Assembly (NCBI GenBank): GCA_018971195.1
Contig: JAGXBK010000013.1
Span: 1 to 37,968 of the forward strand
Source: Betaproteobacteria bacterium
GTDB taxonomy: Bacteria; Pseudomonadota; Gammaproteobacteria; Burkholderiales; Casimicrobiaceae
Length of the DNA stretch: 37,968 nt
Reading direction: 5' to 3'
The notes beneath the pieces were generated by a model. It had not been told where the DNA came from. It saw nothing but the letters and a program-made list of their open reading frames with translations, and did not search any database. This document shows, piece after piece, positions 1 to 37,968 of the stretch. The position numbers and the translations under genes were made by a program. Positions within the stretch are counted from its first letter, which is position 1. Each line of letters opens with the position of its first letter.

Positions 1-25
1 AAGGGTCAACAGCCGCCGGGCAGCG

Positions 26-43
26 GACATTCCGCGGAATGTC
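26..43. promoter_or_regulatory. Perfect 18-bp palindrome, probable operator upstream of the SDR gene
   Basis: GACATTCCGCGGAATGTC is identical to its own reverse complement over all 18 bases, and the symmetry stops at both ends. It lies 61 bases before the chosen start of the dehydrogenase. There is no loop and no T-run after it, so a dimeric repressor site (TetR-like symmetry) is a better guess than a terminator. No regulator gene is visible in the window. Confidence 0.45.
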
Positions 44-104
44 GCGGCGCAGGGAGGTGCTAAATTACGTCCCGGCGCGCATCCACGCCTGCGACGGAGA
101 ACGC

Positions 105-851
105 ATGAACCAGCTCGACTTGAGGAACCGGCGCGCCGTCGTCACCGGAGGCGCTGCGGGCATCGGCTTCGCGATTGCCCAGCGCATGATCGCGAGCGAG
201 GCGAGGGTGATGCTCTGGGACCGCGACCCGGCGGGGCTGGACCGGGCCCGCAGCGAGCTCGGCGCGCAGGCGATCGCGATGGCCGTCGACGTCGCCGACA
301 ACGATGCGGTCGAGCGCGCGGCCAGGGCCACCGAGGCCTCGATGGCGGGTATCGACATCCTCGTCTGCTCGGCGGGCGTGACCGGCCCCAACACGACGAC
401 CTGGGAATACCCAGTCGACGCCTGGCGCCAGGTGTTCGACGTAAACGTCCACGGACTTTTCTACTGCAACCGCGCGATCGTCCCGATCATGCGCAAGACG
501 GGCTACGGCCGCATCGTCAACATCGCCTCGGTCGCGGGCAAGGAAGGCAACCCGAACGCAGCTGCCTACAGCGCGTCCAAGGCGGCGGTGATCGGTCTCA
601 CCAAGTCGCTCGGCAAGGAGCTCGCCAGGACCGACATCCGCGTCAACTGCGTCACCCCCGCGGCGGTGCGTACGGCGATCTTCGATCAGATGACGCAGCA
701 GCACATCGACTTCATGCTGTCGAAGATCCCGATGGGACGCTTCGGCAGCGTCGACGAGATCGCAGCGATGGTCTGCTGGCTCGCCTCCGAGGAATGCTCG
801 TTCTCGACCGGTGCGGTGTTCGATCTCTCTGGCGGGCGCGCGACGTACTGA
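105..851 (+). CDS. SDR-family NAD(P)-dependent oxidoreductase (FabG-like)
   Basis: This is a cytoplasmic short-chain dehydrogenase/reductase of 248 residues, the classical SDR length. The N-terminal Rossmann glycine motif TGGAAGIG, the CSAGVTG segment (equivalent of NNAG) and the catalytic YSASK motif with an upstream serine (NIASVAG) are all visible, and the C-terminus ends in the usual LSGGRATY-type tail. The ATG at 105 is chosen because GGAGA stands just before it and the protein then begins at the first beta strand. An in-frame ATG at 39 would add 22 residues without family resemblance. Substrate cannot be read from sequence: 3-oxoacyl-ACP reductase, sugar or hydroxy-acid dehydrogenases look alike. 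The palindrome at 26-43 may control it. Confidence 0.9.
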   Translation: MNQLDLRNRRAVVTGGAAGIGFAIAQRMIASEARVMLWDRDPAGLDRARSELGAQAIAMAVDVADNDAVERAARATEASMAGIDILVCSAGVTGPNTTTWEYPVDAWRQVFDVNVHGLFYCNRAIVPIMRKTGYGRIVNIASVAGKEGNPNAAAYSASKAAVIGLTKSLGKELARTDIRVNCVTPAAVRTAIFDQMTQQHIDFMLSKIPMGRFGSVDEIAAMVCWLASEECSFSTGAVFDLSGGRATY

Positions 852-853
852 GG

Positions 854-1159
854 TCAGTCGCGTTTCTTCAGCACTGCTTCACGCAGCAGGGCGTTGACTC
901 TCGTCTGCCAGCCACGCCCGGTTGCCCGAAGCGCCGCGAGGACGTCGCGCTCGAGACGCAGGGATACCATGGTCCGCGGTGACTCGCTGCGCGGACGCCC
1001 GCGTTTCATCGCACGCTGAAACGCCGCGCGTCCTTCCTCCGGAGATACCGGGGTTCCCCCGACGGTCCACTGGCCGGTCGCAAGTGACTTGGTCGTCAGT
1101 TCGGATGCGTCGTCATCATCGCGCGACGAACGCTTCGAACCGCCTTTGCTCCCGCTCAT
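854..1159 (-). CDS. brnA: BrnA family antitoxin (ribbon-helix-helix)
   Basis: This 101-residue protein is the likely antitoxin of a type II toxin-antitoxin pair. The C-terminal half, from about residue 62, has a ribbon-helix-helix pattern: a short strand with MVSLRLERDVL, then two helices ending near NALLREAVLKK. The N-terminal part is charged (SKRSSRDDDDASE) and probably contacts the toxin. In the family, BrnA neutralises BrnT and represses the operon by binding its promoter. It starts inside the 3' end of brnT with a 44-bp overlap and a GAGG ribosome site inside the toxin gene, so the two are translationally coupled, toxin first. It ends three bases from the convergent SDR gene. Confidence 0.85.
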   Translation of the reverse strand: MSGSKGGSKRSSRDDDDASELTTKSLATGQWTVGGTPVSPEEGRAAFQRAMKRGRPRSESPRTMVSLRLERDVLAALRATGRGWQTRVNALLREAVLKKRD

Positions 1160-1391
1160 TGCAGTGCCTCATCGAAATGATGCGACGCCCGGGGCCGCGC
1201 TGTGTCCACACGACGATCGTGATTCTGTCATCCAGCAATCCGACCGTCACCATCCGCACTTCGCCGTAATTGCGCCGAACATCCTCGAAGCTGATTGCCG
1301 GTCCCGCGAACAGCTCGTCGGCTCGAGCGAAATCGAGTCCGCGCTCGCGCATTGTCTGTTCGCGCTTCGCGGAGTCGAACGTGATTTCCAA
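1116..1391 (-). CDS. brnT: BrnT family ribonuclease toxin
   Basis: A 91-residue protein matching BrnT, a small RelE-fold toxin that cleaves RNA and arrests growth. The start EITFDSAKREQTMRERGLDF and the body (ADELFAG, a VTVGLLDDRITIVVWT strand pair, then RRIISMRHCNEREQRRFE) follow the family pattern. The charged C-terminal segment holds several arginines of the sort used for RNA cleavage. The start codon is TTG; no in-frame ATG lies upstream, and the next ATG (residue 14) would remove the first beta strand. A good promoter lies so close that the mRNA may be leaderless (see the promoter entry). Gene order toxin then antitoxin, with overlap, is normal for brnTA. Confidence 0.85.
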   Translation of the reverse strand: MEITFDSAKREQTMRERGLDFARADELFAGPAISFEDVRRNYGEVRMVTVGLLDDRITIVVWTQRGPGRRIISMRHCNEREQRRFEAFVAR

Positions 1392-1394
1392 ATA

Positions 1395-1423
1395 ATTGTA
1401 TTGACATTAATTCTATCCGTCAA
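1395..1423 (-). promoter_or_regulatory. Sigma-70-type promoter of brnTA, almost on the toxin start codon
   Basis: Read on the minus strand, TTGACG (1418-1423) and TACAAT (1395-1400) are separated by exactly 17 bases, close to the housekeeping consensus. The TTG codon of brnT begins three bases after the -10 box, so the expected transcription start (near 1388) falls on or just inside the first codon. The stretch is unusually AT-rich for this window, as expected for an autoregulated toxin-antitoxin operator. Confidence 0.6.
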
Positions 1424-1534
1424 CGGTACGCCCCGACATGTGCGTTGCACTCGTCCATCAGTCGTATCGCGGCTCGCGTTGTTGCCGCCGTTTCAGCATT
1501 CGATGCCGAGTGTCACCGTGAGCACGCGCTGCGA

Positions 1535-2536
1535 TCATCCCTTAACCCGCAGCATGATCTTGCCGATGTGCTTCGACGACTCCATCAGCGCGTGGCCCTT
1601 GGCTGCGTCGGCGAGGTCGAAAGACGCGTGGATGATCGTCTTCACCTCGCCGCGCTCGAGCAGTGGCCACACCTTGTCGCGCAACTCGCCCGCGAGGCGG
1701 GTCTTGCGCTCGCTGGGACTCGCGCGCAGCGTCGAGCCGCTGACCGTCAGGCGCTTCAGCATGATGAAGCGCCAGTCGCATTCGACCCGGCTGCCTTTGA
1801 GGAAGGCGATCTGCGACAGCCGCCCTTCGAGCGCGAGGCATTTGAGGTTCTTCTCGATGTAGTCCCCGCCGACCATGTCGAGGATCACGTCGACGCCGCG
1901 CTTGTCGGTGATCCTCTTGACCTCCTCCTGGAAATCCTGCGTCCGGTAATCGATCGCGTGGTCGGCGCCCATCTTCGCGCAGAACGCCGTCTTGTCGGGC
2001 GAGCCCGCGGTGGCGATCACCTTGGCGCCGAAGGCCTTTGCGAGCTGGATTGCGGCGAGGCCGATACCGCTGGTGCCGCCGTGCACCATGAACGACTCGC
2101 CGCGCTTCAGGCCGGCGCGGTCGAACACGTTGTTCCAGACGGTGAAGTAGTTCTCGGGCAGGCTCGCGGCCTGCTCGAGCGACCAGCCCTTGGGGATCGG
2201 CAGGCACCACGACGCGGGCGTCGTGCAGTATTCGGCGTAGCCACCGCCCGGCGTCAGCGCGCAGACCGGGTCGCCGATCGTCCATCCGGTGACGTCTTTG
2301 CCGCAGGCGACGATGCGGCCCGCGATCTCGAGGCCGAGGATCGGCGAGGCGTCGGGCGGCGGCGGGTAGGTGCCGGCGCGCTGCGCGCAGTCCGGACGGT
2401 TGATGCCTGCCCAGGCGACCTGGACCAGCACGTCGCCGGCGCGCGGCCGCGGCACCGGCCCTTCGGCGATCTCCAGGACCTCGGGCGGCCCGGCTTCGCG
2501 AACGGCAATGTGGCGCATCGTCGTGGGTATCGTCAT
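1535..2536 (-). CDS. NAD(P)H:quinone oxidoreductase, zinc-independent MDR family
   Basis: This 333-residue enzyme belongs to the medium-chain dehydrogenase/reductase superfamily, quinone oxidoreductase branch (like human PIG3/TP53I3), which reduces quinones or activated alkenes with NADPH. The N-terminal GroES-like domain contains AGINRPDCAQRAG and GLEIAGRI. The nucleotide-binding domain has HGGTSGIGLAAIQLAK around residues 148-163. Zinc-binding cysteines of alcohol dehydrogenases are not evident. The ATG at 2536 is used because the family begins with MRHIAVREAGPPE; an upstream in-frame extension to 2686 runs into the neighbouring gene and looks non-homologous. It lies 28 bases from the transporter gene on the same strand and may be co-transcribed with it. 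Confidence 0.88.
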   Translation of the reverse strand: MTIPTTMRHIAVREAGPPEVLEIAEGPVPRPRAGDVLVQVAWAGINRPDCAQRAGTYPPPPDASPILGLEIAGRIVACGKDVTGWTIGDPVCALTPGGGYAEYCTTPASWCLPIPKGWSLEQAASLPENYFTVWNNVFDRAGLKRGESFMVHGGTSGIGLAAIQLAKAFGAKVIATAGSPDKTAFCAKMGADHAIDYRTQDFQEEVKRITDKRGVDVILDMVGGDYIEKNLKCLALEGRLSQIAFLKGSRVECDWRFIMLKRLTVSGSTLRASPSERKTRLAGELRDKVWPLLERGEVKTIIHASFDLADAAKGHALMESSKHIGKIMLRVKG

Positions 2537-2564
2537 GTCTGCGTGCTCCGTCGAAGCGACGATT

Positions 2565-3758
2565 CTACCGGGCAGCGACCGGGCGCAGCACCAGCGCAAA
2601 GATCGAAGCGGCGAGCGCCGCAGCTGCCGACACCAGAAAGACCTTCGAAGCGCCGTGGGTCTCGACCAGCAGGCCGCCCAGGGCATTGCCCGCGCCGATG
2701 CCGCTTACGATGCAGGTCGTCGACCACGTGAAGGCCTCGGTCGCGTAGCGCTGCGGGGCGTAGGTGGACACGAGCAGCGATACGATGGTTACCGTCGGCG
2801 CGATGCAGAATCCCGCGAAGAACGCCGCCACCATCAGCAAGCTGACCGAGGAAATGGCTGCCTGCACGGCGACCGAAAGCGCGAGCATCACCAGCAGGCG
2901 TCGCAGTTGCCTCTCGACGGGCAGGGCGACGTGCATGCCGCCATACAGCAGGCCGCCGGCAGCGCTGCCGATGGAGTTGATCGCGATCAGGATCCCCGCG
3001 AGCGGCATGTGGCCCGACTGCGTCGCGAATCCCGGGTAGGCGACCTCGAGCAGTCCCAGGGAGAATGCCGTCGTCAGCGTGATCGCATAGACGACGAGGA
3101 GCTTGCCCTCGGTCAACGGTCCCAGCAGGTGGCGTTGCGGGGTCTGGTCGTGCTGCAGGTAGCGCAGCGCGGGCGAGGCAGCGAACACCGGCACGGCAAT
3201 CGCCGCGAACGCGAAGGCGGCGCCGAATGCGACCTCCGGCGAGCCGATCGCGAGCAGAAGTGCGATCAGCGACGGTCCCGCGGTGAATACGAACTCGACC
3301 GTGACCGCATCGAGCGCGAACGCGATGTTGCGCTGGCGAGCGTCGGCGAAGCGATTTCGCCACATCGTGCGCGTCAGCACCGCGACCGGCGGTGCGAACG
3401 CGCCGGCGAGCGCAGCGACCGCCCAGATCTCGTGCGTCGACAATGCGAGCGGCCGCGCGAGCCAGACGACCAGCAGCGCCGCCGGGTACACGATGCCGGT
3501 GACGAGCAGCAACTTGCGCGCACCATTGCGGTCGATGAAGCGGCCCACGAAGGGCGCGGTGATCGCCGCCGCGGCGAGGCAGGCGCCGACTGTCGCGCCC
3601 GCGACGGCGTAGGAGCCCGTCAGCGCGCGCACGTGGAGCAGCATCGCGAGATTGACGGTGCCCAGCGGCATCCGCGCGATCAGCGCCATCGCCACCAGCC
3701 GCGTGACGTCGGGCTGGCGGAAGAATGCCGCGTAGCGCGCGGCTGCGACCTTCAGCAC
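2565..3758 (-). CDS. Major facilitator superfamily transporter
   Basis: A 397-residue inner-membrane protein with about twelve hydrophobic segments in two halves, the usual MFS length and layout. The loop between helices 2 and 3 carries GRFIDRNGARKLLL, an MFS signature of the G-x-x-x-D-R-x-G-R-K kind. The midpoint holds a charged loop (RYLQHDQTPQRHLLGP). The start codon is GTG at 3758, with no clear ribosome site. The substrate is unknown; sugar or drug efflux MFS proteins look similar. It is followed by the quinone oxidoreductase, and dnaE ends 88 bases downstream of 3758, on the same strand and transcribed towards it. Confidence 0.85.
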   Translation of the reverse strand: MLKVAAARYAAFFRQPDVTRLVAMALIARMPLGTVNLAMLLHVRALTGSYAVAGATVGACLAAAAITAPFVGRFIDRNGARKLLLVTGIVYPAALLVVWLARPLALSTHEIWAVAALAGAFAPPVAVLTRTMWRNRFADARQRNIAFALDAVTVEFVFTAGPSLIALLLAIGSPEVAFGAAFAFAAIAVPVFAASPALRYLQHDQTPQRHLLGPLTEGKLLVVYAITLTTAFSLGLLEVAYPGFATQSGHMPLAGILIAINSIGSAAGGLLYGGMHVALPVERQLRRLLVMLALSVAVQAAISSVSLLMVAAFFAGFCIAPTVTIVSLLVSTYAPQRYATEAFTWSTTCIVSGIGAGNALGGLLVETHGASKVFLVSAAAALAASIFALVLRPVAAR

Positions 3759-3846
3759 TGCGAACCGGTCAGGGCGGGGGCGCGCAGCCCGGTTGCTGCC
3801 CGCTTGGGCCGCCCTCGCGCATTCGCAGCGATGGGATCGACGGGCA

Positions 3847-6800
3847 CTAGTACAGGATGCGTACGTTCTCGGGTGCGAGCCAGGCGGACAGCCGTTCGAT
3901 CAGCGCGTCGTCGAGATTGACCCGCCATGCGTCGGGCAGCTCGACTTCGCCGGCGATGCGATCACTGGCGTAGCGGACCGTCACCGGCTTCTCCCCCGGG
4001 CAAAACGGCTGCAGGATCTCCTCGAGCCGATCGGCCGCGGCGTTGCCGTTGCAGGCGATGTGCAGCCCTTTCGCCCAGCGCTTGCGCACTGCGCGGAGAT
4101 CGTAGACGGCTTCGCCGATGATGCGCAGGCCCTGCACCTCGCCGTCGTCGCTGACGCGCTGCATCACGCGCACTTCCATGACCACGAGCTGGTCCTCGCG
4201 CAGCAGCGCGCGCGCGCCGTCGAAGATCTCGGTGTAGACCATGATCTCGGCGCGGCCCTTGCCGTCGTCGAGGGTCACGAACGCCATCTTGCCGCGCCTG
4301 CTCGCCTGCACGCGCAGCGCCGTCACGACGCCCGCCACCAGCACGCGCTCGTTCCTCGGCTGCAGGTTGGCGAGCGATGTGCGGACGATGGGCGCGAGCT
4401 CGGCAGCCAGGCCCGCGAACGGGTGCCCGCTCAGGTAGAACCCCAGCGCGCCCTTCTCGTGGGCCAGCCGCTCGGCGTCGGTCCACTCGCGCACCGACGA
4501 CATCGCGGCGAGGCGCGCGGCGGGCTCCTCGCCGAACAGCGACACCTGCGCCGCCGTGGCCGCCGCCCGCTCGCCGGCGTCGAGCGCCATGCCCACCGAT
4601 GCGAACAGCGTCGCGCGGCTGCGGTCGACCGAGTCGAACGCGCCCGCCCGCACCAGTGCCTCGACGACGCGCCGGTTCACCAGCCGCTTGTCGACGCGGC
4701 GGCAGAAATCGAACAGGTCCGTGAACGGACCGTCGGCTTCGCGGGCGGCAACGATCGCGTTGATCGCGGCCTCTCCGGTGCCCTTGACTGCGCCCAACCC
4801 GAACCGGATGCTGCGCGCATCGACCGGCTCGAAGCGGTAGCGCGAGGCGTTGACGTCGGGCGGCAGGATCGCGAGCCCCTGCGCCACCGCGTCGTCGTAG
4901 AAGGATTTCACCTTGTCGGTGTCGTCCATGACCAGCGACAGGTTCGCCGCCATGAACGCCGCGGGGTGATGGGCCTTGAAGTACGCGGTCTGGTAGGCGA
5001 CCAGCGCGTAGGCAGCCGAGTGCGACTTGTTGAAGCCGTAGTCGGCGAACTTGGCCATCAGGTCGAACAGCTGCTCGGATTTCCCGTGCGACAGGCCGTT
5101 CTTCTCCGCGCCGGCGACGAAGATGCTGCGCTGCTGGTCCATCTCCTCCTTCTTCTTCTTGCCCATCGCGCGGCGGAGGAGGTCGGCATCGCCGAGCGTG
5201 TAGCCGCCGATCGCCTGCGCGATCTGCATGACCTGCTCCTGGTACACCATGACGCCGTAGGTGGGCTCGAGGATCGGCGCGAGACGCGGATCGAGGTACG
5301 CAACGCGCTCGCGACCGCTCTTGCGCGCGTTGTAGTCGGGGATCAGCTGCATCGGCCCGGGCCGGTACAGCGCGACCAGGGCGATGATGTCCTCGAAGCG
5401 TGTCGGCTGGGCTTGCTTCACCAGATCGCGCATGCCGCGTGACTCGAACTGGAACACCGCGGTGGTGTCGGCCCTGCGGAAGACGTCGTACGCTGCCTTG
5501 TCGTCGAGCGGGAGCGCTTCGAGCGAGACTGTCGACTGCGGATCGAGGTGGCGCACGTAGCGCAGCGTCCAGTCGAGGATCGTGAGCGTCGTCAGTCCCA
5601 GGAAGTCGAACTTGACCAGCCCCACGGCCTCGACATCGTCCTTGTCGAATTGCGACACCGGCGACTGCGCACCCGGCTGGACGTAGAGCGGGCAGAAATC
5701 GGTCAGCTTGCCCGGCGCGATCAGCACGCCTCCGGCGTGCATGCCGACGTTGCGCGGCAGGCCTTCGAGCTCGCAGGCCAGCGACAGCAGCTCGCGCACC
5801 TCCTCCTCGTCGGCTTCGCGCTGGTCGAGCAGCGGCTCGACGTCGCGCGCGTAGACGACATTCGCTTCGGGCTCGCCCTGGCGCCGCCGCAGCGTCACCG
5901 TCTTGCCCGGCTGGAACGGGATCAGCTTGGCGATGCCGTCGACGAACGAGTAGGGGAGGTCGAGGACGCGGCCGACGTCGCGCACCGCGGCCCTGGCGGC
6001 GAGGGTGCCGAAGGTCGCGATCTGCGATACCGACTCGGCACCGTACTTGTTCTTGACGTACTCGATCACCCGGTCGCGGCCGTCCTGGCAGAAATCGATG
6101 TCGAAGTCGGGCATCGACACGCGCTGGGGATTGAGGAAGCGCTCGAACAGAAGCTGGTAGCGCAGCGGATCGAGGTCGGTGATTCCCAGCGAATACGCGA
6201 CCAGCGACCCCGCCCCCGAGCCGCGCCCCGGACCCACGGGAACGCCGTGGTGCTTCGCCCAGTTGATGAAATCGGCGACGATCAGGAAGTAGCCGGAGAA
6301 ACCCATCTGCACGATCGTCTTGGTCTCGAAATCGAGGCGCGAGTCGTATTCGGGCCGGCGCTGCTCGAGCTCGGCAGCGTCGGGGAAGAGCTGTGCGAGG
6401 CGCGCCTCGAGCCCGCGCGCGGCTTCGTTGCGCAGGTGGTCGTCGAGCGTCACCCCTTCGGGCGTCGGAAACCGGGGCAGGTGGTTCTTGCCCAGCGGGA
6501 TCGTCAGGTTGCAGCGCTGCGCGATCGCCAGGGTATTGGCGAGCGCCTGCGGCAGGTCGGCGAACTTCTCCACCATCTCGGCCTGCGATGCGAAATACTG
6601 CTGCGGCGTGAAGCGGCGCGGCCTGCGCGTGTCGGCGAGCGAATGGCCTTCGGCGATGCACACGCGCGCCTCGTGCGCCCGGTAGTCCTCCGGCCGCAGG
6701 AACTGGACCGGATGCGTCGCGGCGATCGGCAGCGCGAGGCGATCGGCGAGCTCGGCGGTCGCACGCACCAGCGCATCGTCGTCGGCGCGCCCGGCGCGCT

Positions 6801-7311
6801 GCACCTCCAGCACGTAGCGTTGCGGAAACCACGCGGCCCACTCGCGGGCGAGGCGCGCGGCGCCGGCGGCGTTGGTCTGGAGCAGTGCCTGGCCGACGTC
6901 GCCGTCGCGCGCGCCGGAGAGCGCGATCAGGCCGTCGGTGCCCTCGGAGAACCACGCGCGCTGAAGCTCGGGGCGACCGCGATGCTGGTGGTGCAGGTAG
7001 GCGCGCGACAGCCAGTCGCAGAGCTTCAGGTAGCCGTCGCGCGACGCGGCGAGCAGCAGCACCCGCGAGGGCTGGTCGCGCTCGCTGTCGTTGGCGACCC
7101 ACAGGTCGCAACCGGCGATGGGCTTGACGCCGCGCGCGCGCGCGGCCCGGTAGAACTTGATCAGCCCGAACTGGTTCGCGAGGTCGGTGAGCGCGAGTGC
7201 CGGCATCCGGTCGGCCTCGGCGGCGGCGATCGCATCGTCGATGCGCAGCGTTCCGTCGGCGATCGAGAACTCGCTATGCAGTCGCAGATGGACGAAGCTC
7301 GGAGGAGGCAT
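3847..7311 (-). CDS. dnaE: DNA polymerase III alpha subunit
   Basis: The replicative polymerase catalytic subunit, 1,154 residues, close to the E. coli DnaE length of 1,160. The N-terminal PHP domain begins FVHLRLHSEFSIADG. The palm domain carries GPGRGSGAGSLVAY (about 361) and PDFDIDF (401-407), whose D402 and D404 correspond to the catalytic aspartates D401/D403 of E. coli. LVKFDFLGL supplies the third acidic residue. A helix-hairpin-helix/tandem region and an OB fold (VLVAGVVTALRVQ... FVTLDDGKGRAEIMVY) follow near the C-terminus. It acts in the replisome with DnaN, DnaQ and the clamp loader. The start ATG at 7311 gives the family N-terminus directly. It is DnaE1-type, not the mutagenic DnaE2. 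Confidence 0.98.
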   Translation of the reverse strand: MPPPSFVHLRLHSEFSIADGTLRIDDAIAAAEADRMPALALTDLANQFGLIKFYRAARARGVKPIAGCDLWVANDSERDQPSRVLLLAASRDGYLKLCDWLSRAYLHHQHRGRPELQRAWFSEGTDGLIALSGARDGDVGQALLQTNAAGAARLAREWAAWFPQRYVLEVQRAGRADDDALVRATAELADRLALPIAATHPVQFLRPEDYRAHEARVCIAEGHSLADTRRPRRFTPQQYFASQAEMVEKFADLPQALANTLAIAQRCNLTIPLGKNHLPRFPTPEGVTLDDHLRNEAARGLEARLAQLFPDAAELEQRRPEYDSRLDFETKTIVQMGFSGYFLIVADFINWAKHHGVPVGPGRGSGAGSLVAYSLGITDLDPLRYQLLFERFLNPQRVSMPDFDIDFCQDGRDRVIEYVKNKYGAESVSQIATFGTLAARAAVRDVGRVLDLPYSFVDGIAKLIPFQPGKTVTLRRRQGEPEANVVYARDVEPLLDQREADEEEVRELLSLACELEGLPRNVGMHAGGVLIAPGKLTDFCPLYVQPGAQSPVSQFDKDDVEAVGLVKFDFLGLTTLTILDWTLRYVRHLDPQSTVSLEALPLDDKAAYDVFRRADTTAVFQFESRGMRDLVKQAQPTRFEDIIALVALYRPGPMQLIPDYNARKSGRERVAYLDPRLAPILEPTYGVMVYQEQVMQIAQAIGGYTLGDADLLRRAMGKKKKEEMDQQRSIFVAGAEKNGLSHGKSEQLFDLMAKFADYGFNKSHSAAYALVAYQTAYFKAHHPAAFMAANLSLVMDDTDKVKSFYDDAVAQGLAILPPDVNASRYRFEPVDARSIRFGLGAVKGTGEAAINAIVAAREADGPFTDLFDFCRRVDKRLVNRRVVEALVRAGAFDSVDRSRATLFASVGMALDAGERAAATAAQVSLFGEEPAARLAAMSSVREWTDAERLAHEKGALGFYLSGHPFAGLAAELAPIVRTSLANLQPRNERVLVAGVVTALRVQASRRGKMAFVTLDDGKGRAEIMVYTEIFDGARALLREDQLVVMEVRVMQRVSDDGEVQGLRIIGEAVYDLRAVRKRWAKGLHIACNGNAAADRLEEILQPFCPGEKPVTVRYASDRIAGEVELPDAWRVNLDDALIERLSAWLAPENVRILY

Positions 7312-7397
7312 GGAAACGATGCGTGCGACTGGCGATGGAACGTGACCCGACGCCGATTCGTCCAGCGAGCGCCTGCTACAATTCTACCCCGACCATC

Positions 7398-7481
7398 GCG
7401 AAACAACGGGACGCGGATGAGCCCGAAGGACCGCCCCGAGGGCGACTGCCGGAGTGCAAGGCACGACGGCGAAACAACGGG
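7398..7481. repeat. 13-bp direct repeat flanking a 58-bp spacer
   Basis: GCGAAACAACGGG occurs at 7398-7410 and again at 7469-7481; each copy is followed within a few bases by a similar CCCGAAGG-type stretch. It lies across the start region of the small lipoprotein gene and looks like an old local duplication. Confidence 0.6.
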
Positions 7482-7815
7482 CCCGAAGGGTCTCCCCGAA
7501 GTTGCGTCGCGCAGCGGCACAGCGGCGTGGCTGTGCGCAATCTGCGCTGCGCTCGCGCTGTCGGCCTGCGCGCTGGGGCCGCCGATGCGCTCGGCGCCTG
7601 CGCAGCAGCCGACGGCGCCCCCGCTGCCACGCAACGCCGAGCCACCGGCTCCCGCGATCAATCTGTCGGGCTTCCCGCTGTCCTATCGCCAGGGATACGC
7701 GGATGGCTGCGCGAGTTCCGGCGGCGTCGTGCACAAGGACGCGTCGCGGTTTGCCGCCGATCCGAACTATCGCACCGGATGGCAGGACGGCGTCGCGCTG
7801 TGTCGCAGGAAGTAG
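7417..7815 (+). CDS. Small hypothetical lipoprotein
   Basis: The predicted product has 132 residues. A hydrophobic stretch AAWLCAICAALALSAC ends in a lipobox (LSAC), implying lipid attachment and an envelope location. After a proline/alanine linker comes a short conserved-looking domain with YRQGYADGC, FAADPNYRTGWQDGVALCRRK and two cysteines that could pair. The N-terminal region before the signal is oddly long (about 37 residues), polar and proline-rich, and the DNA encoding it contains a 13-bp direct repeat (7398-7410 and 7469-7481). The true start may be further in, but I find no good alternative ATG/GTG/TTG. A TACAAT box at 7377-7382 could be the -10 of its promoter; the -35 is weak. Function unknown. 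Confidence 0.6.
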   Translation: MSPKDRPEGDCRSARHDGETTGPKGLPEVASRSGTAAWLCAICAALALSACALGPPMRSAPAQQPTAPPLPRNAEPPAPAINLSGFPLSYRQGYADGCASSGGVVHKDASRFAADPNYRTGWQDGVALCRRK

Positions 7816-7882
7816 TCGGCGACCGCAACGGTTGCGTACGTCAGGAAGGCGCTGTCGACATGAAGATTTCCCGCGTGGCATC

Positions 7883-8776
7883 GTGAAGCCTGCAGCGTCG
7901 CATTTCGTCGACATCCGCGGCGAGCGGCATCACGTGCTGACCTGGGGCCGCCCCGAGGCGCCGAAGCTCTTTCTGCTGCACGGCTGGATGGACGTGGGCG
8001 CATCGTTCCAGTTCCTGGTCGATGCGCTCGCCCGCGACTGGCATGCGATCGCGCCCGATCTGCGCGGCTTCGGGAGGTCGGCGTGGCAGCCGCAGGGATA
8101 CTGGTTCCAGGATTACGTCGCCGACCTCGAGGCCCTGCTCGCGCACTTCGCACCCGACGAGCAGGTGAATCTCGTCGGACACAGTCTCGGCGGCAATATC
8201 GTCATGCATTACGCGGGCGCACGACCGCAGCGCGTGCGGCGCGTCGTTTCGCTCGACGGTTTCGGCATTCCGGCGGAAGCGCCCGCCGACGCGCCGCGCA
8301 AGCTTGCGGCGTGGCTGGACGCGCTCGCCAGACCGCCGGATTTCAGGCCCTACGCGAGCATCGCCGCGGTCGCGGACCGGCTGCAGAAGAACAATCCGCG
8401 GCTGCCGCGCGACAAGGCCGATTTTCTCGCCGCGCACTGGGCCACGACGCTGCCCGACGGCCGCGCGCAGCTCGTGTCCGATCCGCGCCACAAGCTGCCG
8501 TTCGCCACCGTGTACCGGATGGAGGAGGTGTTCGCCATCTGGCGCAATATCGTCGCGCCGGTGCTGTGGGTCGCTGCCGCCGATTCGCACATTCCGCGCT
8601 GGCTGGGCGGCCACCCCGAAGGCGAGATCGGAACCGACGGCCTCGACGGCGTGCGGAGCAGGCTCGGGCACGTTCCGGACGGAAGGCTGCATACGGTCGC
8701 CGATGCGGGCCACATGCTGCACCACGACCAGCCTGCCGCCGTCGCGGGACTGATCGAAGCGTTCGTCGCCGCTTGA
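7883..8776 (+). CDS. Alpha/beta-fold hydrolase
   Basis: A 297-residue cytoplasmic alpha/beta hydrolase. The oxyanion-hole segment LLHGWMD, the nucleophile elbow VGHSLGG (serine about residue 101) and the C-terminal histidine in DAGHMLHHDQP (about 277) give a complete catalytic set, with an aspartate available in VAAADSHIP. Probable esterase, lipase or related activity; the substrate is not readable. The start is taken as GTG at 7883: homology begins immediately after it and no in-frame ATG precedes. This GTG overlaps the stop of an 8-codon ATG reading frame (7860-7886), so the exact start is uncertain. The transporter gene that follows overlaps its stop codon. Confidence 0.85.
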   Translation: MKPAASHFVDIRGERHHVLTWGRPEAPKLFLLHGWMDVGASFQFLVDALARDWHAIAPDLRGFGRSAWQPQGYWFQDYVADLEALLAHFAPDEQVNLVGHSLGGNIVMHYAGARPQRVRRVVSLDGFGIPAEAPADAPRKLAAWLDALARPPDFRPYASIAAVADRLQKNNPRLPRDKADFLAAHWATTLPDGRAQLVSDPRHKLPFATVYRMEEVFAIWRNIVAPVLWVAAADSHIPRWLGGHPEGEIGTDGLDGVRSRLGHVPDGRLHTVADAGHMLHHDQPAAVAGLIEAFVAA

Positions 8777-9714
8777 TCCCGTCCCGCTTGCGCGTCCATT
8801 CGCGGCGTGGCGCATACGTCGCGCTCGCACTCCTGACACTGGTCTGGGGCCTCAACTGGATCGTGATGAAGGCGGCGCTCGCGCATGCGAATCCGCTGGT
8901 GCTGAACGCGCAGCGCACCTGCGCCGCCGCAGCGGTGCTGTTCGCTGCGCTGATCGCCCGCCGCGGGCGCATGCTGCCGCACAGCTGGCGCGCCGTCATC
9001 GTCACCGGCACCTTCCAGACGACGGTCAATTTCGGGGCGACGATGCTGGCGGTGGCCGGCGGCGGGGCGGGCAAGGCATCGGTGCTGGTGTTCACGATGC
9101 CGTTCTGGACGCTGCTGATCGCGTGGCCCGTGCTCCACGAACGAATCCGCGGGCTGCAGATTCCTGCGATCGCCTTCGCGTTCGGCGGACTGGTCCTGGT
9201 CGTCGCGCCCTGGGCATGGCACGGCGACGTCCAGTCCAATCTGTGGGCCATCGCCTCCGGCTTCGGCTGGGGTGCCGGCACCGTGGCGTTGAAGCACTAC
9301 CAGCGCGACCGCGGCTTCGACATGCTGCCGTTCATTGCCTGGCAGATGGCGCTGGGTGCGCTGCCGCTCGCTGCGCTTCCATGGATCTACGGCGGACCGG
9401 CGACCCAGTGGAGCGTCTCGCAGGTCGCGCTGTTCCTCTACATTTCGGTAATCTCCAGCGCCGGGGGCTTTCTGGTGTGGATGACGGTGCTGCGCTGGCT
9501 CCCGGCCGGCACCGCGTCGCTCAACATGTTCGCGATCCCGGTCATCGCGCTGCTCGCGTCGATGGCGATCTTCGGCGAGCGCCTCGCGCCCAACGAATGG
9601 CAGGGCATTGCGCTGATCGGAATCGGGCTGGCGCTGATCACCGTCCACGCGCTGGTCGGCAGCCGGCGCCGCGGATCGACCGCCGCGCCGCCGTCGCCGG
9701 TGCCGCTGGACTGA
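8773..9714 (+). CDS. EamA/DMT-family transporter
   Basis: An inner-membrane protein of about 313 residues with ten hydrophobic segments arranged as two EamA repeats, the drug/metabolite transporter layout. Typical landmarks are VWGLNWIVMKAAL in helix 1, the FTMPFWTLLIAWPVLHERI repeat end, and IPVIALLASMAIFGERLAPNEWQGIALI in the second half. No ATG is available. TTG at 8773 overlaps the hydrolase stop codon (TTGA), suggesting coupled translation, while TTG at 8788 is an alternative. It probably exports a small metabolite or amino acid; direction and substrate are inferred only from the family. Confidence 0.82.
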   Translation: MIPSRLRVHSRRGAYVALALLTLVWGLNWIVMKAALAHANPLVLNAQRTCAAAAVLFAALIARRGRMLPHSWRAVIVTGTFQTTVNFGATMLAVAGGGAGKASVLVFTMPFWTLLIAWPVLHERIRGLQIPAIAFAFGGLVLVVAPWAWHGDVQSNLWAIASGFGWGAGTVALKHYQRDRGFDMLPFIAWQMALGALPLAALPWIYGGPATQWSVSQVALFLYISVISSAGGFLVWMTVLRWLPAGTASLNMFAIPVIALLASMAIFGERLAPNEWQGIALIGIGLALITVHALVGSRRRGSTAAPPSPVPLD

Positions 9715-9745
9715 CCGGCGGCGCCGGCGGGCTTAACGGGGGGTG

Positions 9746-9776
9746 CCGCCGGATCGATGGCGATGTGATCCGGCGG
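9746..9776 (+). terminator. Hairpin after the EamA transporter gene
   Basis: CCGCCGGATC and GATCCGGCGG form a perfect 10-bp stem around an 11-base loop, 32 bases after the stop codon. No T-run follows, so if it terminates transcription it does so inefficiently or with Rho. Confidence 0.4.
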
Positions 9777-9899
9777 ACGCCGCTCGGCGTATCCAGGATG
9801 CCACAACCCTTTGATTGCACGTTTGTTATCGTGCCCGTGTCGACAACGGCGCAACGCGACCGTTCCGGCATCCCGGGCCGGCCTTCGTCCACTCGATTC

Positions 9900-9928
9900 T
9901 TGATTGAACGCAAATCATTCCTATTTAC
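9900..9928 (+). promoter_or_regulatory. Putative promoter with overlapping Fur-like site for the iron-permease pair
   Basis: TTGATT (9900-9905) and TATTTA (9922-9927) are 16 bases apart. The bases 9910-9928 (GCAAATCATTCCTATTTAC) resemble one half of the AT-rich Fur consensus (AATCATT followed by A/T-rich triplets). The stretch is clearly more AT-rich than its surroundings and lies just before a cupredoxin/FTR1 pair, which is commonly iron-repressed. The match is partial. Confidence 0.4.
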
Positions 9929-9960
9929 AGTCCAGAAAACCTCTGGTAACCTCGTCGCGA

Positions 9961-10323
9961 ATGAAGCTCTCGAGTCCACCGATGCGCCCCCGAACCCTGC
10001 TCGCACTGATGTTGGGCGCCTTGCTCGCCTCCAGCGCTCTCGCCGCTTTCGCTGAAGACCTCGCGACGTTCAAGCTCGTCGCGCGTGACGGCAGGTTCGA
10101 TCCTGCGCTCGTCCAGGTGCCGGCGGGCAAGCGCTTCCGGATCGAGGTGTCCAACCAGGGCAAGTCGGCCATCGAGTTCGAAAGCCGGGACCTGAAGCAG
10201 GAGAAGGTGATCCCCCCCGGTAAGACGGCGGTGGTGACGATCAACGCGCTGAAGCCCGGTGAATACCGGTTCTTCGACGAGTTCCACGAGAAGACGGGGC
10301 AAGGCAAGGTGGTCGCGAAGTAG
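9961..10323 (+). CDS. Periplasmic cupredoxin-like protein of an iron uptake pair
   Basis: A 120-residue secreted protein. The signal peptide is RPRTLLALMLGALLASSALA with cleavage near AAFAED. The mature part is a small beta sandwich typical of cupredoxin-like domains: FKLVARDGRFDP, VQVPAGKRFRIEVSNQGKSAIEFES, then VIPPGKTAVVTINALKPGEYRFFDEFH. The classical copper set (two His, Cys, Met) is not complete: only one histidine is seen and there is no cysteine, so metal binding by blue-copper chemistry is doubtful. It stands 40 bases before FTR1, as in many bacterial iron-uptake loci where such a protein is thought to assist iron delivery. The ATG at 9982 is an equally good start. Confidence 0.75.
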   Translation: MKLSSPPMRPRTLLALMLGALLASSALAAFAEDLATFKLVARDGRFDPALVQVPAGKRFRIEVSNQGKSAIEFESRDLKQEKVIPPGKTAVVTINALKPGEYRFFDEFHEKTGQGKVVAK

Positions 10324-10363
10324 CGCGACGACGCGATCTGCCGACTCCGGGAGCCGTTTCGAA

Positions 10364-11227
10364 ATGGGCAATGCACTGTTCATCGTGTGGCGCGAATCGG
10401 CCGAGGCGATGCTCGTCGTCGGCATCCTCTACGCGTGGCTGAAGCAGCGGCCCGATGCAGCGACCGGCATGCGCTTCCTGTGGGGCGGCGTGGCCGCCGG
10501 CGCCGGGTTGGCGCTCGTGCTCGCGCTGATCATGCTGGGGATCGCGTCGTCGCTGTCGGGCAATGCCCTCGACTATTTCCAGGTCGCGATCATGCTGGTC
10601 GCGGCGGCGCTGATCGTGCAGATGGTGTTCTGGATGCGCCGGCACGGGCGGACGTTCAAGAAGGACCTCGAGGCCAACATGGCGGACAACGTGCGCAAGG
10701 CCAATTGGTGGGGCCTGCTGGTCGTCGTCGCGCTGGCCGTCGGCCGCGAAAGCGCCGAAGCGGTGGTGTTCCTCTACGGACTGGGGGCGGAGAAGAACGG
10801 CATCGCCAACCTGCCGATCGTGCTGGTGCTGGGCATCGGCGCGGCGTTCGCGACATTCTGGCTGCTGCAGCAGGGCACGCGCTGGCTGTCCTGGCGGGTG
10901 TTCTTCCGCGTCAGCGAGACCCTGCTGCTGCTGCTTGCCGGCGCGCTGATCGTTTCCGGGGTCGAGAAGCTCATCGCCCTCGACGTGCTGCCCGACATCG
11001 TCGACCCGGTGTGGAACACGACGCGGCTGCTCGACGATTCCGGACGCTTCGGCGGACTCATCGCCTCGTTCACCGGATATCGATCGCGTCCGGCGCTGTT
11101 GCCGCTGGCTGCGCTCGCAATCTACTGGACGCTGATGGTGACGTTCCTGCGGGCACCTCGAAAGGCGCAGGCCGCTCCCGCCGCCACTTCGTCGCGGCCG
11201 GTGGCGCGGCACGCCGAGCGCAGCTGA
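10364..11227 (+). CDS. FTR1-family iron permease
   Basis: A 287-residue inner-membrane protein of the FTR1/EfeU iron-permease family with about seven membrane segments. Both signature R-E-x-x-E motifs are present: RESAEAM (residues 10-16) and GRESAEAVVF (from about 127), whose glutamates are thought to bind iron during transport. The tail after the last helix is short and cytoplasmic-looking (RAPRKAQAAPAATSS). With the upstream cupredoxin-like protein it makes a two-gene uptake unit. No EfeO (full length), EfeB peroxidase or ferric reductase gene is present nearby, so partners must be elsewhere or absent. A strong hairpin follows the gene. Confidence 0.92.
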   Translation: MGNALFIVWRESAEAMLVVGILYAWLKQRPDAATGMRFLWGGVAAGAGLALVLALIMLGIASSLSGNALDYFQVAIMLVAAALIVQMVFWMRRHGRTFKKDLEANMADNVRKANWWGLLVVVALAVGRESAEAVVFLYGLGAEKNGIANLPIVLVLGIGAAFATFWLLQQGTRWLSWRVFFRVSETLLLLLAGALIVSGVEKLIALDVLPDIVDPVWNTTRLLDDSGRFGGLIASFTGYRSRPALLPLAALAIYWTLMVTFLRAPRKAQAAPAATSSRPVARHAERS

Positions 11228-11245
11228 TTCACCTTCCACCATCGC

Positions 11246-11276
11246 GCGACGCCGCCGGAGTCATCGGCGGCGTCGC
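11246..11276 (+). terminator. Strong hairpin after the FTR1 gene
   Basis: A 12-bp perfect stem (left arm ending GACGCCGCCG, right arm beginning CGGCGGCGTC) with the 7-base loop GAGTCAT lies 18 bases after the FTR1 stop. There is no T-run after it. It separates the iron-permease unit from the export cassette. Confidence 0.5.
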
Positions 11277-11344
11277 CGCATCGACGCGGTAAACTCCGCT
11301 GCGGACCGGTCACGCTCGACCGGTCGCGCTCCCTCGGGGTTTCC

Positions 11345-12565
11345 ATGAACACCGCCTCGCCGCCCGACCTGTCCAGGCTCAGGATCGATCGCAGCCTCGC
11401 GCCGATCCGGCGCAAACGGCGCCGCAAATGGGCCTGGCTCGGCGTGCTCGCAGCGCTGATCGTCGGCGCGGCCGCGTGGTATGTGTTGAAGCCGCGCGTC
11501 GTCGACGTGCAGACGACGCCGGTGGTGACTGCGTATGCATCGCAGCAGTTCGTCGTGCTGAACGCGACAGGCTACGTCGTCGCCCAGCGCAAGGCGGCGA
11601 TCTCCTCGAAGGCGACGGGCACGCTCGAATGGCTGGGCGTCGCCGAGGGGTCGCGCGTCAAGGAGGGCGACTTGATCGCGCGCATCGACGACCGCGACGT
11701 CGTCGCCCAGGCGCAGAGTGCCAAGGCGAACGCGGGCGCCGCACGCGCCAACGTCGAGCTGAGCGATGTCGAGCGGCAGAACGCGCAAGTCGAGCTGAAG
11801 CGCAACGAGGAGCTGGTCGCGAAAGGCTTCATCTCGCAGTCGGCGCTGGACACGGCGAAAGCCCGCTTCGATCGCGCACAGGCGGCGCTGGGGAGCGCGA
11901 AAGCCAGTCTTGACGCCGCGCTCGCCAATGTGCGCAACGCCGAGCTGTCGATCGACTACACGAGGATCCGGGCGCCTTTCGACGGCGTCATCCTGTCCAA
12001 GAGCGCCAACGTCGGCGACCTGTTGACGCCGTTTTCCAGCGCCACCGATTCCAAGGGCGCTGTCGTGACCATCGCCGACATGTCGACGCTCGAGGTCGAG
12101 GCCGATGTTTCCGAATCGAGCCTCGGAAAGGTCAGCGTCGGCCAGCCCGCCGAGATCCTGCTCGATGCGCTGCCGGATGCGCGTTTTCGCGGCAGGATCG
12201 ACCGCATCGTTCCGACGGTCGATCGCGCCAAGGCGACGGTGACGACCAAGGTCAAGTTCGACGCCATCGATCCGCGCATCCTGCCCGAGATGAGCGCCAA
12301 GGTGAGCTTCCTGTCGCAGGACGTGACGCCGGAACAGGAAAGGCCGCTGCTCGCCGTCAATCCCGACGCGATCGTCCGGCGTGACGGCGCCAACGTCGTG
12401 TTCGCGCTGCACGAAGGTCGCGCGGTCGCGGTGCCCGTCACCCCCGGAGCGAAGATCGGCGATCTTGTGGCGATCGCCGGGGGCGTGAAGTCAGGCGACA
12501 AGGTCGTGCTGAAGCCCGATGCGGCGCTGCGGAGCGGATCGCGGGTCGCACCGATGGCCAAATGA
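11345..12565 (+). CDS. Periplasmic adaptor (MacA/HlyD-like) of an ABC exporter
   Basis: A 406-residue membrane-fusion protein. A single N-terminal membrane anchor (WAWLGVLAALIVGAAAWYVL, about 29-48) follows a basic cytoplasmic leader. A biotinyl-lipoyl half-motif (ATGTLEWLGVAEGSRVKEGDLIARIDD) precedes a long alanine/glutamate-rich coiled-coil hairpin (about 118-200). The second lipoyl half (YTRIRAPFDGVILSKSANVGDLL) and beta-barrel domains complete the usual adaptor order. It would link the inner-membrane transporter encoded next to an outer-membrane channel (TolC type), which is not in the window. Its stop codon sits inside the first copy of a triple repeat that also carries the ATPase start, so the two are translationally coupled. 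Confidence 0.9.
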   Translation: MNTASPPDLSRLRIDRSLAPIRRKRRRKWAWLGVLAALIVGAAAWYVLKPRVVDVQTTPVVTAYASQQFVVLNATGYVVAQRKAAISSKATGTLEWLGVAEGSRVKEGDLIARIDDRDVVAQAQSAKANAGAARANVELSDVERQNAQVELKRNEELVAKGFISQSALDTAKARFDRAQAALGSAKASLDAALANVRNAELSIDYTRIRAPFDGVILSKSANVGDLLTPFSSATDSKGAVVTIADMSTLEVEADVSESSLGKVSVGQPAEILLDALPDARFRGRIDRIVPTVDRAKATVTTKVKFDAIDPRILPEMSAKVSFLSQDVTPEQERPLLAVNPDAIVRRDGANVVFALHEGRAVAVPVTPGAKIGDLVAIAGGVKSGDKVVLKPDAALRSGSRVAPMAK

Positions 12566-12585
12566 GGCCAAATGAGGCCAAATGA
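12556..12585 (+). repeat. Three tandem 10-bp repeats at the adaptor/ATPase junction
   Basis: GGCCAAATGA is repeated exactly three times (12556-12565, 12566-12575, 12576-12585). Each unit contains ATGA. The first holds the adaptor stop codon, the second holds the ATG used by the ATPase, and the third holds an ATG in a different frame. Loss or gain of one unit would move the start codon without harming the adaptor. Confidence 0.95.
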
Positions 12586-13261
12586 GCGGCAACCGCTGGT
12601 CGCGATCCACGGCCTGTCGAAGTACTACGTCCGCGGCGACCAGGTGATTCCGGTCCTGCTCGACCTCGATCTCGACGTCTTCGAGGGCGAGTACGTCGCG
12701 CTGATGGGGCCATCGGGATCGGGCAAGTCGACGCTGCTGAACCTCATCGCCGGCATCGACAAGCCGTCGGCCGGCGAGATCCGCGTCGGCGGCGTCGACA
12801 TCGCGAGCCTCTCGGACTCCGATCTCGCGTTGTGGCGCTCGATGCACGTCGGATTCATCTTCCAGTTCTACAACCTGATGCCGGTGCTGACGGCGTTCGG
12901 CAACGTCGAGCTGCCGCTGCAGTTGACGGGGCTGTCGCGCGCCGAGCGCCGCGAGCGCGTCGAGACCGCCCTCGAGCTCGTCGGCTTGACCGACCGCGCG
13001 ACGCACCTTCCCAACGAGCTGTCGGGGGGGCAACAGCAGCGGGTCGCGATCGCGCGCGCGCTGATCACCGATCCGACGCTGATCGTCGCCGACGAGCCGA
13101 CCGGCGACCTCGACCGGGTGACCGCGCAGGAGATCCTGGGCCTGCTCGCGCGCCTCAACGACGAGCTCGGCAAGACCATCATCATGGTCACCCACGACCC
13201 GAAGGCCGCCGAGAAGGCGCGCCGCCTGATCCACCTCGAGAAAGGCGTGCTGGTCGGCTGA
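12572..13261 (+). CDS. ABC transporter ATP-binding protein (MacB/LolD type)
   Basis: A 229-residue nucleotide-binding subunit. It has Walker A GPSGSGKST (about 46-54), Q-loop FIFQFYNLMP, signature LSGGQQQR, Walker B TLIVADEPTGDLD and the H-loop MVTHDP, all intact. The sequence is closest in style to the MacB/LolD/FtsE group, which powers mechanotransmission-type exporters rather than classic import. It would dimerise on the cytoplasmic face of the two permeases encoded next. The ATG at 12572 is the only one of the three repeated ATGs in frame. The gap to the first permease is 14 bases. Confidence 0.95.
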   Translation: MRPNERQPLVAIHGLSKYYVRGDQVIPVLLDLDLDVFEGEYVALMGPSGSGKSTLLNLIAGIDKPSAGEIRVGGVDIASLSDSDLALWRSMHVGFIFQFYNLMPVLTAFGNVELPLQLTGLSRAERRERVETALELVGLTDRATHLPNELSGGQQQRVAIARALITDPTLIVADEPTGDLDRVTAQEILGLLARLNDELGKTIIMVTHDPKAAEKARRLIHLEKGVLVG

Positions 13262-13275
13262 CCGGCCGCGCGCGC

Positions 13276-14433
13276 ATGTTCATTCCGCTCCTGGTGCTGC
13301 GCAATGCCTTGCGCCACAAGCTGCGGACCGCGCTGACCGTCCTGGGCATTGTCGTCGCGATCGCCGCCTTCGGGCTGCTGCGCACGCTGGTCGACGCCTG
13401 GTACGCGGGCGCGAACGCGAGCTCGTCGGCGCGCCTGGTGACCCGCAGTGCGGTCTCGCTGGTGTTCCCGCTGCCACTCAGCTACGCGCAGAAGATCCGC
13501 CAGGTCTCGGGTATCACCAACGTGGGCTGGGCCAACTGGTTCGGCGGCGTCTACATCAACGAGCGCAATTTCTTTCCGCAGTTTGCGATCAGCGGCGCGA
13601 GCTACCTCGACCTCTATCCGGAGTTCGTCCTGTCCGACGCCGAGCGCAAGGCGTTCCTCGCCGACCGCACCGGCGCGATCGCCGGGCGCAAGCTCGCCGA
13701 CAAGTTCGGCTGGAAGGTCGGCGACCAGGTCCCGCTGCGCGGCACGATCTATCCCGGGACGTGGACCTTCAACCTGCGGGGCATCTACGACGGCGCGGAG
13801 CCCGCGACCGACACGTCGACGTTCTTCTTCCACTACGACTACCTGAACGAGACCGTGAAGCAGCGCTACGGCCGTCCCGGCGACAATACCGGCGTGTTCG
13901 TCGAGTCGATCGCGAACCCGGAAGACGCCGCCGGCATTTCACAGGCGATCGATGCGACCTTCAAGAACTCGCTGGCCGAGACCCTGACCGAGACCGAGAA
14001 AGCGTTCCAGCTCGGCTTCGTCGCCATGTCCGAGGCGATCCTGGGGGCGATCCAGGCGGTGAGCTACGTCGTCATCGTGATCATCATGGCGGTGATGGCG
14101 AACACGATGGCGATGACGGCGCGCGAGCGCTACACCGAGTACGCCACGCTGAAGGCGCTGGGCTTTGGCAACAGCTTCGTCGCGCTGCTGATATTTCTCG
14201 AGTCGGTCGGCATCGCGATCACCGGCGGCCTGCTCGGGATCGCGCTGACGTTCCCGCTTGCACAAGTGTTCGTCGACACCATCGGATCGCTGCTCTCCGG
14301 CTTCCGGGTGTCGCAGCAGACGATGGCGATGCAGCTCGCCGCTGCGGTCGTCATCGGCGTCGCCGCGGCGGCCGTGCCGGCGTGGCGGGCGGCGCGGGTG
14401 CGCATCGTCGACGGCCTGCGGGCGATCGGATGA
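13276..14433 (+). CDS. ABC transporter permease, FtsX/MacB-like (first)
   Basis: A 385-residue permease with one N-terminal membrane helix (LTVLGIVVAIAAFGLLRTL), a periplasmic MacB-PCD-like domain of about 230 residues, and three C-terminal helices (about 258-380) carrying the FtsX domain. The cytoplasmic loop ERYTEYATLKALGFGNSF is the conserved coupling helix of this group (E-x-G/A-x-L-K/R-A-L-G). The C-terminus ends AWRAARVRIVDGLRAIG, also family-typical. Because it has four helices and the second permease is similar, the transporter is probably a heterodimer of the two with the ATPase dimer. Confidence 0.9.
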   Translation: MFIPLLVLRNALRHKLRTALTVLGIVVAIAAFGLLRTLVDAWYAGANASSSARLVTRSAVSLVFPLPLSYAQKIRQVSGITNVGWANWFGGVYINERNFFPQFAISGASYLDLYPEFVLSDAERKAFLADRTGAIAGRKLADKFGWKVGDQVPLRGTIYPGTWTFNLRGIYDGAEPATDTSTFFFHYDYLNETVKQRYGRPGDNTGVFVESIANPEDAAGISQAIDATFKNSLAETLTETEKAFQLGFVAMSEAILGAIQAVSYVVIVIIMAVMANTMAMTARERYTEYATLKALGFGNSFVALLIFLESVGIAITGGLLGIALTFPLAQVFVDTIGSLLSGFRVSQQTMAMQLAAAVVIGVAAAAVPAWRAARVRIVDGLRAIG

Positions 14434-14473
14434 CATCAGGGCCGAAGTCAGGGCGCTGCAAAGGTTGACCGCG

Positions 14474-15640
14474 ATGGCGATCCCGCTCGGCTACATCGCC
14501 CGCAACGTCCTCGCGAGGCGGCTGACCACCGCGCTGACGGCGGGCGGCATGGCGCTGGTCGTCTACGTGTTCGCCAGCGTGCTGATGCTGGCGGCCGGCT
14601 TGCGGCAGACGCTGGTGTCGACCGGGCAGGATGACAACGTGGTCGTGATCCGCCGCGGGTCGCAGACGGAGGTGCAGAGCGGCATCGATCGCTCGCAGGC
14701 GGGCATCATCGAGAGCCTGCCGGACATCGCCGTCGCCGCCGACGGCAGGCGCCTGATCTCCAAGGAGCCGGTGGTCCTGATCAGCCTGCCCAAGCGCTCC
14801 ACCGGCAAGCCCGCCAACGTCGTCATCCGCGGCATCACGACGGCCGGGCTCGACTTGCGCCCGCAGGTCCGGCTGGTCGAGGGCAGGATGTTTCGGCCCG
14901 GCACGTCGGAAGTGATCGTCGGGCGCTCGATTGCAACCGGGTTCAGCGGCACCGATCTCGACGAGACGCTGCGCTTCGCCTCGCGCGACTGGATCATCGT
15001 CGGCGTGTTCGATGCGGGACATACCGGCTTCGACTCGGAGATCTGGGGCGACGCCGAGCAGATGCTGCAGGCCTTCCGGCGGACCGCCTTCTCGTCGGTG
15101 ATCTTCAAGCTCGCCGATCCCGGCCGTTTCGACGCCGTCAAGGCGACGCTCGAGACCGATCCCCGGCTGACGCTCGAAGTCAAGCGCGAGAAGCAGTTCT
15201 ACGCCGAGCAGTCGGAAGCGCTGTCCAGGTTCATCAGCACGCTGGGCACCGGCATCTCGATCATCTTCTCGATCGGCGCGGTGATCGGCGCGGCGATCAC
15301 CATGTACGCGAGCGTGGCCTCGCGCACCGGCGAGATCGGCACGCTGCGTGCGCTCGGCTTCTCGCGCCGCGCCATTCTTTTGGCGTTCCTGGTCGAGGCA
15401 CTGCTGCTGGGCCTGATCGGCGGCATTGCCGGCCTCGCCGGCGCCTCCGCCATGCAGGCGCTTACCATATCGACGACCAATTTCCAGACCTTCGCCGAGA
15501 TCGCGTTCTCGTTCACTTTGACGCCAGGCATCGTCGCCGCATCGCTCGCCTTCGCCTTGACGATGGGATTCATCGGCGGCTTCCTGCCCGCCCTGCGCGC
15601 CGCGCGGATGAAGATCGTCGATGCGCTGCGGGCGGCGTGA
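14474..15640 (+). CDS. ABC transporter permease, FtsX/MacB-like (second)
   Basis: A 388-residue paralogue of the preceding permease with the same layout: an N-terminal helix (TAGGMALVVYVFASVLMLAAGL), a periplasmic domain (about 45-260), then three helices with the FtsX coupling segment RTGEIGTLRALGFSRRAI. The end LPALRAARMKIVDALRAA mirrors the first permease. The ATG at 14474 is used, and a TTG about three codons upstream is possible. It is the last gene of the four-gene cassette and converges on the secreted-protein operon, with only 15 bases between stop codons. The exported substrate is unknown; lipids, lipoproteins, peptides and macrolides are known for relatives. Confidence 0.9.
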   Translation: MAIPLGYIARNVLARRLTTALTAGGMALVVYVFASVLMLAAGLRQTLVSTGQDDNVVVIRRGSQTEVQSGIDRSQAGIIESLPDIAVAADGRRLISKEPVVLISLPKRSTGKPANVVIRGITTAGLDLRPQVRLVEGRMFRPGTSEVIVGRSIATGFSGTDLDETLRFASRDWIIVGVFDAGHTGFDSEIWGDAEQMLQAFRRTAFSSVIFKLADPGRFDAVKATLETDPRLTLEVKREKQFYAEQSEALSRFISTLGTGISIIFSIGAVIGAAITMYASVASRTGEIGTLRALGFSRRAILLAFLVEALLLGLIGGIAGLAGASAMQALTISTTNFQTFAEIAFSFTLTPGIVAASLAFALTMGFIGGFLPALRAARMKIVDALRAA

Positions 15641-15655
15641 GGGCGTGCCGCGGCG

Positions 15656-18190
15656 TCAGAGGTAGGCCGGCATGATCGTGAGCGGGTAGGGGATCACTTC
15701 GTCCGACATCGGAGTCAGCGGCGCCATAGCCTCGGCGCGGTCGTCCGGCGCGCCGGGCGCCGAAAGGTCGCCGTAATAGACGCACGCAGCGCTGTACCAG
15801 CCGTTGATGCCGCGCAATGGCCGAAGCTGATCGAGGTGATACATGAACGCCGTCGCCGAGACCATCTCGAGCTGCGAACGTCGCGGAGGAATGTCGAAGG
15901 GGTCGTGCGGGACGCAGGTTCCGGTCTGGTACAGGAGCGCCTTCTGGCTTTCCTCGTGGCGGCGAGCGACCAGGCGCACGCTAGGCGCAGACTTCTTCCT
16001 GGCCACGACCGAGCCTGCATCGGGCTGGGCGCTGCCGAGATATGCGAGCCGAACGAAGCGCCGCGGCGGCAAGCCGGCGACCCTGGCCGCAGGACTGGCG
16101 AGATCGCCAAAACTCACGTCGAGGTCGAGGGTGAACGCCCTCAAGCAATCGCTGCGAAGATGCGGAGGCGATTGCCGGTAGTCGACGCAGGTCTGCGGCT
16201 CGACCAGCGCAAGCAGTGCCGGGTCGGCGTCGATCGCGGCCCGCGTATGCACCGCCTGGCCGAGGCGAACGTAGTCGGTCGCGTTCTGGTAGGTGAAGTA
16301 GGTCGGTTCGGACAGGTCAACCGTGCCGACGACCACGGCACCGCTTTCGCTGCCGAGCGATCCGCGGTAGACGACCTGCAACGAGACGTCGGTCGCGTCC
16401 AGAGGGATCGGCGCATCCGTGAACTTGAATTCGGCCAGTCGTTCGCCCCCCGACGGCAGGCTCACGCCGACGATCGGCTGCGACACGACGATGGCCTCGA
16501 CCCCGTCCCGGCAGCCGGTGCTCGCACCCGGATCAGTCTCGACGATGACCGAGAGGACTGCCGCACACGGAGCGATACCGACGACGGTATCGAGCGACTT
16601 CGCATAGGCGAGGTCACGGTGGTAGCGGACGATCGCGAACAGGTCGCCACCATTCATGTCCTGGACCCGTGTCATGCCGTCGACCGAGGTGAATGGCGGC
16701 GTCACATTGCGTAGCTTTGCGCGAAGGGTCTTGAAGCCTTCGTCGCCAGCGTGGTCGGTCAGAGCGTAGACGCCTTCGTCCGGCAAGCCGATGTCGATTC
16801 GTCCGCGAAAGAAGAAGTTGATCAGCCCTGCCGAATACGCAACTGCCCGCGGGAGGAGCAGGTTTGCCATCGCGTCGTAGTTGACGCGGTTGAGCGTGTA
16901 GCGGGGACGGTTCGACGTCGAGGTCAGGAACTGGTCCCAGAGGCCGAACGAGGTCAGCGGGACGTCGGTCGCCAGCGTGTCGAGCAACTTGTCGGGCACC
17001 GCGCCGTGCACGACGTAGGACGGGGCCGGAGCGGATGTCGCGGAGCCGTCCCAGCGCGTGGGCGCGACGATCTTGACGTTGTAGGCGAGGATATTGCTCA
17101 CCGGCAATGGGTATTCCGTCGAGCCCAGGTTGTTTTGCGCGGTGAAGAAGCCCCGGTTGCTGTAGTCGGCGAGTCCCTTGCCGCTTGCGCTGAGACTGCC
17201 CTGCGCGGTGCTCCAGTAGTCGGCGTATCGGTCGAATGTCGGAATCGGATAGGGAGCGATCGACAGCGGTGAAATCGTGATCCTGATTGGCGTGCTCGAT
17301 GCACTTTCAGCATTGAACGAGTCCGCCTGCAGCGCCCGGGCGTTGATGTATCGCTCGTAGACGCTGGTATGCCCGCCCAGGCACACGCCGAACAGGCAGC
17401 CCTTTCCGGAATGCGGCTCGTTGCGCGTGTGCTGCGGCTGCGCCATGTCCTGGTTCAGGTGCAGGACGTCGCCCAGTGCGCGGAATGCCGTCGCCCAGTA
17501 CGCTTGCCGCCACTGCTGGCGGGTGGCGTCGTCCTTGCCGGGGGCGATGTCGGCATACGTGCCGTCCGCCTTGGTCATCAGCGTCAGCGCCCGGAACATC
17601 GCCTCGCGTGCATCGACGACGCTGAAGCCATTGCGGCGCGGAATCGCGGTGCGGTTGGGATCGGTGAAGCTGTAACGTGTCCCGAGCGCCCAGTCGGGAT
17701 TCCTCTGGACGTCACTATCAATATTACTGAGACCGATGGCGGTCAGGCCCCGGTCGAAGTAGGGGTCGAAGAAATGCTGCAGAGGACGCTTCATCCCGGG
17801 CTGAATGTCCTGCGGCGTCGGTGGATCTTCATTGGGGTTGTCGTCTTCACGGACTGACCCGAAGATGGTCCAGACCATCGCGGGGTCGTTGTTCAGTTCG
17901 ATCCGCGATAATTTGAGTAAGCGTTTCTCGTAATCTTGAGAATGTCGTTCGTAGACTGTCGTCCCGAAGGCGGTAGTGATGAATTCGAAATACCGATCTA
18001 GACCCCCGAATGGTGAATAGCCATTTAGCCCGAGGCGCGCCAACACCGAAGACTCTCCGGCATCTACTGCGCTGCCCAGAATCGAGTTGGCATAGGCGTT
18101 CCGGGTCAGGAAACCGTGAGTCGCCTGGTCGTAAGCCGCCGACTCGGATGCAACGATAAATGCTGCAAGCATAAAAATGCGCGCAATCAT
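15656..18190 (-). CDS. Secreted zinc phospholipase C / S1-P1 nuclease-like protein with long C-terminal extension
   Basis: An 844-residue exported protein. A signal peptide (IARIFMLAAFIVASESAA) is followed at once by ATHGFLTRNAY. The metal-site pattern of the zinc phospholipase C/S1-P1 nuclease fold can be followed in order: H25, the ED pair 115-116 in GSVREDDNP, H139 in HFFDP, then LGDVLHLNQDMAQPQH giving H244, D248 and H254, and H274/E279 in HTSVYE. In family members these bind three zinc ions and hydrolyse phosphodiesters of lipids or nucleic acids. The residues after about 330 have no fold I recognise and contain six or more cysteines. The start overlaps the preceding gene by 4 bases (ATGA). 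The first 300 bases look less GC-rich than the rest. Substrate not determinable. Confidence 0.72.
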   Translation of the reverse strand: MIARIFMLAAFIVASESAAYDQATHGFLTRNAYANSILGSAVDAGESSVLARLGLNGYSPFGGLDRYFEFITTAFGTTVYERHSQDYEKRLLKLSRIELNNDPAMVWTIFGSVREDDNPNEDPPTPQDIQPGMKRPLQHFFDPYFDRGLTAIGLSNIDSDVQRNPDWALGTRYSFTDPNRTAIPRRNGFSVVDAREAMFRALTLMTKADGTYADIAPGKDDATRQQWRQAYWATAFRALGDVLHLNQDMAQPQHTRNEPHSGKGCLFGVCLGGHTSVYERYINARALQADSFNAESASSTPIRITISPLSIAPYPIPTFDRYADYWSTAQGSLSASGKGLADYSNRGFFTAQNNLGSTEYPLPVSNILAYNVKIVAPTRWDGSATSAPAPSYVVHGAVPDKLLDTLATDVPLTSFGLWDQFLTSTSNRPRYTLNRVNYDAMANLLLPRAVAYSAGLINFFFRGRIDIGLPDEGVYALTDHAGDEGFKTLRAKLRNVTPPFTSVDGMTRVQDMNGGDLFAIVRYHRDLAYAKSLDTVVGIAPCAAVLSVIVETDPGASTGCRDGVEAIVVSQPIVGVSLPSGGERLAEFKFTDAPIPLDATDVSLQVVYRGSLGSESGAVVVGTVDLSEPTYFTYQNATDYVRLGQAVHTRAAIDADPALLALVEPQTCVDYRQSPPHLRSDCLRAFTLDLDVSFGDLASPAARVAGLPPRRFVRLAYLGSAQPDAGSVVARKKSAPSVRLVARRHEESQKALLYQTGTCVPHDPFDIPPRRSQLEMVSATAFMYHLDQLRPLRGINGWYSAACVYYGDLSAPGAPDDRAEAMAPLTPMSDEVIPYPLTIMPAYL

Positions 18191-18870
18191 TGCATGTGCT
18201 CCTTGATGAATGCCGCCACACCAGCATCATCGCCTGGTGAGTTCGGATTGATCGCCAGTGCGGATGTCGCCGCGAGGTCCGCGATGATCCGGACAGTCCC
18301 CCGCTGACCATCGGTTTCCGCAATCGCCCGCCCCTCGTCGTAGATCGCCTTCATGAACGGGTACAGGCTCTTCTGGCTTTCCTTGCCATACATGCAGCCC
18401 CGGTTCGCGATGCCCCAGAACAGCGAGTGAAGCCGCTCCTCCGCGGAGCCGCTGAATGGCGTCAGTTCGTAGCGCTCGGCGGGGTGCGCGATGATCGCAC
18501 CGTCCTCACCCGCGTCGAGCTGGATCTGCCGTGGAACGTAGCCCCGTGCGTATACCAATGCCACCGGGTTGTACATGACGACGCGGTAGCTGCTGAATTC
18601 GCGCCAGTAGGGAATATCGAAGGCGCCCTGGGCATTGGTGATCGCCGCGGCCGCATGCACGCAGACTGTTCGTCCCCCGCCGCTGAAGATCTCGTTGGGA
18701 ACGGTCTCCGATTCCCACAGCAACGCGACATGGGCACCTTGGATCGGAGCACCCGTCGCGGCGTCGACAACCTGTCCGGCAGTGCGCTTGCCGCTCAGCA
18801 CCATCGGCGCGTTGTTCCAGAACCAGCCGACCACCAGCACCAGGACCATCCATGCAAGCGCGTGCTTCAT
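18187..18870 (-). CDS. Membrane-anchored carboxypeptidase-regulatory-like domain protein
   Basis: A 227-residue protein. The N-terminal hydrophobic segment (ALAWMVLVLVVGWFW) lacks a clear cleavage site and may stay as an anchor. Residues about 30-125 resemble a carboxypeptidase-regulatory-like/transthyretin-like beta sandwich: AGQVVDAATGAPIQGAHVAL, later AITNAQGAFDIP and VYARGYVPRQIQL. The remainder, with two cysteines (GCMYG and VCVH) and a helical tail, is unrecognised. GAGGGA overlapping the upstream stop codon is its ribosome site; it starts 13 bases after the Ig-repeat gene and overlaps the phospholipase-like gene by 4 bases. This tight packing indicates one transcript and perhaps one extracytoplasmic assembly. 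Confidence 0.7.
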   Translation of the reverse strand: MKHALAWMVLVLVVGWFWNNAPMVLSGKRTAGQVVDAATGAPIQGAHVALLWESETVPNEIFSGGGRTVCVHAAAAITNAQGAFDIPYWREFSSYRVVMYNPVALVYARGYVPRQIQLDAGEDGAIIAHPAERYELTPFSGSAEERLHSLFWGIANRGCMYGKESQKSLYPFMKAIYDEGRAIAETDGQRGTVRIIADLAATSALAINPNSPGDDAGVAAFIKEHMQ

Positions 18871-18883
18871 CGCACCCTATCCC

Positions 18884-21800
18884 TCACATGCCGTCGATTC
18901 GCCAGATACCGTCTTCGGCGCGGATCAGGTACACCATGAACCGTTGCAGACCGTCGGAAGTATTGCGCACGATGCTGAATTCCGCGAGGTCGACGCCGAA
19001 GCTAGTCTCTTCGATTTCGCCAAGCTGGTCGATGAGTCCGGGGAGAGCCGCCCCAAGTTGCGTGAAAATCGCTTCGTATTTGGCGTACGCGGACCCCGTA
19101 AACGCGGTCATGGCCCCCGGGATGTTGCCGGCGCGCAACCGTGCAAGCATGCCGCTATAGATGGCTCGCAGTCGCCCCTCGAGGAACTCCGGCATCAGGA
19201 CCACGATCACCCGCGTCGTTGAAAATATCGGCTGGTTTGCAGCGTCGAGGGCGGTGATGGTCGCAGTCCAGGTTCCCTGCGGATACGTGGCCGTGAATGC
19301 GTAGGAGCGATTGTCGATATCGCTGGGCGTGGCGATCAGGTTCGGGTAGCCGTCGCCATCGAGGTCGACGATGATCTTGTCGAACGGGGTATGTGCGGGA
19401 TTCGCGATCGAGAATTGCACGGTCAGGCTGCCGAGGCCCTCGGTGGGGGAGGCATCCACAATGAACGGCGCGGGGCCCGTGCTTTCGAGCGTGATCTCCT
19501 GTGTCGCAGTCTGGCCATCCATGCCTGTGACGACGGCGGTGATCGTGTTGCGTCCGACAGCGAGCGGAAGGTCGTTCAGATTGAAATGGCCGGAGTCGTC
19601 GATGTGCGCGACGATGCCGTTGACCGTCACTGCCGCGTTGTCGGGCGCGGACACGTAGCCGCGCACGGTCACGCGGTCGTCGTCGATGATGGCATTCGCG
19701 AGGCCGGGGCCGAAATTGATCATCGGGGCACCGGCGACCTCGACCGTGATCGGCGACGAGCTCGAGGTCGTACCGACATTGTCGGTGGCGCGGGCTGCGA
19801 GGGCGTACGTCCCGCCTGCGACGGCATCCCATACGATCGAGAAAGGCGGGGCATAGGCGGTTCCGACGACGCTTCCGTTCGCGAAAAACTCGACCTTGTC
19901 GACGGTTCCATCGGGGTCGGTCGCACTCGCGGCAAGCGTCATCGTCGCCGGCGCGAAGTAGGCGGAGCCGGGCACCGGCGCCGTGAGGCTCACGACCGGC
20001 GGCGCATTGGCGGTGATCGTGACGGACGCCGGGGACGACGTCGCCGTCGCGCCCAGATTGTCGGTCGCCTTGGCGCTGACCGAGTACGAGCCCGCAGGGG
20101 CATTGCTCCAGGTGGCGGTGAATGGTGTGGTCGTGGCCGTGCCTACGAGCATCGACCCGGCGTAGAAGTCGACCCTTGCCACCGAGCCGTCGGTGTCGGA
20201 TGCCGAAGCGGCGAGCGCGATCGTGGCAGGCGCCACGAATCGCCCGCCCTCCACGGGCGCGGTGAGCGTCACCACCGGCGCGACGTTCGCGTTCACCGTC
20301 ACCGTGACGGTGGCGGAAGCGGTCGAATCGCCGCGGTCGTCGTAGGCGATGGCGACGAGCGCATATGTCCCGCTGGCCACGCCGCGCCAGGCAACCGCGT
20401 ACGGCGCGCTGGTGGCGCGGCCGATGATCGCACCACCGGCTCCGATCCGGTATTCGACCGCCGAGATCGTTCCATCGGGATCCGCGGCGACCGCGGCAAG
20501 GTTTATGTCCGAACCGAGGGCGTAGCGCGCGCCATCGATGGGGGTCGTGATGGACACGGTTGGCCGCCGGTTGGGCGCTCGTACCTCGACCAGCGACGGC
20601 CTCGACGTCGTCGCGAGCCCGTGGCTGTCGGTGGCGCGGGCGGTGATCGAGTGCATTCCAGCCGTGGCGCCCGCGAGCGTGACCCGCCACGGCGGGCGGT
20701 ACGCCGAACCGACCAGGTTCGCGCCATCGAAGAAATCGACGCGCGCGATCGATCCGGTCGCGCTCGCGGCATCAGCGCTGATCATCAGGTCGAGCGGACC
20801 GTCGGCCTGGGAGCATCCGGTCGGCTGGGTGACGACGACATTCGGACCTTCGCCGACTGTAATGTAGGCAATGGTGGAACTAGACGTTGCCCCGCGATTG
20901 TCGGTGGCGCGGGCGGTGATGGCGTGCCGGCCCGCGCGCGCATCGAGCCAGGTCCACGCCCATGGGGTCGTCAGCGCGGAGCCGAGCGACATCGATCCGT
21001 CGAAGAACTCGACGCGGGTCACCGAGCCGTCCAGGTCGCTTGCGCTGGCGCGGAGGTCGATCGGGGCGCCGGCAACGTGGAAGCTGCCGTCTGCCGGCGA
21101 GGTGAGCGCGACGACGGGCGCCTGATTGCCGACCACGGTGATGCTCACGGGCGCCGACGTCGCCTTGCTATTGCGGTTGTCGTAGGCGCTGGCCGTCAGC
21201 TTGTAGGTTCCCACGCCGACATTCGTCCAGAGGATCGCGTAGGGCGATGCGGTCGCGGTGCCGAGCAGGATCGTCCCGTCGCGATAGAACTCGACCCGGG
21301 AGATCGAGCCGTCGCTGTCGCTTGCGGACGCCGCCAGCGCGATGTTGCCGCCCGCGCTGAAGATCGCGCCTGGCGATGGCGCCGTGAGGGCCACACTGGG
21401 CGCCTTGTTGGCGGCCTTGACGGTCCACGCGCGCGTCTCGGCAGGCGAGGAATTGGCGTCGGTCCACGATCCCGCAGCCGGGGCTTGGGCCGGGGACGCA
21501 TCGGTCCCCGCGGCCCGGGCTCGGGCCGCGGACGCATCGGTCCCCGCAGCGACGATGGTCAGCGTTGCCTCGACCCGCTCGCTCGGATGACCGAAGCGGT
21601 CGGTGGCCTGCGCCACAATGCGGTTGATGCCCGATCGAATCGGAAGTGCCGCGCCGAGCCGCGCCCGACCCGACCGGGCGTCGATCGATGGGTCTGCGAC
21701 GGGCAGGCCGTTGACATGGACGTCGAGCTTCATGCCCTCGAGGTAGCCCGCCGGCATGCTGCAGGCATGACCGTTGCACGACGCGCCCACACCGAGAACG

Positions 21801-22774
21801 ATCTCGACACCCGGATCGTCGGTCGCTGCGCCGTCCGGGGGACGGATCAGCGCGAGTGTCGGAAGGATCGAGAACGGCGCCGGGCGCGCCAGCGCGTCCG
21901 CTGTCGCTGCATCCAGGATCTCGAGCGTGCTTCCGTCGTCCGCGATGCGCAATGTCGCGGCCGGTCCCGCCACCAGGATCGTGTCGGTGCCCCCATGGTG
22001 CGCGAGCCGATCGACCTCATCGATACCGAATTTGCGCAGTCCGGCGTCGAGACCGATGCGACCGGTTCGGTCGAATGCGATGAGCCTGTCCGCACAGGAC
22101 ACGAACAGCCAGCCGTTGCGCGGCGCAAGCGTCGCCGCAGCGATGTTGCACGCGGCCGGAATCGGCATGGACAAAGGCGGCTGCATCGGGTCCAGTGGAA
22201 CCTGAACGATCTCGTTCGTGCTGACGATCCACAGACGCTCGCCGAGCGAGTCGACGGCAAGCATCCTTCCTCCCGCCCCCAACGCATTCGGAATCGACCG
22301 CGTCTCGAGCCAGCGTCCATCCTGCGCATGATGGGCGAGTTCGCGGCCGGAGAGCAGCCACAGGCTTTGATCGAGCGCGATCGTCACGGCATCGGGCACC
22401 GCGTACAGCGTCGTTCCGGCGAGCAAGGCTCCGTCAGGTGCCACGCGCAGCAGCAGCTTCGCGCGGGTGACAAGCCAGGCCGATCCGTCGAACGGGTCCG
22501 CGGCGATCTTCACGCCTGCGCCATAGCCACCGTCGAGCAGCGGCAGGCTCCCGCGGACGGCGCCATCACGGTCGACGAACCAAAGCAGTCCGGGTGTAAC
22601 CGTCCAGATGCCACCGTCGCCGGTCGCCGCGATCTCGTGCAGACCTTCGACGCGGGCGGCCCCCGTGGCATCCGCGGGGGCCGCGACGACATCGTCCGCA
22701 GCGTTCGCCGCCGTGGCAATGAGCGCGCAGCAAAGCGCGGTCGCAAGCAGGTATCGAATGAGAAGATTGCGCAT
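18884..22774 (-). CDS. Large secreted protein with propeller-like N-terminus and six Ig-like repeats
   Basis: A 1,296-residue exported protein. The signal peptide is RNLLIRYLLATALCCALIATAANA. Residues about 30-300 have recurring WLV/LWI strands (GSAWLVTRAKLLLRV, QSLWLLSGREL, ERLWIVSTNEI), suggesting a beta-propeller. After a further beta domain and an alanine-rich linker come six Ig-like repeats (about 456-1013), then a beta domain like those of glucodextranases (RVTVRGYVSAPDNAAVTVNG), a PKD-like segment with DLDGDGYPN, and a C-terminal NTF2-like domain ending EDGIWRIDGM. The ATG at 22774 has GGGGA before it and begins the signal peptide; a GTG at 22801 overlapping the upstream stop (GTGA) would add nine residues. 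It is probably an extracellular adhesive or scaffold component. Confidence 0.8.
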   Translation of the reverse strand: MRNLLIRYLLATALCCALIATAANAADDVVAAPADATGAARVEGLHEIAATGDGGIWTVTPGLLWFVDRDGAVRGSLPLLDGGYGAGVKIAADPFDGSAWLVTRAKLLLRVAPDGALLAGTTLYAVPDAVTIALDQSLWLLSGRELAHHAQDGRWLETRSIPNALGAGGRMLAVDSLGERLWIVSTNEIVQVPLDPMQPPLSMPIPAACNIAAATLAPRNGWLFVSCADRLIAFDRTGRIGLDAGLRKFGIDEVDRLAHHGGTDTILVAGPAATLRIADDGSTLEILDAATADALARPAPFSILPTLALIRPPDGAATDDPGVEIVLGVGASCNGHACSMPAGYLEGMKLDVHVNGLPVADPSIDARSGRARLGAALPIRSGINRIVAQATDRFGHPSERVEATLTIVAAGTDASAARARAAGTDASPAQAPAAGSWTDANSSPAETRAWTVKAANKAPSVALTAPSPGAIFSAGGNIALAASASDSDGSISRVEFYRDGTILLGTATASPYAILWTNVGVGTYKLTASAYDNRNSKATSAPVSITVVGNQAPVVALTSPADGSFHVAGAPIDLRASASDLDGSVTRVEFFDGSMSLGSALTTPWAWTWLDARAGRHAITARATDNRGATSSSTIAYITVGEGPNVVVTQPTGCSQADGPLDLMISADAASATGSIARVDFFDGANLVGSAYRPPWRVTLAGATAGMHSITARATDSHGLATTSRPSLVEVRAPNRRPTVSITTPIDGARYALGSDINLAAVAADPDGTISAVEYRIGAGGAIIGRATSAPYAVAWRGVASGTYALVAIAYDDRGDSTASATVTVTVNANVAPVVTLTAPVEGGRFVAPATIALAASASDTDGSVARVDFYAGSMLVGTATTTPFTATWSNAPAGSYSVSAKATDNLGATATSSPASVTITANAPPVVSLTAPVPGSAYFAPATMTLAASATDPDGTVDKVEFFANGSVVGTAYAPPFSIVWDAVAGGTYALAARATDNVGTTSSSSPITVEVAGAPMINFGPGLANAIIDDDRVTVRGYVSAPDNAAVTVNGIVAHIDDSGHFNLNDLPLAVGRNTITAVVTGMDGQTATQEITLESTGPAPFIVDASPTEGLGSLTVQFSIANPAHTPFDKIIVDLDGDGYPNLIATPSDIDNRSYAFTATYPQGTWTATITALDAANQPIFSTTRVIVVLMPEFLEGRLRAIYSGMLARLRAGNIPGAMTAFTGSAYAKYEAIFTQLGAALPGLIDQLGEIEETSFGVDLAEFSIVRNTSDGLQRFMVYLIRAEDGIWRIDGM
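19735..21409 (-). repeat. Six Ig-like repeats, about 285 bp (95 residues) each
   Basis: Each unit opens with N-x-x-P-x-V-x-L-T-x-P-x-x-G and continues A-x-A-x-D-x-D-G-S-V-x-R-V-x-F-[YF], then G-x-A-x-x-x-P-[FY], and ends with a TD/YDN-x-G strand. Units open near 21409, 21127, 20855, 20575, 20290 and 20008. The third unit (from TQPTGCSQADGP) is the most divergent and carries the only cysteine of the array. Confidence 0.85.
21494..21547 (-). repeat. 36-bp tandem duplication in the linker before the Ig repeats
   Basis: The 18 bases GGACGCATCGGTCCCCGC occur at 21494-21511 and 21530-21547, with similar G/C-rich bases between. The duplication encodes the alanine-rich linker units AGTDASAARARA and AGTDASPAQAPA, twelve residues each. 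Confidence 0.8.
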
Positions 22775-22797
22775 CGCGATTCCCCGCGGCCCGGTCG

Positions 22798-25308
22798 TCA
22801 CTTGATGCAGGCGAGCGGGTTGTCGACGACCTGCTGCAACGCTGCGGAATCCAGGTACGCTCCTGGCGTCGCGAGCAAGGCAGTCAGCGAGTGGATGCCG
22901 ACCGGCAACTTGATGTCGAACACCGCCTTGTCGGCGACGATGGGGGCGTAGGCAAGGACGCTCGCGCCGGACATCAGCGCGATGCTGCCTGCTGTCGATG
23001 TCCCGGTGACCGTGGCGGTCAACGCCGCGCTCGCCGGGCTATCGACGTAGGCGCTCGATGTCTCGAGGGCGAGCGTCGCGGACGGCCCCGCGAAACGGAC
23101 GACATAGGCGCCTTGGCTGCCGCCGTTGACCGTCTGGAAGGCGGCGGTCGTGGGTTGGAACTGACCTGTCCCGTCGGTGTAGCCGGTAACGTAGGCCGCG
23201 CCGTCCGTGCCGGCCGCCACTCCGGCCGCCGAGCCGGGGGGAATGGGCGTGACCTTGTCGTCGGTGTAGCCGTATCCGGTACGCAGGAACGTCGAGAAGA
23301 GCAGGCTCCCGCCGCTGGCCGAAACCTTGGCGACGAAGGCGGAGTCCTGGTTGTCCTGCTGCTTGCGCGGGGCCGCCGAATCCACCAGGGGAAACGTGTA
23401 GGTCTGGGCGAGACCGGTCACGTAGGCGTGGCCGGCGCCGTCGACTGCGATCCCGTAGGCGGCGTCGCCGGGAAACTGCGGAAGTCCGAAGACGGACTGG
23501 CAGTACGAGGTGCATATCTCGCCACCCAGGAACGACGAATAGCGCAACCCCGTTCCCGTCGCATCGATCTTGGCAACGAATGCGTTGCCGAGGCTCGAAT
23601 TGACGAGCCTGAATCCCGACTTTCTCGGCTGGAACGCATCCAGCGAAGGGAAGTCGGACGAATAGGTCTCGCCCGCGACATATGCGTTGCCCTCCGCATC
23701 GACGGCGATCGCATTGATCGCGTCGTCGAGGAGTCCTCCCAGGTAGGTTGAATAGATGATGCGCGAACCCCCTGGGTCGAGCTTGACGATGAACCCGTCT
23801 CTCTGGCCCTTGAGGGCGGGCTGGAAGGCGTCGACCGAAGGAAAGTCGACTGCGGTGGTCCATCCTGCGACGTATGCGTTGTCCTGGCGGTCGACGGCAA
23901 TCGCATTGCCTTGACTGCCGCCGTTGCCGGGCAGGAATGTCGCGTAGCGGGCGGCCGAACCTGCTGGATCGAGCTTGAGCACGAAACCACCTTCGGTGAG
24001 CCCGGGAGCGAGCGTTCGCTGCAATGCATTGACGGTTGTCGCGAAGGATGCCGATGCGGTGCCGGTGACAAGCGCACTTCCGGTCGCGTCCACAGCCATC
24101 GACGCAACCCTTGCCCCGGCCACGTACGTCGAATAGACGAGCGCATTCCCGGCGGGCGCGAGCTTGGCAATGAACGTCCCACCCAGCGGCGTGGCTTGCT
24201 GGTATGCCCCGGCGGTAACGGGGAAATCCCCGCCCGACGTCGTTCCGGCGACATAGGCGCTCCCGCTGGGGTCGACCGCGATGCCGATTCCACGATCGAT
24301 GCCGGTCGGACCTCCGAGGTACGTCGCATAGACGAGCCCGGTGCCTTGCGGATTCAGCTTGGCGACGAATACGTCGATGTCGTTGCGCTTGCCCAGCGAG
24401 CGGTCGTAGGCCGACAGCAGCGGAAAGTCGGGCGATGTCGTGAAGCCGGTGACGTACGCATTGCCATTGGCGTCGACTGCGACGGCCGTCCCCCTTTCGG
24501 TCAGGGATCCGCCGAGATAAGTCGCGTACGACACCACCGGGTCGATGACGAGTCGCCGCGAGCGATCGTAGGCGCCGACGCGGATCTCCACGATGTTGGT
24601 GGCGCCGATGACATAGCGGGAGTCGACGTGCTCGCGCGCGCCGTCGCGCTCCTGATAGGCAAGGGGACGACGCAGCGTCATCGCGCCATGCCCGGTGTCG
24701 AGCCGCAGATCGCCATCGCCGACGAGCTCCATACCGGTGATGCCGTCGACGTGCAGCCGGACCCGCGACGGGTCGGCGCCCGGCGCGATGACCAGGTCGT
24801 ATTCGAGCCGCTGCGCATTGCCGTAGAACACCGCATCGATGCCGGGGTACAGGGCGTCGATCGCGACCCGGGCGTACGTCGCAACATCAGTACGGTCTGG
24901 AACGCCGGATCTGGAACGCAGATGGTGGATGCGGGTCGATTGCGCGTCGAGGCCGCGAATGGAGGCCCGGGCGTTGGCGTCGGCAAACGCGATGTCGACA
25001 ACCATCATCGCATTTGCTGCCGGCGTTCCGCTGTCCGGGCCCGCCGGGACCGGAAGCGCGACCTGCGCACCGCGCCTGGAAATCGCTGCTTGGTAGCCGG
25101 CGCCGCGAGCGACGTAGCGACGCCCGGCGCCAGACGCTTCCTCGATTGGCTCGAATAGCATCGGCAGCCGCCCATAGCCTTCGAGCGCCCGTTGCTGGTC
25201 GGTGCGCGACGCCGCATCGGCGAGCCGCATGCCGGCCATCGCTGCGAGCGTCCCTGCGAGCAGCAGCATCACGTAGCGCGGTTTCACGGCGGCAAGCGGA
25301 TCGACCAT
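22798..25308 (-). CDS. Secreted SBBP-repeat beta-propeller protein
   Basis: An 836-residue exported protein and first gene of the four-gene operon. The signal sequence is about residues 10-33 (PRYVMLLLAGTLAAMAG... ADA). Residues about 45-260 match the domain that usually precedes SBBP repeats, with VDIAFADANARA, YPGIDAVFYGN and LEYDLVIAPGADPSRVRL. Seven SBBP-type units follow (Y-[AS]-T-Y-L-G-G ... A-V-D-x-x-G-N-A-Y-V-x-G-x-T), forming a predicted beta-propeller. The last 90 residues are Ig-like (LETSSAYVDSPASAALTATVTG) and end in VVDNPLACIK. GGGGGAG lies 6 bases before the ATG. Its stop overlaps a GTG of the Ig-repeat gene. Role unknown; such proteins are usually extracellular or outer-membrane associated. 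Confidence 0.85.
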   Translation of the reverse strand: MVDPLAAVKPRYVMLLLAGTLAAMAGMRLADAASRTDQQRALEGYGRLPMLFEPIEEASGAGRRYVARGAGYQAAISRRGAQVALPVPAGPDSGTPAANAMMVVDIAFADANARASIRGLDAQSTRIHHLRSRSGVPDRTDVATYARVAIDALYPGIDAVFYGNAQRLEYDLVIAPGADPSRVRLHVDGITGMELVGDGDLRLDTGHGAMTLRRPLAYQERDGAREHVDSRYVIGATNIVEIRVGAYDRSRRLVIDPVVSYATYLGGSLTERGTAVAVDANGNAYVTGFTTSPDFPLLSAYDRSLGKRNDIDVFVAKLNPQGTGLVYATYLGGPTGIDRGIGIAVDPSGSAYVAGTTSGGDFPVTAGAYQQATPLGGTFIAKLAPAGNALVYSTYVAGARVASMAVDATGSALVTGTASASFATTVNALQRTLAPGLTEGGFVLKLDPAGSAARYATFLPGNGGSQGNAIAVDRQDNAYVAGWTTAVDFPSVDAFQPALKGQRDGFIVKLDPGGSRIIYSTYLGGLLDDAINAIAVDAEGNAYVAGETYSSDFPSLDAFQPRKSGFRLVNSSLGNAFVAKIDATGTGLRYSSFLGGEICTSYCQSVFGLPQFPGDAAYGIAVDGAGHAYVTGLAQTYTFPLVDSAAPRKQQDNQDSAFVAKVSASGGSLLFSTFLRTGYGYTDDKVTPIPPGSAAGVAAGTDGAAYVTGYTDGTGQFQPTTAAFQTVNGGSQGAYVVRFAGPSATLALETSSAYVDSPASAALTATVTGTSTAGSIALMSGASVLAYAPIVADKAVFDIKLPVGIHSLTALLATPGAYLDSAALQQVVDNPLACIK
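23091..24534 (-). repeat. Seven SBBP beta-propeller repeats
   Basis: Units begin YATYLGGSL, YATYLGGPT, YSTYVAGAR, YATFLPGNG, YSTYLGGLL, YSSFLGGEI and FSTFLRTGY. Five of them contain a recognisable A-V-D-x-x-G-x-A-Y-V-x-G strand pair and most end with the F-V-A-K-[LIV] strand. The third and seventh are the most degenerate. Confidence 0.8.
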
Positions 25309-25471
25309 GGCGGCTCCCCCGATCGGCTGAAATGGAGCCTAGCGAATTCAAGGCGCGCGGCTCACTGTCAGTTTTCCGCGGTCATCCAAGCGGTCGATTG
25401 GCAGCCGTGATTCGCTGTGCTAATCGCGCGCGAACCGGCCGCGCGCGGACCCGCGCCGCTAGAATCCCGCC

Positions 25472-26383
25472 ATGCCTGCCCTGCGCTCCCCCGTCTCGCT
25501 GTTCCTCATCGCCACGGCGGTCTGGGGCTCGACTTGGCTCGCGATCAAGTTCCAGCTGGGCGTGGTCGCGCCCGCGATCTCGGTCGCCTACCGCTTCGCG
25601 CTCGCCGCCGTGCTGCTCGGCGCCTGGTGCACGGCGACCGGGCGCTCGCTGCGCTTCTCCGCGCGCGCGCACGCCTTCATCGCGTTGCAGGGCGTGCTGC
25701 TGTTCGGCTTCAACTACGTTGCGGTCTACGAGGCCGAGCGTTACGCGACATCGGGGCTGGTCGCGGTCCTCTTCTCGACCATCGTGTTCATGAATCCGAT
25801 CGGTGCGCGCCTGGTGTTCGGCACGCGCATGACGGCGGCGATGCTGGGCGCGGCGGCACTCGGGGTGTTCGGCGTGGCGCTGCTGTTCGTGCCGGAACTG
25901 CTGCAGGCACGGCACGGCGGCGACGTCACGCTCGGGATCGTGCTTGGGCTGGGGGGAACGCTGGTCGCCACCGGAGGCAATCTCGCGGCCGTGCGCAACC
26001 AGCGCGCGGGCATTCCGGTCATGTCGGGCGCGGCCTGGGGGATGGCGTGGGGCGCCGCGGCCGCGGGGCTGGTCGCGCTCGTCCAGGGTGTGCCCTGGAC
26101 CTTCGATCCGCGTCCGGCGTATGTCCTGTCGGTGACGTACCTGGCGGTGTTCGGCAGCATCGTCGCCTTCGGTGCCTACCTGACGCTGCTGGGAAGCGTG
26201 GGACCGGGCCCGGCGGCCTACGTCGGCATCGCGACCCCGATCGTCGCGCTGCTGCTGTCGACGCTGCTCGAGGGTTATCGCTGGACCTTGGTCGCGGCGA
26301 TCGGCGTGGCCATCGCGGTGTTCGCGAACTGGCTGGCGCTCAAGGCATCGCGGCACGCGACGCAGGCCGCGGCATTGGCGTGA
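25472..26383 (+). CDS. EamA/DMT-family transporter
   Basis: A 303-residue inner-membrane protein with ten hydrophobic segments in two EamA halves: TAVWGSTWLAIKFQLG opens the first, and GPGPAAYVGIATPIVALLLSTLLEGYRW is the conserved end of the second. It is not a close copy of the transporter at 8773-9714. The ATG at 25472 gives the family N-terminus. A TAGAAT box at 25460-25465 is so near that the transcript may start on the ATG. It diverges from the secreted-protein operon (163 bases apart) and converges with panC across a hairpin. Substrate unknown; metabolite or amino-acid efflux is the common role. Confidence 0.88.
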   Translation: MPALRSPVSLFLIATAVWGSTWLAIKFQLGVVAPAISVAYRFALAAVLLGAWCTATGRSLRFSARAHAFIALQGVLLFGFNYVAVYEAERYATSGLVAVLFSTIVFMNPIGARLVFGTRMTAAMLGAAALGVFGVALLFVPELLQARHGGDVTLGIVLGLGGTLVATGGNLAAVRNQRAGIPVMSGAAWGMAWGAAAAGLVALVQGVPWTFDPRPAYVLSVTYLAVFGSIVAFGAYLTLLGSVGPGPAAYVGIATPIVALLLSTLLEGYRWTLVAAIGVAIAVFANWLALKASRHATQAAALA

Positions 26384-26407
26384 TGACCGGCGGCGATGGC
26401 CGAGAGA

Positions 26408-26435
26408 CGGGCGTGTCCGGGACCGGGCACGCCCG
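26408..26435. terminator. Bidirectional hairpin between convergent EamA and panC genes
   Basis: CGGGCGTG and CACGCCCG form an 8-bp stem around a 12-base G/C-rich loop, midway between the two convergent stop codons. There is no T-run on either side. Confidence 0.45.
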
Positions 26436-26446
26436 CCCGGTCGCCG

Positions 26447-27331
<885 letters not shown>

Positions 27332-28117
27332 TCAGAAGCAGTGCTGCGGCCCCGGAAACGATCGGTCGCGGACCGCGCCGACGTAACCGGCCAGCGCGGC
27401 ACCGACGCTCCCGGCGTCCTTCATGAAATCGCGCACGAACCGCGCCGGCTTGCCCGGCGTGATCCCGAGCGCGTCGTAGATTACGAGCACCTGCCCGGCG
27501 CACTCGGGCCCGGCGCCGATGCCGATCACGGGCACGCCCGCCGCGGACTCGAGCCGCGGGGTCAGCAGCCGCGGCACGCACTCGACGACGATCAGCCCGC
27601 AGCCGGCTTCGCCCAGTGCGCGGGCATCCGCGATCACCGCGTCGGCCGCGGCATCGGACTTGCCTTGCACCCGATAGCCGCCGAACGCATGCACCGACTG
27701 CGGGGTGAGGCCGATATGGCCGCAGACGGGAACGCTGCGCCGCACCAGAAACTCGATCGTCGGGGCGAGCCATGCGCCGCCTTCGAGCTTCACCATCTGC
27801 GCGCCTGCCTGCAGCGCCTCGACCGACGCGGCGTAGGCGACCTCTGGGCTCGCCTGGTAGGAGCCGAAAGGCATGTCGGCGATGATCAGCGCGCGCTGGC
27901 TGCCGCGGGCGACGCAGCGCGTGTGATAGACCACGTCGGCGACGGTCACCGGCAGCGTCGACGTGTGGCCCTGGATCACCATCCCGAGCGAGTCGCCGAC
28001 CAGCAGCGCATCGACGCCGGCGGCGTCGCACTGCGCCGCGAGGCTCGCGTCGTAGCAGGTCAGCATCGCGATGCGCCGGCCCTCGTGGGCCATCGCCTGC
28101 AGCGCAGGAACGGTCAC
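27332..28117 (-). CDS. panB: 3-methyl-2-oxobutanoate hydroxymethyltransferase
   Basis: PanB adds a hydroxymethyl group from methylene-tetrahydrofolate to ketoisovalerate, the first committed step to pantothenate. Landmarks are AMLTCYDASLAAQCDAAGVD, VGDSLGMVIQGHTSTLPVT (metal and substrate site), KLEGG, GHIGLTPQSVHAFGGY and a GIGAGPECAGQVLV segment. The frame is open far upstream, but homology begins at VTVPALQAMAHEG, so I choose GTG at 28117 (261 residues). GTG at 28123 is equally possible, and neither has a clear ribosome site. The deoxynucleoside kinase gene ends 58 bases upstream. Folate-derived one-carbon units link it to folK nearby. Confidence 0.95.
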   Translation of the reverse strand: MTVPALQAMAHEGRRIAMLTCYDASLAAQCDAAGVDALLVGDSLGMVIQGHTSTLPVTVADVVYHTRCVARGSQRALIIADMPFGSYQASPEVAYAASVEALQAGAQMVKLEGGAWLAPTIEFLVRRSVPVCGHIGLTPQSVHAFGGYRVQGKSDAAADAVIADARALGEAGCGLIVVECVPRLLTPRLESAAGVPVIGIGAGPECAGQVLVIYDALGITPGKPARFVRDFMKDAGSVGAALAGYVGAVRDRSFPGPQHCF

Positions 28118-28175
28118 GCGCACCGGGCGGGTCGCGGAATCGGATTGGCCCGGCGGCTTCGCGCCGGGCGTGTGG

Positions 28176-28820
28176 TCAGGAGGCGCCAAGATTGAAGAAC
28201 TCCCGTTGTCCGCGCATGTCGGCGATGCGCCGCAGCAGCAGATCGAGGTGGGTCGCATCGTCGATGAAATTGAGGCGCTCGCTGTTGACGATCAGCAGCG
28301 GGGCGTCCTCGTAGTGGTAGAAGAAGCGCGTGTAGGCGTCGGCGAGGCGCGCCAGGTAATCGGCGGGAATGGCCTGCTCGAAGTCGACGCCGCGCCGGTG
28401 GACACGGTCGACCAGCGTGTCCACCGGGGCCTGCAGGTAGACGACCAGGTCGGGCGTCGGTGTCTGCGGCTTCAGATGCGCGTACACCTTGCCGTAGAGC
28501 GCGTATTCGTCGTCGGAGAGGTTTATCCGTGCGAACAGCGGATCCTTGTCGAGCAGGAAATCCGCGATCGTCGGCCGCCGGAACATGTCGAGTTGCGCGA
28601 GGCCGCGCAGCTGGTCGACGCGCTGGAACAGGAACGTCAGCTGGGTGGGCAGCGCGAATCGCGTCATGTCGTCGTAGAAGCGTGCGAGGAAGGGATTGTC
28701 CTCGGGCTGCTCGAGCAGGGTGTCGGCGTGCAGCCGCTGCGCGAGCTCGCGCGCGAGGCTCGTCTTGCCGGCGCCGATCGGCCCTTCGATTACCACGTAG
28801 CGGCAGGCGGCGAGTTCCAT
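28176..28820 (-). CDS. Deoxynucleoside kinase (dGK/dCK family)
   Basis: A 214-residue nucleotide-salvage enzyme that phosphorylates deoxynucleosides. The P-loop IEGPIGAGKTSLAREL is at about 11-26. QPEDNPFLARFYDD provides the substrate-site glutamate region, and FLFQRVDQL and ADFLLDKDPLFARINL carry the family DR(S/H)-like region in modified form. RVHRRGVDFEQAIPADYLARLADAY is the lid with arginines. It starts 5 bases after the folK stop and is followed by panB. Kinases of this type sit between folK and panB in many betaproteobacteria, which supports the assignment. Whether it prefers dG, dA, dC or dT is not readable. Confidence 0.88.
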   Translation of the reverse strand: MELAACRYVVIEGPIGAGKTSLARELAQRLHADTLLEQPEDNPFLARFYDDMTRFALPTQLTFLFQRVDQLRGLAQLDMFRRPTIADFLLDKDPLFARINLSDDEYALYGKVYAHLKPQTPTPDLVVYLQAPVDTLVDRVHRRGVDFEQAIPADYLARLADAYTRFFYHYEDAPLLIVNSERLNFIDDATHLDLLLRRIADMRGQREFFNLGAS

Positions 28821-28825
28821 CGCGT

Positions 28826-29347
28826 TCAGCGTCCGGACTTGAGCTGCGGAAAGGCGATTTGCGTGCGCGCGATGCGCTGATTCCGCACCCGCGCCAGGAA
28901 TCGGCGGGCCAATCCGCGCCCGGGAATCGTCACCGTGGGCGCGATGTCCGCCAACGGTCGCAGCACGAACGCGCGCTCGTGCATGCGCGGATGCGGAAGC
29001 GTGAGCATCGGCAGCCGCATGCGACGGCGCTCGTATAGTAGCAAATCGAGATCGAGGGTCCGTGCGCAATCCCGTGGCGTCGAAGCGTCGCGCCGCCGGC
29101 CCGCGATCCGCTCGATCGCATGCAGGCGCTCGAGCAGCGGGCGCGGGGCGAGGGTCGTATCGATGGCCGCGACGGCGTTGACGTAGTCGGGTTGCGGGAT
29201 GCTCCCGACGGGGGCGCTGGCGTAGCTCGGCGATCGCGCCACGACGCGCACGCCGCGCAGGCCCGCAAGGCGCCGAAGCGCGCGCGCAAGCTGGCGCCGG
29301 GGATGCGCGAGGTTGCTGCCGAGTCCGATGTACGCGCGCGCCACCAC
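28826..29347 (-). CDS. folK: 2-amino-4-hydroxy-6-hydroxymethyldihydropteridine pyrophosphokinase
   Basis: HPPK transfers pyrophosphate from ATP to the pterin precursor in folate synthesis. The 173-residue protein has the family start ARAYIGLGSNLAHPRRQL, the substrate segment SYASAPVGSIPQPDYVNAV, the metal-binding pair in RTLDLDLLLY, and PHPRMHERAFVLRPLADIAP near the C-terminus. The start is GTG at 29347 or the next codon, GTG at 29344. It lies 14 bases downstream of pcnB and 5 bases upstream of the kinase gene, giving a pcnB-folK-kinase-panB-panC string probably transcribed together. Confidence 0.95.
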   Translation of the reverse strand: MVARAYIGLGSNLAHPRRQLARALRRLAGLRGVRVVARSPSYASAPVGSIPQPDYVNAVAAIDTTLAPRPLLERLHAIERIAGRRRDASTPRDCARTLDLDLLLYERRRMRLPMLTLPHPRMHERAFVLRPLADIAPTVTIPGRGLARRFLARVRNQRIARTQIAFPQLKSGR

Positions 29348-29361
29348 CTGCGCCGTGCGTC

Positions 29362-30714
29362 CTACGCTCCGCCTTCGGGAGCGGGGCTTGCATCGCTGCC
29401 GGGATCGGCGTCGCGCTTACGGCTGCGCCCCCGTGGGCGCCGGCGCTTCTTCGGCGCTTCGTCCGGGCGGAGCATCGTCGCGCGCTCCGCCTCGTCCGCG
29501 TCCTGGAAGCGCGTCCACCAGTCGACCAGGGCCTGCGGGGCCTCGCCGCTTTCGCCGCGCAGCGCCAGGAAATCATAGGCGGCGCGAAAGCGGGGGTGTT
29601 CGAGCAGCCGCGCGGGTCGCGATCCGGCACGCTGCTCGAAGCGCGGCTGCAGCGACCATATCTCCTTGATCGTCGCCTCGAACCTGCGCGGAATCGCGAT
29701 GCGCTCCGCCTGGGCGGAGAGCACCTTGTCCATCGCATCGAACAATGCCGGAAGCGGCCGCTCGCCGCGCTCCTTCGCGGCGTTCCACGTGGCGAGCACC
29801 TCGTGCCACAGCAGCGTCGCGAACAGGAAGGCCGGCGACACACCCTTGCCCTCGCGCACGCGCGAGTCGGTTCCGGCGAGCGCAGCGTCGATGAATTCCT
29901 GGCCGAAAGGCTGCTCGAGGATCACGTCCAGCAGCGGCAGCAGGCCGTGCGACAGGCCGTGCGCGCGCAGGCTCTTCAGGGTCTCGAGCGCGTGCCCGGA
30001 CAGCAGCAGCTTCTGCATCTCGTCGAACAGCCGCGCCGGCGGGACGTTCGACATCAGCGGGGCCAGGCGCGGGATCGGCTCCCCGGTGCGGGTCTCGATC
30101 GAGAGGGAGAGCTTCGCCGCCAGCCGGACCGCGCGCAGCATGCGCACCGGATCCTCGCGGTACCGCGTCACCGGCGGCCCGATCAGCTTGAGGCGCCGGG
30201 CACGGATGTCGACGAAGCCGCCGACGTAATCCCAGATCGACTCCGTCGCCGGATCGAAATAGAGCGCATTGATCGTGAAATCGCGCCGTGCCGCGTCCTC
30301 GGCCTGCGAGCCGTAGACGTTGTCGGACAGCAGCCGTCCGTGCTCGTCCGTCGCATCGCCGCCGGTCTGCGCGGCGCGAAACGTCGAGACCTCGATCACG
30401 TCGTTGCCCGCGTGGACGTGCACCAGCCTGAAGCGCCGGCCGATGATGAACGCCCGGCGGAACAGCGGCTTGACCTGCTCCGGCGTCGCGTCGGTCGCAA
30501 GGTCGAAATCCTTGGGCTCGATGCCCAGCAGCAGGTCGCGGACCGCGCCGCCGACGATGAAGGCCTTGAAGCCCGCTTCCTGCAGCTTGCGCGTGACGTT
30601 TTGCGCGGCGCTCGAGAGCTGGTTGCGTCGCACCGGATGCTGGTCGGGGCCGTAGACGCGCGGCTCGTGCGCGCGCCGGCCGGGGAGCAGGCGGGCGAGC
30701 AGGCGGCGGATCAT
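29362..30714 (-). CDS. pcnB: Poly(A) polymerase I
   Basis: PcnB adds 3' A-tails to RNA, marking it for decay. It belongs to the class II nucleotidyltransferase family shared with CCA-adding enzymes. The 450-residue length, the VGGAVRDLLLG and DFDLATDATPEQV motifs (catalytic DxD), RRDFTINALYFDP and RYREDPVRMLRAVRLAAKL are all family landmarks. The long C-terminal domain and the very basic tail (KKRRRPRGRSRKRD) point to poly(A) polymerase rather than a tRNA nucleotidyltransferase. No clear ribosome site precedes the ATG. A TAGAAT box at 30787-30792 (minus strand) may be its -10. Confidence 0.93.
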   Translation of the reverse strand: MIRRLLARLLPGRRAHEPRVYGPDQHPVRRNQLSSAAQNVTRKLQEAGFKAFIVGGAVRDLLLGIEPKDFDLATDATPEQVKPLFRRAFIIGRRFRLVHVHAGNDVIEVSTFRAAQTGGDATDEHGRLLSDNVYGSQAEDAARRDFTINALYFDPATESIWDYVGGFVDIRARRLKLIGPPVTRYREDPVRMLRAVRLAAKLSLSIETRTGEPIPRLAPLMSNVPPARLFDEMQKLLLSGHALETLKSLRAHGLSHGLLPLLDVILEQPFGQEFIDAALAGTDSRVREGKGVSPAFLFATLLWHEVLATWNAAKERGERPLPALFDAMDKVLSAQAERIAIPRRFEATIKEIWSLQPRFEQRAGSRPARLLEHPRFRAAYDFLALRGESGEAPQALVDWWTRFQDADEAERATMLRPDEAPKKRRRPRGRSRKRDADPGSDASPAPEGGA

Positions 30715-30844
30715 TGAAGGGGGAGGGAGCGAGCGACGCGGGTGGCCCGCCTGCGGGCAGCGTCGGCGGACTGCGGATCGGCGCGAATTCTAGCAGAATG
30801 CCCCTGCGCGGACCGCGCCGCGGTCCACGGCACCGTCGACCCCG

Positions 30845-31420
30845 CTACGGCAGCGGACGTGCATCGGCGGTCCGCCACGCGCCAGGACCAAGGCCCTCGA
30901 CGGTCCAGGGGCCGACCGACCACCGGATCAGGCGCAGCGTCGGGAGCCCGACGGCTGCGGTCATGCGCCGGACCTGCCGGTTCCTGCCTTCGGCGATGGT
31001 CAGCATCAGCCAGGCGGTGGGAATGGCCAGGCGCACGCGGATCGGGGGCGTGCGAGCCCAGAGGCCGGCCGGCTCGTCACGGGCCCGCACCTGGGCGGGG
31101 CGGGTCCTGACGCCGCCGACGTCGACGCCCTTTCGCAGCGCGTCGAGTTGCCGCGGGGTCGGCATTCCCTCGACCTGCACCCAGTAGGTCTTCGGCAGCT
31201 TGAAGCGCGGATCGGCGATGCGCGCCTGCAGCGCGCCGTCGTCGGTCAGGACCACCAGGCCTTCACTGTCGGCGTCGAGGCGGCCCGCGGCATAGACGCC
31301 GGGCACGTCGACGAAATCCTTGAGGGTGCGACGACTTCCGTCGCCGCTGAACTGGCAGAGTACCCCGCAGGGCTTGTTGAGCAGGACGATCACGGGTACG
31401 GCGGATTCGCGGATAATCAC
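30845..31420 (-). CDS. rluE: 23S rRNA pseudouridine synthase, RluE-like
   Basis: A 191-residue RsuA/RluE-family enzyme, which in E. coli isomerises U2457 of 23S r[39 protein letters not shown] (catalytic aspartate in GRLD), [12 protein letters not shown] and [23 protein letters not shown] are diagnostic; the protein has no N-terminal S4 domain, as in RluE. The start is uncertain: GTG at 31420 is used, and GTG at 31393 is possible. The open frame beyond this runs over the icd start and is not homologous. It is divergent from icd, with 67 bases between the chosen starts. Confidence 0.88.
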
Positions 31421-31487
31421 AGGCTTCGCGGCACAACATCCATGCTCCGCGCCGGGTGTCGCAGCCGATGTGTTTCCAGGAGACGCA

Positions 31488-32741
31488 ATGTACCAACACG
31501 TGAAGGTGCCGTCCGGCGGCGCCAGGATCACCGTCAAGCCGGACTTCAGCCTCGCCGTGCCCGACAACCCGATCGTTCCCTACATCGAGGGCGACGGCAC
31601 CGGTCTCGACATCACGCCGGTGATGATCAAGGTCGTCGACGCCGCGGTCGCCCGGGCCTATGGCGCCAAGCGGAAGATCCACTGGATGGAAATCTACGCC
31701 GGCGAGAAGTCGACCAGGGTCTATGGCCCCGATGTGTGGCTGCCCGACGAGACCCTGTCCATCCTGAAGGACTACGTCGTATCGATCAAGGGTCCGCTGA
31801 CGACCCCGGTCGGCGGCGGCATCCGCTCGCTGAACGTCGCGCTGCGCCAGCAGCTCGACCTCTACGTCTGCCTGCGCCCGGTGCGCTGGTTCAAGGGGGT
31901 TCCCTCGCCGGTCAAGGAACCCGACAAGATCGACATGGTCATCTTCCGCGAGAACGCCGAGGACATCTACGCCGGCATCGAGTGGCCGGCCGAATCGGAA
32001 GGCGCGAAGAAGGTCATCGACTTCCTGATCAAGGAGATGGGGGTCAGGAAGATCCGCTTCCCGGCGACCTCGGGCATCGGCATCAAGCCGGTGTCGCGCG
32101 AAGGCACCGAGCGGCTGGTGCGCAAGGCACTCCAGTACACGATCGACAACGACCGGCGGTCGATGACGCTGGTGCACAAGGGGAACATCCAGAAGTTCAC
32201 CGAAGGCGCGTTCCGCGACTGGGGCTATGCCCTGGCGCAGCGCGAATTCGGGGCGAAGGAGATCGACGGCGGGCCGTGGTGCTCGTTCAAGAGCCCCAGG
32301 ACCGGTCGCGAGATCATCGTCAAGGACGTGATCACCGACGCGTTCCTGCAGCAGATCCTGCTGCGGCCGGCGGAGTACGACGTCATCGCCACGCTGAACC
32401 TGAACGGCGACTACATCTCCGACGCGCTGGCGGCACAGGTCGGGGGCATCGGGATCGCGCCGGGCGCCAACATGTCGGACTCGATCGCGATGTTCGAAGC
32501 GACCCACGGCACGGCGCCGAAGTACGCGGGCAAGGACTACGTCAATCCGGGATCGGAGATCCTGTCTGCGGAAATGATGCTGGTGCACATGGGCTGGCGC
32601 GAGGCTGCGGCGCACATCACCTCGAGCCTCGAGAAGGCGATCGCCGACAAGGTTGTCACCTACGACTTCGCTCGGCTGATGGAGGGTGCCACGCAGGTCT
32701 CATGCTCGGGCTTCGGAAAGGCGATGATCGAGCGGATGTAG
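31488..32741 (+). CDS. icd: Isocitrate dehydrogenase (NADP-dependent)
   Basis: This TCA-cycle enzyme oxidatively decarboxylates isocitrate to 2-oxoglutarate. The 417-residue protein is of the E. coli Icd type: [35 protein letters not shown] with S114 matching the serine phosphorylated by AceK in E. coli, [14 protein letters not shown], the lysine/tyrosine segments, and [19 protein letters not shown] with [13 protein letters not shown] for NADP. AGGAGA lies 5 bases before the ATG. It is divergent from the RluE-like gene. AceK itself is not in the window, so regulation by phosphorylation is possible but unproven. Confidence 0.98.
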
Positions 32742-33057
32742 CCGTAATCCCCGGCGGCGCGTGCCGTCGCCCGGGGGCGGGCCGGGCGGGTACGCATGCC
32801 GACGAGGCCGAGTCCGTTTTCACCCGAATCTGCACCGGCTCGGGCGCCGGATTCGCATCGGGTCGCCGGTTTCGTGCAGATTCCGGCAGGAATGCGCCTG
32901 AATGTGGTCCCTGGCGTCGGCGGGGCGCTCGCCGCCGCCGGCGAGCGAATCCCGGCCCCCGCGGTGCCCGGCCCCCGTCTTTCCGCAGGAGACGAGTCGT
33001 TCGATGCGCAATCGGCCCGATGGACCCCGCGCCCGTGCCCGTCCATCGGTCGTCCCC
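32742..33057. other. Intergenic stretch between icd and the clpS promoter, no gene supported
   Basis: An imperfect G/C-rich hairpin lies just after icd (about 32749-32776, CCCCGGCGGC pairing loosely with GCCGTCGCCCGGGG), a possible weak terminator. The open frames here on both strands have the arginine/proline-rich composition of noise. I see no cold-shock gene, which is found at this place in some relatives. Confidence 0.5.
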
Positions 33058-33086
33058 TTGAAAAATGTGTTGCAATCGTCAAACAT
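33058..33086 (+). promoter_or_regulatory. Possible promoter of clpSA
   Basis: TTGAAA (33058-33063) and AAACAT (33081-33086) are separated by 17 bases in a locally AT-rich patch, 28 bases before the clpS ATG. The -35 is good and the -10 poor. Confidence 0.35.
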
Positions 33087-33114
33087 GATCCCCAACTGAG
33101 CAGGACGGCGCGCG

Positions 33115-33423
33115 ATGTCGAATCAGGAACAGCACGGCAGCGTGCTCGAGGTCGAGCAGACCCGGGTGAAGCCGCCGCCGCTCTACAAGGTGGTCCTGCT
33201 GAACGACGACTACACGCCGATGGACTTTGTCGTCGTGGTGCTCCAAACTGTGTTCAGCATGAGCCGCGAGAAGGCGACGTTGGTGATGCTCCAGGTCCAT
33301 CGCGAAGGCATGGGTGTATGCGGCACCTATACGCGCGAGGTGGCCGCGACCAAGGTCGAGCAGGTGATCAATCTCGCGCGCAAGCACCAGCATCCTCTGC
33401 AGTGCACGATGGAGGAGACTTGA
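33115..33423 (+). CDS. clpS: ClpAP adaptor protein ClpS
   Basis: ClpS delivers N-end-rule substrates to the ClpAP protease and alters ClpA specificity. The 102-residue protein has the flexible N-terminal arm, then [27 protein letters not shown], the substrate-pocket region with [14 protein letters not shown], and the end [26 protein letters not shown]. The DDYTPM segment and the conserved histidine of VHREG are those that contact the N-terminal residue and ClpA. It is encoded 85 bases before clpA, the usual pair. Confidence 0.97.
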
Positions 33424-33508
33424 GCGTCAATGGATCGGGTGGCCCGTTCGGAACCACCGGCCGCGCCGGAAGCGGTTTCCGGCCCGGCGTCGAAGTCGAG
33501 GAAGCACG

Positions 33509-35773
33509 ATGATTGCCCAGGAACTCGAAGTCTCTCTCCACATGGCTTTTGTCGAGGCCCGGCAGAAGCAGCATGAGTTCATCACCGTCGAGCATCTGCT
33601 GCTCGCGATGCTGGACAACCCGTCGGCGGCCGAGGTCCTCAAAGCCTGCGGCGTCGATCTCGAGGAGCTGCGCGGGGTCCTGACCGACTTCATCAACGAG
33701 CACACGCCGCGGCTCGCGCCGCACTCCGATGCGGACACCCAGCCGACGCAGGGCTTCCAGCGCGTGATCCAGCGCGCGATCCTGCACGTGCAGTCGTCGG
33801 GCAAGAAGGAGGTCACCGGCGCCAACGTGCTGGTGGCGGTGTTCGGCGAAAAGGAGTCGCACGCGGTCTATTTCCTGAACCAGCGCGGTGTGACGCGCCT
33901 CGACGTCGTCAACTACATCGCGCACGGCATCACCAAGACGCCCCAGCAGAAGCAGGAGAAGCCCTCCGAATCCAAGGAGGACGCCGAAGGCGGCAGCGAG
34001 TCGCAGGGCGCGCTCGATGCCTACACGGTCCACCTGAACGCGATGGCGCGCAACGGCAAGATCGATCCGCTGATCGGCCGCGCCCACGAGCTGGAGCGCG
34101 TGATCCAGGTGCTGTGCCGCAGGCGCAAGAACAATCCGCTGCTGGTCGGCGAGGCCGGCGTGGGCAAGACGGCGATCGCCGAGGGGCTCGCGCGCCGCAT
34201 CAACGAGGGCGACGTGCCCGAGCTGCTCAAGGAATACCAGGTGTATTCGCTGGACATGGGCGCACTGCTCGCCGGCACCAAGTACCGCGGCGATTTCGAG
34301 CAGCGCCTGAAGGCGGTGCTGAAGCAGCTCGCCGAAAACCCGAAGTCGATCCTGTTCATCGACGAGATCCACACGATCATCGGCGCAGGCGCCGCGTCGG
34401 GCGGCACGCTCGACGCGTCGAACCTGCTCAAGCCGGCGTTGTCGACCGGCGCCCTGAAGTGCATCGGCGCAACGACCTACGGCGAGTACCGGCAGATCTT
34501 CGAGAAGGATCACGCGCTGTCGCGGCGTTTCCAGAAGGTCGACGTGCCCGAGCCGTCGATCGCTGAGACGATCGAGATACTCAAGGGCCTGAAGACGCGC
34601 TTCGAGCAGCACCACGGCGTCAAGTACGCGCCGGCGGCGCTGACGTCGGCGGCCGAGCTCGCCGCGCGGTTCATCAACGACCGCCACCTTCCCGACAAGG
34701 CGATCGACGTCATCGACGAAGCGGGTGCCGCGCAGAAGATCCTGCCGAAGTCGAAGCAGAAGAAGGTGATCGGCAAGGCCGAGGTCGAGGAGATCGTGGC
34801 GAAGATCGCGCGCATACCGGCGAAGAGCGTGTCGTCCGACGACCGCAATGCGCTGAAGACGCTCGACCGGGACCTGAAGAACGTCGTGTTCGGCCAGGAT
34901 CGCGCGATCGAGGCGCTGGTGTCGGCGATCCGCATGGCACGCTCCGGGCTCGGCAATCCACACAAGCCGATCGGCAACTTCCTGTTCAGCGGCCCGACAG
35001 GCGTCGGCAAGACCGAGGTTGCGCGGCAGCTCGCGTTCTGCCTCGGCACCGAGCTGCTTCGCTTCGACATGTCCGAGTACATGGAGCGCCACGCCGTTTC
35101 GCGCCTGATCGGCGCGCCGCCGGGCTACGTCGGCTTCGACCAGGGCGGCCAGCTGACCGAAAGCATCACCAAGCATCCGTACAGCGTGCTGCTGCTCGAT
35201 GAGATCGAGAAAGCGCATCCGGACATCTTCAACATTCTGCTGCAGGTGATGGACCACGGCACGCTGACCGACAACAACGGTCGCAAGGCGGATTTCCGCA
35301 ACGTCATCATCATCATGACGACCAACGCGGGGGCCGGCGAGCTTGCGAAGCACACGATGGGTTTCGCGACCGAGAAGCAGATGGGCGACGAGATGATGGA
35401 GATCAAGCGGCTGTTCACGCCGGAGTTCCGCAACCGTCTCGACGCGACGATCTCCTTCGGCGCGCTCGACCACGACGTCATCCTGCGCGTGGTCGACAAG
35501 TTCCTGCTCGAGCTTGAGGCTCAGCTGCACGAGAAGAAGGTCGAGCCGTCGTTCACGCCCAAGCTGCGCGAATTCCTCGCCCGCAAGGGTTTCGATCCGC
35601 AGATGGGCGCGCGTCCGATGGCTCGGCTCATCCAGGACACGATCCGCAAGGCGCTGGCGGACGAGCTGCTGTTCGGCCGCCTGACCGGGGGCGGCAAGGT
35701 GACCATCGACGTCGGCGACGACGATGTCGTCAAGCTCGCCTTCGAGGAAGCCCCCGAGGCCGAGGTCGCCTAG
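33509..35773 (+). CDS. clpA: ATP-dependent Clp protease ATP-binding subunit ClpA
   Basis: ClpA is the hexameric unfoldase that feeds proteins to ClpP. The 754-residue protein has the double Clp-N repeat (about 1-145, ClpS docking), AAA+ domain 1 with GEAGVGKTA (about 213) and ILFIDEIHTIIGAG, and AAA+ domain 2 with GPTGVGKTE (about 495), VLLLDEIEKAHPDIF and the sensor region FTPEFRNRLDATI. The ClpP-binding loop appears as MGF, in TMGFATEKQ, instead of the IGL of E. coli; this fits the hydrophobic-G-hydrophobic rule. There is no ClpB middle coiled coil. GAGGA lies before the ATG. clpP is not in the window. Confidence 0.98.
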   Translation: MIAQELEVSLHMAFVEARQKQHEFITVEHLLLAMLDNPSAAEVLKACGVDLEELRGVLTDFINEHTPRLAPHSDADTQPTQGFQRVIQRAILHVQSSGKKEVTGANVLVAVFGEKESHAVYFLNQRGVTRLDVVNYIAHGITKTPQQKQEKPSESKEDAEGGSESQGALDAYTVHLNAMARNGKIDPLIGRAHELERVIQVLCRRRKNNPLLVGEAGVGKTAIAEGLARRINEGDVPELLKEYQVYSLDMGALLAGTKYRGDFEQRLKAVLKQLAENPKSILFIDEIHTIIGAGAASGGTLDASNLLKPALSTGALKCIGATTYGEYRQIFEKDHALSRRFQKVDVPEPSIAETIEILKGLKTRFEQHHGVKYAPAALTSAAELAARFINDRHLPDKAIDVIDEAGAAQKILPKSKQKKVIGKAEVEEIVAKIARIPAKSVSSDDRNALKTLDRDLKNVVFGQDRAIEALVSAIRMARSGLGNPHKPIGNFLFSGPTGVGKTEVARQLAFCLGTELLRFDMSEYMERHAVSRLIGAPPGYVGFDQGGQLTESITKHPYSVLLLDEIEKAHPDIFNILLQVMDHGTLTDNNGRKADFRNVIIIMTTNAGAGELAKHTMGFATEKQMGDEMMEIKRLFTPEFRNRLDATISFGALDHDVILRVVDKFLLELEAQLHEKKVEPSFTPKLREFLARKGFDPQMGARPMARLIQDTIRKALADELLFGRLTGGGKVTIDVGDDDVVKLAFEEAPEAEVA

Positions 35774-35810
35774 GGTCGGCCGCTGCCCGCCGCATCGCGC
35801 GCGAGCGCGA

Positions 35811-35840
35811 GGTCGCCTTCGCCCGAGGGAAGGTGCGACC
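35811..35840 (+). terminator. Imperfect hairpin after clpA
   Basis: GGTCGC...GCGACC with an inner CTTC/GGAAG pairing forms a bulged stem-loop 38 bases after the clpA stop. No T-run follows. Confidence 0.3.
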
Positions 35841-36422
35841 GCCGTCGTGCGGCTGCACCCCAACGCGTCCATCCGCGAGCCCACGGATCGGCTGTGCGGG
35901 GGTTCCGGGTCGGCGTGGAATCCATTTCCGATTTTTCTTGATTCGCGCGTGCATCGCCATGGGCGCTGCGACTGTCGTGATTTCTTGCAATTCATTGACT
36001 TGGGTAACCTGTCCCCGCGGGCTGCGTGCATCGCGCGGACAGTGCAGCGCATTGCAGCAGCAAATTGTCAACTGCAGGCAATTTCTTTTCCGCATCGTGG
36101 AAATAGTTTCTAATGGGTTGATTTGTTGTGAGAAACATCGTAGTGCAATGCAGTAAAATCGCTTGTGACACGCGCCGAGCCCTGCTAATCTCAACCCATG
36201 TCACGTCGAGCCGCGGAAGGATCACGCCGCGGCAAGCGTGCGAAGGGCAACGGGTAACCCATCCATGCCCGCAGGCCGGTCGGGCGATCCTCGCCGGTCC
36301 CTGTTGCGAAACGTGCAGGCAAGGTCCTGCGGCGATCGCGCGAAGGGCGTTCGCAGTCTGCGGACGTCACTGACCAATCCGCCGGCGCGGTGTCGCCGGC
36401 ACGGCATCGATGGGAGCAGTCA
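35841..36422. other. Long AT-rich intergenic region upstream of aceA
   Basis: About 580 bases without a supported gene, with a clear drop in GC between about 35920 and 36160. TGCAA/TTGCA-type words recur near 35985, 36050, 36077 and 36143, often in inverted orientation, which could be regulator sites. A 19-codon ATG frame at 36198-36257 encodes a basic peptide but has no ribosome site. The last 200 bases are G/C-rich and could form a structured leader. Confidence 0.5.
36163..36191 (+). promoter_or_regulatory. Candidate promoter of aceA
   Basis: TTGTGA (36163-36168) and TAATCT (36186-36191) are 17 bases apart, at the downstream edge of the AT-rich stretch. If used, the aceA mRNA would have a leader of about 225 bases. 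Confidence 0.3.
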
Positions 36423-37739
<1,317 letters not shown>

Positions 37740-37752
37740 AGTCTGGACAGCG

Positions 37753-37868
37753 AAACCCGGGACGGACCACGTTTTCCGAAGGGGAAACCCGGGACGGACC
37801 ACGTTTCCCACGGAAAACGTGGGCCGACCCGGGTTTCCCCTTCGGAAAACGTGGTCCGTCCCGGGTTT
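37753..37868. repeat. 116-bp near-perfect palindrome built of four repeated modules
   Basis: Bases 37753-37793 and 37828-37868 are perfect 41-base inverted repeats. The 34 bases between continue the pairing with few mismatches (CGGACCACGTTT against AAACGTGGGCCG), leaving only a tiny loop. The whole is made from a module of about 25 bases containing CCCGGGACGGACCACGTTTT: direct copies start at 37753 and 37786, and inverted copies end near 37836 and at 37868. Arms are joined by CGAAGGGG/CCCCTTCG. It lies directly after aceA and could act as a terminator or mRNA-stabilising structure. The design recalls REP/BIME-type elements; no transposase is present in the window. Confidence 0.95.
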
Positions 37869-37887
37869 GAGCCCTACACTTTGGCCG

Positions 37888-37968
37888 ATGACCGCGGCCC
37901 GTGGCGAGCAGTCCGCACTCCGGGTGTTCTACGCCTTCGTGCTGCCGCCGCAGTTGCGGCCGGAGATC
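37888..37968 (+). CDS. Partial gene running off the window, possibly 2'-5' RNA ligase/cyclic phosphodiesterase-like
   Basis: Only 27 codons are visible: ATG at 37888, then a short polar leader and LRVFYAFVLPPQLRPEI. The R-[VL]-F-[YF]-A-[FL] strand followed by L-P-P is like the first strand of LigT/ThpR-type RNA 2',3'-cyclic phosphodiesterases. Too little is present to decide, and no good ribosome site is seen before the ATG. Confidence 0.3.
   Translation, partial: MTAARGEQSALRVFYAFVLPPQLRPEI

Follow-up and report, generated by a model that had tools for sequence, protein, structure and literature searches.

Repeats linked to RAYT-type transposases are widespread in bacteria, and their spread and persistence are unsettled. 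Elements of the IS200/IS605 group move as single-stranded hairpins, and the BIMEs of enterobacteria are mosaic intergenic arrays of inverted units. In REPINs, two REPs separated by a spacer form paired inverted units within one hairpin, which is taken as the mobile unit and is linked to a RAYT (Bertels and Rainey, 2011; PMC3116915). In the TIRYT/TIR families, a RAYT-like transposase lies between long terminal inverted repeats that are not GTAG REPs; as described, these families are moderately abundant, many of their repeats occur in dimers or clusters, and some TIRs carry the motif GGGGWSAS (Di Nocera, 2013; PMC3733652). According to the same account, CGTC REPs lack a dedicated transposase. 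TIRYTs have been placed in the HuH phylogeny, with 6 of 26 falling outside subclass 2.1, and those of subclass 2.1 are described with a C-terminal helix-turn-helix (PMC6006769). Template switching between inverted repeats is reported to have two results, namely that the arms become homogenised and the spacer inverted (PMC8604942).

Here we describe a palindrome at positions 37753-37868 of a 37,968-nt stretch of DNA (the window), which is the entire contig C30 of a 3.17 Mb draft genome (G000) and ends 100 bases past the palindrome. With a probability of roughly 0.8, we read it as a MITE-like element, non-autonomous and belonging to a RAYT-type transposase family (Y1, IS200/IS605-like), whose arms template switching would then have kept identical.

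Results

A nested palindrome behind aceA

The palindrome was confirmed as real and far beyond chance. Its arms are complementary without error for 41 bases, the first break being base 42, and self-complementarity extends to 108 of the 116 positions, the remaining eight making up four mismatched pairs in the inner part (37794-37827). Folded as single-stranded DNA, it reached -73.5 kcal/mol versus -28.45 +/- 2.98 for 200 dinucleotide shuffles (z = -15.1), none of which folded as well. An earlier note, made from the sequence alone, had described perfect 41-base arms, a near-complementary interior and a 116-base hairpin, all of which these figures bear out, as they do its four modules of about 25 bases in the order forward, forward, reverse, reverse (FFRR). 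The module is a 23-nt unit, AAACCCGGGACGGACCACGTTTT. Two forward copies on the plus strand, F1 (37753-37775) and F2 (37785-37807), are separated by a linker (37776-37784) and followed by a 6-nt apical loop (37808-37813); two reverse copies on the minus strand, R2 (37814-37836) and R1 (37846-37868), enclose a right linker (37837-37845). The two 9-nt linkers mirror each other, and R2 carries two internal mismatches. Searched with up to 3 mismatches, a 20-mer of the module gave four matches in the window (shuffle mean 0.00). Rfam returned six matches to long-hairpin miRNA and Y RNA models, every one under the gathering score, and a PDB sequence search gave nothing at E<=0.01.

The last 170 bases of the window recur at the start of another contig, C271, with 96% identity. 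That copy carries the apical loop inverted, and its inner right arm is free of the two internal mismatches, so the interior of the window copy may be polymorphic or imperfectly assembled.

Upstream lies aceA (36423-37739, plus strand), the isocitrate lyase gene named in the earlier note (Pfam ICL, 361.5 bits), and the palindrome begins 14 nt past its stop codon. Downstream, a gene for a LigT-like phosphoesterase starts on the plus strand at an inferred start codon (37888-37968) and continues on contig C271 (Pfam LigT_PEase, 62.6 bits on locus L216). An element occupies the same site behind aceA in two relatives, G016, a close member of the same genus, and G005, so that three species share the site; the module is missing from the loci of 19 of the 21 relatives. 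In the earlier note, perfect arms had been taken to imply recent formation, ongoing gene conversion or selection. Recent formation does not suit the window copy: because its site is also occupied in G016 and G005, the site looks old and only the arm sequence looks fresh. By eye, a hairpin with T after it stands behind aceA in many of the 19 element-free relatives, and in G016 the element is joined by a terminator-like hairpin; in the window only the element is present, and it may thus be the sole strong hairpin behind aceA there. At one module-free locus (L206, in G001), the gap behind aceA holds GGGGTCAGACCCC-type repeats.

No intrinsic terminator (stem plus T-run) was found in 37600-37968 (0 matches; shuffle mean 0.5), and promoter and terminator scans around the palindrome gave nothing. 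This result, together with the dispersal described below, agrees with the earlier view that the palindrome is not a simple terminator. On the aceA transcript the element would form a hairpin of up to 57 pairs. Most likely this hairpin would act as a 3'-end barrier or stabiliser, a role that is likelier than that of a canonical terminator because no U-run terminator was found.

The module belongs to a dispersed family

Across G000, the 20-mer with up to 3 mismatches gave 48 forward and 44 reverse matches, 92 in all, and its reversed control gave none. The module is not confined to this genome either, as G016 holds 47 forward and 51 reverse matches with at most 1 mismatch. The dispersed repeat family suspected in the earlier note is therefore borne out, and the search that it had proposed returned what a mobile family should show, namely many copies, forward-then-reverse pairing and a RAYT gene bracketed by the module. 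The interpretation as a dispersed family with a RAYT is supported.

Matches grouped in the fetched stretches gave 43 elements in G000 and 42 in G016, an element being kept only with at least one match of at most 1 mismatch, which dropped L044 and one cluster of L025. The 43 include double counts (the window and L050, L015 and L047, L046 and L049, and the two sides of the RAYT gene on contig C9), and some are halves of one site split across contigs; the 42 leave out four places in G016 (C74, two on C220, and C351:10885). We therefore speak of about 40 elements in G000 and a similar number in G016. A 17-mer with at most 1 mismatch occurred in 5 of 41 genomes, namely G000, G016, G005 (8 matches), G011 (3) and G018 (1), and the exact module, with one base left free, in 3 of the 22 genomes of the genus (G000, G016 and G005).

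Forward units precede reverse units in all 62 elements that have both orientations; the sole case flagged for order, L038, involved an extra 3-mismatch match belonging to another repeat. At L038:8227-8311, a GGGGTCAGGCCCC-type palindrome sits within the loop of the module element and is followed by more repeats of that type. The unit consensus, drawn from 105 and 96 units, reads AAA-N-C-(A/C)-GGGACG(C/G)ACCACGTTTT, with G also occurring before GGG. This consensus lacks GTAG and so does not match a GTAG-tagged REP or REPIN, in which that tetranucleotide stands at the foot of a short hairpin. In the flanks of L012, L021, L029 and L049, short satellite units like AAAACCGGGACG recur next to the modules, much as if a portion of the unit amplified by itself. 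The loops of L027, L030, L037 and L225 share, by eye, a CGTAGTGCGCAAGCGCTTCAACG-like sequence with GTAG beside a small hairpin.

Elements lie mainly behind genes. Of 128 neighbouring gene ends, 94 are 3' and 34 are 5'; the median distance to the element is 11 nt for the former and 55.5 nt for the latter. The 50 elements with both neighbours called, a set that leaves out seven placed by the gene caller inside ORFs, stood between convergent genes in 26 cases, between co-directional genes in 24 and between divergent genes in none. The corresponding counts for 81 element-free gaps, drawn as background from the same loci, were 4, 51 and 26 (Fisher, p = 6e-10 for convergent and p = 7e-7 for divergent). 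Genes were called automatically with a simple codon-usage caller.

The module brackets a RAYT-type gene

G000 has two Y1 genes, one on contig C9 and one on contig C219. The C9 gene is bracketed by the module in the arrangement FF - gene - RR and matches Pfam Y1_Tnp at 54.4 bits (cut-off 23). For the NCBIfam model REP_Tyr_transpos (NF047646), the two genes scored 71.1 (C9) and 75.9 bits, under the cut-off of 80; as both nevertheless exceed the Pfam Y1_Tnp cut-off, we call them RAYT-type. The C219 gene (L217:2930-3890) is bracketed by a terminal repeat other than the module, present as paired AAAATGGGGTCAGAGCTGTA-like copies, two per side. A C-terminal helix-turn-helix was not found in the RAYT, where Pfam at E<=10 gave Y1_Tnp and one unrelated model (E=0.14). 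A CGTC-tagged REP, with an 8-9 bp stem and the CGTC tag, was also considered for the module, but the RAYT bracketing speaks against it; CGTC does occur inside the reverse strand of the unit.

The ends of RAYT relatives were surveyed at 77 named loci, of which 64 were scored and 13 left out for too short a flank. Among the 29 relatives with at least 50% identity, 23 had a GGGACAGACCACGTTTT-type core on one proper side or more, 12 of them on both. Of the 35 below 50% identity, two had this core on one side or more and one had it on both, and in 18 both sides ended in the GGGGTCAG type. Flanks that had been shuffled scored at 0 of the 64 loci, and a module in the wrong orientation lay beside the RAYT at 2 of 64. 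Each of the 13 loci where both sides had the GGGACAGACCACGTTTT-type core bears a gammaproteobacterial title, mostly Pseudomonas. Two or more copies per side were seen at 4 (GGGACAGACCACGTTTT type) and 14 (GGGGTCAG type) of the 64 loci, one locus counting in both, and doublet ends are not general among RAYT relatives. Within the genus of 22 genomes, the only close orthologue of the C9 gene that was found lies in G016, one of the three genomes with the exact module; it is partial, being cut at a contig start (85% identity over residues 213-279), and its surroundings match those in G000 (96% over 1152 nt).

Because the end sequence tracks RAYT relatedness across named loci, the module can be tied, as a probable terminal inverted repeat, to the RAYT clade that includes the C9 gene. 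The FFRR ends of the gene-less palindrome match those around this gene, as in a MITE, and the window copy reads as the two ends of such an element with no gene between them. A tblastn search for a RAYT relic in the gap of L041 found none.

The elements would have been moved by the RAYT. Three sites occupied in one genome were inspected in the other, and none yielded a resolved pair of empty and occupied sites. For L038, one flank piece was matched in G016, at a contig end. For L229, G000 has two contig ends without the module (L272 on C72 and L273 on C172), the junction falling at the contig break. For L250, G000 also has a contig break (near the end of L270 and at the end of L271; contigs C177 and C150), and a palindrome of the other RAYT's repeat type stands there.

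Arms often change in step and loops often appear inverted between relatives

By their flanks, 31 of the 43 G000 elements pair with 27 of the 42 G016 elements, 15 of the 31 pairs matching on both flanks; the 31 include one mis-pair made through the RAYT gene (the second L031 with L209) and three sites that occur twice. Flank identity of the pairs is about 87-97%, mostly 90-96%. G000 and G016 thus share many sites, at which single elements can be watched while changing.

Within elements, the two arms tend to match. Eighteen of 26 two-armed elements in G000 and 28 of 36 in G016 have the same sequence in both of their innermost 23-nt arms, against a between-element baseline of about 8% and 9%, respectively. 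Among interior elements, those 300 nt or more from a contig end, the counts are 13 of 17 and 25 of 32 (baselines 13.6% and 9.5%; 0 of 10,000 shuffles in each genome). All 49 interior elements have arms that concur at the variable C/G base (17/17 in G000, 32/32 in G016).

Between species, the arms often differ while matching within one species. Eighteen of the 31 pairs could be scored, 13 being unscorable, and these gave 16 coordinated and 17 uncoordinated changes at arm sites, with at least one coordinated change in 12 of the 18. Without elements near contig ends, 10 pairs remained, with 10 coordinated and 7 uncoordinated sites and at least one coordinated change in 8 pairs. If arms mutated independently, we reason that the same two-sided change should be rare relative to one-sided ones.

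Loops of at least 25 nt in both genomes were available for seven pairs, of which five aligned better inverted and two directly; ten pairs with a loop under 14 nt were left out, and one pair (36 versus 14 nt) was undecided. L027 and L043 among the inverted pairs, and L047 among the direct ones, lie near G000 contig ends. Four pairs are off contig ends and matched on both flanks: three of these aligned better inverted (L011/L247, L024/L251 and, weakly, L029/L232, p = 0.024) and one directly (L014/L238). The evidence for inversion is weaker where loops are partly palindromic, as in L011/L247 and in the G000 loop of L024, and L024/L251 also beats shuffles in the direct orientation (9.5 versus 27.5). 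The clearest inversion is that of L043/L223 (34 versus 3), but the G000 contig ends 25 nt away.

In G005, all eight matches with at most 1 mismatch read GGGACGGACCCCG, every copy found having ACCCCG in place of ACCACG. The flanks of six of the seven G005 loci match sites occupied in G000 or G016, L210 by one flank only. Arms are identical only at the aceA locus, imperfect at two loci and reduced to a single unit at four, and despite the eight module copies a RAYT search in G005 gave no match. This pattern could mean that inherited elements were rewritten or that elements inserted independently at the same preferred sites; since most copies are unpaired or imperfect, the case for steady rewriting is weakened.

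A profile search for SbcD in the G000 draft gave 20.1 bits at best against a cut-off of 77.65, which 8 of 14 control genomes passed. The apparent absence of SbcD, as judged from this one draft search, would fit a tolerance of long palindromes.

Discussion

The evidence points to a RAYT-type family whose ends also occur as gene-less palindromes. The 23-nt module would be the terminal inverted repeat recognised by the transposase, and the FFRR layout seen in the window would derive from the doublet left end and doublet right end of a RAYT element whose gene is missing. The RAYT would have spread these elements, which now lie mostly just behind stop codons. After insertion, polymerase template switching between the arms would keep them identical and flip the loop; judging from the pattern, it is the likeliest cause of matched arms and inverted loops. 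Tentatively, and at well short of even odds, the family may amount to a record of template switching, with inherited sites at which both arms are rewritten at once and loops flip, the G005 copies showing a shifted version. If so, long palindromes would evolve through rewriting of both arms in concert, not through point mutations gathered independently, and the apparent lack of SbcD may help here.

That the palindrome is an ordinary local terminator or 3' stabiliser of aceA, born of a local duplication, is highly improbable. Its closeness to the aceA stop codon agrees with such a role, and the element may have taken over from the hairpin and T that many element-free relatives have there and the window does not. 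Yet the scan of the region found no terminator-like match, G016 keeps its terminator-like hairpin beside the element, and a local origin is at odds with the numbers of elements in G000 and G016. Slightly less remote, though still quite improbable, is a classical GTAG- or CGTC-tagged REP/BIME family, for which dispersed intergenic copies, paired inverted units at gene 3' ends and RAYT genes in the genome could be cited. The consensus has no GTAG, however, the unit matches the terminal repeats of a RAYT clade, and the family brackets a transposase, which CGTC REPs are reported to be without (PMC3733652).

The remaining alternatives concern the arms and loops. G000 and G016 are fragmented drafts, which weakens individual cases, including the interior of the window palindrome, and perfect arms and inverted loops could be mainly products of short-read assembly of palindromes. 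For 18 of the 43 G000 elements a contig end is no more than 200 nt away, in L012, L020, L021, L027, L032 and L043 the sequence is palindromic right up to that end, and the C30/C271 overlap itself carries inverted loops. But interior elements taken alone agree at the C/G base throughout, only 4 of 42 G016 elements are near a contig end, and of the four loop pairs that lie off contig ends with both flanks matched, three favour the inverted alignment, one of these weakly. Imperfect arms were assembled too (4/17 and 7/32), which argues against a blanket assembly collapse, and we regard assembly as an unlikely main cause. The six contig ends that are palindromic to the last base are probably assembly products or very long palindromes, and at those of L021 and L027 the flanking sequence is mirrored as well. 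More serious, if doubtful on balance, is the proposal that arms match because new palindromes repeatedly insert into the apex of existing ones, and not through template switching. The outer and inner pairs of FFRR elements are each matched and often unlike each other, the L038 loop encloses a palindrome of a different kind, a palindrome of the type found around the other RAYT stands in G000 at the L250 site, and three sites are FFRR in G000 and FR in G016 (L019/L242, L024/L251 and L037/L253). Nesting nevertheless leaves unexplained the recognisably homologous loops in inverted orientation and the single coordinated base changes, as in L011/L247 and L028/L227. Template switching within RAYT-spread elements accommodates both, and the family makes such correction of palindromes directly testable in a bacterium, with one repeat end tied to one RAYT clade.

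A search of the open-licence literature for the module (six spellings), or for arm rewriting in a RAYT repeat family, found no paper. The template-switch homogenisation described in PMC8604942 and PMC8794818 has the same two signatures as our elements and, in the portions of those papers considered, is reported for genes of yeast and for RNA genes, a bacterial repeat family not being among the cases described. REPINs likewise combine paired inverted units in one RAYT-linked hairpin taken as a mobile unit, as presented in the part of PMC3116915 considered, but they belong to another sequence class and consist of two spacer-separated REPs, whereas ours are long, near-perfect palindromes. Inverted-unit arrays are also what BIMEs are made of; here, however, forward always precedes reverse, the units are nested, and the module forms no reverse-before-forward pair. 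The REP/BIME-like label of the earlier note stands for dispersal, pairing and the RAYT link but falls short on sequence, there being no GTAG, and the TIRYT kind fits better.

The closest known kind of family is that of the TIRYT/TIR families, an assignment that is supported over GTAG-tagged REPs or BIMEs. As in the families outlined in PMC3733652, a Y1 gene is bracketed here by inverted copies of a long repeat that is dispersed in the same genome at moderate abundance, often in dimers or clusters. The GGGGWSAS motif given there for some TIRs occurs in the ends of many of the RAYT relatives surveyed here; the G000 unit, (A/C/G)GGGACG(C/G)A, comes near to it yet departs from it. Pfam showed in the C9 RAYT no C-terminal helix-turn-helix like that of the subclass 2.1 TIRYTs as characterised in PMC6006769, and we do not claim subclass 2.1 for it. 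Unlike the TIR families as that account of PMC3733652 presents them, our family has doublet units on each side of the gene, and its arm rewriting and loop inversion have no counterpart in the parts of the description consulted.
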